Shown one piece after another: positions 1 through 64,000 of a stretch of DNA of 64,000 nt. The stretch comes from Pleurocapsa minor GSE-CHR-MK 17-07R. Its GTDB lineage: Bacteria > Chloroflexota > Anaerolineae > Aggregatilineales > Phototrophicaceae. The translations under genes were made by a program, and so were the position numbers. The stretch covers positions 434,001-498,000 of the forward strand of contig JAHHHY010000001.1 of NCBI GenBank assembly GCA_019359125.1, written 5' to 3'. The notes below the pieces were generated by a model. It was not told the origin of the DNA. It saw only the letters and a program-made list of their open reading frames with translations, and did no database searches. How positions within the stretch are numbered: position 1 is the first letter of the stretch; each line of letters begins with the position of its first letter.

Positions 1-924
1 GCCCCGGCGCCGGTGGCTGCTGCTGCGCCAGAACGCACGGCCCCGGCACCCGCCGCGACGCCTGTGGCCCGCCGTGTGGCCGAGGAAGCCAAAGTCGATA
101 TTGCCGCGGTACCGCCATCCAGTGGCAGCCGCGTGACCAAGCAGGACGTGCAGAATTACGTGCAGACGCGGACGGCTGGTCCCGGCCTGGAGGCGCTGCT
201 GCCGCCAATTTCTGACAGCGCGTACCGCCGCGAAGAACGCGTCAAGATGAGCCGCCGCCGCCGCACGATTGCGACGCGCCTGGTGGAGGCACAGCACAAC
301 GCCGCCATGCTGACGACGTTCAACGAGATCGATATGACGGCCGTGATGGATATCCGCGAACGCCGTAAGGCGTCATTCAAGGAAACGCATGGCGTTGGGC
401 TGGGCTTCTCGTCTTTCTTTGTGAAGGCGGTTATTGGCGCACTGAAGGCCAATCCACGCCTGAATGCTGAAATTCAGGGCGACGAGATGGTGCTGAAGCA
501 GTACTACGACATTGGCGTGGCGATTGGCGCTGAGGAAGGCCTGGTGGTGCCGGTGCTGCGCGATGCCGACCGGATGTCGTTTGCGGGCATCGAGCGCGCA
601 ATTAAAGGGTTTGCGGTGGCGGCGGGCGACGGTACGCTGTCGATGGATGCGCTGCGCGGCGGAACTTTCACGATTACCAACGGCGGCGTGTTTGGATCGC
701 TGATGAGCACGCCAATCCTGAATGCGCCGCAGGTGGGCATTCTGGGGCTGCACAAGATCGAACCGCGCGCCGTGGTGGTGAACGGGGAAATTGTGGTGCG
801 CCCGATGATGTATGTGGCGCTGAGCTATGACCACCGCATCGTCGATGGCCGTGAGGCGGTCACGTTCCTGGTGCGCGTGAAGGAACTGATCGAGGATCCG
901 GAAACTCTTCTGGTCGAGGGGTAA
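1..924 (+). CDS. sucB: 2-oxoacid dehydrogenase E2 acyltransferase (succinyltransferase-like), 5' end outside window
   Basis: Only the C-terminal 307 residues are visible; the frame is open from base 1, so the lipoyl domain lies upstream. An Ala/Pro linker (about residues 1-20) leads to a peripheral-subunit-binding domain (VARRVAEEAKVDI...GSRVTKQDVQNYV) and then the acyltransferase core from about residue 80. The core contains TITNGGVFGSLMSTPILN and the active-site motif SYDHRIVDG (His/Asp catalysis), both typical of the 2-oxoglutarate dehydrogenase E2. The enzyme moves the succinyl group from lipoate to CoA in the TCA cycle. E1 and E3 genes are not in view. A branched-chain or pyruvate E2 is less likely given the SucB-type motif. 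Confidence 0.9.
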   Translation, partial: APAPVAAAAPERTAPAPAATPVARRVAEEAKVDIAAVPPSSGSRVTKQDVQNYVQTRTAGPGLEALLPPISDSAYRREERVKMSRRRRTIATRLVEAQHNAAMLTTFNEIDMTAVMDIRERRKASFKETHGVGLGFSSFFVKAVIGALKANPRLNAEIQGDEMVLKQYYDIGVAIGAEEGLVVPVLRDADRMSFAGIERAIKGFAVAAGDGTLSMDALRGGTFTITNGGVFGSLMSTPILNAPQVGILGLHKIEPRAVVVNGEIVVRPMMYVALSYDHRIVDGREAVTFLVRVKELIEDPETLLVEG

Positions 925-952
925 AATTCGGGTAGGTTGCTGAATGCAGGAA

Positions 953-989
953 AGGCGGGCTGTCGTGCAAGACACAGCCCGCCTTTTTG
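953..989 (+). terminator. Rho-independent terminator after the E2 gene
   Basis: An 11 bp perfect stem (AGGCGGGCTGT at 953-963 with ACAGCCCGCCT at 974-984) closes a 10-base loop and is followed by a T run. It sits between two convergent genes and probably also stops purU transcription from the other side. Confidence 0.88.
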
Positions 990-991
990 TT

Positions 992-1858
992 TCACGAGAA
1001 AATGAACGTTTTGTTGTTGTAGACAAGTACTTCCTTGCGCAGGTGGCTGAGCACGGCGCGTGAGAGTACCAGTTTTTCCACGTCGCGGCCTTTGCGCACC
1101 AGTTCGTCCACGCTGTCGCGATGATTCACACGCAGCACATCCTGCTCCAGAATCGGGCCGGCGTCCAGCTCTGCGGTGACATAATGGCTGGTGGCGCCGA
1201 CGATCTTGACGCCCCGGTTATAGGCCGCATGATATGGCTTGGCGCCGATGAAGGCGGGCAGGAACGAGTGGTGAATGTTGATGATGCGGTTGGGAAAATG
1301 GCTGATGAACTCCCCTGACAGGATCTGCATGTAGCGCGCCAGCACGATGAAATCGGGCTGCACAAGCTGGAGCAGCGCGAGCTGTTTTTCTTCCATTTCG
1401 CGCTTGTTGTCTTTATTCACAGGGAAATGGCGAAACTCCACGCCAAACTGCGCTGCGACCGAGGCCATATCCTCGTGGTTGCTGATGATAATGGGGATGT
1501 CGACGCGCCACTCGCCGCTCTGCCAGCGCGCGAGGATGTCGTACAGACAGTGCCCCTGCTTTGACACAAACACGGCCATGCGTTCTTTTTTGTCGGAGAA
1601 GTGCAGCTCGTAGCGCATGTCGAAGCGCTGGGCCACGAGCTGGAATTCCGGCTCGATCTGTTGACGCGAAAGCGCGAAATGGGTGATGTCCCACTCGACG
1701 CGCATAAAGAACATGTTCTCTTCGTGGTCGACATGCTGATCGAGATAGAGGATGTTGCCGCGATGACGAAACAGGAATTCGGTCACGGCGGCGATGATGC
1801 CGGTCTTATCCGGGCACGAAATCAATAGGATGGCGGAAGGTGGTATCTGCTCGGCCAT
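992..1858 (-). CDS. purU: formyltetrahydrofolate deformylase
   Basis: A 288-residue protein from the ATG at 1858; a GTG three codons upstream is the alternative start. The N-terminal ACT domain (CPDKTGIIAAVTEFLF) is followed by a formyl-transferase fold with the catalytic Asn-His-Asp set: INIHHSFLPAF and, further on, ELDAGPILEQDV. It hydrolyses 10-formyl-THF to formate and THF, balancing one-carbon pools. The length is normal for PurU. It lies 49 bases downstream of an FAD oxidoreductase on the same strand, probably in one operon. Confidence 0.93.
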   Translation of the reverse strand: MAEQIPPSAILLISCPDKTGIIAAVTEFLFRHRGNILYLDQHVDHEENMFFMRVEWDITHFALSRQQIEPEFQLVAQRFDMRYELHFSDKKERMAVFVSKQGHCLYDILARWQSGEWRVDIPIIISNHEDMASVAAQFGVEFRHFPVNKDNKREMEEKQLALLQLVQPDFIVLARYMQILSGEFISHFPNRIINIHHSFLPAFIGAKPYHAAYNRGVKIVGATSHYVTAELDAGPILEQDVLRVNHRDSVDELVRKGRDVEKLVLSRAVLSHLRKEVLVYNNKTFIFS

Positions 1859-1907
1859 AAGGCTCACTTTCGCAGGAATGCTTCGTCAGGATGCTGCTGA
1901 AACGGGT

Positions 1908-3257
1908 TTAACGGTCAATAATGGCCGCCTCGTCTGAGGCAAGGCCGCTGGAATCGTGCTCAACATAATGCACATTGAATCCAAAGTCGGCGTAGACTGG
2001 GTGCGGCAGCGGCTGGCGCAGCACTTTGGACGCGATAATCTCGCCTGCGGCGGGGGATGACATAATGCCATGGCCGACATGCGCAATGGACAGGAACAGG
2101 CCGGCGACCTCAGGATGCTCATCGAGGATGGCGCGCTGGCTCTCGTACGGCATATGCCTGCGGTCAGCGCCGATTTCATAGGCGGCCGTGTCGTCGCGGT
2201 AGACATAATAGCCGGCGCGATGGTCGACGCCACGCAGGTACTGGCCACTGCTGAAACCGCCGGACCTATGCCCGAACTGCCGCGCCATGATGGTGAGCAG
2301 CATGCTGGGAAAGCGCGGGTCTTTCCAGTAGTCGGTGGGATAGATGGGGTCGATCAGCTCGCGTTCAGCGCGTTCGCCTGGCCCGCGGCGTTTCTTGTCA
2401 TTCCACGAGTATTCCCATCCGAAGATGGCGCCTGTCTGCGCTTCTGGCCGCACGTGCTGGAAGGGTGCAGCGCCGATCACCATGGGGCCGTCGGCCGGAA
2501 ATTCGGCGTGACGCCAGCCCGTTGTGAAGCTCTGGCGCGGGCGCATCATGATGGGCAACTCTACGCCCGCTGTGCGGCCGGTCGCGCGGGCATCCGCGCC
2601 ATTGGCGATGATAACGTTCGGGGTGCTGATGGTCCCGTTGGGTGTGCTGACGCCGGTGACGCGGCCCCCTTCAACGATGATCGAGGTTGACGCGATTTCC
2701 TGCAGAATAATCGCGTTGCGGGCGGTGCTGGCGAGCGCCATAACCAGCGCGTAGCTGTCCAGCCAGCCCGCTTTGGGGTCGTACTTGGCGGCGATCAGGT
2801 TTTTGCCCAGCCAGCCAAACTGCTTCTGTACCTCATCATGGTCGAGATATTGAGCGTGCGTCAGGCCGATGCTGTGCAGATGGTCGACATCGGCGCGCAG
2901 CTTGGCGGCCTGTGTTTCGGTGAAGCCACAGAACAGATAGCCACGGGTGCGTGCGCCCACGCTGACGCCCTCGCCAAAGTACTCCTCAGGATTGTGAAAG
3001 ACCTCGATGCTGCGCGCCATCATGACCGCATTACAGGGCGAATTCCAGGCTGTGCGGAAGTTTTCCAGCGAGGCGTTGCTGGCGCCCGAGCCAAGCTGGT
3101 GACCGCGCTCAATCAGAACGGCGCGAATACCAGGCTGCGCGCGCTCAAGTGCCCACAGGGCGCCGCATCCGGCCGGGCCGCCACCGATTATGACGACGTC
3201 GGCAGTGGAGGGCATCTGAGACGGACCAGGATTGCTGAAGACGCGGTTTTCGGCCAT
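1908..3257 (-). CDS. FAD-dependent oxidoreductase of the DAO (glycine/sarcosine oxidase-like) family
   Basis: A 449-residue protein, taking the ATG at 3257 (MAENRVFSN) because the open frame upstream of it does not look coding. The dinucleotide-binding motif VVIIGGGPAGCGA lies near residue 20, then an ADP-ribose-binding acidic end (VLIERG) and a GASNASLENFRTAW stretch typical of DAO-type amine oxidases. The C-terminal IAHVGHGIMSSPAAGEIIAS closes the FAD fold. The substrate cannot be read from sequence. Pairing with purU suggests oxidation of an N-methyl amine feeding one-carbon metabolism, which is an inference. Confidence 0.82.
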   Translation of the reverse strand: MAENRVFSNPGPSQMPSTADVVIIGGGPAGCGALWALERAQPGIRAVLIERGHQLGSGASNASLENFRTAWNSPCNAVMMARSIEVFHNPEEYFGEGVSVGARTRGYLFCGFTETQAAKLRADVDHLHSIGLTHAQYLDHDEVQKQFGWLGKNLIAAKYDPKAGWLDSYALVMALASTARNAIILQEIASTSIIVEGGRVTGVSTPNGTISTPNVIIANGADARATGRTAGVELPIMMRPRQSFTTGWRHAEFPADGPMVIGAAPFQHVRPEAQTGAIFGWEYSWNDKKRRGPGERAERELIDPIYPTDYWKDPRFPSMLLTIMARQFGHRSGGFSSGQYLRGVDHRAGYYVYRDDTAAYEIGADRRHMPYESQRAILDEHPEVAGLFLSIAHVGHGIMSSPAAGEIIASKVLRQPLPHPVYADFGFNVHYVEHDSSGLASDEAAIIDR

Positions 3258-3334
3258 GATGAGTCCTGTTGAGCGAAAGATACAGCGGCGCAAACTGTAA
3301 CGCACGAGGGACCAGGCAGGCAAGCCCCCGCTCG

Positions 3335-5554
3335 CTAGAACTCTCCGCGCAGGCGCGGCAGCAGGTTGCTGAAACGGTCGGCGACTTTGTTGTTCTGCAC
3401 GGCGATATGGACGGCCTTGCGGCTGCCCACCAGCACGACCAGCTTTTTGGCCCGCGTGATGGCGGTATAGAGCAGGTTGCGCTGAAGCATCATGTAATGC
3501 TGCGAGAGCACCGGCATCACCACGACCGGGTATTCACTGCCCTGGCTGCGATGCGTGCTGATGCAGTAGGCGTGAATTAGCTCTTCCGCCTCCTGGAATT
3601 CATACATCTGATAAACATCATCCATCAGTATTTCAAACGCCTGATCGTCGAAATCGATGCCGGTGATGCGGCCGATGTCGCCGTTGAATACGTCCTTGTC
3701 GTAGTTGTTTTTGGTCTGCATGACCTTATCCCCCACGCGGAAAATGCGCGAGCCGATCTTTTTCTCGGCAGAGCGACCATGAGGGTTCAGGCTTTGCTGA
3801 AGCATCTCGTTCAGGCCATTCACGCCGACCGGTCCGCGGTACATCGGGGCGATGACCTGCACATCGTTCAGCGGATCGACGCCGAATTTCGCTGGCAGGC
3901 GATTCTTCACGATATCCACCACCAGTTCGGCGGCCAGATTGGGGTCTTCCTCGGCGAAAAAGTAGAAGTCGCTGCTGTTGTTGTCCAGCCGCGGGGCCTC
4001 ACCGTGGTTGATGGCGTGGGCGCTGGCGACGATCTGACTGTCTTCGCGCTGGCGAAAAATGACTTCAAGACGTGTGACGTAGGCCACACCACTGGCGATG
4101 ACATCCTGGAGCACGTTGCCTGCACCGACGCTGGGAAGCTGGTCGACATCGCCGACGAGCATCAGGTGCGTCTCCGGGCGCAGCGCATTCAGCATGTCGC
4201 GGAACAGCAGCAGGTCCAGCATCGAGGATTCGTCGACGATCAGGATGTCGGCGTCCAGCGGATTATCTTCATCATGCTCGAAGCCGCCCTCACTGGGGCT
4301 GTAGCCCAGCAGGCGATGCAGGGTGCTGGTCGGTTTGCCAGTGGCCTCGCCCATGCGCTTGGCGGCGCGTCCGGTGGGGCAGGCGAGGGCATACTCGAAT
4401 TCAAGTGATTCCAGCGCGGTGATGAGCATGCGCAGCGTGGTGGTCTTGCCTGTGCCGGGTCCGCCCGTCAGCACAGAGACTTTATGGGTGAGGGCGTATT
4501 TCACGGCATCCTGCTGCTGGGCCGTCAGCTCGACATTGTTTTCCAGCGCCAGGTCGGCCAGAAACTTGTGCCATTTGGTCTTTTTGACGGCATCCTGAAT
4601 CGGGGAATCGGCGTTGGCAATTGCGCGCAGCTTTTCGGCGGCAGTCTGCTCGGCGTGGAAGTATTCCGGCAGGTAGATCGAGTCGTCGCTGATATCACCG
4701 CTTGCCGACGGCTGTACGATCAGGTCACCAGAGAATAGCTGGGCGCTCAGCGCTGCCTCGATGCGGGCCGTGTTTTCGACTTTGAGCAGTTCCGACGTCT
4801 TTGCAATGACATTTCGGCGTGGTGAGCAGGTATGCCCATCCCGCGAGAGCTGGCTGAGGGCATAGCTGAGGCCGGCGCGGATGCGTTCCGGCGCGTCGGC
4901 GGCCATGCCCATCCCGCGCGAGATGTCGTCGGCGCGCATGAAGCCAATGCCAAATACGTCGTCGGCCAGCGTATACGGGTTTTCCTGCACCTGCTTGATA
5001 GTACGATCGCCGTAATGACCGAAGATGCGATTGGCCATTTTGGCGCTGATGCCGTAGCCCTGCAGAAAAATGAGCGCATTGCGGGCGCCCATGTTGCTTT
5101 TCCAGGCAAGGGTCAGGTCACGGGCGACTTCCGGCTTTATCGTGGGGATTTCTTTCAGACGTTCCGGTTCTTTGTCGAGGATGTCGATGGTCTTGTCGCC
5201 AAAGTGATCTGCGATCTTCTGTGCGGTCTTGGGCCCAATGCCCTTGACGATGCCGCTGCTGAGGAAGGCGATGATGCCTTCCTTTGAATTTGGCGCGATA
5301 GGCTCGGCACGGTCAGCGCGGAACTGGGTGCCGTAACGCGGGTCTTCTACCCACTGGCCGGAAAACTGCACCCGTTCGCCAACGCCCAGCTCTGGCAGTG
5401 TGCCGGTGACGGCCAGGGTGCCGTCTTTGGCGACTGCTTTGGGAAACTTGCCTTCGGGCTTGATTTTCAGCACGCTGTATCCGGTTTCGGCGCTGTAGAA
5501 CGTGATCCGTTCAACCGTTCCGGTGATGGTTTCTCTCACAAACATGGGTTTCAT
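3335..5554 (-). CDS. recD2: ATP-dependent 5'-3' DNA helicase RecD2
   Basis: A 739-residue superfamily 1B helicase of the RecD2 type, which works without RecBC. The N-terminal OB-like domain (residues 1-90) and tandem helix-hairpin-helix region (GIVKGIGPKTAQKIADHFG, about 101-119) precede the helicase core. Walker A GGPGTGKT lies at about 364-371, DESSMLD at about 441, and the C-terminal motif HAYCISTHRSQGSEYP matches the RecD family. Length and domain order fit RecD2 rather than RecBCD RecD. Its start faces malQ, so the two share a divergent promoter region. Confidence 0.95.
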   Translation of the reverse strand: MKPMFVRETITGTVERITFYSAETGYSVLKIKPEGKFPKAVAKDGTLAVTGTLPELGVGERVQFSGQWVEDPRYGTQFRADRAEPIAPNSKEGIIAFLSSGIVKGIGPKTAQKIADHFGDKTIDILDKEPERLKEIPTIKPEVARDLTLAWKSNMGARNALIFLQGYGISAKMANRIFGHYGDRTIKQVQENPYTLADDVFGIGFMRADDISRGMGMAADAPERIRAGLSYALSQLSRDGHTCSPRRNVIAKTSELLKVENTARIEAALSAQLFSGDLIVQPSASGDISDDSIYLPEYFHAEQTAAEKLRAIANADSPIQDAVKKTKWHKFLADLALENNVELTAQQQDAVKYALTHKVSVLTGGPGTGKTTTLRMLITALESLEFEYALACPTGRAAKRMGEATGKPTSTLHRLLGYSPSEGGFEHDEDNPLDADILIVDESSMLDLLLFRDMLNALRPETHLMLVGDVDQLPSVGAGNVLQDVIASGVAYVTRLEVIFRQREDSQIVASAHAINHGEAPRLDNNSSDFYFFAEEDPNLAAELVVDIVKNRLPAKFGVDPLNDVQVIAPMYRGPVGVNGLNEMLQQSLNPHGRSAEKKIGSRIFRVGDKVMQTKNNYDKDVFNGDIGRITGIDFDDQAFEILMDDVYQMYEFQEAEELIHAYCISTHRSQGSEYPVVVMPVLSQHYMMLQRNLLYTAITRAKKLVVLVGSRKAVHIAVQNNKVADRFSNLLPRLRGEF

Positions 5555-5659
5555 TCGCCTTTGTGACCGCCGACATCATAACACACAGTGGTCACTGTTC
5601 GTGCACTTATGTTATGGTATCTAATGACTCTTTTTGAAGCATTTGAGAAAGACCAGGCG

Positions 5660-7183
5660 ATGACGACGTCCCCTTTATTTCCGCGTTCAAGCGGAATTCT
5701 CCTGCATCCCACTTCGCTGCCAGGGCGTTATGGCATTGGCGATCTGGGCGAGTGGGCCTATCGGTTTGTGGATTATCTGGCCAGCGCGTATCAGCGGGTG
5801 TGGCAGGTGCTGCCGCTGGGCCCGACCAGCTATGGTGATTCTCCGTATCAGTGCCTGTCCGCCTTTGCAGGCAATCCGCTGCTGATTAGCTTTGATATTC
5901 TGCGGTCGGAAGGCTGGCTGACCGATGCAGACCTGGCCGACGTGCCGAATTTTCCAAACGAGCGCGTGGAGTATGGCTGGGTGATTCCGTGGCATTTTGA
6001 GCTGCTGAACAAGGCTTATGCTGCGTTTGCGGAGCGGGCTTCGGCGGAAGCTGTGGCCGCCTTTGACGCCTGGTGTGCCGATAACAAAGACTGGCTGGAT
6101 GACTTCTGCCTGTATATGGCGCTGAAGAACGAGAATAACGGCCGTCCGTGGGTGGAGTGGCCAGAGGCTGAGGCCCTGCGTACCGGTACGGCACTGGATG
6201 CTGCTGCGGCTCGCCATGCGGAGACGCTGCGCGGCCTGAAGTGGATTCAGTATAAGTTCTATGAGCAGTGGGGACGGGTGAAGGCCTACGCGGCCAGCAA
6301 ACATATCCGGCTGGTGGGCGATGTGCCGATCTTCGTGGCACATGACAGCGCGGATGTGTGGGCAAACCGCGACCAGTTTTATCTGGATGAGAAGGGTAAT
6401 CCCACAGTGGTGGCAGGGGTGCCGCCGGACTATTTCAGCGCGACTGGCCAGCGCTGGGGCAATCCGCTGTATCGCTGGGATGAAATGGCCAAAGACGGCT
6501 ATTCGTGGTGGATCCGCCGCATCAAAGCGACGCTGGCCACGGTAGACCTGGTGCGCATCGATCACTTCCGCGGATTTGAATCGTACTGGGAAGTGCCGGC
6601 CAGTGAGCCGACTGCGATCAAAGGGCAGTGGGTTCCCGGCCCGGGAAAGCATTTCTTTGATGTTGTGCAGGCACAGCTTGGCTATCTGCCGATTATCGCC
6701 GAAGACCTGGGCGTGATTACGCCTGAAGTGGAAGCCCTGCGCGATGGGTTTAACCTGCCCGGCATGAAGGTGCTTCAGTTTGCATGGGGTGATTTCACGG
6801 GGAAAGAGCCATTCCTGCCGCACAACCATGTGCAGAATTGCGTCGTCTATTCGGGCACCCACGATAACAACACGTCAGTCGGCTGGTTTCAGGAAGAATC
6901 GACGCCGGCTATGCGCGATCATTTACACCAGTATCTGGACCGTGAAGTGCGCGAAATTAACTGGGAGCTGATCCAGATGGGTGAGGCATCGCCCGGGCAT
7001 ACGTTTATCGTGCCGATGCAGGACCTTCTCGGTCTCGACAGCGCGTCGCGCCAGAACCTGCCCGGCAGGGAAGGGGGGAACTGGGGCTATCGCTGCCTGC
7101 CCCATGACTTCAGCCACCCAGCCAAGGATAAGCTGTCGCACTTCACGTATATCTACGGGCGCGCGCTGCCGCTTGAGGATTAG
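5660..7183 (+). CDS. malQ: 4-alpha-glucanotransferase (amylomaltase, GH77)
   Basis: A 507-residue protein from the ATG at 5660, where the family N-terminus RSSGILLHPTSLPGRYGIGD begins shortly after. GH77 landmarks include QVLPLGPTSYGDSPYQ, the nucleophile region VRIDHFRGFESYW, the acid/base region IIAEDLGVITPEVE and the third acidic residue in YSGTHDNNTSVGW. It transfers alpha-1,4-glucan segments between maltooligosaccharides in the cytoplasm. It goes with the secreted pullulanase at 9165 and the amylosucrase start at 63612 as alpha-glucan metabolism, although the three are not one operon. Confidence 0.96.
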   Translation: MTTSPLFPRSSGILLHPTSLPGRYGIGDLGEWAYRFVDYLASAYQRVWQVLPLGPTSYGDSPYQCLSAFAGNPLLISFDILRSEGWLTDADLADVPNFPNERVEYGWVIPWHFELLNKAYAAFAERASAEAVAAFDAWCADNKDWLDDFCLYMALKNENNGRPWVEWPEAEALRTGTALDAAAARHAETLRGLKWIQYKFYEQWGRVKAYAASKHIRLVGDVPIFVAHDSADVWANRDQFYLDEKGNPTVVAGVPPDYFSATGQRWGNPLYRWDEMAKDGYSWWIRRIKATLATVDLVRIDHFRGFESYWEVPASEPTAIKGQWVPGPGKHFFDVVQAQLGYLPIIAEDLGVITPEVEALRDGFNLPGMKVLQFAWGDFTGKEPFLPHNHVQNCVVYSGTHDNNTSVGWFQEESTPAMRDHLHQYLDREVREINWELIQMGEASPGHTFIVPMQDLLGLDSASRQNLPGREGGNWGYRCLPHDFSHPAKDKLSHFTYIYGRALPLED

Positions 7184-7207
7184 CGTCGAAAGGATCTGGT
7201 TTACGGG

Positions 7208-7245
7208 AAGAAAGCACCTGCACACGCGGGTGCTTTCTTGATTTT
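7208..7245 (+). terminator. Rho-independent terminator after malQ
   Basis: An 11 bp stem, AAGAAAGCACC (7208-7218) with GGTGCTTTCTT (7229-7239), 10-base loop, followed by GATTTT. It separates malQ from hsp20. Confidence 0.85.
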
Positions 7246-7390
7246 ATACAGCTTTTACTATGCTTTGATATTTCTCTTACGCAGCGCCGACGGACTGTTT
7301 ACGTTGCTGGATTATTCTGTAGACATAACGCTGAACGAGCAAATGCCGACAGCGATTCAGTCAAAGAGTCAAGAGAAAGGGACAAGGATC

Positions 7391-7849
7391 ATGGCAACTA
7401 TTGTTCGTTGGAATCCGATTCGTGAGATGGCTGCGATGCAGAACGCGATGGATCGTTTCTTTGATGATTCGTGGCGTTCGATCCGCAGCAATGTGGAGGC
7501 CAATCTCGATCTGGACATTCATGACACGGACGCCGCCTATCTGGTGACGGCTGCGCTGCCCGGCGTGAAAGCTGAAAATGTGCAGGTGAACCTGCATGAC
7601 AATGTGCTGACCATCAGCGCGGAAACGATGCAGGAAACCCGCCCTGAAAACAGCCGTGCGCTAATTCTGGAGCGCGCGTATGGCAAGCAGACGCGCAGCG
7701 TGCGCCTGCCGCAGCCTGTGCTGGGCGACAAAATTGAGGCGGTGCTGGACAATGGCGTGCTGACCCTGACGCTCCCGAAGTCGCCTGAAGCTCAGCCGCG
7801 TGCCATCCCGGTTCGCGTGGGCACCAACCTGGTGCAGTCGAACAACTAA
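7391..7849 (+). CDS. hsp20: Hsp20/alpha-crystallin small heat-shock protein
   Basis: A 152-residue protein from the ATG at 7391, preceded by an AAGGA ribosome-binding site; the longer open frame upstream runs through the malQ terminator and is not coding. It begins with the family N-terminus (TIVRWNPIREMAAMQNAMDR), then an alpha-crystallin domain with YLVTAALPGVKAENVQVNL and the closing GVLTLTLPKSPEAQPRAIPV. It is an ATP-independent holdase chaperone that forms oligomers. No CIRCE-type operator was seen in the 145 bases upstream. Confidence 0.94.
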   Translation: MATIVRWNPIREMAAMQNAMDRFFDDSWRSIRSNVEANLDLDIHDTDAAYLVTAALPGVKAENVQVNLHDNVLTISAETMQETRPENSRALILERAYGKQTRSVRLPQPVLGDKIEAVLDNGVLTLTLPKSPEAQPRAIPVRVGTNLVQSNN

Positions 7850-7906
7850 CGTGTGAACCACTGCGGGCGCATCTGATGGATACGCCCGCATATCTCCCCT
7901 CCTCAG

Positions 7907-7946
7907 CATCCGCCAGTAAACGCATACTGGCGGATGTTTTTGTTTT
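7907..7946 (+). terminator. Strong terminator after hsp20
   Basis: A 12 bp stem, CATCCGCCAGTA (7907-7918) with TACTGGCGGATG (7925-7936), 6-base loop, followed by TTTTTGTTTT. A second, T-tail-less hairpin (TGCGGGCG at 7862-7869 with CGCCCGCA at 7883-7890) lies just upstream. Confidence 0.88.
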
Positions 7947-9103
7947 CAGTCGAAGACAATAACCCCGCGCGCGCCGTCGCCTGCCAGCATCGATGCATAG
8001 GCCTCGTTGATCTGGGACAGGCGATAGCGTTTGCTGACCATGCGGTCGATGGGCAGCTTGCCCGCCTGGAACAGCTCGATCAGCATGGGGAAGTCACGGT
8101 GCGTATTGACGGAACCGTAGTAGCTGCCGCGTATGGTGACTTCACGACGCACGATCTCGGCACCCGGCAGATTGGTCGCCGTGCCCATCTGGGACAATCC
8201 CACCAGCGTGAGTGTGCCGCCTGGACGGGTGAGCCGGAAGCCAAGCTCCTGCACGCCAGGTGCCCCGACAGCCTCGAAGACATGATCGCCGCCACGACCG
8301 CCGGTCAGCCGCTGAACAGATGCGAGGGTATCTGCATCGCTGAGCAGAGTATGGGTGGCACCAAACGAACGCGCGACCTCCAGCCTGGCTGGATGGGTGT
8401 CGATGGCGATGATCTGCGCGGCCCCAACGAGTGCTGCACCCATAATGGTGCTCAGGCCGACGCCGCCGCAGCCCAGGACCACCACGGATTGTCCGGCGCG
8501 CACAGGCGATGTCAGCAGGGCCGCGCCAACCCCCGTGGCGATAGCGCAGCCGACCAGCGCGGCCACGTCCAGCGGGACATGCTTTTCGATACGGATGCAC
8601 GACTGCTGCGGGACGACGGTGTATTCTGCATAGGCGGCCAGGCCGCAGTAGTGATAGACGGGTGCGCCCTGCCAGCTGAGCCGCGGCGTGCCGTCCAGCA
8701 TGACCCCCGCCCAGATGGGATCGGTGTAGGTTTCACATAAATTGGGCTGGCCATGCAGGCAGTAGAAGCAGTGGCCACAGTCGGGCGCCCAGCTGAGGAT
8801 AACGTGATCGCCCGGCGCCAGTCCGGAGACACCGTCGCCCAGCGCCTCTACGATGCCGGCACCCTCGTGGCCGGCGACAACCGGCATGGGATGTTTTGTC
8901 GCGCCGGTCACCAGATGCCAGTCACTATGACAGACACCGACCGCCGACAGACGTACGAGGACTTCGCCGGCTTTGGGCTGCTGGAGATGCAGGGTTTCGA
9001 TCTGGAAGGGTTGGTTGATGCCTGTGAGCAATGCTGCCTGAATTTCCACGATGGAGACATCTTTCGGTGAGAGGATATGACGGTTTGCACAGTATTCTGG
9101 CAC
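7946..9103 (-). CDS. zinc-dependent alcohol dehydrogenase (class III / NDMA-type MDR family)
   Basis: A medium-chain dehydrogenase. Catalytic zinc ligands appear in GVCHSDWH and GHEGAGIVE. The structural zinc knuckle is complete (CGHCFYCLHGQPNLC: Cys-x2-Cys-x2-Cys-x7-Cys), and the NAD site reads VVVLGCGGVGLSTIMGA. The family oxidises primary alcohols or S-hydroxymethyl-thiol adducts; the substrate is unknown. The start is uncertain: the longest frame begins with GTG at 9103, while the conserved fold begins about 18 residues later (VEIQAALLTG), where another GTG sits. It converges on hsp20. Confidence 0.88.
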   Translation of the reverse strand: MPEYCANRHILSPKDVSIVEIQAALLTGINQPFQIETLHLQQPKAGEVLVRLSAVGVCHSDWHLVTGATKHPMPVVAGHEGAGIVEALGDGVSGLAPGDHVILSWAPDCGHCFYCLHGQPNLCETYTDPIWAGVMLDGTPRLSWQGAPVYHYCGLAAYAEYTVVPQQSCIRIEKHVPLDVAALVGCAIATGVGAALLTSPVRAGQSVVVLGCGGVGLSTIMGAALVGAAQIIAIDTHPARLEVARSFGATHTLLSDADTLASVQRLTGGRGGDHVFEAVGAPGVQELGFRLTRPGGTLTLVGLSQMGTATNLPGAEIVRREVTIRGSYYGSVNTHRDFPMLIELFQAGKLPIDRMVSKRYRLSQINEAYASMLAGDGARGVIVFD

Positions 9104-9164
9104 AGCTTGAATATTTTTGTTAATTGTTTAAGCAGGGAAAAATATTGATATGAAGGAATCAGAC

Positions 9165-12100
9165 ATGAGACGGGCAATATTTCGCATAGTCATAAGCGCC
9201 ATCGCAGCAATGCTGTTCAGCAGCGTTGTGCTACCACAAAACGAAGAACCTTCTTTAGTCGTCATTCCAGGTACGATACAAAGTAATTTAGGATGTGAAG
9301 GAGACTGGCAGCCAGACTGCGAAGCAACCGCGCTGACTTTTGACGAGGTCGATGACCTGTGGTCTGCGACATTTACGCTGCCAGCAGGCGAATACGAATA
9401 CAAAGTCGCGCTGAATGGAAGCTGGGACGTCAATTATGGGCTGGGTGGGGAAGCCGGTGGGGCGAATATCGCGCTCGTGCTGGAAGAAGAAACCGACGTC
9501 CGTTTCTTCTACGACCACGATACGAATTACATCACGGATAGTGTGAACAGCATCGTAGCCAACGTGCCCGGCAGCTATCAGAGTGAGCTGGGATGCCCTG
9601 AAGACTGGATGCCAGCCTGCCTGCAATCGATGTTGCAGGATCCGGAGGGCGATGGCATCTACACATTCAGTACAAGCGCGATTCCAGCAGGTTTCTATGA
9701 AGCCAAAGTCGCTTACAACGAAAGCTGGACACTGAACTATGGCGACGGCGGCGCACAGAATGGCGCAAATATTGGCTTCACTGTGCCGGATGATGGCTCT
9801 GAAACGGTCTTTACGTATGATGTGAGCACAAATGTGATGACGATCACCGTAGGCGGTGAAACCGGGCCGGCCATTGGCAATCTGTTTGTCAGCAAAGCCG
9901 TGTGGGTCACTGCGGATACGCTGGCATGGGATATCAGCCGTATCCCTGGCGCAGAATATCGCCTGCATTTCAGCCCGGATGCCAGCCTGTCGCTGACTGA
10001 TGTGGGAGTTGAAGGTGGCGACTTCGTCACGCTGACGGTCGATCGGGAAGGCCTGCCGGGTACTGCGCTGGCTACCAGTCCGCAGCTGCTGGATTATGTC
10101 GCGCTGAAGATTGCGCCGGAAGATCTGGCACGGGTGCCTGAAATCCTGACTGGCCAGGTGGCGATCTCGGTGACCTTCAACAATGGGACACAGCTGGGCG
10201 ATGCCACGGGTGTGCAAACGTGGGGCGCCATCGACGATTTGTATGCGTACGATGGCCCCCTTGGCGTGACATTTACCGATGGCGTACCGCAGATTGCTGT
10301 GTGGGCACCCACTGCGCAGAATGTCCGGCTGCATCTGTTCGCCGACAGCGCTGCTGACACAGAAGCCGAAATTCTGGACATGACGCATGACGCCGAGGCA
10401 GGTGTGTGGTCTGTTTCAGGCGATGCCGCCTGGTATGGCCAGTATTATCTGTATGAAGTGACCGTGTTCTCTCCGGCGTCAAGGACGGTGGTCACGCATC
10501 TGGTGACGGATCCGTACAGCGTCAGCCTGAGCGCAAACAGCACACGCAGCCAGATCATCGATCTGAATGACCCTGCGTTGTTCCCGGAAGGCTGGGCCGA
10601 ACGCAATCGCCCGGCGCTGGCTGCGCCTGAAGATATCGTGCTCTATGAGCTGCATGTGCGCGATTTCAGCATTGCCGATATGACCGTGCCGGAAGCGGAA
10701 CGCGGGACATTTGCCGCATTCAATGAACCGGAGTCGGACGGCATGCGGCATCTGACAGAGCTGGCCGATGCCGGCCTGACGCACGTGCACCTGCTGCCCG
10801 TGTTTGATATCGCGACGATCAATGAAAATGCCGCAGAACGCACTGAAATTGACCGTGATGCCCTGGCAGCTCTGCCGCCGGACAGCGAAGAGCAGCAGGC
10901 GCTGATTGATCCGATCCGCGACCTGGACGGCTTCAACTGGGGCTATGACCCTTATCACTTTACCGCGCCGGAAGGCAGCTACAGCACCCAACCGGACGGC
11001 ATACAGCGCATCGTTGAGTTCCGCGAAATGGTAATGGGCCTGAACAACGCCGGGCTGCGCGTCGTGATGGATGTGGTATACAACCACACCAATGCGTCTG
11101 GCGAGGATGCGCGCGCGGTCTTCGATCGCATCGTCCCGGGCTACTATCATCGCCTGAATGCCGATGGCCGCGTCGAGACCTCGACCTGCTGCCAGAATAC
11201 CGCCACCGAGCGCACAATGATGGAGCGCTTTATGGTGGACAGCCTGCGCACGTGGACAACGGCCTACGGTGTGGAGGGCTATCGTTTTGACCTGATGGGC
11301 CACCACATGGTCGATAACATGCTGGCGGTGCGCGAGATGCTGGATGGGCTGACGCTGGACGCGGATGGCGTAGACGGCCCGTCGGTGTATGTATATGGGG
11401 AAGGCTGGAACTTCGGCGAAGTGGCCGACAACGCACGTGGCGTGAATGCTACCCAGCTGAATATGGCGGGCACGGGCATTGGCACGTTCAGCGACCGACT
11501 GCGCGACGCCGTGCGTGGTGGTAATCCGTTTGGCGGGTGGCAGGAACAGGGCTTTGCCAACGGCCTGTTCACGTTTGCCAATGAAGTGGAAGTGCGCACG
11601 GCAGACGAACAGTCAGAGCGCCTGTTCCTGTTCATGGATCAGATTCGCCTGGGGCTGGCGGGTAATCTGGCCGAGTATCCGGTGGTAACTGCCTCTGGTG
11701 AGGTCATTCCCGGCGAAGATGTGGACTATAACGGCCAGCCCGCCGGATATACGCTGGATCCGCAGGAGCATATTGTTTATGCCAGTGCGCACGACAACGA
11801 GACCATTTTCGATGCGACCCAGCTGAAGGCACCGCTGGCCGCTGACATGGACCTGCGCGTGCGTATGGTGAATATGGCCAATTCGATCGTGATGTTCTCG
11901 CAGGGTGTGCCATTCTTCACAGCGGGTGACGAACTACTGCGCTCCAAGTCACTCGATCGCAACAGCTATAACAGCGGGGACTGGTATAACGCGATCGACT
12001 GGACGATGACCGACAACAACTGGGGTCATGGCCTGCCACCTGCCGCAGATAACGAAGACAACTGGCCCATCATGCAGCCGCTGCTGGCTAATCCCGATCT

Positions 12101-12500
12101 GGCAGCCACGCCGGAACAGATTGCGCTGGCCAACAGTGTCTTCCGCGAACTGCTGCAAATCCGCCGCGATCACCCGTTATTCCGCCTGCAGACAGCAGAA
12201 GACGTGATCAATCGCGTCAGCTTCCTGAACACGGGCAGCGAACAGATTCCGGGCGTGATTGTGATGGTGCTCGATGACAGCACGGGTGAAAACCTGGATC
12301 CAGTTGCGCAGCGCATCGTGGTCGTCTTCAATGCCTCGCCGGAGACGCAGTCAATCGATATCAGCAGCTTTGGCGCCGAAATGTTGCTGCATCCGGTGCA
12401 GGCGGAATCCGCTGATGTCGTCGTCCGCGATGCCGCATTTGTGGACGGCACTTTGTCCGTGCCCGGCTTTACGACGGCTGTGTTCTTCCAGCCTGAGTAG
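9165..12500 (+). CDS. pulA: secreted type I pullulanase / alpha-glucan debranching enzyme (GH13)
   Basis: About 1,111 residues from the ATG at 9165, chosen for its GAAGGA site 7 bases upstream. A signal peptide (RIVISAIAAMLFSSVVLP) is followed by two tandem modules of about 110 residues, each opening with S-x-LGC-x-x-DW (NLGCEGDWQPDC and ELGCPEDWMPAC), likely pullulanase-type accessory domains. The GH13 barrel shows FNWGYDPYHFTAPEGSYST, VVMDVVYNHT, GYRFDLMGHH (nucleophile Asp near residue 705), YGEGWNFGE (acid Glu near 745) and ASAHDNETIFD. It cleaves alpha-1,6 branches of starch or pullulan outside the cell. A strong terminator follows. Confidence 0.92.
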   Translation: MRRAIFRIVISAIAAMLFSSVVLPQNEEPSLVVIPGTIQSNLGCEGDWQPDCEATALTFDEVDDLWSATFTLPAGEYEYKVALNGSWDVNYGLGGEAGGANIALVLEEETDVRFFYDHDTNYITDSVNSIVANVPGSYQSELGCPEDWMPACLQSMLQDPEGDGIYTFSTSAIPAGFYEAKVAYNESWTLNYGDGGAQNGANIGFTVPDDGSETVFTYDVSTNVMTITVGGETGPAIGNLFVSKAVWVTADTLAWDISRIPGAEYRLHFSPDASLSLTDVGVEGGDFVTLTVDREGLPGTALATSPQLLDYVALKIAPEDLARVPEILTGQVAISVTFNNGTQLGDATGVQTWGAIDDLYAYDGPLGVTFTDGVPQIAVWAPTAQNVRLHLFADSAADTEAEILDMTHDAEAGVWSVSGDAAWYGQYYLYEVTVFSPASRTVVTHLVTDPYSVSLSANSTRSQIIDLNDPALFPEGWAERNRPALAAPEDIVLYELHVRDFSIADMTVPEAERGTFAAFNEPESDGMRHLTELADAGLTHVHLLPVFDIATINENAAERTEIDRDALAALPPDSEEQQALIDPIRDLDGFNWGYDPYHFTAPEGSYSTQPDGIQRIVEFREMVMGLNNAGLRVVMDVVYNHTNASGEDARAVFDRIVPGYYHRLNADGRVETSTCCQNTATERTMMERFMVDSLRTWTTAYGVEGYRFDLMGHHMVDNMLAVREMLDGLTLDADGVDGPSVYVYGEGWNFGEVADNARGVNATQLNMAGTGIGTFSDRLRDAVRGGNPFGGWQEQGFANGLFTFANEVEVRTADEQSERLFLFMDQIRLGLAGNLAEYPVVTASGEVIPGEDVDYNGQPAGYTLDPQEHIVYASAHDNETIFDATQLKAPLAADMDLRVRMVNMANSIVMFSQGVPFFTAGDELLRSKSLDRNSYNSGDWYNAIDWTMTDNNWGHGLPPAADNEDNWPIMQPLLANPDLAATPEQIALANSVFRELLQIRRDHPLFRLQTAEDVINRVSFLNTGSEQIPGVIVMVLDDSTGENLDPVAQRIVVVFNASPETQSIDISSFGAEMLLHPVQAESADVVVRDAAFVDGTLSVPGFTTAVFFQPE

Positions 12501-12521
12501 CCTGTACGTACTTTGAGTCAT

Positions 12522-12562
12522 AACAAAGCCGCCTGACAAATTTTCTGTCAGGCGGCTTTGTT
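12522..12562 (+). terminator. Bidirectional terminator between the pullulanase gene and lepA
   Basis: A 17 bp perfect stem: AACAAAGCCGCCTGACA (12522-12538) pairs with TGTCAGGCGGCTTTGTT (12546-12562) around a 7-base loop. AT-rich ends on both sides make it work in both directions between convergent genes. Confidence 0.9.
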
Positions 12563-12579
12563 TACCGGTGATGCGATTT

Positions 12580-14385
12580 TTATTCTTCGTCCAGGCTGAG
12601 CAGGGCCATGAACGCTTCCTGCGGCACTTCCACCGAGCCGATCATCTTCATGCGCTTCTTGCCTTTTTTCTGCTTTTCGAGCAGTTTTTTCTTGCGCGTG
12701 ATATCGCCACCGTAGCACTTGGAGAGCACGTCTTTGCGCAGGGCTTTCACATCGGCGCGCGAGATGATTTTCTTGCCGATACTGGCCTGCACGGGCACGG
12801 CGAACTGCTGGCGGGGAATCAGGTCTTTCAGCCTGGTGACGAGACGCTGTCCCTTGTGGTAGGCGTCTTCTTTATGGACGATGATGGCCAGCGCGTCCAC
12901 CGGGTCGCCATTCACGAGAATATCCAGCTTGACCAGGTCCTCGGTGCGATACTCATCAAAGGAGTAGTCCAGGCTGGCGTAGCCTTTGGTGGTGCTTTTC
13001 AGGCGATCGTAGAAATCGACGATCAATTCGGCAAGCGGCAGTTTGTAGCTGAGCATCACGCGCGACTTGTCGAGATACTCCATGTTCACGTATTCGCCGT
13101 GCTTTTTGATGACCATATCCATCAGCGCGCCGATATATTCCTCGGGCGTGAAGATTTGAATCTTCATCCACGGCTCGCGGATTTCCTCGTAGGAACTGGG
13201 GTCTTCAGGCAGTTCAGCCGGGCTGTCGATGGACAGCATGGTGCCATCCTTCATGACGAGCTGGTATTCCACGCTGGGCGCAGTCGCCAGGATGTCGAGC
13301 TCATACTCGCGCTCAAGGCGTTCCTGCACGATTTCCATATGAAACAGGCCGAGGAAGCCGACGCGGAAGCCGAAGTTCAGCGCCTGCGAGCTTTCAGGCT
13401 CAAATACCAGCGAAGCATCGTTGAGCTGGAGCTTTTCCAGCGCGTCGCGCAGCTGGGCATAGTCATCATTATCGACCGGATACAGGCCGGCATACACCAT
13501 CGGCTTGATCTGCTTGTAACCAGGCAGCGATTCGGTCGTGCCATTGAACACCGATGTGATGGTGTCGCCGACGCGGCATTCGCGTACGGTCTTGAAACCG
13601 GTGGCGATATATCCCACTTCGCCGGCTTTCAGCACGTCAATCGGGCGCATGCGCGGGCTGAAGACGCCCATCTCGATTGGCTCAAACTGAGCCTGCGTGT
13701 TCATCAGCTTCAGGGCGGCACGGCTGTCGACGATGCCGTCGATGATACGCACGTAGGCGACCACGCCTTTGTATGAGTCATAATGGCTGTCAAAAACCAG
13801 GGCGCGCAGAGGGGCTTCTTCCTTGCCTTTGGGCGGGGGGACACCTTTGACGACCGCTTCAAGCACGTCCTGAATGCCGATACCAGACTTGGCCGAAATA
13901 CGCAGGATGTCCTCGGCAGGGGTGCCGAGCAGATTCTCAATTTCCTGGGCCACTTCGTCGGGGCGGGCGGCGGGCAGGTCGATCTTGTTCAGCACCGGGA
14001 TAATTTCCAGATCGAGCTCCATCGCCAGATACACATTGGCGAGGGTCTGTGCTTCGATACCCTGGCTGGAGTCAACGACGAGAATGGCACCTTCGCATGC
14101 TTGCAGCGCCCGGCTGACTTCATAAGCAAAGTCGACGTGACCGGGGGTGTCGATCAGGTTAATTTCATAGACTTCACCATTTTTTGCCGTGTATTCCATG
14201 CGGACGGCACTGGCCTTGATGGTCACGCCGCGCTCGCGCTCCAGATCCATGCTGTCCAGTAGTTGTTCCTGCATGTCACGGGCGCTCACGGTATTGGTGA
14301 TTTGCAGCAGTCGATCCGCCAGCGTGCTTTTGCCGTGGTCGATATGCGCGATGATACAGAAATTACGAATGTGGTCGCGATTCAT
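12580..14385 (-). CDS. lepA: elongation factor 4 (LepA), ribosome back-translocating GTPase
   Basis: A 601-residue protein from the ATG at 14385 ([21 protein letters not shown]), the normal start; a longer frame adds 7 residues. G motifs are complete: [25 protein letters not shown] and [10 protein letters not shown]. The C-terminal LepA-specific domain ends with [20 protein letters not shown]. It is a translational GTPase that acts on stalled or mistranslocated ribosomes. tlyA is encoded on the same strand upstream of it in the transcription order, so lepA may be co-transcribed or use its own promoter at 14418. Confidence 0.97.
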
Positions 14386-14417
14386 CGATTCGCCTTCAGG
14401 AACCATTTTGAGTGATC

Positions 14418-14446
14418 AGTATAACAAAGCCTGACGGGAAACTAAA
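14418..14446 (-). promoter_or_regulatory. Possible sigma-70-type promoter for lepA
   Basis: On the minus strand a TATACT -10 box (plus-strand 14418-14423) lies 17 bases from a weak -35 TTTAGT. It is in the short gap between tlyA and lepA. Confidence 0.4.
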
Positions 14447-15218
14447 CGATCGTTTCTATCGCCTGCATAATGTCGTAGGGTATGGTGGGTGCGTCAGAAG
14501 ACAGCCAGATGAGAAACTCAATGTTACCGGCGGGTCCCTTCAGTGGTGACCTGATCAGCCCGCGAATATGCAGGCCGCGCTGCTGGGCGAAGGCGCCCAC
14601 ATCATGAATGACACGCGCGTGAGTGCCGGTATCCCGCACCACACCGCCTTTGCCTACATCCTCTCTGCCCGCTTCAAACTGCGGCTTGATGAGGGCGACG
14701 ATGTCGAATGCTGCTGGCACCCATTTGAGGACAGCGGGAAGAATCAGCGTGAGCGAGATAAATGACGCATCGATGACGACCAGTGAGGGCTGCTCATCCA
14801 AATGCTCGATATGACGCGCATTGGTGCGCTCAATCACGACCACACGCGGATCCTGGCGAATGTTGTAGGCAAGCTGTCCGTAGCCTACGTCAATGGCATA
14901 CACCCGGCCAGCGCCGCGCTGAAGTAAACAATCTGTGAAGCCGCCGGTGCTGGCACCGACATCCGCGCAAATCGCATCGATCACCGTAACCGGGAACGCA
15001 TCCAGCGCAGCATCCAGCTTGTCGCCGCCGCGGCTGACAAATTTGGCGCGTGCCTTGAGGACGACATCAGCAGTGTCAGCGACGCGGGTGCCCGGCTTGT
15101 CGACCATGCGGCCATCCACATTCACTTCGCCGGCCATGATATAGGCGCGCGCTTTTTCGCGACTGGGGGCAAGGCCGCGTTCGTGCAGCAGGATGTCGAG
15201 CCGAATTTTCTCCTTCAT
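14442..15218 (-). CDS. tlyA: TlyA-family rRNA 2'-O-methyltransferase (S4 domain + FtsJ fold)
   Basis: A 258-residue protein, normal for the family. An N-terminal S4 RNA-binding domain (RLDILLHERGLAPSREKARAYI...GEVNVDGRMVDKPG) is followed by an FtsJ-like methyltransferase domain with the SAM motif CADVGASTGGFTDCLLQRGA and the acidic motif YAIDVGYGQLAYNIRQDPRV. The K-D-K-E residues expected for 2'-O-methylation are present (SRGGDKL, VVIDASF, LIKPQFEAG). In other bacteria it modifies 16S and 23S rRNA cytidines. It is 9 bases downstream of the exported protease gene. Confidence 0.93.
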   Translation of the reverse strand: MKEKIRLDILLHERGLAPSREKARAYIMAGEVNVDGRMVDKPGTRVADTADVVLKARAKFVSRGGDKLDAALDAFPVTVIDAICADVGASTGGFTDCLLQRGAGRVYAIDVGYGQLAYNIRQDPRVVVIERTNARHIEHLDEQPSLVVIDASFISLTLILPAVLKWVPAAFDIVALIKPQFEAGREDVGKGGVVRDTGTHARVIHDVGAFAQQRGLHIRGLIRSPLKGPAGNIEFLIWLSSDAPTIPYDIMQAIETIV

Positions 15219-15227
15219 GCGCCCGGC

Positions 15228-17513
15228 CTACTCATGCGTCAGCTGCACGATGATGTCGATCGGATCATTGGTGGGGTAGGTTTCCTCGTTCAGCTCCACA
15301 CCGTCCGCCGTCACAGGCAGGTAACCCTCGGCCAGGAATATAATGCTGTACGGGGCATCACGCTGCAACGGCCGCGTGATTTCGAATCGACCGTTGCGAT
15401 CCGTGATTGCCTCTGAATAGACCTGGGTTTGCAGCCAATCTCGGGTGAAATCGGCAACCGAGAACAAATCGCTGATAAGCACCACCGAGACGCCAGGCAA
15501 TCCGACCCCTGATATAGAGTCAATGACGCGGCCGCGCATGGTCACACCCGATGCGTCAGCAAACTGGTCGATGGGAAGCTGGCCAATGCCAACACGCGCA
15601 GTCGCGCTGTCGAACTGGATGCGGCCGATATACAGGTCGAGGCGGTAGGTGCCGTCTGGCAGGCCGGACGGATTCTGGATGCGCGAAACATAGTTCTCGC
15701 CGGTGGCGTCGATCGCCCACGGGAGCGTCTGCGAGAAAAACACTTCCCCGTCAACCGACCAGTCCAGCCGCCACAGCGTACCAAAGGAAATGCGATCCCA
15801 GTTGAACAACCCGAAAATGTCGGTTGTGCCAGTGGAAAATGTGCTGACAGCCGCACCAGCCTGTGCCTCGGCCACGGTGGAGGCGGTGGTAAAGCGCGTA
15901 TTCGAGAAAATGCGCGCGAACGCGCCATCCTGTGCGCCGGCGAGGGTGAAGTCAGATACGGTGGCTAATCGGCCGCCGATATACAGCTCAAGGCGATAAC
16001 TGCCGGGCAGCAGGCCATTAGGATCCTGAATCGAGATGGTTTTGGTGCCACTCGTGCCATCGGCCTCACTCCATACCGTGTCGTCCGGGGTGCGCTGCAC
16101 TTCGGTGCCTTCGTAGTACCAGATGGCCGCCCACGGCGTGCCCACCTGCATGTTGCGAAACAGAAAGCGGGCGCTGGCTGTTGTGGCCGTGGGCAGCACA
16201 AAGCCGGTACCGGTCACGTTGCCCTGCAAATCAAGCAGACCAAACACGACTCCGCTAAATTCTGATGATTCTTCTGCGGCACCGCCAACCACCAGGCGGG
16301 CATTGCCCTCGGCAATACCGTTGATGAAGAGCGTGAAATCATAGGTGCCATTGGGGAAAGTCTGGCCAGAACTGCCGACGTACCACAAGCCACGGCGGCC
16401 ACCACTCCAGCGCACCGGGGAAATTGAGAAGACCGGGTTGGGAACGCCGTTGGTGTTGACGCGCAGCTCATATACCGTTTCGGGCGTCATATTTTCATAG
16501 TCGAAAAACAGATACAACCGGTCGCTGCCGGTGGGCAGGGCGCGGATGATGGTGCTGGGCATTCCCGCCTCATTTACCGAGGGCGAAAAACCGAGGTAGC
16601 GAAAACGCGGGCGTTCTGACGCCGAGGCGATGACTGGCGCCGACACTGCCTGCTGGAAAGGCAGCTGAACCGTCAGGCCCAGGCTGGCTGCACGCAATAA
16701 GGGCCGCGCAAAGCTGGACGGGCGCAGAAGATTGATGAAGCCGGCCACTGCGATACAGACATCCGAGTTATTGATCAGGCCGTCGGAATTGGTATCCTGC
16801 ACGGAGATGCAGTTGCCACTACTGGCATCCGCACGAAGCGGTGCGGTGGTGGGGATGCCGATTAGTTCACCATCCTGATTGTAGGCCCCGCCACCAGACA
16901 TCACCGCCGGAATTGTGGCACTGGTCTTGATCCACGATTTGTCGCCACCGCTGGGCTCCGCTGCAAAGCCGCTGACGGTGCCGCGTTCAAAGGCAACAGG
17001 GTCATCGCCAATACCAGGGAAACCCACTACCGTGATGGTCTGATCGAGCTGCACAGCTTCCGAATCCCCCAGCTCGACAAAGGGCAGGGCAAGGCTGGAC
17101 CGTTCAACCAGGCGGCCGTCAGTCTGGCGGGCGATGCGCAGCAGGGCAATATCAAGGCCGGCGTCGGCCTGCACGATATCTGCCTGATAACGCGCGACAG
17201 GTGGCTCACCCGGGCGGACATTCATGGCGACGATCAACGTGTCACCGTTGCAGTTGGCATCGGTGAGGGTGTGATGCGCATTGGTCAGGATCAGCCCATC
17301 ACGGCTGACGAGCGTGCCCGATCCCACGCAGGTGATGGCGAGCGTGTTGCCGACATTGCGCGCCTGCATAATGAGCACGGTGGCGCGCTGTATGCGTTCG
17401 ACATCCAGTGTGGACTGCGCGCTGACGGGCGTGATGGCCGTGAGCAGGAGCACGACCATGCCCAGAACGGACAGGATGCCTGAACGGAAGGAATGCCTAG
17501 AAATCGAGATCAT
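15228..17513 (-). CDS. exported trypsin-like serine protease with repeat and carboxypeptidase-regulatory modules
   Basis: About 761 residues from the ATG at 17513, which overlaps the end of the upstream gene. A signal peptide (GILSVLGMVVLLLTAITPVSA) precedes an S1C-like protease domain with His in LTNAHHTLTD, Asp in LDIALLRIARQ and a probable nucleophile in AVMSGGGAYNQDG, where the usual GNSGGP is altered. A dockerin/EF-hand-like insert follows (DTNSDGLINNSDV). Three repeats of about 115 residues, each ending in a Gly-x-Tyr-x-Leu-x-Leu-Tyr-Ile-Gly-type strand, lead to a C-terminal regulatory-like domain (RGRVIDSISGVGLPGVSVVL). Substrate unknown. Confidence 0.75.
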   Translation of the reverse strand: MISISRHSFRSGILSVLGMVVLLLTAITPVSAQSTLDVERIQRATVLIMQARNVGNTLAITCVGSGTLVSRDGLILTNAHHTLTDANCNGDTLIVAMNVRPGEPPVARYQADIVQADAGLDIALLRIARQTDGRLVERSSLALPFVELGDSEAVQLDQTITVVGFPGIGDDPVAFERGTVSGFAAEPSGGDKSWIKTSATIPAVMSGGGAYNQDGELIGIPTTAPLRADASSGNCISVQDTNSDGLINNSDVCIAVAGFINLLRPSSFARPLLRAASLGLTVQLPFQQAVSAPVIASASERPRFRYLGFSPSVNEAGMPSTIIRALPTGSDRLYLFFDYENMTPETVYELRVNTNGVPNPVFSISPVRWSGGRRGLWYVGSSGQTFPNGTYDFTLFINGIAEGNARLVVGGAAEESSEFSGVVFGLLDLQGNVTGTGFVLPTATTASARFLFRNMQVGTPWAAIWYYEGTEVQRTPDDTVWSEADGTSGTKTISIQDPNGLLPGSYRLELYIGGRLATVSDFTLAGAQDGAFARIFSNTRFTTASTVAEAQAGAAVSTFSTGTTDIFGLFNWDRISFGTLWRLDWSVDGEVFFSQTLPWAIDATGENYVSRIQNPSGLPDGTYRLDLYIGRIQFDSATARVGIGQLPIDQFADASGVTMRGRVIDSISGVGLPGVSVVLISDLFSVADFTRDWLQTQVYSEAITDRNGRFEITRPLQRDAPYSIIFLAEGYLPVTADGVELNEETYPTNDPIDIIVQLTHE

Positions 17514-18099
17514 TGAGAAACTGCTCGAAGATAGGATAGGTGTCATTGAAGTCTCTGGCATCGGTCAGAAAGGAGACGATAATCGCCTGGCCGCCCTGGA
17601 TCGTGAGTACGTCCACTCCCTCGACCACAGTGGGAATCGTTTCCAGAAATGGGTCCTGCTCTGAGAAAACGAAGGTATACAGCATGCGCGTGGCGGGAAT
17701 TTCATTTTCGCCCAGGGTGATGCTGTCCTGGCTGAGTACGCTGAAGGTGGACAGCGTTTGTGACCGGTTGAGAATCAGGCTGTCGAGGATGTTGCGGGTC
17801 GTGGCAGCCTGATTTACAGGCACCACATCCACCAGCAGAGAGGTTTTATAACCGGTTGGATTCAGGTCGCGCACACGGAATACATAGTCTCCGGCCGTAT
17901 CCAGCACCCAACCGGCGGGATACAGCGCGGAAATGCCTACTTGAGGATTGTTGTAGGGCACAGTGGCGTACAATGCGTTGTCGCGCAGAAAGACGCCCAT
18001 GCCCACACAGGCAATCGCCAATATGAGGGTGAGGATGTGCCCCCAGCGCTGGCGTAATGTTTGCCCCTGTGGGGCGTCAAAGATTTCAATCGTCGTCAC
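17497..18099 (-). CDS. membrane-anchored protein with a PsbP/DUF1795-like outer domain
   Basis: A 200-residue protein. One membrane segment near residues 20-40 (ILTLILAIACVGMGVFL) is followed by an extracytoplasmic domain that starts VGISALYPAGWVLDTAGDYVFRV, a pattern seen in PsbP/DUF1795-type lipoproteins and anchored proteins. No catalytic residues are evident. Its stop overlaps the start of the exported protease gene by 17 bases, and the 301-residue membrane protein ends 6 bases upstream, so the three form a tight unit. A helper role for the protease is only inference. Confidence 0.6.
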   Translation of the reverse strand: MTTIEIFDAPQGQTLRQRWGHILTLILAIACVGMGVFLRDNALYATVPYNNPQVGISALYPAGWVLDTAGDYVFRVRDLNPTGYKTSLLVDVVPVNQAATTRNILDSLILNRSQTLSTFSVLSQDSITLGENEIPATRMLYTFVFSEQDPFLETIPTVVEGVDVLTIQGGQAIIVSFLTDARDFNDTYPIFEQFLNDLDF

Positions 18100-18105
18100 G
18101 TGCAG

Positions 18106-19011
18106 CTACTTTCTGGCCGACCGGGCTTCTTCTTCGCGTCGTTCAGCAGTGCGAAAGAAGAAGTTCGTGGCAAACGTAATGGCTGCAAGCACTGCTGCGG
18201 AGAACACCATGCCAAACAGGAAAGACGTGAATGCGCCCTGAATGGTGAATCCCGCATTGACCAGACCGGAACGCAATACCTGCGCGAAGCCATAAATCAA
18301 AGCCGACAACATGAGCATGAGCGGCGTGACAAATGGCAGCGGATTGGCAAAGCGCAGCTCAGATAAGCCGAAGGATGCCAGCAGGCTCATAGCGGCAGAC
18401 ACGGCAGTGTTTGCAAAGACAATGGCGGCCAGCACGTCCAGTGTCGGGGCAGCGTCCGAGATATAGCGCAGTGAAATAACCGTAGAGAAGCCAACGCCGC
18501 TGGCGAGAAAATAGGCAATAGCATCTTCACGCACGCGAATAAATCGCGGATAGGCGGTGTAATAGACGATGATGTACTGCGTAATCGCCTGGGCCATGCC
18601 CAGCGTTACTGCAAAGCCGATGATGCGCCCCTGTGCGCCCCCTGCGGGTAACCAGCGAGAGGTTTGAAAGATGGATTCAGCGGCAGGCAGTGTGATGGCA
18701 TTCGCGGCGAGGGCAGTCAGCAGGGCCACCATCCACAGACGATCGCGCGGCTCGATCGCTGCACGTTCCCTGAATAGCGAGAAGACCATCCACAGGCCGG
18801 CCGGCACAAGCGCCACGACCGTTTCCAGCAATACCTGGGGCGCACCTGTCAGGCTTACGTTGATGACGCGCGCGCCGAAGTAAACAGCCAGACACACCAC
18901 CAGCAGCACGCTGGATTCGATGACCAGACTGCTCCATACACGCCGGTATGGATATGCTGTCTTTTCAATTTCTTCAGGTGAAATAAATCGCGGTCGCGAT
19001 GACATTACCAC
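18106..19011 (-). CDS. multi-pass membrane protein of unknown function
   Basis: A 301-residue protein with about eight hydrophobic segments, beginning with SLVIESSVLLVVCLAVYFGA near residue 28 and ending with FLFGMVFSAAVLAAITFATN, then a charged cytoplasmic tail (TAERREEEARSARK). The overall layout recalls PrsW/CPBP-type membrane proteases, but I do not see their paired glutamates in context, so no enzyme call is made. It is first in a three-gene unit with the anchored domain protein and the exported protease. Confidence 0.6.
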   Translation of the reverse strand: MVMSSRPRFISPEEIEKTAYPYRRVWSSLVIESSVLLVVCLAVYFGARVINVSLTGAPQVLLETVVALVPAGLWMVFSLFRERAAIEPRDRLWMVALLTALAANAITLPAAESIFQTSRWLPAGGAQGRIIGFAVTLGMAQAITQYIIVYYTAYPRFIRVREDAIAYFLASGVGFSTVISLRYISDAAPTLDVLAAIVFANTAVSAAMSLLASFGLSELRFANPLPFVTPLMLMLSALIYGFAQVLRSGLVNAGFTIQGAFTSFLFGMVFSAAVLAAITFATNFFFRTAERREEEARSARK

Positions 19012-19040
19012 TTATCCCTGTACCAGCATTTCGCTATACT
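19012..19040 (+). promoter_or_regulatory. Candidate promoter for the peptide ABC transporter operon
   Basis: TTATCC (19012-19017), 17-base spacer, TATACT (19035-19040), about 40 bases ahead of the start codon at 19082. The -10 matches 5 of 6 consensus bases; the -35 is weak. Confidence 0.45.
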
Positions 19041-19081
19041 CTCAGCGGAAATCACGCTCGACTTGATGAGGCGCACCGTCT

Positions 19082-20680
19082 ATGTATCGTATTGTAATTG
19101 CAGCACTGGCGTTACTTCTGACCACCGGATGCGCCCCTCAGTCGCTGGGGGTATCCGCCCAGAACCAGCCATCTATGATCTATGGGCTGACGCTTCAGCC
19201 TTCCGGGTTTGATCCCCATATTAATGCCTCATCCGAGCTGGGGATTCCCCTGCGCTCGGTCTACGATACGCTGGTGTATCGCAATCCTGAGACAAATGCG
19301 TTTGTCCCCGGCCTGGCCACCAGCTGGCAGTTGGCCCCTGATGGGCTGTCGATGACGTTTACGCTGCGGCAGGGCGTCACCTTTCATGATGGCACACCCT
19401 TCAACGCGCAGGCAGTAGCTGCCAATCTGGATCGCATCACCGCCCCTGAAAGCGCGTCGCAGAAAGCCATTTTTCTGCTTGGCCCGTATGTGGGTTACGA
19501 CATCGTCGATGATTATACCATCCAGCTTCGTCTGTCTGAAGCGTACAGCCCGCTGCTGGATGGGCTGAGCCAGGTGTATCTGGGCATGGCCAGCCCGACC
19601 GCGTTCCAGGAATATGGCCTGGAGCGCTATCAACTGCATCAGGTGGGCACCGGCCCATATCAGTTTGTGGATTATCTGCCCGGCGACACCCTGACGTTGC
19701 GGCGTAACGATGCTTATGCCTGGGCGCCGGAATTCATGCAGCCCAATGTGTTGCGCCCGGAAGTAATCGAGTTTCGGTTCTTTGAAGACCCGCCCAGTCG
19801 GGCATTGGCCCTACAAAACGGGGATGTGCAGGTGGTAGGTGAGCTGCTGCCGACGGATGCGCGTAATCTGGGAGCCAGCAGCGAAGTGCGTGTGCTGCCC
19901 GTGGGCATCGCTGGACAGCCGCTGCAATTCCTGATGAACACAACGCGCTACCCAACCAACGACGAGCGCGTGCGCCAGGCCATTCTGTTCGCCACCAATC
20001 GCGAGGCAATTATTGATGGCGTGTTCCAGCGCTTTTCGCCGGTTGCCTGGGGTCCATTCTCTGCCACTACCCAGTACTATTCGCAGACCGTGGTCGGTCG
20101 GTATGCCTATGATATCAACCAGGCGAATCTGCTGCTGGATGCTGCTGGACTGGTGGACAACGACGGGAACGGCTACCGCGACTTTGGTGGAGCGGATATT
20201 GAAGTGGATGTGATTGTGCCCCCGTGGGGACTGATCCCTCAGGTAGCGCAATATCTGGAGCAGCAGTGGCGCGATGTGGGCCTGCGCGCGGTGTTGCAGC
20301 AGGTGCCCAGCAGGGCAGGGCTGGCCGACGCGATTGTGTCGGGAGAATACAACCTGGTCGCCAATTACGAATTTGGCGTGGATCCGGCATTTATCGCGCG
20401 CTACTACACGAGCGGTGCACCAAACAATTACACGGGTTTCGCTGATACAGCCATGGATACCATGTTTTCGCAGGCACAGCAGCAATATGACGATGCTGCG
20501 CGGCAAAGCCTGTATACGCAAGCGCAGAATCTGATTATGGACCGCGCGCTGGTGCTGCCTATCCGTGACTATGTCAACCTGAACGGCTTCCGCAGCGAGG
20601 TCGGCGGCCTGGCCTACGACGCTTATGGGTGGTTCCCAGAACTGGCAGAACTGAGTCTGACAGAGGGCATTCAGCCATAG
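19082..20680 (+). CDS. ABC transporter substrate-binding lipoprotein, peptide/nickel (family 5) type
   Basis: A 532-residue protein. The lipobox LTTGC places the lipidated cysteine at residue 17. The family 5 binding domain opens with LTLQPSGFDPHINASSELGIP, and the characteristic LRQGVTFHDGTPFNAQAV appears near residue 95. It captures oligopeptides or similar ligands at the cell surface and hands them to the two permeases directly downstream (2-base gap, then a 4-base overlap). Ligand not predictable. Confidence 0.9.
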   Translation: MYRIVIAALALLLTTGCAPQSLGVSAQNQPSMIYGLTLQPSGFDPHINASSELGIPLRSVYDTLVYRNPETNAFVPGLATSWQLAPDGLSMTFTLRQGVTFHDGTPFNAQAVAANLDRITAPESASQKAIFLLGPYVGYDIVDDYTIQLRLSEAYSPLLDGLSQVYLGMASPTAFQEYGLERYQLHQVGTGPYQFVDYLPGDTLTLRRNDAYAWAPEFMQPNVLRPEVIEFRFFEDPPSRALALQNGDVQVVGELLPTDARNLGASSEVRVLPVGIAGQPLQFLMNTTRYPTNDERVRQAILFATNREAIIDGVFQRFSPVAWGPFSATTQYYSQTVVGRYAYDINQANLLLDAAGLVDNDGNGYRDFGGADIEVDVIVPPWGLIPQVAQYLEQQWRDVGLRAVLQQVPSRAGLADAIVSGEYNLVANYEFGVDPAFIARYYTSGAPNNYTGFADTAMDTMFSQAQQQYDDAARQSLYTQAQNLIMDRALVLPIRDYVNLNGFRSEVGGLAYDAYGWFPELAELSLTEGIQP

Positions 20681-20682
20681 CC

Positions 20683-21591
20683 ATGTGGATCGCCCGGCGG
20701 CTGGGTGGCATGCTCGTCATTGGGTGGCTGGCTGTCACCCTGGGCTTCATGCTGCTGCGTGTCGCGCCGACCGATGGGCTAACTGCTGTCTTGCAGGACA
20801 GCGGGGCATCGCCGGCCCTGATCGCTGAGCGTATAGCAGCCAATGGCCTGAATGAGCCGCTGATTATGCAGTATATGCGCTATCTGGGCAGTCTGGCGCG
20901 TGGCGACCTGGGTGTATCCCTGCTGAGTGGTATGCCTGTGGGCGATCTGCTGCTGCCCGCAGCTGGGCGTACACTGACGCTGGCCGCTGCCGCGTTCGTG
21001 CTGGCTGTGCCGCTGGGCATGCTGATCGGCGGCGTCGCTGACCGTGGACGCCGATTTGCGAGCAGTGCCGCACGTGTATTTATCACACTTTCACTGGCAA
21101 TTCCGTCGTTTGGGATCGGCTACATGCTGCTGCTGGCCGTGACGTTTTTGCTGCCCGGCACGCGCATCTTGTCTTCGGATCAGGTGCTGGTTCCGGCGCT
21201 TGCTCTGGCTATCAGCGCGGCGGGCAGCATCGCGAAAATTGTCGCCGCCGCGCTGGCCGAGACGCGTCATGCACAGTTCGTCGTCACAGCGCGTGGCATG
21301 GGGTATTCAGAGGCAGGACTGCTCCGGATTCAGATCCTGCCAACCGTGGCATCGCGGATTCTGCCGACGATCGGGCTACAGGCCCTGTTTCTGATCGGCG
21401 GCACTGTGGTGACCGAGAGTATTTTTGCGCGTCCAGGCATTGGCCGCCTGCTGGTGGACAGCGTGCTGAGACGTGATTATGTGATTGTGCAGGGAATTGT
21501 GTTATGGGCCGCTTCCTGCGCACTGCTGATCCAGCTCGTGGTCGATCTCGCTGTAGCAGGGCTTGATCCACGCGTGCGTGAAAGCAAATGA
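20683..21591 (+). CDS. ABC transporter permease, DppB/OppB type
   Basis: A 302-residue protein from the ATG at 20683, two bases after the binding-protein gene; the longer frame upstream overlaps that gene and is discarded. DppB hallmarks: WIARRLGGMLVIGWLAVTLG at the N-terminus, the membrane-core segment AGRTLTLAAAAFVLAVPLGM, and the coupling region TARGMGYSEAGLLRIQILP that contacts the ATPase. It forms half of the membrane channel. Confidence 0.92.
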   Translation: MWIARRLGGMLVIGWLAVTLGFMLLRVAPTDGLTAVLQDSGASPALIAERIAANGLNEPLIMQYMRYLGSLARGDLGVSLLSGMPVGDLLLPAAGRTLTLAAAAFVLAVPLGMLIGGVADRGRRFASSAARVFITLSLAIPSFGIGYMLLLAVTFLLPGTRILSSDQVLVPALALAISAAGSIAKIVAAALAETRHAQFVVTARGMGYSEAGLLRIQILPTVASRILPTIGLQALFLIGGTVVTESIFARPGIGRLLVDSVLRRDYVIVQGIVLWAASCALLIQLVVDLAVAGLDPRVRESK

Positions 21592-22364
21592 AGAAATTCC
21601 GTGCTCATCCGCTGCTGTTGTTTGCCCTGATAGTGGCTGTTGTGCTATTGCTGCCACTGCTGGCGGCTTATGATCCGATGCGGATGGGCAATGCACCCTA
21701 TCTGGCGCCGACGCTTGCGCATCCGGCAGGGACGGACAGCTTCGGCAGAGATGTGTTAAGCCGTGTGCTGGCTGGGATGCAGCAGACTGCGCTGATGGGC
21801 CTTGCTTCCGTGGTTACAGCGGTCGCGATGGGTGGTTTGCTGAGCGTTATCGCGCAGATGAAAGCAATCGCAGCAATTGTGCAGGCTGTGGTGATGGCCG
21901 GCCTGTCAATTCCTCCATTGATCCTGATGCTGGCAATCATTACGTGGCTGGGACAATCATCGCTGGCTGCCGCAGCCGCGGTAGGGATCGCCTACAGTTT
22001 TGGCGTCGCCCGTATCCTGATCAATGCTGCGGCAGCGGAAGGCCAGGAGCCGCATGTGGAGGCGGCTTATGCGCTGGGAGCATCACGCTGGCACATGCTG
22101 ATACAGCATGTGCTGCCGGGCCTGACGGGGCTGCTGGCTTCGTACGCTGTCCTGGTATTCGCCTATTCAGTGACCCAGCTGGCAGGGCTGAGCTTTCTTG
22201 GCGTTACAGGGACGCCAGGGGCGCCGGAACTGGGGCTGATGATGGCAGAGAGCCGTTACACGATTCGGGACGCGCCATGGGCTGGTATAGCGCCAGCACT
22301 GGCTGTAATAGCATTGATCGTGATAGCCAATCGGTTGTCAGATGAGATGACGCGGCGCAGCTAA
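21588..22364 (+). CDS. ABC transporter permease, DppC/OppC type
   Basis: A 258-residue protein whose ATG overlaps the upstream stop (ATGA). It has the DppC N-terminal signature GTDSFGRDVLSRVLAGMQ and the ATPase-coupling loop EAAYALGASRWHMLIQHVLP. It completes the membrane part of the importer. No ATPase gene follows: the next gene is convergent and overlaps its stop by a few bases. The energising subunits must be encoded elsewhere. Confidence 0.92.
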   Translation: MKKFRAHPLLLFALIVAVVLLLPLLAAYDPMRMGNAPYLAPTLAHPAGTDSFGRDVLSRVLAGMQQTALMGLASVVTAVAMGGLLSVIAQMKAIAAIVQAVVMAGLSIPPLILMLAIITWLGQSSLAAAAAVGIAYSFGVARILINAAAAEGQEPHVEAAYALGASRWHMLIQHVLPGLTGLLASYAVLVFAYSVTQLAGLSFLGVTGTPGAPELGLMMAESRYTIRDAPWAGIAPALAVIALIVIANRLSDEMTRRS

Positions 22365-23149
22365 TCCTGGCGAATCAGCGTGCCTTCACTGGATTGGCCC
22401 AGTAGTGTGCGCGTCAGCAGGCCCGGTTGAAGTCCATCCATGATCCGAATCTTCAGGCGCGGTTGTGCGGATACCAGCGCAAGCATGTCCTTGACTTTGG
22501 TTTCCATGCCGCCGGTCACATCGACTCCGCCGGAGCTGCCCAACGCTGCTTCCACTTCTGCCAGGCGGGAAGGGGTGATTTCGCTGATGACTGCGCCAGA
22601 CTGGTCATAGACGCCGCGGACTTCGCCCAGCAGCAGCACCTGTTCGACAGGCAGATGAGCCGCGAGATGGATGAACACAGTCTCGGTGGACAGGATAGTG
22701 CCTCCGCGTATGTCGTCGAATCCTACATCGCCGTGCACCAGCGGGACTATTCCATGTTCGAGCGCGCGTTTAATGGGTTCAATCGCCATATGCTGAATGC
22801 GTATGTCGGCTGCAATGGCCGACGCGGAGGGTGAGAACTTCATCGCGGGAAGCCCGGCCGTGCGCAGTGAATTCAGCACGCGATAGTTTAGCTCTCCGGC
22901 AGCATGGGCCACTTCAGCAAAGCCAAGCCATCCCGCACTGTCTGATACGCCTGTGGCGGTGCCATATTTCTTTGCCGCGACATGGCCAAACGAGCCGCTG
23001 CCGTGCCCGACAACGACCCGCAGCGATGGGTCTGCGCTCACTGCCAGCCGAATTTCATCCGCAAGCCGTGCCATCACTTCGGCGCGGAATGAACTGGCCA
23101 CCTGCTTGTCAGTTATCAGCGATCCGCCGAGCTTTATAAAAATCAGCAT
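22361..23149 (-). CDS. ipk: isopentenyl phosphate kinase
   Basis: A 262-residue amino-acid-kinase-fold protein. The nucleotide motif FIKLGGSLIT and the IPK motif GHGSGSFGHVAAKKYG, with the catalytic histidine in GSFGH, are clear; GGVDVTGGMETKVKDML follows. It phosphorylates isopentenyl phosphate to isopentenyl diphosphate. It is last in a three-gene minus-strand operon with mevalonate kinase (15-base gap) and a UbiA-family enzyme, facing a decarboxylase. This is the layout expected for the alternative mevalonate pathway. Confidence 0.93.
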   Translation of the reverse strand: MLIFIKLGGSLITDKQVASSFRAEVMARLADEIRLAVSADPSLRVVVGHGSGSFGHVAAKKYGTATGVSDSAGWLGFAEVAHAAGELNYRVLNSLRTAGLPAMKFSPSASAIAADIRIQHMAIEPIKRALEHGIVPLVHGDVGFDDIRGGTILSTETVFIHLAAHLPVEQVLLLGEVRGVYDQSGAVISEITPSRLAEVEAALGSSGGVDVTGGMETKVKDMLALVSAQPRLKIRIMDGLQPGLLTRTLLGQSSEGTLIRQD

Positions 23150-23164
23150 AGTTTCCCCGATGTA

Positions 23165-24103
23165 CTACGAACCGCTCACGGTCGTTTCAATAACGCGCAC
23201 AGCGCCTGCCTGCCTGAGCGCAGCGGCAACAGATGAGGCCTGTTCCGGCGTCACCAGTGCAATCATATTGCCGCCCATCCCGCCCCCAGACAGTTTTGCG
23301 CCCAGTGCCCCGGCCGACCGGGCCGCAGTGACCAGCCTGTCCAGCTCCGGCGATGAGACTTCTAGCTGTTGCAGCAGCGCGTGATTTTCGTCCATGGCTG
23401 TTCCCAGCGCGCTGCTTTCCCCGCTTTCAATTGCTGTCCGTGCACGCTCGACAAGCGCAGCGACAGCATCCATGCGCGTCTCACTGAGGGCAGGATTGGC
23501 ATCGTGCAATTCACGCACATGCCCGACAGACACGCGCGTGGATGCGGCCACACCGGTATCGGCAATCAGCAATGTGAATGGGTTGTGGATAGAGAGCAGC
23601 TCCAGCGGCATGCCACGTTTGAAGTAAACGGGCTTCTCAAATGCGATCACAGTATTGTCGATGCCGCTGGGCGTGCCGTGATAGAGCGTCTCAGTTTTAT
23701 AGACGAGCTGGTTGATGTGGTCGGTGCTGAGAGTCAGGCCGAGATGCGTCGTGATAACCCGCACAATCGCAGTAGAAATGGCCGCTCCGCTGCCGAGTCC
23801 GCTGGCGATTGGGATTTTTGAGCTGATGACGAGTCGCCCGCCAAACAATGGCTGGCCGAGCGCATGCAGGGTTTCGCGTACGATGACGACCAGCGCCTGG
23901 GCCGAACGTGCAAGGATATCGGGAGTTACCAGGATGGTTTCGCCCAGGTCATCGGCGACCAGCTCAAGCACGGGTGTGTTGTTGGACTCCAGCGTGGCGG
24001 TGACGCGAAGGGAGGATACCGGCACAGCCAGCGCCGGCCGGTCATAGACGACCGCATGTTCCCCCAGAAGGATGCATTTTGCACACGCGGTAGCTGTGGT
24101 CAT
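23165..24103 (-). CDS. mvk: mevalonate kinase
   Basis: A 312-residue GHMP kinase. Family motifs: KCILLGEHAVVYDRPALAVP at the N-terminus, the ATP loop PIASGLGSGAAIS, the catalytic-aspartate region HGTPSGIDNTVI, and the C-terminal GALGAKLSGGGMGGNMIAL. It converts mevalonate to 5-phosphomevalonate. It is 8 bases downstream of the phosphoribosyltransferase gene and 15 bases upstream of ipk. Confidence 0.95.
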   Translation of the reverse strand: MTTATACAKCILLGEHAVVYDRPALAVPVSSLRVTATLESNNTPVLELVADDLGETILVTPDILARSAQALVVIVRETLHALGQPLFGGRLVISSKIPIASGLGSGAAISTAIVRVITTHLGLTLSTDHINQLVYKTETLYHGTPSGIDNTVIAFEKPVYFKRGMPLELLSIHNPFTLLIADTGVAASTRVSVGHVRELHDANPALSETRMDAVAALVERARTAIESGESSALGTAMDENHALLQQLEVSSPELDRLVTAARSAGALGAKLSGGGMGGNMIALVTPEQASSVAAALRQAGAVRVIETTVSGS

Positions 24104-24111
24104 CGTACTCG

Positions 24112-25005
24112 TCAGGCGGCCAGTCGCGGGATATACAGGATGGCGATAAAAGTGAGGCCCCAGAGCAGAATGGCGATCTGGATGGGCCGGTCTTTCAGCA
24201 GAACTTCATCCGGCGCACTGCCATCGCCCTTGACATGCATCAGGTAGAGATAACGGAAGACGCCGTAAACCACGAACGGCACGGTCAGCAGGCCGAGGTT
24301 GGTGGTTTGCAGCATTTCGCTGGGTTCTTCAATTGTGTACAGCAGATAGCCGATGAGCGTGCCGGTCATGACCATACGCAGCATGTCGTCCAGCAGGGCG
24401 AGATTATACGAGCGCAGTGTCACACGCACAGAACCTGCCTGTTCAGCCAGCAGCAGCAGCTCCTGACGGCGCTTGCCAATGATGAGAAACAAGGCCAGCA
24501 GGGCGGTGATGGCATACAGCCACGGGGAAAACTGTGCCACCTGAATCACCACGACGCCGGCTGCCACACGCAGGATGAAGCCTGCCGCGACTGCCAGCAC
24601 ATCCACAATCACGATGTGCTTCAGCACGAAAGAGTAGGCGAGCTGAAGCAGCAGATAGCCGCCCAGCACAAACGCAAAGGGCACGCTGAAGCTGAGCGCA
24701 GCGATGAGGCAGATCAGGGGCAGCACGACAGCCACAGCAATTGCCAGCGGAATGGGAAGGTTTCCTGCGGCAAGCGGGCGGAATTTCTTCTTTGGATGCT
24801 GGCGGTCACTCTCGATGTCCACCAGATCGTTGATGATGTAAACCGAGCTGGATATCAGGCATAATAGGATGAACGCCAGCACGACACGCAGCAGGGACTC
24901 CACCTGAAAAAGCTGTCCGTCAAAGACAAGCCCGGCGAAAACGATTGCGTTTTTCGTCCATTGACGCGGACGCATGGTTTTTAGCAGACCGATGAGTGGG
25001 CGCAA
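24112..25005 (-). CDS. UbiA-family prenyltransferase, decaprenyl-phosphate phosphoribosyltransferase type
   Basis: A 297-residue protein with about eight or nine membrane segments. The sequence MRPRQWTKNAIVFAGLVFDG and the aspartate motif NDLVDIESDRQHPKKKFRPL match 5-phosphoribosyl-1-diphosphate:polyprenyl-phosphate transferases, which make polyprenyl-phosphoryl-ribose, the arabinose donor precursor in actinobacteria. A quinone or chlorophyll prenyltransferase is possible but those motifs differ. Its place at the head of the isoprenoid operon suggests it uses a polyprenyl product of that pathway. Confidence 0.8.
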   Translation of the reverse strand: MRPLIGLLKTMRPRQWTKNAIVFAGLVFDGQLFQVESLLRVVLAFILLCLISSSVYIINDLVDIESDRQHPKKKFRPLAAGNLPIPLAIAVAVVLPLICLIAALSFSVPFAFVLGGYLLLQLAYSFVLKHIVIVDVLAVAAGFILRVAAGVVVIQVAQFSPWLYAITALLALFLIIGKRRQELLLLAEQAGSVRVTLRSYNLALLDDMLRMVMTGTLIGYLLYTIEEPSEMLQTTNLGLLTVPFVVYGVFRYLYLMHVKGDGSAPDEVLLKDRPIQIAILLWGLTFIAILYIPRLAA

Positions 25006-25088
25006 AAAGGCTCAACCTTCAGGTAATTTCTCAGTACATCATGGCGATTATAACAACGTGACCTTGAAAGAATAGGGTAGGCCAGGAA

Positions 25089-26063
25089 ATGATGACCCGT
25101 ACTGCAACTGCTATTGCACATCCGAACATCGCCTTTATCAAGTATTGGGGAAATACCAATGATGCGCTGCGTCTGCCCGCCAATGCATCGCTGAGCATGA
25201 ATCTGGATGGCCTGCAGGCGGAAACAACGCTGACCTGGGCCGATGACCTGTCTGCAGATACTCTGGTGCTGAATGATGCAGAGCAAAGTGGTGAGCCGCT
25301 GCAACGCGTTGTGCGGCAGCTGGACATCATGCGCAAGCGGCTGGGCCTGACGGCCCACGCGCAGGTCGTTTCGAAGAATAATTTCCCCACGGGTGCCGGA
25401 GTCGCATCGTCTGCGGCCGCATTTGCTGCGCTGACGGTTGCCGCGGCAGGGGCATCTGGCCAGGTGCTGAGCGAACAGGAACTCACCACACTGGCTCGCC
25501 TTGGGTCAGGCTCTGCTTCTCGTTCAGTTCCTGCTGGCTTTGTAGAATGGTTCGCTGGTGACTCGCATGAGGCGTCGTATGCCGAAAGTTTCGCGCAGCC
25601 GTCACACTGGCCGCTGGTCGATGTGATCGCCGTGATCAGCGATGGGCACAAACGCGTGGGCAGCACCGCTGGCCACAAATCCGCCCAGACAAGTATTTTT
25701 CAGGAAGCACGCGTTGCAGATGCCGCGGCGCGTTTTGCCGCCTGTCGCCGGGCTGTAGTTGAGCGCGACTTCAACACGTTTGCAGAAGTGGTGGAGCGTG
25801 ATAGTAACCTGATGCATGCAGTGATGATGACGAGCGTGCCGCCTCTGTTTTATTGGGAGCCGCAGTCGCTGGCCGTGATGTCGTGGGTGCGTGACCGGCG
25901 CGCCGATGGCCTGAGCGTGTGCTACACGCTGGATGCTGGCCCGAATGTGCACTGTCTATGCCTTGAAAAGGATGCCGAAGCTGTAAGAAGTGGGCTGGTG
26001 GGGATGTCTGGACTGAAGCAGGTCTATATGGCAGCAGTGGGTGGGCCAGCGCATCTGGTCTGA
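25089..26063 (+). CDS. mvaD: mevalonate-diphosphate-decarboxylase-like enzyme, probably phosphomevalonate decarboxylase
   Basis: A 324-residue GHMP-fold decarboxylase. The N-terminal motif reads NIAFIKYWGN, whereas diphosphate-using decarboxylases normally have KYWGK. Other active-site parts are intact: the ATP loop PTGAGVASSAAAFAAL, GSGSASRSVPAGFVEW (arginine) and the catalytic aspartate in CYTLDAGPNVHCL. Related enzymes in Roseiflexus and haloarchaea decarboxylate 5-phosphomevalonate to isopentenyl phosphate, the ipk substrate. With ipk and mvk next door and no phosphomevalonate kinase, that activity is the best inference. Confidence 0.85.
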   Translation: MMTRTATAIAHPNIAFIKYWGNTNDALRLPANASLSMNLDGLQAETTLTWADDLSADTLVLNDAEQSGEPLQRVVRQLDIMRKRLGLTAHAQVVSKNNFPTGAGVASSAAAFAALTVAAAGASGQVLSEQELTTLARLGSGSASRSVPAGFVEWFAGDSHEASYAESFAQPSHWPLVDVIAVISDGHKRVGSTAGHKSAQTSIFQEARVADAAARFAACRRAVVERDFNTFAEVVERDSNLMHAVMMTSVPPLFYWEPQSLAVMSWVRDRRADGLSVCYTLDAGPNVHCLCLEKDAEAVRSGLVGMSGLKQVYMAAVGGPAHLV

Positions 26064-26166
26064 CGCCGCACACTTTCCTTTGTCGTTAATCTCCCATGTC
26101 ATCAACGTGTCCTATAATCTGAGGAATACGATGATGCGTGTTGTGCATTTAGTTAAGTAGAAGGCC

Positions 26167-27630
26167 ATGAACATGTTTGATATTTCTGCCGCCAGCAATC
26201 CACTGCTGGTGATCGCCGCGTTCGTCATTGTGCTGATTCCAGCTGTGATCATTCACGAGCTTGGGCATTTTATTGCTGCCAAGCTCGTCGGTATCACGAT
26301 TCTGGAATTCGGCGTGGGCATGCCACCGCGCATGATCAAACTGGGACGCTGGCGCGAGACGGACATCACGCTGAACTGGCTGCCACTGGGTGGTTTTGTC
26401 CGCCCGCTGGGCGAAGACATGGTGCGCCAGATGGGCGATGAAGCGCTCTCGGATGACCGCAGTGAGGCTGTCGCACGAGGGATAGCAAAACCGATGTCCG
26501 TGGGCGAGGCAAAGCCACTGGGGCGAATCTTCTTCATGGCGGCTGGTGCCCTGGCGAATTTCATCAGCGCGCTGCTGCTGTTTGTGATTATCGGCCTGAC
26601 GGGCCTGCCCCAGGCTGTCGGCGCACGCGTGCAGCTGGTGTATACGGCGGCAGATTCGCCTGTGACGGCGATGGGCCTGCAACCGGGCGATACGATTGAA
26701 TCGGTCAATGGCGAGTATTTTGCCGACGAAGATGCGCTGTTGGCAGCTATTCTCGCCAACGCCGATGCCGGATTCACCCTGGGTATCATCCGTAATGAGG
26801 CCGCCCAGACGCTGGAAGTTGAGGCTGGCGCGGTAGCGCTGGATCCCGAGACGGCGGCGTGGTCCAGCCATCCTCTGATCAGCGGCATCGCCGATATGTC
26901 ACCTGCTGCACTGGCGGGTATTATGCCGGGCGATCTGGTCACCGCGCTGAATGGGGAGCCCATCGCCAATTTTGAGGAATTGCAGGCAGCGACGCGCGCT
27001 AATCTGGACCAGGAAGTGACGCTGACACTGCTGCGCGACGGTGAAGAAGTGACTGTCTCGCTGGTGCCGCGTGCGAATCCCCCGCAGGGCGAGGGCTCGA
27101 TGGGCATCGGCATTAATTCCGGCGCTTCATCAACCGGACTGGGCACAGCGATCCTTGCTGTGGCTCCGGTACAGCAGCTGGTGCCGCTGACCATTGGCGA
27201 GTCCATTCAGTATGGTGCTGAGCGCGTCGTTGGCGTGATTCGCCAGATTGTGGAAGTGCCCGTCAATCTGATCACCGCGCTGGTAAACCAACAGCCGGTG
27301 GGCGATGAAATGCGCGTGACCAGCGTGCTGGGTATTTCGCAGGTGGGTGGCGTGCTCTTGCAGGAAAGCATCGAGCAGCGCCAGCCGACCATCATCCTGG
27401 AGTATATTGCGCTGCTGAGCCTGGCGCTGGGCATCACGAATCTGCTGCCGATTCCAGCACTGGACGGCGGACGTATCCTGTTTGTGCTGATCGAAATTGT
27501 GCGTGGCAGGCCGATGGCCCCGGAAAGGGAAGGGATGGTTCACCTGGTGGGCCTGGCCCTGCTGCTGAGCCTGATGGTGGTGGTTGTCATCAATGACATC
27601 GCTAACCCTATTGTCAATATCCTACGCTAG
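26167..27630 (+). CDS. rseP: site-2 (M50) intramembrane metalloprotease with two PDZ domains, RseP-like
   Basis: A 487-residue protein. The zinc motif IIHELGHFIAAK (HExxH) lies in the first membrane segment. Two PDZ domains occupy the middle (ADSPVTAMGLQPGDTIESVN and MSPAALAGIMPGDLVTALNG). The third zinc ligand sits in LLPIPALDGGRILFVLIEIV near the C-terminus. It cuts membrane-embedded substrates such as anti-sigma factors. It is followed after 9 bases by a HEAT-repeat gene and probably shares its transcript. Confidence 0.94.
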   Translation: MNMFDISAASNPLLVIAAFVIVLIPAVIIHELGHFIAAKLVGITILEFGVGMPPRMIKLGRWRETDITLNWLPLGGFVRPLGEDMVRQMGDEALSDDRSEAVARGIAKPMSVGEAKPLGRIFFMAAGALANFISALLLFVIIGLTGLPQAVGARVQLVYTAADSPVTAMGLQPGDTIESVNGEYFADEDALLAAILANADAGFTLGIIRNEAAQTLEVEAGAVALDPETAAWSSHPLISGIADMSPAALAGIMPGDLVTALNGEPIANFEELQAATRANLDQEVTLTLLRDGEEVTVSLVPRANPPQGEGSMGIGINSGASSTGLGTAILAVAPVQQLVPLTIGESIQYGAERVVGVIRQIVEVPVNLITALVNQQPVGDEMRVTSVLGISQVGGVLLQESIEQRQPTIILEYIALLSLALGITNLLPIPALDGGRILFVLIEIVRGRPMAPEREGMVHLVGLALLLSLMVVVVINDIANPIVNILR

Positions 27631-27639
27631 GACAAGTGC

Positions 27640-28659
27640 ATGACCGAATATCAAGACGATAACGACTTCAACGAGCTGCTGGACGAGGCGGAAAGCACCG
27701 CTGAAAAGCGGCCTGAACGCCCCCCTGTCGAGCAGACCATCGCGCTGCTGCTGGAAGGTGTCGAGACCACCAACGCGCCGCTGACCTACGGATTGTCCGG
27801 CTTGTCCCGGACTGAGATGGACAGCATCGCAGAAGTGTGGGTGACGATCGACAGTGAGTATCGCGCCAGGCTGGTGCAAAGCCTGGTGGATGTGGCGGAA
27901 ACCAACGCGGACCTGGATTACACGGGTATCGCCTATATCGCGCTGTTTGACGATGCCGATGAGAGCGTGATTTCCGCTATTGAAATGCTGTGGGAAAGCG
28001 ACTCGATGGATGTGATGGATCGCCTGATTGAGCTTGCGAATCAGCATCCGTCGGTGAATGTGCGCGCCGCTGCTTCTGGTGCGCTGGGGCGATTCATACT
28101 TCAGGGTGAGCTGGGCGGGCTGGACGAAAATCAGGTGCTGCCCGCGCTCAATACAGCGTATGCGCTTTGGAGTGATGCATCCCAGCCGGCTGAAGTGCGC
28201 CGTCGTGCGCTGGAAGCCTTCTCAAATTCCAGCGATGACCGCGTGAATCCCGCGATTCGGCAGGCGTATCGCAGTGATGACGAACGCCTGCAATTGGGCG
28301 CAGTATTTGCCATGGGGCGCAGCTGTGACATCACCTGGTCTGATGCTGTACTCAAAGAACTGAAGGGCGACGATCCGGAATTCCAGTATGAGGCAGCACG
28401 TGCTGCCGGTGAACTGCTGATTGAAGAGGCCGTCCCGCTGCTGTCTGAAATGGCGCTGGGCCGGGATGTGGATATCCGTGACATCGCCATCTGGTCGCTG
28501 GGTGAAATTGGCGGACGAGAGGCGCTGCGCGTGCTGAATACGATTGCTGATGCGGCACGTGGCAGGACGGACACAGATCTGCTTGAGGCAGTTGAGGATG
28601 CCATTGCATCGGCGACCCTGGGCGGTAATGATCTGTTCATGATGCGCTTTGACGACTGA
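27640..28659 (+). CDS. HEAT-repeat protein
   Basis: A 339-residue acidic soluble protein. Helical repeats of about 30-35 residues run through most of it, for example HPSVNVRAAASGALGRFI, QPAEVRRRALEAFSNSS and DVDIRDIAIWSLGEIGGREA. Such repeats build a curved scaffold for protein binding; no enzymatic motif is seen. It lies directly behind the M50 protease gene, and a terminator follows it. Confidence 0.8.
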   Translation: MTEYQDDNDFNELLDEAESTAEKRPERPPVEQTIALLLEGVETTNAPLTYGLSGLSRTEMDSIAEVWVTIDSEYRARLVQSLVDVAETNADLDYTGIAYIALFDDADESVISAIEMLWESDSMDVMDRLIELANQHPSVNVRAAASGALGRFILQGELGGLDENQVLPALNTAYALWSDASQPAEVRRRALEAFSNSSDDRVNPAIRQAYRSDDERLQLGAVFAMGRSCDITWSDAVLKELKGDDPEFQYEAARAAGELLIEEAVPLLSEMALGRDVDIRDIAIWSLGEIGGREALRVLNTIADAARGRTDTDLLEAVEDAIASATLGGNDLFMMRFDD

Positions 28660-28680
28660 GCGCGCTGTGTAAAACGAGAA

Positions 28681-28726
28681 AACAGAAAGCGGGAGTCTAT
28701 GATGGCTCCCGCCTTCTGTTTGTTTT
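28681..28726 (+). terminator. Rho-independent terminator after the HEAT-repeat gene
   Basis: A 15-base arm, AACAGAAAGCGGGAG (28681-28695), pairs with CTCCCGCCTTCTGTT (28706-28720) with one mismatch; TGTTTT follows. Confidence 0.82.
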
Positions 28727-28743
28727 GATGAACGCTGCTGTCA

Positions 28744-29073
28744 CTAACCGTTAATGAGAGGCATCAGCTTCAGCGCGAGGCTGGAATCACCCGCGATCTT
28801 GATCTTGCCCATCATAAACGCCTGCATTGGATTCACCGAGCCAGTCATCATGCCGTAAAAATCATCGGCAGTAGCGCGCAGGGTCATGCGCGGAGATTCG
28901 ATGATACCAGTGCCGGTTTCCAGCTTGCTGTCCGCAATCTTGATCCAGTATGAGCCGCCATTCTCACCCGACAGGTCGAACTGAATCGTAGCGTTTACGC
29001 CTTCGGCTCGCTTGGCGTCAAATCGGTCGCCCATCACCGAGAATACTGCTGCTACTTCCTGCTGCGTTGCCAT
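28744..29073 (-). CDS. SCP-2 sterol-transfer family protein
   Basis: A 109-residue protein from the ATG at 29073 (MATQQEVAAVFSVMGDRF), which has GGGAG upstream; a longer frame adds 17 unlikely residues. The single SCP-2 domain shows the final strand-helix pattern TADDFYGMMTGSVNPMQAFMMGKIKIAGD, written here in pieces as ADDFYGMMTG, NPMQAFMMGK and IKIAGD. The fold binds lipids or other hydrophobic ligands in the cytoplasm. The ligand is unknown. Confidence 0.86.
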   Translation of the reverse strand: MATQQEVAAVFSVMGDRFDAKRAEGVNATIQFDLSGENGGSYWIKIADSKLETGTGIIESPRMTLRATADDFYGMMTGSVNPMQAFMMGKIKIAGDSSLALKLMPLING

Positions 29074-29178
29074 ACTGTAGGTCTCCCATCGGGTGGTTTC
29101 TGGTTTTCGTGTGAAAGTTTGCATGATAGTATACCTACTCGCAGTTTGTGTGACTATCTAGAAGTTCATGAGTGAGAC

Positions 29179-30765
29179 GTGCATTTGGGCAGCATAAACC
29201 GCAACAAACATATGGTTTATCCAGCGGTCGCCATCGTCATGCTGGTGATTGCCAGCCTTGCCTGTGTGCGCGATAGTCCACAGGAAGTCATCTACATCAC
29301 TGCAACTTTCCTTCCCCCCACGCATACTCCCGCTCAGATCGTGCTTCCAGCCACACAGTCGCCCATCATTCAGGCAGTCCCCACTCAAGTGCCCGCTGCT
29401 GCGAACTCAGATAATGCCGAGCCACCCGCCAGCTATGTGGTGCAGCCCGGCGACACGCTGACGCAGATTGCGGCCAGTTACGGGGTGACCCTGGAAACAA
29501 TTCTCGAACTGAACTCGATTGCGAATCCTGATCTGCTGGAAGTGGGGCAGGTGCTGCAGATTCCCGCAGTCACAATTATTGAGGCGCCGGCAGAGCGGCT
29601 GATTCCGGACGGGCGGCTGGTGCGCGGGCCATCGAGTGTTGCATTTGACACGGCCTCGTTCATCTCGACACAAACCGGCTTTGTCCGTGATGCGGTCGAT
29701 ACCGTCGATGAAGTAGAGTATCCCGCCGTGCAGCTGATTGAACGCGTCAGCCTGGAATTCAGCGTAGACCCACGCCTGCTGATTGCCCTGCTGGAGTATC
29801 GCGCTGGCTGGCTGACGACGGCCGAGATGTCGCCTGCCGCACGCGACTATCCGCTCAATGCACCGCCATCCTCCATCGGTTTTGAGCGGCGTGGTTTGTA
29901 TCGCCAGCTGACGTGGGCGGCCGATACCCTGAATGCCGCCTACTATCGGCGTCAGGCGAACACTATCTCGACAGTCGGCCTGCAGGACAACACATTGATT
30001 CGCCTGTCAGCGAGTGCCAACAGCGGCACGGTTGCGCTGCATGTCTTGTTCGCTCGCACGGCGACGGCCGAATCGTGGGCCAAAGATGTCGGGATAGAAG
30101 GATTCATGAAAACCTATCGCGATCTGTTTGGCGATCCGTTTGCTGATGGTGACCAGTCGCCAGTTCCGGATAACCTTCAGCAGCCGACGCTGGTGTTACC
30201 CTTCGCGCCTGGTGAGACATGGTACTTCACAGGTGGCGCACATGGCGGGTGGGGGAGTGGTAGCGCGTGGTCTGCTGTAGACTTTGCTCCCCCTGATGAT
30301 TTGTCGCAGGTCACAACGTCGTGCTACACATCGCAGTTTTATGCAACTGCGGTGGCTGACGGCGTTGTAGCGAGAGTGGATACGGGTGTGCTGGTGCTGG
30401 ACCTGGACGGTGATGGCAATGAAGAGACGGGCTGGAGCATCCTGTATTTGCATATTGCCGCGGAAGGACGCCCGGCCGTGGGCAGTCGTCTGACACTCGG
30501 TGACCGTGTAGGCCGGCCTAACTGTGAGGGGGGCTTTTCCAACGGGACCCACCTGCATATTGCCCGGCGCTATAATGGGGAATGGATACCGGCAAACTGT
30601 CTGTCCTGCGCATCATCGCCACGTCCGAATTTCGTCATGTCTGGCTGGCAGGTAGAGACTCTGCCCGGACAGGAGTATCAGGGATATCTGGTGCAGGGAC
30701 AACGGCGCCTGATTGCTGAGCAGGCGCGGGGCATCGCCGATAACGAAGTGCGATATGAGGATTAG
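29179..30765 (+). CDS. exported LysM lipoprotein with an M23-like peptidase domain
   Basis: Up to 528 residues from a GTG; an ATG at 29212 is an alternative start. A lipobox (VIASLAC) and a Thr/Pro-rich linker are followed by a LysM domain (YVVQPGDTLTQIAASYGVTL, near residue 85), a helical middle part, and a C-terminal M23-type fold (GGAHGGWGSGSAWSAVDFAP and GTHLHIARRYNGEW). The HxH pair is kept, while the first zinc histidine of the HxxxD motif is not obvious, so peptidase activity is uncertain. It probably binds or remodels peptidoglycan. The SH3 protein downstream starts 3 bases later. Confidence 0.8.
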   Translation: MHLGSINRNKHMVYPAVAIVMLVIASLACVRDSPQEVIYITATFLPPTHTPAQIVLPATQSPIIQAVPTQVPAAANSDNAEPPASYVVQPGDTLTQIAASYGVTLETILELNSIANPDLLEVGQVLQIPAVTIIEAPAERLIPDGRLVRGPSSVAFDTASFISTQTGFVRDAVDTVDEVEYPAVQLIERVSLEFSVDPRLLIALLEYRAGWLTTAEMSPAARDYPLNAPPSSIGFERRGLYRQLTWAADTLNAAYYRRQANTISTVGLQDNTLIRLSASANSGTVALHVLFARTATAESWAKDVGIEGFMKTYRDLFGDPFADGDQSPVPDNLQQPTLVLPFAPGETWYFTGGAHGGWGSGSAWSAVDFAPPDDLSQVTTSCYTSQFYATAVADGVVARVDTGVLVLDLDGDGNEETGWSILYLHIAAEGRPAVGSRLTLGDRVGRPNCEGGFSNGTHLHIARRYNGEWIPANCLSCASSPRPNFVMSGWQVETLPGQEYQGYLVQGQRRLIAEQARGIADNEVRYED

Positions 30766-30768
30766 TGT

Positions 30769-31518
30769 ATGAAACGGTTGTTCACGAGAAGTGGTCTGGT
30801 CCTGCTGATTTGCATGCTGGCGGTGAATGCGTATGCCCAGGAAGGGCCGACCGCCACACCGGCACAGATTAACTTATCGACAGCGATCCCGGCGACGCAG
30901 GCGCAACAGCAGAATGCTACGGCCACCTGGACTCCCCAGCCTGCTGCCCAGGTATTCCTTGAAGCGCTGGATGAAGCAAACGTGCGCGCGCAGGCGGACA
31001 CCGACGCATCAAGGTTGGGCACGATTCGTGCTGGAGAGCTTTACGTGGTGACGGCGCGCTACTTCGAGTGGTATCAGTTTGAATATCCGCCATCGCCGAA
31101 TGGTTTAGGGTGGGTGTTTGGCCAACTTGTGAACGTGACAGGGGATCTGACAACCATTCCAAATCTGGAACTGGATGCCCAGCCCACGATTGATCCGCGT
31201 GCGATCGAGATGACGTCGACGATGCGGGCGATTACACAAACACCGGGAGGCCTGCTGACGGCGACGGCGAATTTCAATGTGCAGGCCGGCCAGCCCGTAC
31301 AGGGATCTGCGCCGCAATCTATGCCAACATTCACGTATCCGCCGGATGTGGTGAGTGGGCCACCTACTGCTGGCCCCACTCCGACGATGGAACTGGAAGC
31401 TGCCGGCACCTCGGATGTGAGCGCAACCGCAGGAGGTTTGCCGCCGATCATACCGATCGCGATACTGCTGGGTTTCGGCCTGCTGGGCCTGATTATCGGG
31501 GGTATCCGCACGAAATAA
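30769..31518 (+). CDS. exported SH3-domain protein with a C-terminal membrane anchor
   Basis: A 249-residue protein. A signal peptide (LVLLICMLAVNAYA) is followed by a Thr/Pro/Gln-rich linker, one bacterial SH3 domain (EANVRAQADTDASRLGTIRA...GLGWVFGQLVNVTGD), a second disordered linker, and a C-terminal hydrophobic segment (IIPIAILLGFGLLGLIIGGI). The domain probably touches the cell wall. It is translationally close to the LysM lipoprotein gene, with a strong terminator after it. Confidence 0.78.
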   Translation: MKRLFTRSGLVLLICMLAVNAYAQEGPTATPAQINLSTAIPATQAQQQNATATWTPQPAAQVFLEALDEANVRAQADTDASRLGTIRAGELYVVTARYFEWYQFEYPPSPNGLGWVFGQLVNVTGDLTTIPNLELDAQPTIDPRAIEMTSTMRAITQTPGGLLTATANFNVQAGQPVQGSAPQSMPTFTYPPDVVSGPPTAGPTPTMELEAAGTSDVSATAGGLPPIIPIAILLGFGLLGLIIGGIRTK

Positions 31519-31553
31519 AAAAAGGCGGTCTCGTGAAAGAGACCACCTTTTTT
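31517..31553 (+). terminator. Terminator between the SH3 gene and the IscA-type gene
   Basis: The AAGGCGGTCTC arm (ending at 31532) pairs with GAGACCACCTT (from 31539) with one mismatch around a 6-base loop. A and T runs flank both sides, so it works for both convergent genes. Confidence 0.85.
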
Positions 31554-31571
31554 ATCAGGAGTTTCCAGTGC

Positions 31572-31994
31572 CTAGTGGCTGCTGCAAGTAGAGCAACCAC
31601 CAGCGGATGCCTCGCCGGCATCTTTTGTCTTGAACGAGCTGCCACAGCCGCAGGCCGATACTGCGTTCGGATTGTCGATGCGGAAACCGCTATGCATGAC
31701 GCTATCCACCCAGTCAATGGTGGAGCCCTGCAGGTACATCAGGCTGGTGGGGTCGATCACCAGACGCACATCACCAGCTTCAACCACCGTGTCGAAGTCA
31801 CGCGGTGACTGCTCGAACGACATGCCATACTGCAAGCCGGAGCATCCACCGCCGCTCACAAATACGCGCAGGGCATAGCCGGGCACATTGCGCTGCTCGG
31901 AAAGCGTCTTAATCATGGACGCAGCAGACGGCGTCACAGTGAGGATAACGTCCTCAGCGATTTCTGTTTGAACAATCGGCTCATGAGCGGCCAT
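31572..31994 (-). CDS. HesB/IscA-family iron-sulfur cluster insertion protein
   Basis: A 140-residue protein from the ATG at 31994, preceded by AAAGG; the longer frame upstream is not needed. A-type carrier cysteines are in place: SGGGCSGLQYGM and the C-terminal SACGCGSSF. It adds an unusual tail with further cysteines (GGCSTCSSH). It receives Fe-S clusters and delivers them to client proteins. A SufR-like regulator gene lies 86 bases upstream on the same strand, consistent with Fe-S-dependent control. Confidence 0.92.
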   Translation of the reverse strand: MAAHEPIVQTEIAEDVILTVTPSAASMIKTLSEQRNVPGYALRVFVSGGGCSGLQYGMSFEQSPRDFDTVVEAGDVRLVIDPTSLMYLQGSTIDWVDSVMHSGFRIDNPNAVSACGCGSSFKTKDAGEASAGGCSTCSSH

Positions 31995-32079
31995 TTGTGG
32001 GAACCTTTCACGCGAATTCGATAGGGAAAGTGTAGCACGGTTTAGACAGGTGGTCAAATAAAAAAGATAATTTTCTTAG

Positions 32080-32721
32080 TTATTGCCGCACCTGCTGTAA
32101 GGGAATCAGGTACGAGCATGTCTGGTCACCGGCCACGATATGCGACAGTCGGCGTGGTGGCCCCTCGACCAGCATTGCTACCAGGCGCATATCCATATCA
32201 CAGAGCGCGCCATTTTCCTCGGCGACTGTGTGGTAAGGGCAGTTGGTCGTATGCAGCACGATGCCGTCGCCAGTTGTTTCCCAATGTGCCTCGTAACCCT
32301 GCTGATTGAGGTAATGGACGACAAAATCCATGCGTTCATGCACGGGAAGGTCGGGCATGCCGGCACTGCGTGCCCATGACTGCGCCACACCATCCATGAT
32401 GACATTGACACCGTCAGCAGGCAGATGGCGACGAAGCTCATCCAGCATCGAGGTCAGCAGTCGCTGGTAATTCGATGGAAACTGTTCGCGGGCCTTTGGG
32501 CTGAGCGCGTAGACATGCTGGGGGCGGCCAGGCGTGGCGCGACGGCGAAGCTGAGGGGAGGTGATCAGGTCTTCTTCCTGTAGACGCGCCAAATGATGAC
32601 GCACCGTGACGGAGGTAATATCGTCACCACGCGCGGCTCGAAGCTGATCTACAATCTCATCTACGGTCGCTGTTCCCTGCCGACGCAGAATATCAAGGAT
32701 GTACCGGCGCGTCTCTTGCAT
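32080..32721 (-). CDS. SufR-like iron-sulfur-sensing transcriptional regulator
   Basis: A 213-residue protein. The N-terminal winged helix (TRRYILDILRRQGTATVDEI...VTVRHHLARLQEEDLI) is followed by an effector domain with cysteines in NCPYH and ALCDMD spaced Cys-x12-Cys, plus a third in DQTCSYL, close to the cyanobacterial SufR pattern CX12CX13CX14C with one cysteine missing. SufR senses Fe-S cluster status and represses assembly genes. Its position next to the IscA-type gene supports that role. Another ArsR/DeoR-type repressor is the alternative. Confidence 0.75.
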   Translation of the reverse strand: MQETRRYILDILRRQGTATVDEIVDQLRAARGDDITSVTVRHHLARLQEEDLITSPQLRRRATPGRPQHVYALSPKAREQFPSNYQRLLTSMLDELRRHLPADGVNVIMDGVAQSWARSAGMPDLPVHERMDFVVHYLNQQGYEAHWETTGDGIVLHTTNCPYHTVAEENGALCDMDMRLVAMLVEGPPRRLSHIVAGDQTCSYLIPLQQVRQ

Positions 32722-32798
32722 GGGATGTCCTCACACCGATTAATTCTTATATAGATTAGCGAAATTGTAGACCTATGTCCGCACCCTGTCAATTCGCG

Positions 32799-32827
32799 TT
32801 GACGCTCACAGTCCTCCGTGTTACCAT
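32799..32827 (+). promoter_or_regulatory. Promoter for pheA
   Basis: TTGACG (32799-32804, 5 of 6), exact 17-base spacer, TACCAT (32822-32827, 4 of 6), about 45 bases upstream of the GTG start at 32871, which itself has an AGGAG site. Confidence 0.6.
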
Positions 32828-32870
32828 GTGAAGCCGCGCACAAACCGTCCTTCCATCAGGAGCAGTCATC

Positions 32871-33707
32871 GTGTCAGATCGCATCGCCTTTCAGGGTGTT
32901 CATGGCGCATATTCAGAGCAAGCCCTGCGCCAGCATTTCGGTGATGCCGCGGAGACTTTTCCGTGCCCTGACCTGACTTCACTGTTTGACGCCATTCAGC
33001 ACGGGAAAGTGAAGTATGCTGTGCTGCCTGTAGAAAATGCACTGGCGGGCGCAGTCCAGCAGGCCTATGAGCTGCTGATGGAATATGACCTGCGAATTCA
33101 GGCTGAAGTGATTCTGCACGTGCATCACTGCCTGATGGCTCCGGAAGGCACTCGGCCGGAGGATATTCAGGAGGTGCGGTCACATCCGCAGGCCCTGGCA
33201 CAATGCGCCGGCTATCTGAAACGCCATAATTACAAGCCGGTCCCCTGGTATGATACGGCCGGCTCGGCGCTGGACCTTTCTAAAGATCCGGCGGCGCATA
33301 CGGGGGTCATCGCCAGCGAGCTGGCGGCCAGTCTGTATGGACTTAAGCCGCTGGCACGCGAAATCGAAGATGTGCCGTTTAATTTCACGCGCTTTTTTGT
33401 GCTGGGCAATGATGACCCGGTACGGGGCGAATACAACAAGACCTCGCTGGTATTTGCCACGCGCAATCGGCCGGCAGCGTTGTATGAATGCATTGGTGAA
33501 CTGGCCGAGCGCGGCATTAATCTGACCAAGATTGAGTCTCGTCCGCGTCGCACACGGCCGTGGGAACCTGTGTTTTTTGTGGACTTTGAAGGTCACTGGC
33601 AGGAGCCCCATTGTCAGGAAGCGCTGGCGCGTCTGCTTCAGCGCGCTTCATTTGTGAAAATGCTGGGGTCGTATCCGGCGGTTCGCGCACAGTCTGTGGG
33701 CATGTAA
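32871..33707 (+). CDS. pheA: prephenate dehydratase
   Basis: A 278-residue monofunctional enzyme starting at GTG, with AGGAG 8 bases upstream. The catalytic domain opens IAFQGVHGAYSEQALRQHFG and carries the Thr-Arg-Phe motif in FNFTRFFVLG. A C-terminal ACT domain (PAALYECIGELAERGINLTK followed by IESRP) gives phenylalanine feedback control. It converts prephenate to phenylpyruvate. No chorismate mutase domain is fused. asd follows after 16 bases, suggesting an amino-acid biosynthesis operon. Confidence 0.95.
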   Translation: MSDRIAFQGVHGAYSEQALRQHFGDAAETFPCPDLTSLFDAIQHGKVKYAVLPVENALAGAVQQAYELLMEYDLRIQAEVILHVHHCLMAPEGTRPEDIQEVRSHPQALAQCAGYLKRHNYKPVPWYDTAGSALDLSKDPAAHTGVIASELAASLYGLKPLAREIEDVPFNFTRFFVLGNDDPVRGEYNKTSLVFATRNRPAALYECIGELAERGINLTKIESRPRRTRPWEPVFFVDFEGHWQEPHCQEALARLLQRASFVKMLGSYPAVRAQSVGM

Positions 33708-33723
33708 CGGAATCGGGAAAGCC

Positions 33724-34809
33724 ATGTCTATGTCGGTAAAACTCCCTGTCGCGATCCTCGGCGCTACTGGCGCTGTGGGGCAGCGATTTATCCAGCTGCT
33801 GCAAGACCATCCATGGTTTGAAGTGGCTGAAGTCATCGGCTCTGAGCGCAGCAGTGGCCGTGCATACGCTGATGCCGCCCATTGGATTCTTGATGGTGGG
33901 CCACCCGATGCGGTGGCTGGCTTGAACGTGAAGCCGCTGGATGGTGATTTTACGTCTCCACTGATCTTCTCGGCGCTGCCAAAAGAAGCTGCGGATCCGC
34001 ACGAAATGCGCCTGGCTGCTGCCGGCCATGTCGTGGCGACGAATGCTTCACTCAACCGTATGCTTGACGATGTGCCGCTGCTGTTGCCTGAAATTAATGC
34101 GTCGCATCTGGCGTTGGTGGATGTGCAGCGCGCAGCACGTGGCTGGACCACCGGCGCGCTGGTGGCCAATTCAAACTGCACAATCATGCCTGTGGTGATG
34201 TCGCTCGCGCCGCTGCTTCAGTATGGTGTCGAGAAGATTCAGGTGATCAGTGCTCAGGCCATCAGTGGGGCAGGCTATCCGGGCGTTCCGTCACTGGACA
34301 TCATCGATAATATGGTGCCCTATATTGGCGGCGAAGAGGAGAAGCTGGAAACCGAGAGCCTGAAGATGCTTGGCACGCTGTCTGGCGATGCGATTCAGTG
34401 GCTGGATGCCGTGGTCAGCGCTTCATGCAACCGGGCACCAGTGATTGATGGCCACCTTGTGAACGTATCGGTGTCCCTGCGTGAGAAGCCGGCGCTCGAT
34501 GAGATTATCCGTGCCTGGGATAACTTCCGCGGGCCCGATCCGGTGCCGTCGCTGCCGAGCGCGCCCAAACAGCCTGTGCAGTATCTGACGCAGCAGGATC
34601 GCCCGCAGCCACGCCGGGACCGGGCTGCTGGCAAAGGCATGACGACCAGCATCGGCCGCCTGCGTGAATGCCCAATCTTTGGCTACAAATTTGTGGCATT
34701 GTCGCACAACACCATTCGCGGTGCGGCCGGATGCAGTATTCTGAATGCCGAGTTGATGGCGGCCAACGGCTATATCAATGGATTTAGCGTGAATGGCCAA
34801 TTGTCCTAG
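33724..34809 (+). CDS. asd: aspartate-semialdehyde dehydrogenase
   Basis: A 361-residue protein. The NADP-binding loop is AILGATGAVGQRFIQLL, the catalytic cysteine is in VANSNCTIMPVVM, and the dimer/phosphate segment ISAQAISGAGYPGVPSLD follows. The overall sequence resembles the archaeal/fungal-type branch rather than the E. coli type. It reduces aspartyl phosphate to the semialdehyde for lysine, threonine and methionine synthesis. It lies 16 bases behind pheA. Confidence 0.94.
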   Translation: MSMSVKLPVAILGATGAVGQRFIQLLQDHPWFEVAEVIGSERSSGRAYADAAHWILDGGPPDAVAGLNVKPLDGDFTSPLIFSALPKEAADPHEMRLAAAGHVVATNASLNRMLDDVPLLLPEINASHLALVDVQRAARGWTTGALVANSNCTIMPVVMSLAPLLQYGVEKIQVISAQAISGAGYPGVPSLDIIDNMVPYIGGEEEKLETESLKMLGTLSGDAIQWLDAVVSASCNRAPVIDGHLVNVSVSLREKPALDEIIRAWDNFRGPDPVPSLPSAPKQPVQYLTQQDRPQPRRDRAAGKGMTTSIGRLRECPIFGYKFVALSHNTIRGAAGCSILNAELMAANGYINGFSVNGQLS

Positions 34810-34900
34810 ATGGAATACGCCAGCGCCGGATGAATTGGCGTAGCGTAAAGTATCGTTTGGTGTTCTGGCAATCAGGTATACAAGCTTTCTGGAGGGGTGC

Positions 34901-36103
34901 ATGCGCGTTTTTATCGCAGGGATAGACGGATATCTTGGGTGGGCGCTTGCTCAGTATCTGACAGCACGCGGACATCATGTTGCCGGGACGGATAAATTCC
35001 TGCGCCGTGCATGGGTTGACGAGATGGGGAGCGTAAGCGCCATCCCTGTCTTCAGCATTGAAGAACGGCTGGCTGCTTTTGAAAAGCGTTATGGCCGCGC
35101 GCTGGATTTCCGCGCGGGAGACCTGCTGGACTATGCGTTTCTGCGCAGCTATCTGGCTGATTTTCAGCCGGAGGCGATTGTTCATCTGGGTGAAATGCCA
35201 TCTGCGCCATATTCGATGATCGACCAGGAACATGCCGCATTCACACACAATAACAATGTGATTGGCAGCCTGAATCTTCTTTGGGCGATGCGTGAAACCT
35301 GCCCCGATGCTCATCTGGTGAAGTTGGGCACGATGGGCGAATATGGCACCCCGAATATGGATATCCCGGAAGGGTTCTTCGAGATTGAATTCCGTGGTCG
35401 TAAAGACCGGATGCCGTTCCCACGCCAGGCCAACAGCTTCTATCATCTGACCAAGGTGCATGATTCCAACAACACGATGTTCGCCTGCCGCACGTGGGGC
35501 CTGCGCTCCACGGATATCATGCAGGGTGTCGTGTTTGGCACACAGATTGATGAAATGGGTGATGATCCGGCCCTGCGCAGTCGCCTTGACTTTGACCAGT
35601 GTTTCGGCACAGCGATCAATCGTTTTGCTTGCCAGACGGTCATTGGCCACCCAATCACGCTGTACGGCACAGGCGGTCAGACGCGCGGATTCCTGCCCAT
35701 GCGTGACTCGATGCAATGCCTGACCATTGCCATTGAGAACCCGCCAGCAAAGGGCGAATATCGCGTCTTCAATCAGTTCGAAGAGTGCTACACGATTGAG
35801 GAACTGGCGCTCAAGGTGGCTGATGCTGCTGGTCAGGTCGGGTTATCAACAGAAATTCTGCACTACGATAATCCGCGGACTGAGCGCGATTCACATTACT
35901 ACAATCCGGATCGACAGAATCTGATTGACCTGGGCTACAAGCCGTCTCATGACGTGGTAGCGGAGGTCAAAATTATGCTGAATGACCTGCTGCCGCATCG
36001 TGAGCGCATCATGGCGCGTCGGGATATTCTGGTGCCGGATATCCGCTGGAATGGCGACCGCCGCCGCTCACACGTTATCAATCAAACGGTCACGTCCTCT
36101 TAA
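34901..36103 (+). CDS. sqdB: UDP-sulfoquinovose synthase (SQD1/SqdB)
   Basis: A 400-residue extended SDR with a strong GGAGGGG site. The NAD loop is FIAGIDGYLGWALAQYL. SQD1-specific stretches are present: VKLGTMGEYGTPNMDIPEG and the catalytic Tyr-x3-Lys in QANSFYHLTKVHDSNN. It makes UDP-sulfoquinovose from UDP-glucose and sulfite, for sulfolipid or sulfoglycan synthesis. No SqdX/SQD2-type glycosyltransferase is in the window. A terminator-like palindrome follows. Confidence 0.93.
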   Translation: MRVFIAGIDGYLGWALAQYLTARGHHVAGTDKFLRRAWVDEMGSVSAIPVFSIEERLAAFEKRYGRALDFRAGDLLDYAFLRSYLADFQPEAIVHLGEMPSAPYSMIDQEHAAFTHNNNVIGSLNLLWAMRETCPDAHLVKLGTMGEYGTPNMDIPEGFFEIEFRGRKDRMPFPRQANSFYHLTKVHDSNNTMFACRTWGLRSTDIMQGVVFGTQIDEMGDDPALRSRLDFDQCFGTAINRFACQTVIGHPITLYGTGGQTRGFLPMRDSMQCLTIAIENPPAKGEYRVFNQFEECYTIEELALKVADAAGQVGLSTEILHYDNPRTERDSHYYNPDRQNLIDLGYKPSHDVVAEVKIMLNDLLPHRERIMARRDILVPDIRWNGDRRRSHVINQTVTSS

Positions 36104-36134
36104 CCGAGGTGCGCCACGCTGGTTATCTATCAGG

Positions 36135-36160
36135 CGCGGAGCGATATCGTTCCGCGTTTT
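36135..36160 (+). terminator. Palindromic terminator after sqdB
   Basis: CGCGGA (36135-36140) and TCCGCG (36151-36156) flank a near-palindromic core (GCGATATCGT), giving a stem with a single G-T pair, then TTTT. Confidence 0.65.
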
Positions 36161-36191
36161 CTCGTATTGGTACAGATGAGGGTTCTATCTC

Positions 36192-37502
36192 ATGGTTCAG
36201 TTCCTGGAGCTTGCGTCACTCACGGGCGATCAGCGCGCAAAAGTGATGCGCCGCGCAGAAAAAGACATCCGCGATTTGTTTCCGCTGGCGCAGCAGGTCA
36301 TCGACGATGTGCGTACGCGTGGCGATGCCGCGGTCGTGGAATACGCACGTCAGTTTGACGCGAAAGAGTTCACTGCGGGTATGCTGCGTGCCACCAAAGA
36401 GGACTTTGCTGCTGCACGCAAGTCGCTTCCGGCCGATCTGATTGCTGCCATTGAGCATGCACACAGGAATATTGAGAAGTTCCACGAAGAGCAAATGCCG
36501 GAGCAGATGTGGTTCACGCAGGTGCAGCCCGGCATTATGGCTGGCGAAAAAGTGACGCCCGTGGCTAGTGCGGCTTTGTACGTGCCACGAGGGAAGGGCG
36601 CTTTTCCTTCGGTGATGCTGATGCTGGCAACGCCGGCACGCGTGGCCGGTGTCCCCAAGGTCGTCGTAGTCACGCCGCCGACTCCCGAAGGCAAGGCGGA
36701 TGCCGCGTCGCTGGTGGCAGCGGAAATTTGCGGCATCGATGAAGTGTATGTGGTCGGCGGTATGCAGGCGATTGCTGCGCTGGCCTACGGCACCGAGTCG
36801 ATTCCTAAAGTTGCCAAGGTCATCGGGCCCGGCAGCAGCTATGTATCAGCAGCGAAGCGGCTGCTGTATGGCGTGTTTGATGTGGGCCTGCCTGCCGGAC
36901 CCAGCGAATCGATCATTCTGACTGACGAACACGTCGATCCGCGTCTTGCTGCACTGGACCTGCTGGTGGAGGCCGAGCATGGTCCTGATTCGGCGGCACT
37001 GCTGGTCACCCACAGTCGGACAGTAGCCGAAGAAGTTGCGCGTATCCTGCCCGCGTATATCGCTGAACTGCCAGACTGGCGTCAGCGCTTTGTCAACAAT
37101 GTGCTGGACAACTACGGTGGCATTCTGGTGACGAATTCGCTGGATGAGTCAGTCGCGTTCATCAACGAATACGCACCCGAGCACCTTGAAGTATTAACCA
37201 ATGACCCGTTTGTGACGCTGCAAAAGCTGGATAATGCCGGCGAAATCCTGCTCGGCTCGTACACACCGATCCCAACGGCCAATTACTGTCTGGGGCTGAA
37301 TGCGATTCTGCCCACTGGCGGATTTGCCCGCAGCTTCTCGTCTGTCAGTGTCAATGACTTTCTCAAGCGCACAGGCGTCGGGTATCTTTCCCGTGAAGGC
37401 TACATTGCGTTGAAAGACACCACGACTACGCTGGCAGACTACGAGGGCTTTCCAGCGCACGCGATGGCCATTCGCAAACGCAGCGAAATTTTCGGCCTAT
37501 GA
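36192..37502 (+). CDS. hisD: histidinol dehydrogenase
   Basis: A 436-residue protein. Family segments: VASAALYVPRGKGAFPSVML, VYVVGGMQAIAALAYGTESI, VGLPAGPSESIILTDEHVDP and the zinc/active-site region EYAPEHLEVLTND. It performs the two last oxidations of histidine synthesis. It ends in an ATGA overlap with a kinase-fold gene; hisG and hisZ lie just beyond in the opposite direction. Confidence 0.96.
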   Translation: MVQFLELASLTGDQRAKVMRRAEKDIRDLFPLAQQVIDDVRTRGDAAVVEYARQFDAKEFTAGMLRATKEDFAAARKSLPADLIAAIEHAHRNIEKFHEEQMPEQMWFTQVQPGIMAGEKVTPVASAALYVPRGKGAFPSVMLMLATPARVAGVPKVVVVTPPTPEGKADAASLVAAEICGIDEVYVVGGMQAIAALAYGTESIPKVAKVIGPGSSYVSAAKRLLYGVFDVGLPAGPSESIILTDEHVDPRLAALDLLVEAEHGPDSAALLVTHSRTVAEEVARILPAYIAELPDWRQRFVNNVLDNYGGILVTNSLDESVAFINEYAPEHLEVLTNDPFVTLQKLDNAGEILLGSYTPIPTANYCLGLNAILPTGGFARSFSSVSVNDFLKRTGVGYLSREGYIALKDTTTTLADYEGFPAHAMAIRKRSEIFGL

Positions 37503-38737
37503 GTAGTTTGCAGGTCATTCAGCAGATGCAGTTTCAGGACAGGGGCGCCGCGGAGGCGCTCCTGCTTGCGTTTATGCGCAATGACCTGAACCTGCATGCA
37601 GCAAAGGTGGAGCTAAGACCTTTGGCGGTCTCGCTCAATTCGTTTAACGGTTTTGTCACGCTGGACGATGGCCAAAGGCTGTTTTTCAAGACCCACACCG
37701 AGCCCGATAACATCCTGGCGGAATATTACAACGCCGAACAGCTTGAGAAGGCGGGCTACCCGATCGTGAAGCCGCTGTTCAGCTCCACCGAATCAGGCAA
37801 ACAGCTGCTCATCTATGAAGTGATTGAGGACCCATCGGTATTTGATGTCGCCTGGTCGATTGAAAATGGGGAAAATCAGCACGAGGCTGGTCTGACGAAC
37901 GCACAGCAGCGCGCCGATGATGACTTGTTTGACCTGTATATCTCCTCACTGGGTGTTCAGTCTGCCGAGGACGATGCACTCACGCCGATTCATCAGTTGT
38001 TTTCACATCGCATCACAGCGGGCAGGCTGGATCGTTTCTATCGCGACCCGCAAAAACAGACTTTCACACTGCCTTCAGGTGATTCATTGTCGGTGGATGA
38101 TCTGTGGTCAGCGCGCTGGGTGATTAATGGTCAGCATTACAGCCAGTCGATTGGCGATCTGGTGCAGACTGCCCAGGATGTGCTGCACCCCGGTCAGGCG
38201 GGCATCAGTGTGATTGGCCATGGGGATGCTCACAATGGCAACGTGTTTTTCGATGCAGCACAGGAAAAGCTCACTTACTTTGATCCAGCATTTGCGGGTC
38301 GTCATCATCCGCTGCTGGATTTGACCAAGCCGCTATATCACAACGTATTTGCAATGTGGATGTATTTTCCACGCGAGAAAAATGCTCAAACACAGTTGAA
38401 TGTGCGCGTTGAGCAGGGGACGCTGCATGTCGAGCATGATTATGCCATCGCACCCATCCGGCATATGTTTCTGCGTTCAAAAGCAGACCGTGTGCTGATG
38501 CCGATCCTAAGTCACCTGCATCGAGCCGGCCAACTGCGACCTGACTGGCGCATCTTTCTCAAATCATCGCTGATGTGCTGTCCGCTGCTGACGATGAACC
38601 TGTTGGACGAGGGGCGATTCCCCCCGGCTATCACCATGCTTGGCTTCTGCCATGCGGTCGAAATGGGCGGTGATAGCCAGGTGGAGCGCAGCCTGATTGA
38701 CGCGCTTCTGGACGAAATGGCACAGAATCTTGGCTAG
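37499..38737 (+). CDS. kinase-fold protein (aminoglycoside phosphotransferase/choline kinase-like), function unknown
   Basis: A 412-residue protein that starts inside the hisD stop (ATGA). The N-lobe has a lysine in RLFFKTHTEPDN. The catalytic loop is VIGHGDAHNGNVFFD and the metal-binding aspartate is in TYFDPAFAG, matching APH-type small-molecule kinases. The substrate is not predictable. Tight coupling to hisD and a convergent hisG-hisZ pair hint at a link to histidine metabolism, but that is only context. Confidence 0.72.
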   Translation: MSSLQVIQQMQFQDRGAAEALLLAFMRNDLNLHAAKVELRPLAVSLNSFNGFVTLDDGQRLFFKTHTEPDNILAEYYNAEQLEKAGYPIVKPLFSSTESGKQLLIYEVIEDPSVFDVAWSIENGENQHEAGLTNAQQRADDDLFDLYISSLGVQSAEDDALTPIHQLFSHRITAGRLDRFYRDPQKQTFTLPSGDSLSVDDLWSARWVINGQHYSQSIGDLVQTAQDVLHPGQAGISVIGHGDAHNGNVFFDAAQEKLTYFDPAFAGRHHPLLDLTKPLYHNVFAMWMYFPREKNAQTQLNVRVEQGTLHVEHDYAIAPIRHMFLRSKADRVLMPILSHLHRAGQLRPDWRIFLKSSLMCCPLLTMNLLDEGRFPPAITMLGFCHAVEMGGDSQVERSLIDALLDEMAQNLG

Positions 38738-39747
38738 AGTGCCAATGCCGCTTTGAGTGCCGCAAACGTAGGCGATTCGTGCAGATAGACATAGCGCACA
38801 GGGATAGAGGTGATTTGTGAGCCACCCGCGCGCCGCAGAATTTCCACGGCCTGGGGCATTGCCTTGTTGGGCACAATCAGCGTCACCGTGAACCACTTTC
38901 GCCCATCGGCCTGCGCTTTAGAGCCGTATATTGGTGCAATTGTCGGCCCTTGCAGGCCGGCGGTTACCGGCTCTGCGATAAGCTGCGCGCCAATCTGTTC
39001 CGCGCTTTCCCCCAGGATATTCACGGTGAGCTGCGAATAACCACGTCCGTTCATCGAAGCGTCCATCTGCTCCAGGATCATACGCACGGTTTCCAGGGTC
39101 ATTTCATCCATGAGCAGCGCAGATTTATTTCCGATCAGGCAGGCCTGAGACTCTATAATCACGCCATCAGGCAGTGGCTTCAGGTGGTTTTCGCGCAGCG
39201 TCGTGCCCGTCTGCACCAGGTCGACGATGATATCCGCATAGCCAATGGTGGGGGCCGCTTCAATCGCCCCTTCCGCATTCACCAGTGTAAAGTGGTGGAT
39301 GCCGCTGGCATGCAGAAAGCGACGCGTGCTGTTTGGATACGTGGTGGCCACGCGCATCTGGCGGCCTTTGCGCTCGCGCAGGTCAAGCGCGATTTCCGCC
39401 AGGTCGACCATATTCTCCACGTCGATCCATGCCTCGGGTACTGCAACGACCAGATTGCAGTGGCCATAGCGCAGGTCCTTATGAATGACGATAACGTCGT
39501 CCTGACCATATTCCTGCACGATGTCATAGCCGGTCACGCCCAGCCTGGCGGTGCCGTCAGACACCTTGTACAACACGTCAATAGCGCGCTGAAACAGCAC
39601 GTCCACCTGCGGCAGTGCGGGCATCAATCCCACATACTGGCGCGGATTTGGCTTCTCGATTTTAAGGCCGCAATCGTTCAGGAAGCTGAGCGTGGGCTCT
39701 GCGATTGCTCCTTTGCTGGGAAGGGCCAGCATCACACGATTTGCCAT
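38734..39747 (-). CDS. hisG: ATP phosphoribosyltransferase (HisG, long form)
   Basis: A 337-residue protein. The catalytic core shows LALPSKGAIAEPTLSFL, RLGVTGYDIVQEYG and a PRPP-binding region near ADIIVDLVQTGTTLRENHL. It extends beyond the short-form length with a C-terminal ACT-like domain (WFTVTLIVPNKAMPQAVEIL). It starts histidine synthesis. It overlaps hisZ by one base (TGATG), which is odd because long-form HisG normally needs no HisZ. Confidence 0.9.
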   Translation of the reverse strand: MANRVMLALPSKGAIAEPTLSFLNDCGLKIEKPNPRQYVGLMPALPQVDVLFQRAIDVLYKVSDGTARLGVTGYDIVQEYGQDDVIVIHKDLRYGHCNLVVAVPEAWIDVENMVDLAEIALDLRERKGRQMRVATTYPNSTRRFLHASGIHHFTLVNAEGAIEAAPTIGYADIIVDLVQTGTTLRENHLKPLPDGVIIESQACLIGNKSALLMDEMTLETVRMILEQMDASMNGRGYSQLTVNILGESAEQIGAQLIAEPVTAGLQGPTIAPIYGSKAQADGRKWFTVTLIVPNKAMPQAVEILRRAGGSQITSIPVRYVYLHESPTFAALKAALAL

Positions 39748-41132
39748 CAGGCTTGGCCTTTCTTGAGTTCAAAAGCCAGATCGCCAATGCGTTCCAGCGG
39801 GAAGATCTGATGATTGAAAGTCAGGCTGGAGTCGGCCCCAACAGCCACAAGGAGCGTAGAATCTGTGGGGGCAGTCTCCGTTATGCGCACGTCCAGCCCG
39901 GCAGCACGCAGTGCAGCGGCAGGACGAATCGCATCGTGCAGCGGTTGAGCAATCAGCGTGATCGGCTGTGCAATTGGCCGCGCCTCTATGGACGAATGTC
40001 TTGTAACTGTGTCGACAAAGAAGGCAATACCAATCGCCGGGACACTGCCAGAAGCACCCAGCAGCGTCGCGAACGTGTCATAACGCCCGCCCGCCGCCAA
40101 CAAGTCACCATTGGCCGTTTGGATTTCAAATACCACGCCGGAGTAGTACTCCCAGTTGCGCGAAAGCGCTGGCTTCACAATGATTTGTTCAGGCGAGACG
40201 CCATAGTCGCTCAACATGCGAATGGGACTCAGAAAGCGGTACACCGCCTCGGTAAAGTCCCTGGCGCGACTGCCCAGGTAACCTGTGATGACTGATTCGG
40301 CCTCCTCCAGCGAGCATGAGACGGACATCCACTGCGACAGGAAGGTGACCAGCTGGCGATATTCTGCATGGCTGGCTGCCCGCTGTCGTTTTTGCAGCAG
40401 ACGGGCCAGAATCTCTTCCCGGGTGCGCCCGCCCATCGCAGTCGATTGCTGACTGCCCAGAAGCGTTTGAAGCGTGCGCGCTGTCTGGTCTGGCGACGAG
40501 GCCTGCTCACCGTTCACAGCTTCATCCAGGCTGGTTTGCAGCAGTTTAGACAACCATGATGACAGCGCATCCGTCGTCTGAGGGGCATCTTCCACCTGAT
40601 GCAGGTGACTCATCAGAAGCTGCTGCGCACGATTATCCAGACCAAACTGGGCAATAGACTGGCGCGTGAGTGCAACGCTGCCGATGACCAGCTTTGCATC
40701 AGCGATGCCTAGCTGGTTGATCGCCTGTAATCCAAGAGCCAGCACTTCCGCGTCTGCAAATGGGTTTCCCATACCCAGAAACTCAGCACCGACGCTGGTT
40801 TGCTGGTAAGGCGACCCATCATCCGCATCATTGAAGATTGGTCCATGATAGGCCCAGCGGCGCACTTCACCTGCATCAGGGAACATGTTGACATAATGCT
40901 GAAGAGCGGCAGAGGTAAATTCCGGACGCAGGACAAGTGTCTGTCCGCCGCGCTCAAACGTGAACAGGTGGTCAGCGATTTCATCACCGGCGCGCGTCAT
41001 GAACAGCTCAGCGGGTTGGATCAAACCGGTTTCTACCATGTCATAGCCAAACAGCCGAACAACCCGGATCAGGTGTTCGGCTGTTTGCGAGATGCGTTGA
41101 GAATCAGCCTGGGATGGTAGTTCGTAAGGCAC
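39747..41132 (-). CDS. hisZ: HisZ-type regulatory subunit (HisS paralogue)
   Basis: A 461-residue class II aaRS-like protein. Motif 2-like sequence (RWAYHGPIFNDADDGSPYQQ) and the histidine-binding region AGGRYDTFATLLG are seen. The N-terminus is short and the motif details differ from a true histidyl-tRNA synthetase. With hisG directly coupled downstream, HisZ is the better call. HisZ binds histidine and controls short-form HisG. A true HisS is the alternative and would be tested by the motif 3 arginine. Confidence 0.8.
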   Translation of the reverse strand: MPYELPSQADSQRISQTAEHLIRVVRLFGYDMVETGLIQPAELFMTRAGDEIADHLFTFERGGQTLVLRPEFTSAALQHYVNMFPDAGEVRRWAYHGPIFNDADDGSPYQQTSVGAEFLGMGNPFADAEVLALGLQAINQLGIADAKLVIGSVALTRQSIAQFGLDNRAQQLLMSHLHQVEDAPQTTDALSSWLSKLLQTSLDEAVNGEQASSPDQTARTLQTLLGSQQSTAMGGRTREEILARLLQKRQRAASHAEYRQLVTFLSQWMSVSCSLEEAESVITGYLGSRARDFTEAVYRFLSPIRMLSDYGVSPEQIIVKPALSRNWEYYSGVVFEIQTANGDLLAAGGRYDTFATLLGASGSVPAIGIAFFVDTVTRHSSIEARPIAQPITLIAQPLHDAIRPAAALRAAGLDVRITETAPTDSTLLVAVGADSSLTFNHQIFPLERIGDLAFELKKGQA

Positions 41133-41207
41133 AGAAAGCTCCGGCAGTGCGACAAGTCGCAGTATGATAGCGGCTTTTTGTGCCTTATTGAATAGCGTGC
41201 TGGTGGG

Positions 41208-42287
41208 TTAGTTCACGTACTGGCCGCTGCTGTAGACATATACGGCGGCGCCAGTGTCGTTTGGCACTGAAAAGTCAAACTCCGACGAAGCCCACTGATA
41301 TAACCAGTTAGAGTCCATGATCGACATATTGACGCATCCGTGGCTGTGCCGATAGCCGAATCCATCGTGCCAGTATGTGCCATGCAAGCCAATGTCCCCG
41401 TCAAAATACATCGTCCACGGCACTTCTTCCAGAAAGTAGAAGTCCGGTTGGCCGTTAGCGCCGCTCATGATGGTGCGGGGATAGCGCACATAGACATTGA
41501 ACAGGCCTTCACGGGTTGGCCATTCCGCCAGGCCGGAAGATACCAGCGTCGTGAATACTGGTGTCTCTCCGTCATAGGCGATCAGCACCTGCTCATACAG
41601 ATCGACGCTGATCCATTTCTGCGTATTGACTTCGGCCGGCCGCTGTACTGGCAGGTACTTGGCAATCTTGGTCTGATGAATCCACTGATTCACCCCAACC
41701 TGGTACCAGCGCCAGCCATCCACTTCAACGAACGTGTACAGGTTCACACGCTGGTAGCGCAGGATAGCCAAATCGCCATCCACAGGCTCCGCACCTGGTT
41801 CCCGGCTGGGAACGACATTCAATAGCACCCATCCCATCGGGTAGGGCAGTGGCTCGGTGCCAAGCAGCACGCCGCTATAGGTGGAAGGAAGCGTATTTCC
41901 CAGTGCCGCCGACGATACCCATTCTCCGTTATTAATCATGGTCCAGTCACCTTCTGCGCCCTGTGTGGTGACAAAGTTGAATCCCGCATCGATTGTGCGG
42001 ATGATATTTCCGTTTGGGGCGTCATAGACATCAACAGCCTGCATCAGGCGCTGATAGCGGCGGTCATACAGCAGACCTTCATCCACTGAAAGCTGCGTGA
42101 CAACAGGCGCCGGATAGGCGTTAATTTCTGGTGCAGGCACCATTTGAATTTCTGCTGCCGCAGGACATCCTGCGCACAACACATCGGATTCCAGATCCTG
42201 CGCAGTGACTCGAATCAAAGAGGCAGAAGTCAGGGCCGTGAGGAGAAGAAGAATACGAAACTTGCTGGCGATGATCGGGAGATTCAT
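41208..42287 (-). CDS. exported L,D-transpeptidase (YkuD) with SH3-like domains
   Basis: About 359 residues from the ATG at 42287; a longer frame lacks a good start. A signal peptide (FRILLLLTALTSASLIRVTA) is followed by SH3-like regions and a C-terminal YkuD domain with the catalytic motif FGYRHSHGCVNMSIMD (His, Cys). It forms 3-3 crosslinks or attaches proteins to peptidoglycan. The catalytic domain begins near TQKWISVDLYEQVLIAYDGE, as usual. Confidence 0.9.
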   Translation of the reverse strand: MNLPIIASKFRILLLLTALTSASLIRVTAQDLESDVLCAGCPAAAEIQMVPAPEINAYPAPVVTQLSVDEGLLYDRRYQRLMQAVDVYDAPNGNIIRTIDAGFNFVTTQGAEGDWTMINNGEWVSSAALGNTLPSTYSGVLLGTEPLPYPMGWVLLNVVPSREPGAEPVDGDLAILRYQRVNLYTFVEVDGWRWYQVGVNQWIHQTKIAKYLPVQRPAEVNTQKWISVDLYEQVLIAYDGETPVFTTLVSSGLAEWPTREGLFNVYVRYPRTIMSGANGQPDFYFLEEVPWTMYFDGDIGLHGTYWHDGFGYRHSHGCVNMSIMDSNWLYQWASSEFDFSVPNDTGAAVYVYSSGQYVN

Positions 42288-42509
42288 GGGAGGCAATCCA
42301 TCGGGATGGGCACGGGCACATACCATTACCATAGCATACACTGCGGATCCGCCCAATGCGTATGCCGAACGGAAGCATGCCGGTTGCGCTACGCTTAGGC
42401 TATGACAGTACTATCGGGTCAGCTTATGGCGAAAATATGAGGAATTCATCTATACTGTGGTGATAAGAAAGTCCCGGCTTGCTCATCACTTCTTGAAAGG
42501 GTTTACGAG

Positions 42510-43142
42510 ATGCCACTTATGAAGCGACTTTTGGTAATCATCAGCCTGCTGGCTATGGCGCTGAGCGTGTCTGGTGCTGCACTTGGTCAGCAGTTGCAGC
42601 AGCCTATTTTTGTCATCAACACCGGTGCCTTGAACGTACGTACCGGCCCTGGCCCGCAATTCACGATTATTACCTCGGTGCGCGGCGGTACTGAAGTGCC
42701 AGCGCTCGCCCTCAACCCGGATGCTTCGTGGGCGCTGGTGGCGACCGCAGCAGGGGATGGCTGGATCTATATTGGTGGCGAATTTACAATTGCCCGTGGT
42801 GACTTTCGTTTTGTCCCCACCATCAGCGCTGAGGAAGTTATCGCTGCCTCTGCGCAGGGTGCTGAAAGTCTGACCGTTGCCTCTGGTACGACTGCTCCCG
42901 TACCCGCGCTTATTTCCGCTCAGGTTATCGTGAATACCGGTCGTCTGAACATTCGCACTGGCCCTGGCCCGCAATTTGCAGTGATTGGCAGTGTGCCTGG
43001 TGGCACCGTTCTGGCCGGCATCGGCATCAATGGCGATGGCAGCTGGTACTACGTGATCAGTGACCTTGGCGAAGGCTGGGTGTGGGCTGAACCGACGATT
43101 TTCCGGGGTGATTCACGCGCTCTGGTACAATTGGCAGGGTAG
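42510..43142 (+). CDS. exported protein with two bacterial SH3 domains
   Basis: A 210-residue protein with GAAAGGG upstream. A signal peptide (LLVIISLLAMALSVSGAALG) is followed by two copies of an SH3b unit, each with the near-identical N-R-T-G-PGPQF core (ALNVRTGPGPQFTIITSVRG and RLNIRTGPGPQFAVIGSVPG). Between them is a short Ala/Thr linker. It probably binds the cell wall. A response-regulator gene follows 12 bases later. Confidence 0.85.
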   Translation: MPLMKRLLVIISLLAMALSVSGAALGQQLQQPIFVINTGALNVRTGPGPQFTIITSVRGGTEVPALALNPDASWALVATAAGDGWIYIGGEFTIARGDFRFVPTISAEEVIAASAQGAESLTVASGTTAPVPALISAQVIVNTGRLNIRTGPGPQFAVIGSVPGGTVLAGIGINGDGSWYYVISDLGEGWVWAEPTIFRGDSRALVQLAG

Positions 43143-43154
43143 ACTAGGACACGG

Positions 43155-43547
43155 ATGTCCGCAGCGGATGGAATGACATACATGCGCATCATATATGTGG
43201 AAGACAACCTGGCGAATGTGGCGCTGATCGAGCGTATCTGCCAGATGAACAATGACGAACTGGTGACCTACAGCGATGCCGAGCAGGCGTTGTCCGAAAT
43301 TCAGCCTGGTTATTCAGACCTGATCCTGATGGATCTTCATCTTGGCAATCGCAGCATTGATGGTTTGCAGCTTACCAGGCTGCTGCGCCAGAAGGGCGTG
43401 AGTGAGCCTATCATTGCGATTACAGCATACGACACGATGGGTTTTGCAGATCAGTATGCTGCGGCAGGCTGTGATGTTTATGTACGCAAGCCAGTTTCGG
43501 TGCGCAGTATGCTCAATCTGATCAATACCTACCGCAACGCGGGGTAG
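43155..43547 (+). CDS. single-domain response regulator (CheY-like receiver)
   Basis: A 130-residue protein. AGGA 5 bases upstream supports the first ATG; a second ATG (43182) lies exactly at the receiver-domain start. The phospho-acceptor aspartate is in LILMDLHLG, the acidic pair in YVEDN, Thr in AITAYD and Lys in VRKPVS. No output domain is present and no histidine kinase is next to it, so it works with a partner encoded elsewhere. Confidence 0.92.
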   Translation: MSAADGMTYMRIIYVEDNLANVALIERICQMNNDELVTYSDAEQALSEIQPGYSDLILMDLHLGNRSIDGLQLTRLLRQKGVSEPIIAITAYDTMGFADQYAAAGCDVYVRKPVSVRSMLNLINTYRNAG

Positions 43548-43598
43548 GGCGTATGGTAAAACACCCGACAGCCGTTGGGTGACAGAATAGCAGTGCAG

Positions 43599-43634
43599 AG
43601 GGTGTGCGTAGGCTGACAAACGCACACCCTTTTT
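43599..43634 (+). terminator. Terminator after the receiver-domain gene
   Basis: An 11 bp perfect stem, AGGGTGTGCGT (43599-43609) with ACGCACACCCT (43620-43630), 10-base loop, then TTTT. Confidence 0.87.
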
Positions 43635-43734
43635 CATGCATACGTATCTTGTGCGCCAGCGTTTCCGCCGGGAATGCAGGCATATACTTAATTTTATGAC
43701 GAGCGAAACCTCTTTAACCATGAAATGAGACGGG

Positions 43735-45003
43735 ATGATGCGGGTTGTATTTCTGATTGCTGTTGCTTTGGTCATGATGTGCCTGGTTCCGGTAGTTGCA
43801 GGGCAGGGCGAGGCGTCCGACATTCCTGACGCGGTACCGCTGGTGAGCGAGGGGGATTATGACATCATCAATTTTCTCCTGATTGGCAGCGATACGTTCA
43901 ATGCAGCCAATGTGGGACGCAGTGATGTCATTCTGATTGTTTCGGTCAATCAGACGGCGGGTACCGTGTCGATGCTCAGTGTCCCGCGTGACCTGTATGT
44001 GTACATCCCCACGGATCGCGTCTATCGCATCAATACTGCGTTCTCGGTGGGCGAGACAAATGGCTATCCTGGGGGAGGCCCACAGGCGCTGATAGACACA
44101 ATTCGCTATAACATCGGTCTGGAAATTGACTATTATGCACGTGTGGACTTCAACGACTTCCAAACAATTATCGATGACCTGGGCGGCGCCGAAATTGTGG
44201 TCGATTGTGCCATTGAAGACTGGCGGCTGATCTCTCCTGAACTGGATCCCGAGCTTGAAGAAAGCTGGGCGATGTTCACGCTGCCTGTCGGTGTCCATAC
44301 CATGAATGGTGATCTTGCGTTGTGGTATGCGCGCAGTCGCCGCACTTCCAGTGACCTGGATCGGGGCAGGCGTCAGCAGGCCTTGATGAGGGCGCTGCTT
44401 TCACGTATTCGCCAGCTGGACCTGCTGACGCAATTGTCAGATATCTGGCCGCAGGTGCTGGAAAGCGTGGACACGAATATTCCGCTGAATGTAATGCTCG
44501 GGTTGATTCCGCTTGCAGCTGGCCTTGATAGTTCGCGCATGGCGTCCTACACATTTCGCTCGGGCATTGAAGTGAGAGGGGCAACGTCACCGGAGGGATC
44601 CAGCGTGCTGGTGCCGGAGCGCGACGCCGTTGCTGCTTTGCTGGGCCAGATGATGATTCCACCCACTGAAAATCGACTTGCTGCCAGTCAGACACGCATT
44701 GAAGTGGTGAATGCGACCGACATCGCCGATATGGGGCGTGTGGCCGCGTCTAGGCTTTCCTGGGAAGGCTACTCAGTCACCGTGCTGCCGGCAGCAGATC
44801 GCTATCAGGGCTACACCCAGATTGTCGATTATACAGGGCAGAGCAAAGGCAGCGTGCTTGCATCTTTACAATCGCTGCTTCGTCTGTCAGATGAAGCAGT
44901 ATCGATTGAGCCATCTGCTGACAGAACGGCAGACTTTCGCGTCACGCTGGGAGGAAATTACTACCCTTGTACCTATAACGTAATTCCACCGCAACAGGAG
45001 TGA
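43735..45003 (+). CDS. LytR-CpsA-Psr (LCP) family glycopolymer ligase
   Basis: A 422-residue exported protein. A signal peptide or anchor (VVFLIAVALVMMCLVPVVAG) precedes the LCP domain: NFLLIGSDTFN, RSDVILIVSVN, SVPRDLYVYIP and the arginine-rich GDLALWYARSRRTSSDLDRGRRQQ region that binds the polyprenyl pyrophosphate. A LytR_C domain follows (TRIEVVNATDIADMGRVAAS). It attaches glycopolymers to peptidoglycan. A single cysteine near the C-terminus (YYPCTYNV) is unusual. Confidence 0.9.
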   Translation: MMRVVFLIAVALVMMCLVPVVAGQGEASDIPDAVPLVSEGDYDIINFLLIGSDTFNAANVGRSDVILIVSVNQTAGTVSMLSVPRDLYVYIPTDRVYRINTAFSVGETNGYPGGGPQALIDTIRYNIGLEIDYYARVDFNDFQTIIDDLGGAEIVVDCAIEDWRLISPELDPELEESWAMFTLPVGVHTMNGDLALWYARSRRTSSDLDRGRRQQALMRALLSRIRQLDLLTQLSDIWPQVLESVDTNIPLNVMLGLIPLAAGLDSSRMASYTFRSGIEVRGATSPEGSSVLVPERDAVAALLGQMMIPPTENRLAASQTRIEVVNATDIADMGRVAASRLSWEGYSVTVLPAADRYQGYTQIVDYTGQSKGSVLASLQSLLRLSDEAVSIEPSADRTADFRVTLGGNYYPCTYNVIPPQQE

Positions 45004-45006
45004 ACG

Positions 45007-45630
45007 CTACGGCTCAATGGTCATAATATCCTGCGGGATCAAGGTGCCGCTGCTGGCATCACGGAGCAGGGTGGTGAAATCCGCCATCCGTGATGCCAGC
45101 AGTATAATTCGAAGGGTGACCGATCCCGCAAATTGCTCGTCATCAATCCGCCCGTCATGCTGGCTGAGCAGTTGTTTCACTCGGGCGTGCTGGGCATAGG
45201 GCACGATCAGCGTAAAGGCGACGCGTGACACCTTTTCTTCCACGGGTAAAGTAGCGATGACTTCGCGTGCTGCATCACCGTAGGCGCGGACGAGCCCGCC
45301 TGTCCCCAGGTTGATACCCCCGTAGTAACGGGTCACAACGACCACCAGATCGCCCAGATTTGCCCCACGCACGTAGTTCATGATCGGTGGACCGGCGGTT
45401 CCTGATGGTTCACCGTCGTCGCTCAGCCCTTCCTGAACAGAATTGCCATACCCCGCGCGAAACGCATAGGCATGATGTGTAGCATCTGGATAGGCCTGGC
45501 GAACGCCGTTAAGGAACAGCTTCGCTTCTGCTGTGGTGCGGGCACGGCCTGCCGTACCGATGAAGCGCGATTTGTTTCGCTCTATTTCAATGGTACTGGT
45601 GGCCGCCGGCACTTTGTACGGCTCGGACAT
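45007..45630 (-). CDS. yigZ: YigZ/IMPACT family protein
   Basis: A 207-residue protein with the IMPACT signature VTRYYGGINLGTGGLVRAYG and the upstream DDGEPSGTAGPPIMN. A C-terminal ferredoxin-like domain follows (VPYAQHARVKQLL). The family is widespread and linked to translation control and ribosome-related binding, but the bacterial role is not settled. It lies 3 bases downstream of the AAA ATPase gene and converges on the LCP gene. Confidence 0.92.
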   Translation of the reverse strand: MSEPYKVPAATSTIEIERNKSRFIGTAGRARTTAEAKLFLNGVRQAYPDATHHAYAFRAGYGNSVQEGLSDDGEPSGTAGPPIMNYVRGANLGDLVVVVTRYYGGINLGTGGLVRAYGDAAREVIATLPVEEKVSRVAFTLIVPYAQHARVKQLLSQHDGRIDDEQFAGSVTLRIILLASRMADFTTLLRDASSGTLIPQDIMTIEP

Positions 45631-45633
45631 GTG

Positions 45634-46770
45634 CTACTGACCCAGATCAGGGTTGGTGAGCAGAAATGACCGAAACACAGGAGGCTCGACCGTGAGTGTA
45701 TGCTCGGGTTGCTTGCTCACACGCAGCAGCTTCTTTTGGACCAGCTTTGTGACGGCCGTCTCTGTATCTTTGTTGATGGAGTAAGTGTGCATCCTGGTAG
45801 CTGCTTTCAGCACCAGTTGCTCAGATGGATTCAGCCCCATCCAGATACTGTTACATTCAGCGCGAACGCTTTCCTGGGTCACAAGCCATGCCCCCAGCGT
45901 TTCGGCAGTCTGCTTTTCCCAGTCCACGGTTTGCGCGTCAGGAATGGCCGAATATGCAGCGCGTAACAGCCCGGCGAAGCGGCCAGTAGCTGTGAGGACA
46001 AGGCCGTTGATCAGGTCGTTGTAGGTTACGTTCAGCCTCTGAGCCAGTGACAGCAGCATATTCTTGCCATCCTGCTCGTTATAGGGGCCGATATAGATGA
46101 CGTTATCTGCAAACAGCTCCACAAAAGGCTCGACCGCCAGTGCATCGATATTCATTCTTTCCACCAAGGTGGGAATAGATGAACGCGAGAAGGTCGTGAA
46201 CACCAGCTGGCCTTTCCGCTGGTCGCGCAGGCCGCGCAGCATTTGAAAAAACTTCGGCGGCATCTGTCGCAACATTTCTTCAAATTCGTCAAACAGGAAG
46301 ACCAGCTTCAGCCCACTGCGCATGAATAATTCCAGACCCAGCTCGAAGTAACGGACCCCCATATAGGCAAACAGTGGGTTACTGCCGTCTTGAAGCGCCT
46401 GGTAGGCATCGTAGAATCGGCGCGCATCGTCTGCCGAGAGCTGGCTGAATGGATAGAGGGAGATAAACATGCGATGCATGATCAACTCGAAGCCGGCCCA
46501 GCAGCGATACTGCTCGCTGTTTGGCTGATCATACGAGGGCAGGGGACCAAGCAGATTGGCGTCTACGATGATAATACGTGTCGAAAGAGAATCTTCACCG
46601 AGCTGGCCGCGGATAGTGGCTTCGTCCGCGATATGACGCAGCAGGTTTGATTTACCCACGCTGCCCACGCCGACAATCGAACTGGCATCACCTGCCTGCC
46701 ATGTCTTGAAGATGCGTCGGACTTCTTCACGGCGGAAATCTGCGCCATATTTACGCTTTACAATCGCCAT
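45634..46770 (-). CDS. AAA/STAND-like ATPase with a C-terminal winged helix
   Basis: A 378-residue protein. Walker A is GVGSVGKSNLL (near residue 33) and Walker B LKLVFLFDEFEEML (near 155). A sensor-like stretch (GQLVFTTFSR) and a C-terminal winged-helix region (LNPSEQLVLKAATRMHTYSI) complete an Orc1/Cdc6- or STAND-type arrangement. No effector domain is attached. Function unknown; the yigZ gene follows almost without a gap. Confidence 0.72.
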   Translation of the reverse strand: MAIVKRKYGADFRREEVRRIFKTWQAGDASSIVGVGSVGKSNLLRHIADEATIRGQLGEDSLSTRIIIVDANLLGPLPSYDQPNSEQYRCWAGFELIMHRMFISLYPFSQLSADDARRFYDAYQALQDGSNPLFAYMGVRYFELGLELFMRSGLKLVFLFDEFEEMLRQMPPKFFQMLRGLRDQRKGQLVFTTFSRSSIPTLVERMNIDALAVEPFVELFADNVIYIGPYNEQDGKNMLLSLAQRLNVTYNDLINGLVLTATGRFAGLLRAAYSAIPDAQTVDWEKQTAETLGAWLVTQESVRAECNSIWMGLNPSEQLVLKAATRMHTYSINKDTETAVTKLVQKKLLRVSKQPEHTLTVEPPVFRSFLLTNPDLGQ

Positions 46771-46815
46771 AGCAGTTCTGTCGCTTTCGTTTTATCCTTG
46801 CCAGCACATCCTGAC

Positions 46816-47592
46816 ATGAATTGTACCGATAAGGCCATTTCGCCGCGACAAGATGTGTCGGAAAATGGAGATGTAACCCCTGTGGAAACAAGGCAATTTC
46901 GCTATCTTGGCGCGCTGACGTCCCTTTTTGTCACTGTTTTGCTGCTTAGTAACCTGTTAAGCAGCGCAAAAATCATTGATTTGGGCATTTCACTGGGGCC
47001 GATTGCCCTTATTTTTGATGCCGGAACGCTGGTGTTTCCGATTTCCTATATCTTTGGCGATATCCTGACCGAGGTGTACGGCTATCGGATTGCGCGGCGG
47101 GTCATCTGGACCGGCTTTGCTGCTATGCTCATTATGGCGTTTTTTGTGTGGCTGACGGGCCAGCTTCCTGGAGAAGCCGCCTGGGAAGGCTATGCAGGGC
47201 AGGGTGCGTTTGATGCGATTCTGGGCGGCATCAGCGGTCTGCTGGTGGCCAGTATTTCTGCCTATTTTGCCGGCACGTTTGCAAATAGCTTCGTTCTTGC
47301 CAAATTGAAGGTGAAGACGGGTGGACGCTATTTGTGGATGCGTACGATTGGCAGCACGCTTGTAGGCCAGGGCGTCGATACTGTGATTTTCATAGTTATC
47401 GCTACCGCGCTTGGCGTTTTTCCACCAGAGGCACTTGTCAGCCTGGTCGTCACCAACTATCTGTTCAAAGTGGGTATCGAGGTGATGCTGACGCCCATCA
47501 CGTTGCCGGTTGTGGGCTGGTTCAAGCGCGCTGAAAATACAGACATCTTTGATCGTGATACGAATTTCAATCCGTTCAGACTGGATGCGTAG
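46816..47592 (+). CDS. yhhQ: YhhQ-type queuosine-precursor transporter
   Basis: About 258 residues from the ATG at 46816; a TTG 18 bases upstream and a GTG 63 bases downstream are alternatives. Six or so membrane segments, with the family motifs LLLSNLLSSAKIIDLG, AGTLVFPISYIFGDILTEVYG and the C-terminal VTNYLFKVGIEVMLTPITLP. The family imports preQ0/preQ1 for tRNA queuosine. It is the last host gene before the phage and its terminator sits right at the dif site. Confidence 0.9.
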   Translation: MNCTDKAISPRQDVSENGDVTPVETRQFRYLGALTSLFVTVLLLSNLLSSAKIIDLGISLGPIALIFDAGTLVFPISYIFGDILTEVYGYRIARRVIWTGFAAMLIMAFFVWLTGQLPGEAAWEGYAGQGAFDAILGGISGLLVASISAYFAGTFANSFVLAKLKVKTGGRYLWMRTIGSTLVGQGVDTVIFIVIATALGVFPPEALVSLVVTNYLFKVGIEVMLTPITLPVVGWFKRAENTDIFDRDTNFNPFRLDA

Positions 47593-47617
47593 GTAAAAGC
47601 AAGCCCGCTCTAAGTCG

Positions 47618-47670
47618 CTGAAAAGCACAACGGGCAACAGAGGATTCTTGCTGCCCGTTGTGCTTTTCAG
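47618..47670 (+). terminator. Very strong host terminator beside dif
   Basis: A 19 bp perfect stem: CTGAAAAGCACAACGGGCA (47618-47636) pairs with TGCCCGTTGTGCTTTTCAG (47652-47670). It ends the yhhQ transcript 5 bases before the dif-like site. Confidence 0.88.
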
Positions 47671-47675
47671 TCATT

Positions 47676-47703
47676 ACTTAAGATAAGTATCATTAGCGTA
47701 TAC
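47676..47703 (+). other. attL: host/phage hybrid dif-like site
   Basis: Left arm ACTTAAGATAA (host), centre GTATCA, right arm TTAGCGTATAC (phage, degenerate). The layout of 11 + 6 + 11 bases is that of XerC/XerD sites. The left arm read in reverse (TTATCTTAAGT) matches the E. coli XerD arm TTATGTTAAAT at 9 of 11 positions. The host sequence changes to phage sequence at or inside the centre. Confidence 0.8.
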
Positions 47704-47711
47704 GCTATAAC
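47694..47711 (+). promoter_or_regulatory. Candidate XRE operator/promoter overlapping the att arm (copy 1)
   Basis: TAGCGTATACGCTA (47694-47707) is a perfect 14 bp palindrome. It overlaps the right att arm and a TATAAC -10 box (47706-47711), 23 bases ahead of the repressor start. In the circular phage the same region lies between the repressor gene and the Rep operon, which diverge. Confidence 0.6.
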
Positions 47712-47733
47712 ACAGAGGATACAGGAGGTTATC

Positions 47734-48087
47734 ATGAGTGTCAAGGGACGTGAGATTTTTGGTGAGCGTTTGAGAGAAGCACGGGAGGCGCTCGGACTTA
47801 CACAAGTGCAGGTCGCCATAATGGCAGGCGTAAATCAGGTGACGATCAACAAATTCGAGTCAGGTGAGCGCGACAACCCAACACTTGAGAACCTGTCAAA
47901 GCTGGCGGAAGCGCTCAAGACAACACCGGACTTCCTGTTAGGTTATTCGGGAGCCGGAGACGACAAGGAATTTGCACTGAATGCCAGAGAGCGCGCAGTG
48001 ATAAACGCATGGCGCAGAGGGATAGTCACAGAGGCCATCCGACTGATGGTGCAGGACACCGCAGGCGGAGGGAATCTCACATCTTGA
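47734..48087 (+). CDS. XRE-family phage repressor (copy 1)
   Basis: A 117-residue protein with a perfect AGGAGG site (47723-47728) 5 bases upstream. The N-terminal helix-turn-helix is LREAREALGLTQVQVAIMAG followed by VNQVTINKFESGERDNPTLE, a Cro/C1-type domain. The C-terminal half is short, with no peptidase domain. It is the only phage gene on this strand, divergent from the Rep operon across the att site in the circular form, which resembles RstR of CTXphi. It is probably the lysogeny repressor and autoregulated. Confidence 0.88.
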   Translation: MSVKGREIFGERLREAREALGLTQVQVAIMAGVNQVTINKFESGERDNPTLENLSKLAEALKTTPDFLLGYSGAGDDKEFALNARERAVINAWRRGIVTEAIRLMVQDTAGGGNLTS

Positions 48088-48194
48088 CAGGCCGCGCACA
48101 AGGCGCAAGCGCCGACGGACACTCACAACACAGCAGGGAAGCTATATGAGTGTCCGTCGGTGCGCCATTGTATGCGCGAGCCAGCCTGTCAAGA
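48082..48194. promoter_or_regulatory. Long two-tier hairpin: candidate packaging signal or bidirectional terminator (copy 1)
   Basis: The lower stem is 11 bp (TCTTGACAGGC at 48082-48092 with GCCTGTCAAGA at 48184-48194). The upper stem is 14 bp (CCGACGGACACTCA at 48112-48125 with TGAGTGTCCGTCGG at 48147-48160), with a 21-base loop. The imperfect middle can also pair partly. It starts inside the end of the repressor gene, in the only sizeable intergenic region (48088-48312), at the 3' ends of both transcripts. In filamentous phages such a stable ssDNA hairpin marks the packaging end. Confidence 0.55.
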
Positions 48195-48312
48195 CGTGAG
48201 CCGCCTGCTACTGATGGGCGGATTATGTCCGTTATGCCTCAGGAACATCTACATCCAGCAGGGGAAACGTTAAGATTGCATATGGGCGCGACGCACCGGT
48301 TCAGCGTGAAAT

Positions 48313-48999
48313 TCATTCATTATCCATTGTTTGAGGAGGCACAGGCGTCATAGTGATAAAGTATGGCGTCGCTGAGAGGGTCGGCAGCGGCTCAGGTGTG
48401 AAGGCAGGCGTCACGTCACAGACAACCGTGCCGAAATCGTAGACACCTGCGCGACAGCCGGTATTCGTCCAGGCGGAACCGCCGTAATCATCATAGGGAT
48501 GCGTGGGCGAGGCAGTCGGGAAAGAGGTCACCATCACCGACGCACTACCGAGCGCGGGAGCAGCTAGAACACCTTCACCAACCGGAACCATGTCAGCTAT
48601 GGCCGCCAGCCAGCCGCCGCCATCAAGAGCAGCACTAGGAGTATCAACAGGCGTAGGGACAAACGTAACGTCAAAACTGGCCGAAGGCGTAGACGGACCA
48701 CGAGTAGCAGTATACACCCAGCCACCCACCAGAACCACGATTGCGAGAATAGAGCCAACAGCGCCAAAATTAACGCCTTCCGCGCCTTGTTTTACCGCCA
48801 GCCATGGATACAGCCCCGGCGAGTTTTTCCGCTGCTGCGTCGAAGTCGTGAGCGACCCACCGGAGCGCATCCAGATCGTTTGACCCCGACCCGGACGAAA
48901 CAGCGGCATCACCTGCCGCCGACGCGCCGAAAGCGCCTTTGACCCACGCGACAATACCGCCGTCATCTTGTGCAGGATAGGAAGTGTCATAAAGTCCAA
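48313..48999 (-). CDS. single-pass membrane protein with a Pro/Thr-rich outer domain, overlapping Zot (copy 1)
   Basis: The open frame has 228 codons, but the unique part starts near residue 77, exactly where Zot stops, with a membrane segment (GAVGSILAIVVLVGGWVYTA, about 79-98), then a Thr/Pro/Ser-rich outer domain with two cysteines. The first 76 codons overlap Zot. An ATG at residue 44 (48870) is the most plausible independent start; no ATG lies at the membrane segment itself. Typical Zot proteins carry such a segment and outer domain after the ATPase, so a +1 frameshift fusion is the other reading. Confidence 0.65.
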   Translation of the reverse strand: MDFMTLPILHKMTAVLSRGSKALSARRRQVMPLFRPGRGQTIWMRSGGSLTTSTQQRKNSPGLYPWLAVKQGAEGVNFGAVGSILAIVVLVGGWVYTATRGPSTPSASFDVTFVPTPVDTPSAALDGGGWLAAIADMVPVGEGVLAAPALGSASVMVTSFPTASPTHPYDDYGGSAWTNTGCRAGVYDFGTVVCDVTPAFTPEPLPTLSATPYFITMTPVPPQTMDNE

Positions 49000-49435
49000 A
49001 TACCTCGCTCGGATACCACCAATCGATTGTCATTTTTTCCTGCACGCGCATGTAGTCCAACACACAGCTATAGCGCCAGAGCGGGAGGCCAACGGTATTG
49101 TAATTGATGATGCGCTGCACGTTGAGCGACTTTGCCCGCAGTGGGACAGGCATCACGGAGGACATAATCAGGTACAGATTACGCTTACGCAGGAAGGCAG
49201 TCAGATCGTTAAACATGCGGTCCTGAAGAAACAACCCGGCCTCATCCATCACAATGACGGTATCGCGCACCTCGGGCAGGCGATCAAGGCTAGTGAACAG
49301 CACGCAGGGAAAGTTACCAACGGAGTGCTGCGCCCAGCCACGATTGACGAACTCATAGGCGAGGCGCACCGCGAAGGCAGTTTTTCCACCGCCGAAACGA
49401 CCGCCAACCCACGCAATCCGGAAATTGCGGAGCAT
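48770..49435 (-). CDS. zot: Zot/pI-type phage assembly ATPase (copy 1)
   Basis: A 221-residue protein from the ATG at 49435 (MLRNFRIAWVGG); the longer frame upstream overlaps the 35-aa gene. Walker A GGRFGGGKT lies at about residues 11-19 and Walker B TVIVMDEAGLF at 59-69, followed by the Zot-like FLRKRNLYLIMSSVMPVPL. This ATPase drives extrusion of filamentous virions through the membrane. It lacks the membrane segment usual for the family; that segment begins in another frame exactly at its stop. Confidence 0.85.
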   Translation of the reverse strand: MLRNFRIAWVGGRFGGGKTAFAVRLAYEFVNRGWAQHSVGNFPCVLFTSLDRLPEVRDTVIVMDEAGLFLQDRMFNDLTAFLRKRNLYLIMSSVMPVPLRAKSLNVQRIINYNTVGLPLWRYSCVLDYMRVQEKMTIDWWYPSEVFGLYDTSYPAQDDGGIVAWVKGAFGASAAGDAAVSSGSGSNDLDALRWVAHDFDAAAEKLAGAVSMAGGKTRRGRR

Positions 49436-49448
49436 CTGAAGAAACACG

Positions 49449-49556
49449 TTACCGGAGAGTGCCACGACCCACCCCCAAGCGAGGCAGAAGCCACAGGACC
49501 AGCAGCAACGCCAGCAAAAGCGCACCTGTGCAGACGACGAACGGAAACAGCGCCAT
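49449..49556 (-). CDS. 35-aa phage membrane peptide (copy 1)
   Basis: MALFPFVVCTGALLLALLLV and a short basic tail (RLGVGRGTLR). One membrane segment. Its ATG overlaps the preceding stop (TGATG), and Zot starts 13 bases after its stop, which supports translation. In position it corresponds to minor structural or assembly proteins between pIII and pI in known inoviruses. Confidence 0.65.
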   Translation of the reverse strand: MALFPFVVCTGALLLALLLVLWLLPRLGVGRGTLR

Positions 49557-49690
49557 CAGGGAATAATCCTTTCAAGCAACCGGAGCGCGATGCGGCCGAC
49601 CTGCACCGCAAACAGCAGGCCGATTGCCAGCCACAGAAACGAGTCATCAAGGATAGGGAAATCAATCACGATATCAGTAGGTGAAGGCAT
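49556..49690 (-). CDS. 44-aa phage membrane protein (copy 1)
   Basis: It starts at 49690 inside the stop of the pIII-like gene (TAATG). Acidic N-terminus (MPSPTDIVIDFPILDD), one membrane segment (SFLWLAIGLLFAVQVGRIAL) and a basic end. The longer open frame upstream is antisense-like and rejected. It resembles a small minor coat protein placed after pIII, as pVI is. Confidence 0.68.
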   Translation of the reverse strand: MPSPTDIVIDFPILDDSFLWLAIGLLFAVQVGRIALRLLERIIP

Positions 49691-50958
49691 TACAACCCCC
49701 TCAGAAGGCGAACAATATAGGCGATGACACCGACGAGCGCAGGAAAGCCTAGCGAGAGGTCTACGCCGAGCAGAGACACGCGCCAGATGTAACCCTGAAG
49801 GCAAACCCAAATAGGCGGGACTTCGAGACCTGCAAAGCCGATCAGGTCGACCTCTGGAATATCGATCAGGGGGACGACCGTGTAGCACTGGGTCGCGCCT
49901 GTGCTGCGTATCTCAGCATCCACAGCAGGCGCATTGGACACGTATTGAGGCGTGGTGCAATCCGCGACGAACAGCCCCCCGCCAGCGCCGATAGAACCCC
50001 AAGAGGTCGTAGGCGTGATCGTGGCCGTAGCCGTGGGCGCAGGCGTGGAGGTCGGTGACGCAGGAGAGGCCATGCACATCGTAATACTTGTGACCTCGAT
50101 CATCGCCGCGTCATTGATAGTCCAAGAGCCAACCATGTAGGAAGCCTGAAAGAAACCGCCGTCAGCATCGGGGGGATAGTCAAGCCGATACAAATTGCCA
50201 CCAAGGGAAACGGGAATCGTCGGACCAAAACCACCAGTCGCAAACCGCCACGAATACGGACCAGTTAAATAATAGCGATGCAAATTGCCAATATTTCTAG
50301 TCGAGACGATAGTTGCATAGACCGACAGACCGGAATACGCGGGCAAATTGTTGTTCCATATCGTCAAATACTGCGTATTCTGATTAGACGCCGAATCGGT
50401 GTCGAGGAAGGTATTAGAACCAGACTCATACGCATCACCGATACTATCGGCAGGATTAACAGCCCGTTGACCGAACCAGCCGCCACGGGATAGCGAACCC
50501 ATCCACGCAGCAGGGTAAGGACACGCGCCCGAAGGCGTGGAAGTAGGCGTAAACGTCGGCGTTGATGTGACCGGAGCCGGAGTCGAAGTAGCGCCAAAGA
50601 CCGGAATACCCAACGTGGGGAAGGGCGGAATACTGGCCGCCTGCGTGCCGATCAGGTCGAGCGGACGGAAGCCGGGATTGCAGTGTGAGCAGGCAGCCGC
50701 CCACTGTGGATTGAGATTAGATGCGTCCCATTCACCAGAAGGACAGGCATCATTATCAACCACGACAGGCGTAGCCGAAGGCGTGCCGCCTACGAACCAT
50801 TGTGTGGCATATGGCGTGTTACTCGGCGTCGGCGTGCTGGTCGGAGTGGGCGTGTATGTCTGAGCCTCAACTCTCAGCGGCAGACCGGAAGCGACCAAAA
50901 AGCATACTGAAAACAGCCAGCATGATAACCATGTAAAATGTCTGGTCATCCGTGACAT
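49690..50958 (-). CDS. pIII-like minor coat/adsorption protein (copy 1)
   Basis: About 422 residues from the ATG at 50958 (MSRMTRHFTW); an ATG three codons later is equally possible. A signal peptide ends near LPLRVEA. Three Thr/Pro/Ser linkers (such as TYTPTPTSTPTPSNTP) separate cysteine-containing, Trp/Tyr-rich outer domains. A C-terminal hydrophobic anchor follows (LGFPALVGVIAYIVRLLRGL). Signal, adhesive modules with flexible linkers, and a C-terminal anchor define pIII-type proteins that bind the host receptor. No family match can be claimed from sequence alone. Confidence 0.75.
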   Translation of the reverse strand: MSRMTRHFTWLSCWLFSVCFLVASGLPLRVEAQTYTPTPTSTPTPSNTPYATQWFVGGTPSATPVVVDNDACPSGEWDASNLNPQWAAACSHCNPGFRPLDLIGTQAASIPPFPTLGIPVFGATSTPAPVTSTPTFTPTSTPSGACPYPAAWMGSLSRGGWFGQRAVNPADSIGDAYESGSNTFLDTDSASNQNTQYLTIWNNNLPAYSGLSVYATIVSTRNIGNLHRYYLTGPYSWRFATGGFGPTIPVSLGGNLYRLDYPPDADGGFFQASYMVGSWTINDAAMIEVTSITMCMASPASPTSTPAPTATATITPTTSWGSIGAGGGLFVADCTTPQYVSNAPAVDAEIRSTGATQCYTVVPLIDIPEVDLIGFAGLEVPPIWVCLQGYIWRVSLLGVDLSLGFPALVGVIAYIVRLLRGL

Positions 50959-51049
50959 AGGCAGCGGCCAGCATGAGGACAATAGCCTGATTTTGGGCTT
51001 TAAGGCCGACCAGCACGAACGCGACCACGAGCAGAGGAAAGACATACAC
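50867..51049 (-). CDS. 60-aa two-segment phage membrane protein (copy 1)
   Basis: It starts at GTG (51049) behind GGGGG. Two hydrophobic segments (VFPLLVVAFVLVGLKAQ and TFYMVIMLAVFSMLFG) surround a short loop, then a basic tail. It follows the 44-aa coat-like gene by 17 bases and overlaps the start of the pIII-like gene by 92 bases in another frame. Such an overlap is unusual but common in compact phages. The alternative is that only one of the two overlapping starts is used. Confidence 0.55.
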   Translation of the reverse strand: MYVFPLLVVAFVLVGLKAQNQAIVLMLAAAYVTDDQTFYMVIMLAVFSMLFGRFRSAAES

Positions 51050-51066
51050 AGGAACCCCCGGTTAGG

Positions 51067-51201
51067 TTAGTCGTTTTTGTTGAAAAAGCGATTGTAGACG
51101 AAGGCAGCCGTCGAGATGAGCAGGACGACAGACAGCGCCGTTGTCATGCCGTAAGAGTCGAGTATGGACCGAGCGTAGCCGAGCATTTGTTCAATGGTCA
51201 T
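51067..51201 (-). CDS. 44-aa coat-like protein (copy 1)
   Basis: Too short for standard gene callers. Its GAGG site is 4 bases upstream. Layout: an amphipathic N-terminus (MTIEQMLGYARSILDSYG), a membrane segment (TTALSVVLLISTAAFVY) and a short polar end (NRFFNKND). It shares the Ile-Ser-Thr-Ala...Tyr...Arg-Phe pattern with the 58-aa protein on the other side of the terminator, so the two look like paralogues. It is probably a second, minor coat protein. Confidence 0.65.
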   Translation of the reverse strand: MTIEQMLGYARSILDSYGMTTALSVVLLISTAAFVYNRFFNKND

Positions 51202-51213
51202 AGCACCTCACAG

Positions 51214-51249
51214 GAATAAAAAGAGGCGGACGGAGTAGACCCGACCGCC
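51214..51249 (-). terminator. Phage terminator behind the 58-aa coat-like gene (copy 1)
   Basis: GGCGGACGG (51225-51233) and CCGACCGCC (51241-51249) pair at 8 of 9 positions; on the minus strand TCTTTTTATT follows. Ff phages also place a terminator directly behind the major coat gene, giving that gene more transcripts. Confidence 0.75.
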
Positions 51250-51274
51250 CCGCGAAGGAGGAAGGACGCCGTTT

Positions 51275-51451
51275 CTAGCGCGAGGAGCGACGGAAACGGG
51301 CGTACAGGTAGATCGCCGTCGAAATCACCGCCATAACGGTGATGAACGGAAACAGATTGAAATCTGTTACCAGATCCGTGGCCGCACCGGTAATCTCGGT
51401 GATGGTCATCGGAGGGACGGGCGTCTGAGCGAACAGCGAAAACAGAACCAT
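51275..51451 (-). CDS. 58-aa candidate major coat protein (copy 1)
   Basis: Missed by standard gene callers because of its size. It has a GAGG site 7 bases upstream. The N-terminal part may serve as a signal or amphipathic helix (MVLFSLFAQTPVPPMTITEI). A membrane segment follows (FPFITVMAVISTAIYLYA) and a basic C-terminus (RFRRSSR) that would contact DNA inside the virion. The size, charge order and the terminator behind it are those of a pVIII-type coat protein. Confidence 0.72.
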   Translation of the reverse strand: MVLFSLFAQTPVPPMTITEITGAATDLVTDFNLFPFITVMAVISTAIYLYARFRRSSR

Positions 51452-51527
51452 CTTGGAACCTCACAGGAACGAACGAACAGGCGAAAAGGCGACCGTTTGG
51501 CTATCGGGAGGTCAGCCCGGAAAGCCC

Positions 51528-51794
51528 CTACTTGGAGGCGACACCGACAGGCGTAAACGTGCCGGATACGAGCTTGATGCGCTGCTGACGGTCATAGACC
51601 GAACCGGACAGCACACCCTCAATTGCGACGGACTGAAGAATGAGCCCGCGGGCCTGATCGACGGACAGGAGGTCCGTTGACAGATTCCAGGTATCACCCT
51701 CAGCGGTGCGGAGCTCGAGGTAGTGCGTATTCGGATATTTGTCGCCTGCGTGCCGAGCACCGATGACGACCGCGTGTTTAATCTTGAATTGCAT
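51528..51794 (-). CDS. 88-aa possible ssDNA-binding protein (copy 1)
   Basis: A GGAGG site lies 7 bases upstream. The protein is soluble, predicted mostly beta strands (MQFKIKHAVVIGARH, NTHYLELRTAEGDTWNL), with aromatic residues, and of the size of the Ff gene V protein (87 aa). It sits between Rep and the coat genes, where inoviruses keep their ssDNA-binding protein. There is no diagnostic motif, so the call rests on size and position. Confidence 0.5.
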   Translation of the reverse strand: MQFKIKHAVVIGARHAGDKYPNTHYLELRTAEGDTWNLSTDLLSVDQARGLILQSVAIEGVLSGSVYDRQQRIKLVSGTFTPVGVASK

Positions 51795-51846
51795 TTGTTG
51801 GCCTCCAATGGCCGTGTGTGAGCGATGACCAGAGGATACGCCGAAG

Positions 51847-51876
51847 GACCACGGACGTTAAGTAGCATCCGTGGTC
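51847..51876. promoter_or_regulatory. Hairpin between replication and structural modules: candidate origin (copy 1)
   Basis: A 9 bp perfect stem, GACCACGGA (51847-51855) with TCCGTGGTC (51868-51876), 12-base loop CGTTAAGTAGCA. No T tail follows on the minus strand, so a plain terminator is unlikely. A stem-loop near rep is where HUH enzymes nick, but the nick site is unproven. Confidence 0.4.
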
Positions 51877-51918
51877 ACGTCGCAACAGGTTACACCGCGT
51901 CCAGCAGTACGAGCGCCT

Positions 51919-52158
51919 TTACGCTGGCAGCACAGGCGTATAGACGAAACGATGATAGCGCCCGATCTGAAATTCACAGCGCATCCACTGGACAGCAACC
52001 ATGCCATCCAAAAGCGAACGCACATACTGTGATTTTTTCAGGCCGAGGCAGTCGGCAGCTTGAGCCACAGTCAGAGCGCCGTGAGCCTGTGCCGCAGCGT
52101 AAAGGCGCTCGTACTGCTGGACGCGGTAGGGACTGATAGTTGTTTCTTGTGCCTGCAT
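51919..52158 (-). CDS. 79-aa winged-helix-like phage protein (copy 1)
   Basis: AAGGA lies 9 bases upstream. The helix-turn-helix region is ALTVAQAADCLGLKKSQYVR, followed by a strand-rich end (CEFQIGRYHRFVYTP). It resembles the 93-aa protein ahead of Rep in overall layout (HTH then a strand-rich Tyr/Phe end). A DNA-binding or copy-control role is inferred. It starts 41 bases after the rep stop. Confidence 0.55.
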   Translation of the reverse strand: MQAQETTISPYRVQQYERLYAAAQAHGALTVAQAADCLGLKKSQYVRSLLDGMVAVQWMRCEFQIGRYHRFVYTPVLPA

Positions 52159-52199
52159 AGAACACCATCCTTTTGATAGGTTGAACTAACTTGCGCGAA

Positions 52200-53375
52200 C
52201 TAGAAGTTAATCGCCGCGTAGACGCCGGGCAGCGGGACGAGCTCGTAACGGTATTCAATGACATCGCCGCGAGGCCGGACGTGCAACCCCGCCCGACGCG
52301 AAGCGGAGTAGGGGACCCCAGCAGAAAACAGATTGTCGCGTGCTGCTGTGTGGTTGAAGCACCGCCACCATTGGAACGCATCCTTGACGAAGGCCGTAAA
52401 ACCCTGCACTTTGCCGGGCAGCTTGTAGCGATCAGCCAGGTAACGACGCATTTGACGCCGAAACTGCATGAAGGAAGCCGAGCGCCCGTAGTATTCAACC
52501 GTGATTTCTTCCGCCCACGGTATCATCTTGCGATTGGATATGCCCCAAAAACGACCTACAAACGAGGCGTTTTCCGAATATGGCATATTGTCAAGAACAG
52601 CGCCTACGGCGCTCGTGCCTGCGGGCGCGCCGTCCTCGGTAAAACCTGCGGGCGGTGCGTCCTCGGCAGCTAGCACCTTGCCGATGTATTTGGCAGCGTA
52701 TGACATGGCCTTGCGCCTGTTTTCGATGGTGCGAATGTGCGTGCCCTGCCAAGCGCCACCCATTTTTTGCCAGTAGGCGATAAGCGGGAGAAATTGCGAG
52801 TGCTTGTCGAGGCGGCGAATACCCAACGCCATGATGTGGAAGTGAATAGCGCCGCGCTTCTGGTATTCGAGCTTCCAGACAAAGCACGCGCCCGGCACCC
52901 GACGCCGAAGCCAGCGCAACGCAAGATCAAGATGCTTTTTTGCCTCCTGATGGTCGCGCATGTCGTCAGCGTAAGTAAAAGTAATCATGAGGCCAGAAAC
53001 ATCAGGACGGAGGCGCGCAACAAATTCGAGGAGGCGTTTACGCGACCGACGAGAGAAATGAGCGACACGGCCCCGGCGCTGGCCTTCACCAAGCCCAGCG
53101 GCCAGCGCCTTGGCCTTTTGGTAGACCTCATAAGATTGTTCAGGAGTAAGGTCAGCGCCGACGAGCCGCCCGCCAGCGTAGAATTTTTTACCGGCGGGTA
53201 AGTCGCGGCAGACATGGGCAAAAGCACGATCTTGATGCTTTTGCCAGCACATCACATCAGCATCCAGCGTCCGAGCGTTCGCACCCGGATAAGGGGAAGG
53301 CATCTGAGCGCGAACGAGCGAACCTTGAAACGTGAGAGTGACCCGGTCGAGTGTAGTTTGTGCTGTATGGGTCAT
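52200..53375 (-). CDS. rep: HUH-family rolling-circle replication initiator (copy 1)
   Basis: A 391-residue protein. Ordered motifs: motif 1 strand LMITFTYADD (129-138), the metal-binding His-hydrophobic-His in GAIHFHIMALG (HFH at 178-180), and the catalytic tyrosine motif YAAKYIGK (226-233). GRFWGISNRKMIPW (274-287) is typical of phage Rep proteins. It nicks the replicative form to begin strand synthesis. Its ATG overlaps the stop of the 93-aa gene (ATGA). Similar Rep proteins exist in plasmids; the neighbours decide for phage. Confidence 0.88.
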   Translation of the reverse strand: MTHTAQTTLDRVTLTFQGSLVRAQMPSPYPGANARTLDADVMCWQKHQDRAFAHVCRDLPAGKKFYAGGRLVGADLTPEQSYEVYQKAKALAAGLGEGQRRGRVAHFSRRSRKRLLEFVARLRPDVSGLMITFTYADDMRDHQEAKKHLDLALRWLRRRVPGACFVWKLEYQKRGAIHFHIMALGIRRLDKHSQFLPLIAYWQKMGGAWQGTHIRTIENRRKAMSYAAKYIGKVLAAEDAPPAGFTEDGAPAGTSAVGAVLDNMPYSENASFVGRFWGISNRKMIPWAEEITVEYYGRSASFMQFRRQMRRYLADRYKLPGKVQGFTAFVKDAFQWWRCFNHTAARDNLFSAGVPYSASRRAGLHVRPRGDVIEYRYELVPLPGVYAAINF

Positions 53376-53653
53376 GAAGCGATGTAGAAGCGGTGGACAG
53401 ACGGATACAGGTCATAGTCAATTTCACGCCGAATCTCACCGGATGCACACGCCTCATCAAGCAAAGATGAAAGATGAGGCGTACGCTTATTGATACCGAG
53501 CATGAGCGCGACGCCGGAGCGCGTGCAGCCGGGATGACGCCGGACGTACTCAACGATCAGCGCGACGGAGGCGGAGCGGGAGCGCGTCGACCGGACGACC
53601 GAGGGAGCGTCCAACCACGGGATAGAGCGTGGGACAGGGGCATTGTTAGACAT
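53372..53653 (-). CDS. 93-aa winged-helix-like phage protein (copy 1)
   Basis: Start codon overlaps the stop of the 55-aa gene (TGATG). It has a basic N-terminus, then a helix-turn-helix (VALIVEYVRRHPGCTRSGVA followed by LMLGINKRTPHLSSLLDEA) and a Tyr-rich strand end. Rep starts inside its stop, so the two are translationally coupled. It may regulate rep or the origin. Confidence 0.6.
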   Translation of the reverse strand: MSNNAPVPRSIPWLDAPSVVRSTRSRSASVALIVEYVRRHPGCTRSGVALMLGINKRTPHLSSLLDEACASGEIRREIDYDLYPSVHRFYIAS

Positions 53654-53820
53654 CAGCGCACCGCCCGAAGAAAAGTGGAACGACGAGCGCCCGCGCCGTT
53701 ATCTGTCCAGAACTTACCAGCGAGGGGAATTGTGTGACGACGAACGCGGAGCCAGAGATGGAGACGATGATGGACGGGATACCACACGGGACTGACGAAG
53801 CGAACGTTGAGCGAGGACAT
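53653..53820 (-). CDS. 55-aa basic phage protein, first in the Rep operon (copy 1)
   Basis: Not found by a 60-codon cut-off. GAAGGA lies 8 bases upstream of the ATG at 53820, only 18 bases from the att site. The sequence is rich in Arg, His, Trp and Val (VHHRLHLWLRVRRHT). It overlaps the next start codon (TGATG). No family recognised; nucleic-acid binding is a guess from charge. Confidence 0.5.
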   Translation of the reverse strand: MSSLNVRFVSPVWYPVHHRLHLWLRVRRHTIPLAGKFWTDNGAGARRSTFLRAVR

Positions 53821-53837
53821 TGTTACGATCCTTCATT

Positions 53838-53865
53838 ACTCTTGATAAGTATCATTAGCGTATAC
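53838..53865 (+). other. Phage-phage junction (attP-like)
   Basis: Left arm ACTCTTGATAA, centre GTATCA, right arm TTAGCGTATAC. This is what the free circular phage should carry. Only the left arm looks like a good Xer site; the right arm is degenerate, as reported for the VGJphi class of XerCD-integrating phages. Confidence 0.82.
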
Positions 53866-53873
53866 GCTATAAC
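53856..53873 (+). promoter_or_regulatory. Candidate XRE operator/promoter (copy 2)
   Basis: The same perfect 14 bp palindrome TAGCGTATACGCTA (53856-53869) and TATAAC box. Here it sits in the complete phage junction, with the Rep operon start on its left, so it shows the arrangement of the circular phage. Confidence 0.6.
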
Positions 53874-53895
53874 ACAGAGGATACAGGAGGTTATC

Positions 53896-54249
53896 ATGAG
53901 TGTCAAGGGACGTGAGATTTTTGGTGAGCGTTTGAGAGAAGCACGGGAGGCGCTCGGACTTACACAAGTGCAGGTCGCCATAATGGCAGGCGTAAATCAG
54001 GTGACGATCAACAAATTCGAGTCAGGTGAGCGCGACAACCCAACACTTGAGAACCTGTCAAAGCTGGCGGAAGCGCTCAAGACAACACCGGACTTCCTGT
54101 TAGGTTATTCGGGAGCCGGAGACGACAAGGAATTTGCACTGAATGCCAGAGAGCGCGCAGTGATAAACGCATGGCGCAGAGGGATAGTCACAGAGGCCAT
54201 CCGACTGATGGTGCAGGACACCGCAGGCGGAGGGAATCTCACATCTTGA
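53896..54249 (+). CDS. XRE-family phage repressor (copy 2)
   Basis: Identical to the copy 1 protein (117 residues, AGGAGG site). In this copy the frame stays open upstream to 53734 through the phage-phage junction, allowing a 171-residue version. The added part is antisense to the 55-aa gene and has no good ribosome-binding site, so the start at 53896 is kept. Confidence 0.88.
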   Translation: MSVKGREIFGERLREAREALGLTQVQVAIMAGVNQVTINKFESGERDNPTLENLSKLAEALKTTPDFLLGYSGAGDDKEFALNARERAVINAWRRGIVTEAIRLMVQDTAGGGNLTS

Positions 54250-54356
54250 CAGGCCGCGCACAAGGCGCAAGCGCCGACGGACACTCACAACACAGCAGGG
54301 AAGCTATATGAGTGTCCGTCGGTGCGCCATTGTATGCGCGAGCCAGCCTGTCAAGA
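54244..54356. promoter_or_regulatory. Long two-tier hairpin (copy 2)
   Basis: Same 11 bp lower and 14 bp upper stems as in copy 1, in the 54250-54474 intergenic region. Candidate packaging signal or bidirectional terminator. Confidence 0.55.
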
Positions 54357-54474
54357 CGTGAGCCGCCTGCTACTGATGGGCGGATTATGTCCGTTATGCC
54401 TCAGGAACATCTACATCCAGCAGGGGAAACGTTAAGATTGCATATGGGCGCGACGCACCGGTTCAGCGTGAAAT

Positions 54475-55161
54475 TCATTCATTATCCATTGTTTGAGGAG
54501 GCACAGGCGTCATAGTGATAAAGTATGGCGTCGCTGAGAGGGTCGGCAGCGGCTCAGGTGTGAAGGCAGGCGTCACGTCACAGACAACCGTGCCGAAATC
54601 GTAGACACCTGCGCGACAGCCGGTATTCGTCCAGGCGGAACCGCCGTAATCATCATAGGGATGCGTGGGCGAGGCAGTCGGGAAAGAGGTCACCATCACC
54701 GACGCACTACCGAGCGCGGGAGCAGCTAGAACACCTTCACCAACCGGAACCATGTCAGCTATGGCCGCCAGCCAGCCGCCGCCATCAAGAGCAGCACTAG
54801 GAGTATCAACAGGCGTAGGGACAAACGTAACGTCAAAACTGGCCGAAGGCGTAGACGGACCACGAGTAGCAGTATACACCCAGCCACCCACCAGAACCAC
54901 GATTGCGAGAATAGAGCCAACAGCGCCAAAATTAACGCCTTCCGCGCCTTGTTTTACCGCCAGCCATGGATACAGCCCCGGCGAGTTTTTCCGCTGCTGC
55001 GTCGAAGTCGTGAGCGACCCACCGGAGCGCATCCAGATCGTTTGACCCCGACCCGGACGAAACAGCGGCATCACCTGCCGCCGACGCGCCGAAAGCGCCT
55101 TTGACCCACGCGACAATACCGCCGTCATCTTGTGCAGGATAGGAAGTGTCATAAAGTCCAA
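54475..55161 (-). CDS. single-pass membrane protein with a Pro/Thr-rich outer domain (copy 2)
   Basis: Identical to the copy 1 product; the same start uncertainty and overlap with Zot apply. Confidence 0.65.
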   Translation of the reverse strand: MDFMTLPILHKMTAVLSRGSKALSARRRQVMPLFRPGRGQTIWMRSGGSLTTSTQQRKNSPGLYPWLAVKQGAEGVNFGAVGSILAIVVLVGGWVYTATRGPSTPSASFDVTFVPTPVDTPSAALDGGGWLAAIADMVPVGEGVLAAPALGSASVMVTSFPTASPTHPYDDYGGSAWTNTGCRAGVYDFGTVVCDVTPAFTPEPLPTLSATPYFITMTPVPPQTMDNE

Positions 55162-55597
55162 ATACCTCGCTCGGATACCACCAATCGATTGTCATTTTTT
55201 CCTGCACGCGCATGTAGTCCAACACACAGCTATAGCGCCAGAGCGGGAGGCCAACGGTATTGTAATTGATGATGCGCTGCACGTTGAGCGACTTTGCCCG
55301 CAGTGGGACAGGCATCACGGAGGACATAATCAGGTACAGATTACGCTTACGCAGGAAGGCAGTCAGATCGTTAAACATGCGGTCCTGAAGAAACAACCCG
55401 GCCTCATCCATCACAATGACGGTATCGCGCACCTCGGGCAGGCGATCAAGGCTAGTGAACAGCACGCAGGGAAAGTTACCAACGGAGTGCTGCGCCCAGC
55501 CACGATTGACGAACTCATAGGCGAGGCGCACCGCGAAGGCAGTTTTTCCACCGCCGAAACGACCGCCAACCCACGCAATCCGGAAATTGCGGAGCAT
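54932..55597 (-). CDS. zot: Zot/pI-type phage assembly ATPase (copy 2)
   Basis: Identical to the copy 1 product, with Walker A GGRFGGGKT and Walker B TVIVMDEAG. Confidence 0.85.
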   Translation of the reverse strand: MLRNFRIAWVGGRFGGGKTAFAVRLAYEFVNRGWAQHSVGNFPCVLFTSLDRLPEVRDTVIVMDEAGLFLQDRMFNDLTAFLRKRNLYLIMSSVMPVPLRAKSLNVQRIINYNTVGLPLWRYSCVLDYMRVQEKMTIDWWYPSEVFGLYDTSYPAQDDGGIVAWVKGAFGASAAGDAAVSSGSGSNDLDALRWVAHDFDAAAEKLAGAVSMAGGKTRRGRR

Positions 55598-55610
55598 CTG
55601 AAGAAACACG

Positions 55611-55718
55611 TTACCGGAGAGTGCCACGACCCACCCCCAAGCGAGGCAGAAGCCACAGGACCAGCAGCAACGCCAGCAAAAGCGCACCTGTGCAGACGAC
55701 GAACGGAAACAGCGCCAT
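55611..55718 (-). CDS. 35-aa phage membrane peptide (copy 2)
   Basis: Identical to copy 1, including the TGATG overlap with the preceding gene. Confidence 0.65.
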   Translation of the reverse strand: MALFPFVVCTGALLLALLLVLWLLPRLGVGRGTLR

Positions 55719-55852
55719 CAGGGAATAATCCTTTCAAGCAACCGGAGCGCGATGCGGCCGACCTGCACCGCAAACAGCAGGCCGATTGCCAGCCACAGAA
55801 ACGAGTCATCAAGGATAGGGAAATCAATCACGATATCAGTAGGTGAAGGCAT
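55718..55852 (-). CDS. 44-aa phage membrane protein (copy 2)
   Basis: Identical to copy 1; starts in the TAATG overlap with the pIII-like gene. Confidence 0.68.
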   Translation of the reverse strand: MPSPTDIVIDFPILDDSFLWLAIGLLFAVQVGRIALRLLERIIP

Positions 55853-57120
55853 TACAACCCCCTCAGAAGGCGAACAATATAGGCGATGACACCGACGAGC
55901 GCAGGAAAGCCTAGCGAGAGGTCTACGCCGAGCAGAGACACGCGCCAGATGTAACCCTGAAGGCAAACCCAAATAGGCGGGACTTCGAGACCTGCAAAGC
56001 CGATCAGGTCGACCTCTGGAATATCGATCAGGGGGACGACCGTGTAGCACTGGGTCGCGCCTGTGCTGCGTATCTCAGCATCCACAGCAGGCGCATTGGA
56101 CACGTATTGAGGCGTGGTGCAATCCGCGACGAACAGCCCCCCGCCAGCGCCGATAGAACCCCAAGAGGTCGTAGGCGTGATCGTGGCCGTAGCCGTGGGC
56201 GCAGGCGTGGAGGTCGGTGACGCAGGAGAGGCCATGCACATCGTAATACTTGTGACCTCGATCATCGCCGCGTCATTGATAGTCCAAGAGCCAACCATGT
56301 AGGAAGCCTGAAAGAAACCGCCGTCAGCATCGGGGGGATAGTCAAGCCGATACAAATTGCCACCAAGGGAAACGGGAATCGTCGGACCAAAACCACCAGT
56401 CGCAAACCGCCACGAATACGGACCAGTTAAATAATAGCGATGCAAATTGCCAATATTTCTAGTCGAGACGATAGTTGCATAGACCGACAGACCGGAATAC
56501 GCGGGCAAATTGTTGTTCCATATCGTCAAATACTGCGTATTCTGATTAGACGCCGAATCGGTGTCGAGGAAGGTATTAGAACCAGACTCATACGCATCAC
56601 CGATACTATCGGCAGGATTAACAGCCCGTTGACCGAACCAGCCGCCACGGGATAGCGAACCCATCCACGCAGCAGGGTAAGGACACGCGCCCGAAGGCGT
56701 GGAAGTAGGCGTAAACGTCGGCGTTGATGTGACCGGAGCCGGAGTCGAAGTAGCGCCAAAGACCGGAATACCCAACGTGGGGAAGGGCGGAATACTGGCC
56801 GCCTGCGTGCCGATCAGGTCGAGCGGACGGAAGCCGGGATTGCAGTGTGAGCAGGCAGCCGCCCACTGTGGATTGAGATTAGATGCGTCCCATTCACCAG
56901 AAGGACAGGCATCATTATCAACCACGACAGGCGTAGCCGAAGGCGTGCCGCCTACGAACCATTGTGTGGCATATGGCGTGTTACTCGGCGTCGGCGTGCT
57001 GGTCGGAGTGGGCGTGTATGTCTGAGCCTCAACTCTCAGCGGCAGACCGGAAGCGACCAAAAAGCATACTGAAAACAGCCAGCATGATAACCATGTAAAA
57101 TGTCTGGTCATCCGTGACAT
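55852..57120 (-). CDS. pIII-like minor coat/adsorption protein (copy 2)
   Basis: Identical to copy 1: signal peptide, Thr/Pro linkers, C-terminal anchor. No sign of receptor-domain divergence between the copies, so duplication is recent or maintained. Confidence 0.75.
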   Translation of the reverse strand: MSRMTRHFTWLSCWLFSVCFLVASGLPLRVEAQTYTPTPTSTPTPSNTPYATQWFVGGTPSATPVVVDNDACPSGEWDASNLNPQWAAACSHCNPGFRPLDLIGTQAASIPPFPTLGIPVFGATSTPAPVTSTPTFTPTSTPSGACPYPAAWMGSLSRGGWFGQRAVNPADSIGDAYESGSNTFLDTDSASNQNTQYLTIWNNNLPAYSGLSVYATIVSTRNIGNLHRYYLTGPYSWRFATGGFGPTIPVSLGGNLYRLDYPPDADGGFFQASYMVGSWTINDAAMIEVTSITMCMASPASPTSTPAPTATATITPTTSWGSIGAGGGLFVADCTTPQYVSNAPAVDAEIRSTGATQCYTVVPLIDIPEVDLIGFAGLEVPPIWVCLQGYIWRVSLLGVDLSLGFPALVGVIAYIVRLLRGL

Positions 57121-57211
57121 AGGCAGCGGCCAGCATGAGGACAATAGCCTGATTTTGGGCTTTAAGGCCGACCAGCACGAACGCGACCACGAGCAGAGGA
57201 AAGACATACAC
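57029..57211 (-). CDS. 60-aa two-segment phage membrane protein (copy 2)
   Basis: Identical to copy 1; GTG start, overlaps the pIII-like start. Confidence 0.55.
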   Translation of the reverse strand: MYVFPLLVVAFVLVGLKAQNQAIVLMLAAAYVTDDQTFYMVIMLAVFSMLFGRFRSAAES

Positions 57212-57228
57212 AGGAACCCCCGGTTAGG

Positions 57229-57363
57229 TTAGTCGTTTTTGTTGAAAAAGCGATTGTAGACGAAGGCAGCCGTCGAGATGAGCAGGACGACAGACAGCGC
57301 CGTTGTCATGCCGTAAGAGTCGAGTATGGACCGAGCGTAGCCGAGCATTTGTTCAATGGTCAT
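57229..57363 (-). CDS. 44-aa coat-like protein (copy 2)
   Basis: Identical to the copy 1 product. Confidence 0.65.
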   Translation of the reverse strand: MTIEQMLGYARSILDSYGMTTALSVVLLISTAAFVYNRFFNKND

Positions 57364-57375
57364 AGCACCTCACAG

Positions 57376-57411
57376 GAATAAAAAGAGGCGGACGGAGTAG
57401 ACCCGACCGCC
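57376..57411 (-). terminator. Phage terminator behind the 58-aa coat-like gene (copy 2)
   Basis: Same stem and minus-strand T run as copy 1. Confidence 0.75.
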
Positions 57412-57436
57412 CCGCGAAGGAGGAAGGACGCCGTTT

Positions 57437-57613
57437 CTAGCGCGAGGAGCGACGGAAACGGGCGTACAGGTAGATCGCCGTCGAAATCACCGCCATAACG
57501 GTGATGAACGGAAACAGATTGAAATCTGTTACCAGATCCGTGGCCGCACCGGTAATCTCGGTGATGGTCATCGGAGGGACGGGCGTCTGAGCGAACAGCG
57601 AAAACAGAACCAT
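57437..57613 (-). CDS. 58-aa candidate major coat protein (copy 2)
   Basis: Identical to the copy 1 product. Confidence 0.72.
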   Translation of the reverse strand: MVLFSLFAQTPVPPMTITEITGAATDLVTDFNLFPFITVMAVISTAIYLYARFRRSSR

Positions 57614-57689
57614 CTTGGAACCTCACAGGAACGAACGAACAGGCGAAAAGGCGACCGTTTGGCTATCGGGAGGTCAGCCCGGAAAGCCC

Positions 57690-57956
57690 CTACTTGGAGG
57701 CGACACCGACAGGCGTAAACGTGCCGGATACGAGCTTGATGCGCTGCTGACGGTCATAGACCGAACCGGACAGCACACCCTCAATTGCGACGGACTGAAG
57801 AATGAGCCCGCGGGCCTGATCGACGGACAGGAGGTCCGTTGACAGATTCCAGGTATCACCCTCAGCGGTGCGGAGCTCGAGGTAGTGCGTATTCGGATAT
57901 TTGTCGCCTGCGTGCCGAGCACCGATGACGACCGCGTGTTTAATCTTGAATTGCAT
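57690..57956 (-). CDS. 88-aa possible ssDNA-binding protein (copy 2)
   Basis: Identical to the copy 1 product, with the same GGAGG site. Confidence 0.5.
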   Translation of the reverse strand: MQFKIKHAVVIGARHAGDKYPNTHYLELRTAEGDTWNLSTDLLSVDQARGLILQSVAIEGVLSGSVYDRQQRIKLVSGTFTPVGVASK

Positions 57957-58008
57957 TTGTTGGCCTCCAATGGCCGTGTGTGAGCGATGACCAGAGGATA
58001 CGCCGAAG

Positions 58009-58038
58009 GACCACGGACGTTAAGTAGCATCCGTGGTC
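58009..58038. promoter_or_regulatory. Candidate origin hairpin (copy 2)
   Basis: Same 9 bp stem and 12-base loop as copy 1. Confidence 0.4.
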
Positions 58039-58080
58039 ACGTCGCAACAGGTTACACCGCGTCCAGCAGTACGAGCGCCT

Positions 58081-58320
58081 TTACGCTGGCAGCACAGGCG
58101 TATAGACGAAACGATGATAGCGCCCGATCTGAAATTCACAGCGCATCCACTGGACAGCAACCATGCCATCCAAAAGCGAACGCACATACTGTGATTTTTT
58201 CAGGCCGAGGCAGTCGGCAGCTTGAGCCACAGTCAGAGCGCCGTGAGCCTGTGCCGCAGCGTAAAGGCGCTCGTACTGCTGGACGCGGTAGGGACTGATA
58301 GTTGTTTCTTGTGCCTGCAT
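58081..58320 (-). CDS. 79-aa winged-helix-like phage protein (copy 2)
   Basis: Identical to the copy 1 product. Confidence 0.55.
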   Translation of the reverse strand: MQAQETTISPYRVQQYERLYAAAQAHGALTVAQAADCLGLKKSQYVRSLLDGMVAVQWMRCEFQIGRYHRFVYTPVLPA

Positions 58321-58361
58321 AGAACACCATCCTTTTGATAGGTTGAACTAACTTGCGCGAA

Positions 58362-59537
58362 CTAGAAGTTAATCGCCGCGTAGACGCCGGGCAGCGGGAC
58401 GAGCTCGTAACGGTATTCAATGACATCGCCGCGAGGCCGGACGTGCAACCCCGCCCGACGCGAAGCGGAGTAGGGGACCCCAGCAGAAAACAGATTGTCG
58501 CGTGCTGCTGTGTGGTTGAAGCACCGCCACCATTGGAACGCATCCTTGACGAAGGCCGTAAAACCCTGCACTTTGCCGGGCAGCTTGTAGCGATCAGCCA
58601 GGTAACGACGCATTTGACGCCGAAACTGCATGAAGGAAGCCGAGCGCCCGTAGTATTCAACCGTGATTTCTTCCGCCCACGGTATCATCTTGCGATTGGA
58701 TATGCCCCAAAAACGACCTACAAACGAGGCGTTTTCCGAATATGGCATATTGTCAAGAACAGCGCCTACGGCGCTCGTGCCTGCGGGCGCGCCGTCCTCG
58801 GTAAAACCTGCGGGCGGTGCGTCCTCGGCAGCTAGCACCTTGCCGATGTATTTGGCAGCGTATGACATGGCCTTGCGCCTGTTTTCGATGGTGCGAATGT
58901 GCGTGCCCTGCCAAGCGCCACCCATTTTTTGCCAGTAGGCGATAAGCGGGAGAAATTGCGAGTGCTTGTCGAGGCGGCGAATACCCAACGCCATGATGTG
59001 GAAGTGAATAGCGCCGCGCTTCTGGTATTCGAGCTTCCAGACAAAGCACGCGCCCGGCACCCGACGCCGAAGCCAGCGCAACGCAAGATCAAGATGCTTT
59101 TTTGCCTCCTGATGGTCGCGCATGTCGTCAGCGTAAGTAAAAGTAATCATGAGGCCAGAAACATCAGGACGGAGGCGCGCAACAAATTCGAGGAGGCGTT
59201 TACGCGACCGACGAGAGAAATGAGCGACACGGCCCCGGCGCTGGCCTTCACCAAGCCCAGCGGCCAGCGCCTTGGCCTTTTGGTAGACCTCATAAGATTG
59301 TTCAGGAGTAAGGTCAGCGCCGACGAGCCGCCCGCCAGCGTAGAATTTTTTACCGGCGGGTAAGTCGCGGCAGACATGGGCAAAAGCACGATCTTGATGC
59401 TTTTGCCAGCACATCACATCAGCATCCAGCGTCCGAGCGTTCGCACCCGGATAAGGGGAAGGCATCTGAGCGCGAACGAGCGAACCTTGAAACGTGAGAG
59501 TGACCCGGTCGAGTGTAGTTTGTGCTGTATGGGTCAT
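58362..59537 (-). CDS. rep: HUH-family rolling-circle replication initiator (copy 2)
   Basis: Identical to the copy 1 product; HFH and YAAKY motifs intact, so both copies should be active. With an origin in each copy, Rep nicking at both could release a single-copy genome by replication, as known for tandem CTXphi. Confidence 0.88.
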   Translation of the reverse strand: MTHTAQTTLDRVTLTFQGSLVRAQMPSPYPGANARTLDADVMCWQKHQDRAFAHVCRDLPAGKKFYAGGRLVGADLTPEQSYEVYQKAKALAAGLGEGQRRGRVAHFSRRSRKRLLEFVARLRPDVSGLMITFTYADDMRDHQEAKKHLDLALRWLRRRVPGACFVWKLEYQKRGAIHFHIMALGIRRLDKHSQFLPLIAYWQKMGGAWQGTHIRTIENRRKAMSYAAKYIGKVLAAEDAPPAGFTEDGAPAGTSAVGAVLDNMPYSENASFVGRFWGISNRKMIPWAEEITVEYYGRSASFMQFRRQMRRYLADRYKLPGKVQGFTAFVKDAFQWWRCFNHTAARDNLFSAGVPYSASRRAGLHVRPRGDVIEYRYELVPLPGVYAAINF

Positions 59538-59815
59538 GAAGCGATGTAGAAGCGGTGGACAGACGGATACAGGTCATAGTCAATTTCACGCCGAATCTCA
59601 CCGGATGCACACGCCTCATCAAGCAAAGATGAAAGATGAGGCGTACGCTTATTGATACCGAGCATGAGCGCGACGCCGGAGCGCGTGCAGCCGGGATGAC
59701 GCCGGACGTACTCAACGATCAGCGCGACGGAGGCGGAGCGGGAGCGCGTCGACCGGACGACCGAGGGAGCGTCCAACCACGGGATAGAGCGTGGGACAGG
59801 GGCATTGTTAGACAT
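59534..59815 (-). CDS. 93-aa winged-helix-like phage protein (copy 2)
   Basis: Identical to the copy 1 product. Confidence 0.6.
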   Translation of the reverse strand: MSNNAPVPRSIPWLDAPSVVRSTRSRSASVALIVEYVRRHPGCTRSGVALMLGINKRTPHLSSLLDEACASGEIRREIDYDLYPSVHRFYIAS

Positions 59816-59982
59816 CAGCGCACCGCCCGAAGAAAAGTGGAACGACGAGCGCCCGCGCCGTTATCTGTCCAGAACTTACCAGCGAGGGGAATTGTGTGAC
59901 GACGAACGCGGAGCCAGAGATGGAGACGATGATGGACGGGATACCACACGGGACTGACGAAGCGAACGTTGAGCGAGGACAT
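59815..59982 (-). CDS. 55-aa basic phage protein (copy 2)
   Basis: Identical coding sequence. In this copy the DNA beyond the att site is host, so the operon here lacks the palindrome and promoter context found at the internal junction; it may be silent or driven from host DNA. Confidence 0.5.
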   Translation of the reverse strand: MSSLNVRFVSPVWYPVHHRLHLWLRVRRHTIPLAGKFWTDNGAGARRSTFLRAVR

Positions 59983-59999
59983 TGTTACGATCCTTCATT

Positions 60000-60027
60000 A
60001 CTCTTGATAAGTATCATTATCAAGAGT
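60000..60027 (+). other. attR: phage/host hybrid dif-like site, perfectly palindromic arms
   Basis: Left arm ACTCTTGATAA (phage), centre GTATCA, right arm TTATCAAGAGT (host). The two arms are exact reverse complements. Together with attL this gives the empty host site: left arm ACTTAAGATAA, centre GTATCA, right arm TTATCAAGAGT. Of the three junctions this is the one most likely to act as dif after integration. Confidence 0.82.
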
Positions 60028-60046
60028 AATACATCTTCAACTATGA

Positions 60047-61168
60047 TCACACTTGAAGACGCGTTTGCCAGCCAGATGCGATGCGATGTTCAAGGTCTTG
60101 TATCGATGGCAGACTGGCTGCGCCCAACGGGCTTTCCACACAGGCTGCGCCAGAAGCCGCAGCAATCCGTAATGCATCGTGTGGGGATCGTCCTGCTGCA
60201 ATGGCCGTCAGTAATCCAGCATATGCGCAATCGCCAGCACCTGTTGTGCCCGCTGGATTCACCGTAACATCAAATGCTGATTGTCGTATGTAAACGCCTG
60301 ACCATTGGGCCGCCTGATTCACATCCATCAATCCACCAAGTCGAAGATGCGTATTTGCACTGGTTTCTATCATCAGGCCGCGACTGCCAAGTTTTATACC
60401 TGCTATGTGCACGCCCATGCTCAAAAATTGCGCACAATATGCGTTCACCAAATCGATTGTAGGAAAAGTTGGATCGCTATTGTCCAGACTATTTGCATGA
60501 GGCGCTTTCAAAATGGCAGTTGCTTCATCGATACTTGGCATGAAAATATCGGTATACGGAAGCACTGTCTGCAGCCAGTGTGCCCAGTCGATGGAGCCAC
60601 TCAATGCCATTGGGTCCGGCACTGTCAGGTCCAGCGATGTTAGTGCGCCATGCTCCCGAGCTGACTTGAAAACGCTGGCGAGGCTTGTCCCGCCATCCTC
60701 CAGAAACTGGCGCAGCACCGTGGGATATGCGCAGTGCACAATCGCCATACCCTTTAGCACATCATCATCAATTACATCTGCACAGAATTCGTTGTTTACA
60801 CCTGGCGAATACAGCAGCGTTCGATCATGGCTTGCCGGAGAGATGACGAGTGTATACGAGCTGGTCTGTCCGGCAAGCATTTGGATTCCAGGGATGTTTT
60901 TCCCTGTGGCCTGCTCGATCGCGCCAATGGTGAGCTGCCCGATTGCATCATCGCCAATAAGAGCCGTGCAGTGTGCATCCGCGCCCAGACGCAGCAGCGC
61001 CGTGCCGGTGTTTCCCACACCACCGCCTGCCCGCATACGAAGTGCGCCGATTTCGAATAATCTTCCCTCAGAAATGACCTTGTCAGCCGGAAGATCGCCC
61101 AAATCCGGCACAATGTCCAGGCAGATTTGCCCGAATACAAGTACCCTGCCCTGCTTTTCTTTGTTCAT
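60047..61168 (-). CDS. PfkB/ribokinase-family sugar kinase
   Basis: A 373-residue protein. The N-terminal RVLVFGQICLDIVPDLG and glycine pair region AGGGVGNTGTALLRLGAD match PfkB signature 1; signature 2 with the catalytic aspartate is NPAGTTGAGDCAYAGLL. It phosphorylates a sugar or nucleoside using ATP; which one is unknown. Its stop lies 20 bases from attR, so the phage did not break it. It converges on yhhQ across the dif site. Confidence 0.9.
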   Translation of the reverse strand: MNKEKQGRVLVFGQICLDIVPDLGDLPADKVISEGRLFEIGALRMRAGGGVGNTGTALLRLGADAHCTALIGDDAIGQLTIGAIEQATGKNIPGIQMLAGQTSSYTLVISPASHDRTLLYSPGVNNEFCADVIDDDVLKGMAIVHCAYPTVLRQFLEDGGTSLASVFKSAREHGALTSLDLTVPDPMALSGSIDWAHWLQTVLPYTDIFMPSIDEATAILKAPHANSLDNSDPTFPTIDLVNAYCAQFLSMGVHIAGIKLGSRGLMIETSANTHLRLGGLMDVNQAAQWSGVYIRQSAFDVTVNPAGTTGAGDCAYAGLLTAIAAGRSPHDALRIAAASGAACVESPLGAASLPSIQDLEHRIASGWQTRLQV

Positions 61169-61287
61169 TTTCCCCTGCCCTGCCCCCTTGATGTCACCTA
61201 AACAGCGATTTCACATCACATGTTCAGCCGACCATCATGCTGATCGTGCATGCTGGTCAATGGTATTTGAACGCTACAGGCGGCGCG

Positions 61288-62844
61288 ATGACATCTTTGC
61301 AGCAGAAAATAACGGTCTGGATAGTGGGTGATCAACTGCTCGAACACCACTCAATATTAGAACATATGATCGTAAAATACGGCGGAAATGCCGTCACTGT
61401 TCTCCTGATTGAGTCGCGCGCGCGGGCCAAGAAGCTTCCATATCACCGAAAGAAGATTGTACTGTTATTCAGCGCAATGCGGCACTACGCTGTCGCACTG
61501 CGCGCGCGAGGCATCAATACAGATTACCGACAGGGGAGTATCCTGTCCGAGTTTGCAGCACACCTTGAGGAATATCAACCCGATCGTGTTGAAATGATGG
61601 CTGCCAGTGAATATGGTGCGCGTGTGGCCCAGCAGAAAATCGCTGCGAGATTACCAGGTCTGGTGACCATCCATACGAATACGCAATTTCTGGTTGAACA
61701 ACATAACCCCTTCCCTGCCCTAGCCTCTGGTAAGCGCGTCATCATGGAGAATTTCTACCGATCGATGCGCAAACACTTTCGCATACTGGTGGATGACGCC
61801 GACCAGCCAACCGGCGGCAAATGGAACTTTGATCACGAGAATCGTAAGCCTCTGCCAAAACATGAGTCCCCTCCCCTGCCCCGTTCATTCCCGCCAGATG
61901 ACATGACTCAGACAGTCATGGCCGATATCGCGAAGGAATCCGATCTGACAGGCGAGGTGTCGGACTTTGCATGGGCAGTCACTCACGAACAGGCGCGCCA
62001 GGCCCTCGAAGACTTCATCATTCGCCGCCTTCACAGATTTGGTGATTATGAAGATGCAATGACCACAGACAGTCTTGTGGTTTACCATTCCACTCTGTCA
62101 ATCTATCTGAATATAGGGTTGCTTACGCCGCTTGAGGTGATCGATGCGGCAGTGCATGCGTACGAGCAAGGCCATGCCCCTCTAAACGCAGTGGAAGGCT
62201 TTGTGCGTCAGGTGCTTGGCTGGCGCGAGTATATCTACTGGATGTACTGGCGCATGATGCCTGAACTGACGACAGCCAATGACTGGGAAGCCACTCGGCC
62301 CATGCCGGCGATGTTCTGGACGGCACAGACGGATATGAATTGCATTCGGCATGTGACGCAGCGACTGCTCGATCACGGCTATTCGCACCATATCGAACGG
62401 CTGATGATCGTGTGCAATTTTTGCCTGCTCGCGGGCATCAACCCGATAGACGTCAGCGAATGGTTTCTGTCGATGTACGCCGATGCATACGAATGGGTCG
62501 TGCTGCCCAACGTCATTGGGATGGGTCTAAATGCCGATGGTGGCATGACAGCCACAAAGCCGTACATCGCCTCCGCAAACTACATCAGCAAGATGAGCAA
62601 TTACTGTGCTGGCTGTTGCTACCATGCGAAACAGCGCACGGGTGACGACGCCTGTCCCTACAACTTCCTGTACTGGAACTTTATCATCAGCCATGAGCAG
62701 CGCCTGCGCTCAAATCCGCGGTTTGGGCCAAGCGTGCTTGGGCTGAAACATCTTACTGCACAGGAGCGCAAGGAGGTGCAGCAGCAGGCATCGGCGTTCC
62801 TCGACAAATTAGAATATTACGAGAGTCTGGCAGTACTTCACTAA
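61288..62844 (+). CDS. cryptochrome/photolyase-related protein of the Fe-S (FeS-BCP/PhrB) type
   Basis: About 518 residues from the ATG at 61288; 17 further codons are open upstream. An N-terminal Rossmann domain (VWIVGDQLLEHHSIL, DRVEMMAASEYG) is followed by the helical FAD-binding domain (VEGFVRQVLGWREYIYWMYW). Cysteines for a 4Fe-4S cluster occur in MIVCNFCLL and SNYCAGCCYHAKQRTG...ACPYN. The family repairs (6-4) photoproducts or acts as a photoreceptor. Confidence 0.9.
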   Translation: MTSLQQKITVWIVGDQLLEHHSILEHMIVKYGGNAVTVLLIESRARAKKLPYHRKKIVLLFSAMRHYAVALRARGINTDYRQGSILSEFAAHLEEYQPDRVEMMAASEYGARVAQQKIAARLPGLVTIHTNTQFLVEQHNPFPALASGKRVIMENFYRSMRKHFRILVDDADQPTGGKWNFDHENRKPLPKHESPPLPRSFPPDDMTQTVMADIAKESDLTGEVSDFAWAVTHEQARQALEDFIIRRLHRFGDYEDAMTTDSLVVYHSTLSIYLNIGLLTPLEVIDAAVHAYEQGHAPLNAVEGFVRQVLGWREYIYWMYWRMMPELTTANDWEATRPMPAMFWTAQTDMNCIRHVTQRLLDHGYSHHIERLMIVCNFCLLAGINPIDVSEWFLSMYADAYEWVVLPNVIGMGLNADGGMTATKPYIASANYISKMSNYCAGCCYHAKQRTGDDACPYNFLYWNFIISHEQRLRSNPRFGPSVLGLKHLTAQERKEVQQQASAFLDKLEYYESLAVLH

Positions 62845-62903
62845 GTGCAGCACAATTGGCTTAGAATCATGAATAGTATCCGGGCTTTCCCATCAAGGAC
62901 TCC

Positions 62904-63566
62904 ATGCGTAAGCTGCCGCTGTTTCCACTCAATACCGTGCTATTTCCAGGTATGCCACTCAGCCTGCATATTTTTGAAGAACGTTACAAGCAGATGATCT
63001 CGCGCTGTATCGACGAGAATATTCCATTTGGCGTGGTGCTGCTTGAAAAGGGTACGGCTGAAGAACGTCCCGGTCAGGAAATAGTGCCATTTGCCATTGG
63101 CTGTACAGCAGTCATTTCGCAGGTGCAGCATGTGGGCATGGGGCGCATGAATATCATCGCCGTTGGCACCGATCGTTTCCGCGTGCTCAGTTACGATACC
63201 AGTGAAGTGTATCTGCAAGCGGTTGTTGAGCAGCTTCCGTTTGAAGGTGCTGCTGATTTAGGCGCGCTGGATCGCCATACGGCTCCTCTGACGAACTGGA
63301 TCAGGCGCTATTTGAAGCTCTTGGGCCAGGCGGAAAATGTCACCTTTGAGGTAAATCAGCTTCCCTCTGATCCGCTAGCGCTGACCTTTCTGGCTGCCTC
63401 GCTACTCAAGTCCAGCACCGCAGAAAAGCAGGATTTGCTGCAGACAAGCAGCGTTGATACGCTGATAGATATGGTAAAGTCACTTTACAGGAAAGAGGTG
63501 ACACTGCTTTCGATTGCGCTCGAAAAGCCAAATACGGAAATGCAGTCTCCTTTTTCGGCGAATTAG
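62904..63566 (+). CDS. LON substrate-binding-domain protein (no ATPase or protease)
   Basis: A 220-residue protein with AAGGA upstream. It starts with the LON domain motif KLPLFPLNTVLFPGMPLSLH followed by IFEERYKQMISRC, and continues to a helical C-terminus. Stand-alone LON-domain proteins are common in bacteria; their role is probably substrate or peptide binding. Confidence 0.9.
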   Translation: MRKLPLFPLNTVLFPGMPLSLHIFEERYKQMISRCIDENIPFGVVLLEKGTAEERPGQEIVPFAIGCTAVISQVQHVGMGRMNIIAVGTDRFRVLSYDTSEVYLQAVVEQLPFEGAADLGALDRHTAPLTNWIRRYLKLLGQAENVTFEVNQLPSDPLALTFLAASLLKSSTAEKQDLLQTSSVDTLIDMVKSLYRKEVTLLSIALEKPNTEMQSPFSAN

Positions 63567-63611
63567 TCATTCCTTTGGGTCATCCGGCCCCTGCACACCC
63601 GAGAAAATCAT

Positions 63612-64000
63612 ATGGCATCGCATACCTTGTCAGAAATGGCCCACATTGCGCTGGAGCGTATCGAACTGCGGATCCAGCCCCTTTTTCATTCTCCAACCGA
63701 GCACCAACACTTCGTGAAGCGTCTGCGCGCTCATTTTGTTGATTTCTTCACCTATTTTCATATGTTGTACGGCCATGAATTTGATTTCTATTATCATCTC
63801 GAAGCAACCGTCCTGGTGGCAGCACAGTCGTATACAGCGCGACCGGCTGCCCTGAAGGCACTGGATGAGCACCGCGAAGCAAATCCTCGCTGGTTTGAAA
63901 GTGAACAAATGCTGGGCGCGGTGTGCTATGTCGATCTGTTTGCCGGAGACCTGAAGGGCCTGCGCGACAAGATTCCCTATTTTCAGGAACTGGGGCTGAC
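63612..64000 (+). CDS. amylosucrase-like GH13 enzyme, 3' end outside window
   Basis: 129 codons are visible from the ATG at 63612. The helical N-terminal domain (FVKRLRAHFVDFFTYFHMLY) is followed by DEHREANPRWFESEQMLGAV and CYVDLFAGDLKGLRDKIPYF, the stretch that leads into the barrel in amylosucrases and sucrose hydrolases. Amylosucrase builds alpha-1,4-glucan from sucrose. The catalytic residues lie beyond the edge, so sucrose hydrolase or trehalose synthase-like enzymes remain possible. Confidence 0.78.
   Translation, partial: MASHTLSEMAHIALERIELRIQPLFHSPTEHQHFVKRLRAHFVDFFTYFHMLYGHEFDFYYHLEATVLVAAQSYTARPAALKALDEHREANPRWFESEQMLGAVCYVDLFAGDLKGLRDKIPYFQELGL

Follow-up and report, generated by a model that had tools for sequence, protein, structure and literature searches.

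A mevalonate kinase, MDD-like decarboxylase and isopentenyl phosphate kinase gene cluster in a Chloroflexota genome, probably serving an alternative mevalonate pathway

The DNA analysed here, referred to as the window, is a stretch of 64,000 nucleotides from Pleurocapsa minor GSE-CHR-MK 17-07R, assigned to the Chloroflexota. It carries at positions 22361-26063 the genes for an isopentenyl phosphate kinase (IPK), a mevalonate kinase (MK) and a decarboxylase resembling diphosphomevalonate decarboxylase (MDD), with open reading frames at the coordinates given by a first-pass annotation. A UbiA-family gene absent from that annotation lies between the MK and decarboxylase genes as a fourth member of the cluster. 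The features and their neighbours are:

22361-23149, minus strand: isopentenyl phosphate kinase (IPK), 15 bp after MK; from family profile and solved relatives
23165-24103, minus strand: mevalonate kinase (MK), 8 bp after UbiA; from family profile
24112-25005, minus strand: UbiA-family transferase, decaprenyl-phosphate phosphoribosyltransferase-like, TTG start as listed; from family profiles
25006-25088, no strand: divergent intergenic region of 83 bp between UbiA and MPD
25089-26063, plus strand: putative mevalonate-5-phosphate decarboxylase (MPD), Anaerolinea type, MDD-like; from profile, solved relatives and residues
26167-27630, plus strand: RseP-type site-2 metalloprotease, downstream neighbour of MPD
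27640-28659, plus strand: HEAT-repeat protein, next neighbour after the RseP-type protease

The three enzyme identities proposed earlier hold, each protein scoring above its curated profile cut-off: IPK with NF040647 (166 bits, cut-off 120), MK with TIGR00549 (244 bits, cut-off 163) and the decarboxylase with TIGR01240 (264.1 bits, cut-off 171.35). When aligned to solved IPKs, the window IPK has the motif GHGSGSFGH with His56, which we take to be the signature histidine known from IPK structures. The UbiA-family protein passes NF008978 (257 bits, cut-off 207) and NF008977 (256 bits, cut-off 234) and is below the cut-off of NF008976 (184 vs 474 bits); the enzyme probably uses a downstream polyprenyl phosphate. 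UbiA, MK and IPK presumably form an operon headed by UbiA. There is just one promoter-like match on the plus strand of the intergenic region, and it is of little weight because it extends into the MPD start codon.

The existence of the cluster is confirmed, and within its class it is unexceptional. The UbiA-MK-IPK / MPD order is kept in L101, the one other genome of the same family in the phylum sample, and occurs in 14 of the 80 named loci read (the best 80 of 578 relatives), in one of which, L166, 2.9 kb separate UbiA from MPD. Among the same best 80 of 578, an RseP-type protease lies 3' of MPD in 62 loci and the HEAT-repeat gene is kept in 59. The phylum sample and the named relatives overlap (e.g. 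L208 and G232) and are not independent of each other.

The decarboxylase has KYWGN in place of KYWGK at residues 18-22, as had been read in the first pass. This is neither chance nor rare: the Asn is found in 23 of 34 decarboxylases of the same type in the phylum sample, and in 75 of the 78 read among the best 80 of 578 named relatives (L228 and L229 had no usable frame). Type or kind here means residues together with pairwise identity. Four loci did not enter the decarboxylase alignment: L017 is the window, L101 and L102 duplicate L011 and L028, and L094 is only a fragment. In its own numbering the window enzyme has Asn22, Arg28, Ser140, Ser192, His196 and the catalytic Asp282, which in S. 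aureus numbering are Asn21, Arg27, Ser139, Ser192 and His196, with catalytic Asp283 kept. The residues that define the Anaerolinea-type MPD/MDD, namely KYWG with a next residue that is not Lys, together with Arg27, His196 and Asp283, are therefore all present.

The top solved relative of the window decarboxylase is 6n0x (E 6.7e-109), with 56% identity over 318 residues, and the two are identical at all compared specificity positions (Asn/Arg/Ser/Ser/His); what separates them is sequence divergence only. The enzyme of Anaerolinea thermophila is reportedly the subject of a study by Thomas et al. in 2019. According to a passage of PMC9254496, 6n0x is the A. thermophila phosphomevalonate decarboxylase and binds mevalonate 5-phosphate. 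The second-best entry, 6n0z, has Lys and Met at two specificity positions, its only differences from 6n0x over the stretch displayed, and we infer that it is an engineered variant. From this difference, His196 appears to be the 'PMD histidine' mentioned in an excerpt of PMC11052028, where Chloroflexota 'DMD' enzymes, which are without the DMD Lys and keep the PMD His, are credited with additional PMD activity.

Comparison with other decarboxylases places the enzyme more precisely. Bacterial MDDs (S. aureus 2hk2, and 5v2l, which is presumably the E. faecalis enzyme) belong to the same family, are 39-40% identical and have the catalytic Asp in common with it, but they have Lys21 and Met196 where the window enzyme has Asn and His, and a phosphomevalonate kinase (PMK) to supply the MDD substrate was not found in the window genome. 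The window enzyme is expected to catalyse the reaction of the haloarchaeal phosphomevalonate decarboxylase, and its homology to the model of that family, NF040704, is recognisable, although at 174.9 bits it is far under the cut-off of 475. The Roseiflexus castenholzii enzyme is described as an MPD paired with an IPK (Dellas et al. 2013, PMC3857490), and the window cluster follows a common logic in that PMK is absent and IPK present. However, Roseiflexus-type MPDs have Leu21, Ala139 and Thr192 in S. epidermidis numbering (PMC3857490, Table 4), whereas the window enzyme has Asn, Ser and Ser. Ten aligned Roseiflexus-type sequences of the phylum, from 10 of 18 genomes with loci recovered by profile search, carry KYHGL, Ala139 and Thr192. 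Their identity to the window enzyme is 28-35%, below the 39% of S. aureus MDD. Specificity residues and identity rule out Roseiflexus as a direct model.

The assembly of the window genome consists of 23 contigs and is 98% complete. HMG-CoA synthase and HMG-CoA reductase genes are present and adjacent, and a type 2 IPP isomerase (IDI2, 407 bits) is encoded elsewhere. MK, MPD and IPK without PMK, accompanied by HMGS, HMGR and an IPP isomerase, are the gene content that marks the alternative pathway of the haloarchaea/Chloroflexota type. The lack of PMK had been claimed for the cluster, with a genome search proposed as the check; this search was run and none was found. At E<=0.001 the genome has four GHMP-kinase N-domain matches, all assigned: MK, the decarboxylase, homoserine kinase and galactokinase. 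The PMK model TIGR01220 gave only a 24.9-bit echo on MK, and the animal-type model PF04275 only a 12.4-bit match with internal stops, both below cut-off. The silence of these models is a weak test, since neither passed its cut-off in any of 14 control genomes, and the absence of PMK therefore rests mainly on the GHMP inventory. On this basis a hidden PMK was rejected, although a PMK may lie in an assembly gap of the 98% complete genome.

Together, this makes it very probable, from gene content and sequence, that the cluster provides the lower part of the alternative mevalonate pathway in its haloarchaea/Chloroflexota form. MK would convert mevalonate to (R)-mevalonate 5-phosphate, and the MDD-like enzyme would then use ATP to phosphorylate the 3-hydroxyl of mevalonate 5-phosphate, after which phosphate and CO2 would leave to give isopentenyl phosphate. 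IPK would add the second phosphate, in this route only after CO2 has been lost, to form IPP, which the type 2 isomerase would convert to DMAPP. IPP is the unit from which all isoprenoids are built. This sequence from mevalonate 5-phosphate through isopentenyl phosphate to IPP is indicated by the genes found, with no PMK, DXR or AcnX/UbiD module detected. The first-pass annotation had expected the same order of intermediates by analogy with Roseiflexus and haloarchaea; the order is upheld by the missing PMK and the pathway genes present, whereas the likeness to a Roseiflexus-type enzyme gives way to Anaerolinea-type residues. While the gene identities and gene content are observed directly, we infer the use of the monophosphate by the MDD-like enzyme from the absence of PMK and from an active site identical to that of the A. 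thermophila enzyme. The diphosphate would be expected to be accepted in vitro as well, because Chloroflexota enzymes of the same residue pattern are credited with both activities in an excerpt of PMC11052028. Such activity besides that on the monophosphate is compatible with the alternative pathway, and no enzyme making mevalonate diphosphate was found in the window genome.

The strongest competitor is the classical pathway, with the enzyme acting as an MDD on diphosphate from a missed or promiscuous kinase, and IPK only salvaging isopentenyl phosphate. Several features count against an MPD or in favour of this reading: the enzyme is over the cut-off of the MDD model TIGR01240 but misses the MPD model NF040704, it keeps Ser139 and Ser192 as in MDD, and both substrates are reported for enzymes of its pattern. 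TIGR01240 does not by itself distinguish MPD from MDD, since it is passed in 34 genomes that have no PMK above cut-off. The GHMP kinases of the genome are accounted for, PMK is above cut-off in none of 251 phylum genomes (best 39.8 bits, with a model that failed in controls too), the Lys21 of MDD is missing from 44 of 44 aligned phylum decarboxylases, and all 52 genomes of the phylum sample with the decarboxylase also have IPK. We therefore regard the classical pathway as very improbable.

The archaeal modified mevalonate pathway has MK, IPK, mevalonate 5-phosphate and isopentenyl phosphate in common with the alternative route proposed here, but uses PMDh/AcnX and a UbiD-type decarboxylase instead of MPD. 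If it operated here, AcnX would dehydrate mevalonate phosphate, a UbiD enzyme would decarboxylate the product and the MDD-like gene would be idle. Its genes do occur in the phylum: clear IPK is found in 56 of 251 genomes, 52 of them with an MDD-like decarboxylase and four with AcnX and a UbiD relative instead. AcnX matches were not treated as a single class, a grouping rejected after typing 26 of the 35 matches above cut-off (the other nine are outside the IPK genomes). Nor is an archaeal-type pathway in Chloroflexota a new discovery, as a 2026 review (PMC13001223) cites Kanno et al. 2024 for it in Candidatus Promineifilum breve. The window genome has no match to AcnX and nothing related to the UbiD decarboxylase of G136, one of these relatives, so the present assembly contradicts this route and leaves it next to no chance. 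Equally negligible is a supply of isoprenoids by the MEP pathway with the cluster serving a side product, for although DXR is found at E<=1e-9 in 188 of 251 genomes of the phylum sample, these are 188 of the 195 without clear IPK and none of the 56 with it, and the window genome has no DXR match and a complete mevalonate gene set. Mevalonate pathway genes are also noted in some Black Sea bacteria in a passage of PMC11129491.

The slot ahead of rseP that the decarboxylase takes up in the window is filled in G136 by the AcnX-UbiD-IPK module. Three relatives, G072, G200 and G232, have both routes, with decarboxylases that have lost the His. It is possible, though we hold it only tentatively and think it rather doubtful, that this slot is an exchange point in the class between the decarboxylase and an archaeal-type UbiD-AcnX-swivel-IPK module, and that after gain of the module the decarboxylase loses the monophosphate-linked His and shifts its role; the exchange is drawn from one genome (G136), and the His loss from three genomes and one named locus. 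If true, living relatives would represent stages at which an ATP-dependent variant of the pathway gives way to one that saves ATP, and the order of events could be addressed in the three genomes with both routes.

For the lineage of the window, the pathway is assigned by gene content, as one more case in the phylum. Its decarboxylase and those of its relatives pass a standard diphosphomevalonate decarboxylase model though no feeding kinase was found in their genomes, and across the phylum sample IPK never occurs without either MPD or AcnX/UbiD as its partner.

The genes for isopentenyl phosphate kinase (IPK), mevalonate kinase (MK) and a diphosphomevalonate decarboxylase (MDD)-like enzyme, which the first-pass annotation had placed in a compact cluster at 22361-26063, are confirmed. 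An additional gene, for a UbiA-family transferase, lies between MK and the decarboxylase. The four are assigned at Pfam/NCBIfam family level, and the region reads:

19082-22364, plus strand, ABC transporter set flanking the cluster
22361-23149, minus strand, IPK
23165-24103, minus strand, MK
24112-25005, minus strand, UbiA-family transferase, decaprenyl-phosphate phosphoribosyltransferase-like
25089-26063, plus strand, MDD-like decarboxylase
26167-28659, plus strand, RseP-type protease and HEAT-repeat protein on the other flank

The gaps in the UbiA-MK-IPK string are 8 and 15 bp, so these genes look like a single operon; the decarboxylase gene is divergent from it, with 83 bp between.

No phosphomevalonate kinase (PMK) had been seen in the cluster, and a search of the genome (4.85 Mb, 98% complete) also found none. 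The GHMP kinase N-domain profile gave four matches at E<=0.001, all of which could be assigned: MK, the decarboxylase, a homoserine kinase (NF002288, 302 bits) and a galactokinase (TIGR00131, 361 bits). This profile was over cut-off in 14/14 control genomes. The absence of PMK rests on this inventory because the PMK model TIGR01220 and the animal-type PF04275 passed cut-off in none of the 14 controls; in the window genome their sole matches were MK (24.9 bits) and a 12.4-bit match with stops, respectively. MK itself scores 244 bits, and the genome also encodes an archaeal-type HMG-CoA synthase (TIGR00748, 517 bits), adjoined by the HMG-CoA reductase gene (TIGR00532, 392 bits), and IDI2 (407 bits). 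The profile search of this genome gave no match to DXR; AcnX and relatives of the UbiD of G136, a genome of our phylum sample, were likewise not matched.

The closest solved relative of the decarboxylase is 6n0x (E 6.7e-109, 56% identity), the phosphomevalonate decarboxylase (MPD) of A. thermophila, described as binding mevalonate 5-phosphate (PMC9254496). In the alignment Tyr18, Asn21, Arg27, Ser139, Ser141, Ser192, His196 and Asp283 (S. aureus numbering) are all as in 6n0x. The KYWGN noticed earlier in place of KYWGK ends in Asn21, also found in 6n0x; S. aureus MDD has Lys there. In the printed alignments Lys21 and Met196, both the S. aureus MDD residues, set 6n0z apart from 6n0x. The first-pass annotation had expected the logic of Roseiflexus and haloarchaea. 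An alternative pathway is supported, IPK being present and PMK not found, but the decarboxylase is 6n0x-like and not of the R. castenholzii kind. The latter is reported to have Leu, Arg, Ala and Thr and not to use the diphosphate (Dellas et al., PMC3857490). Ten phylum sequences of this Roseiflexus type, with KYHGL, share 28-35% identity with the window enzyme, to which S. aureus MDD is nearer (39%). Chloroflexota MDD is stated to have MPD activity in addition, the MDD lysine being missing and the MPD histidine kept (Zhu et al., PMC11052028), from which the window enzyme would be expected to accept both mono- and diphosphate in vitro. As no PMK was found in the genome, mevalonate 5-phosphate is the predicted physiological substrate.

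Across 251 sampled genomes of the phylum, IPK was over cut-off in 56 (weakest 127.6 bits, next match 68.6). The 52 genomes with a decarboxylase (TIGR01240 >90 bits; 34/52 over the model cut-off) all fall among these 56. DXR was matched in 200/251 genomes, all over the Pfam cut-off; at E<=1e-9 it was present in 188/195 non-IPK genomes versus 0/56 IPK genomes. The other 12/200 matches are weak (E 4.5e-7 to 9.7e-4), all in IPK genomes, and probably distant homologues; these genomes (G005, G018, G028, G046, G052, G080, G112, G120, G152, G160, G224 and G238) have both IPK and MPD. The PMK cut-off was passed in 0/251 genomes (best 39.8 bits) by a model also under cut-off in 14/14 controls. Alignment covered 44/52 decarboxylases, namely 34 Anaerolinea-type (6n0x-like, window included) and 10/18 Roseiflexus-type. 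Lys21 occurred in none of the 44; among the 34, Asn21 was found in 23 and His196 in 30. Eight genomes of classes other than that of the window (L031-L035, L086-L088), all with IPK, have a KYWGQ, KYWGM or KYWGV subtype with Thr27. At one contig end (L094, G192:C46) two MPD fragments lie in opposite orientation, possibly an assembly artefact; a nearly full-length copy lies at the end of another contig (L020).

The window gene order is repeated in L101, from the only other sampled genome of its family, and complete in a Phototrophicales MAG (L155). Loci were compared in the 80 best of 578 named relatives: IPK-MK-UbiA is divergent from MPD in at least 14 of them and RseP lies downstream of MPD in at least 62, both lower bounds because of contig ends and the threshold used. 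Asn21 was found in 75 and His196 in 74 of the 78 readable for residues. Record titles of the 80 nearly all name Chloroflexi, Chloroflexota, Anaerolineae or an order or genus within them. An exception is a Levybacteria MAG, in which a gene at L229 10001-10948, its product 43% identical to the window decarboxylase, has MK-like and HMGS-like neighbours. The MPD-RseP-HEAT order (window 25089-28659) is kept in most named loci, with no obvious functional link among the three. Within 1.5 kb flanks, UbiA lies beside IPK in 11/30 IPK loci and MK in 7/30, the window counted in both. A UbiA relative is also beside IPK where MPD is Roseiflexus-type (L048, L061, L062, L066).

Four of the 56 IPK genomes lack MPD: G011 (8% contaminated, and of another class), G136, G144 and G184. 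AcnX and MK were over cut-offs in all four, and relatives of the G136 UbiD occur in the other three (51-53% identity). G136, with no MPD or DXR match, has the string UbiD-AcnX-swivel-IPK-RseP-HEAT (L103 3507-9445), in which genes of the archaeal-type route fill the same position before RseP-HEAT as MPD in the window. This shared slot is seen in 1/4 genomes; RseP was not found beside the module genes in the fetched stretches of G011, G144 and G184. AcnX of G011, G136, G184, G072, G200 and G232 shares 42-47% identity (303-350 bits) with 7cnr, the T. kodakarensis type IIb AcnX, a putative phosphomevalonate dehydratase. Its scores against cis-3-hydroxyproline dehydratase are lower by a factor of 1.4-1.7. 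For scale, the assayed archaeal A. pernix enzyme is reported as 38% identical to 7cnr (PMC10040528). AcnX of G224, G005, G089 and G144 contig C162 leans to the hydroxyproline enzyme. In a third set, from genomes without IPK (e.g. G153, G093), the ratio reaches 1.5 but identity is only 30-36%. The AcnX beside UbiD on G144 contig C127 (33%, 173 bits) resembles this third set, making its presumed function less sure.

MPD and the UbiD-AcnX-swivel module occur together in G072, G200 (L132/L133) and G232 (L134/L102). In G072 (L131 4237-10690) MPD still adjoins RseP, divergent from the module; in G200 and G232 the module is placed away from MPD. Their MPDs have Ser, Met or Asn in place of His196. His196 is missing in 3/3 both-route genomes versus 1/31 other Anaerolinea-type genomes (Fisher p 0.0007, relatedness ignored), the exception being G168, which shares a genus label with G200. 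The readable named loci without His196 are L180, L192, L208 and L222. L180 has the G072 arrangement (82-85% identity); L222 has a UbiD relative nearby; L192 has none within its 9.5 kb; and L208, taken as the same genome as G232, is not independent.

In 2023 the archaeal route was called unique to archaea (PMC10040528). The archaeal-type module in Chloroflexota is already known, as a 2026 review (PMC13001223) cites Kanno et al. (2024) for the pathway in Candidatus Promineifilum breve. Passages from open-licence full texts, retrieved by searches on the pathway alone, yielded no mention of the shared slot or the His196 loss. The window cluster is confirmed and its alternative-pathway interpretation supported in refined form; the part worth following is that relatives exchange or double this pathway step.
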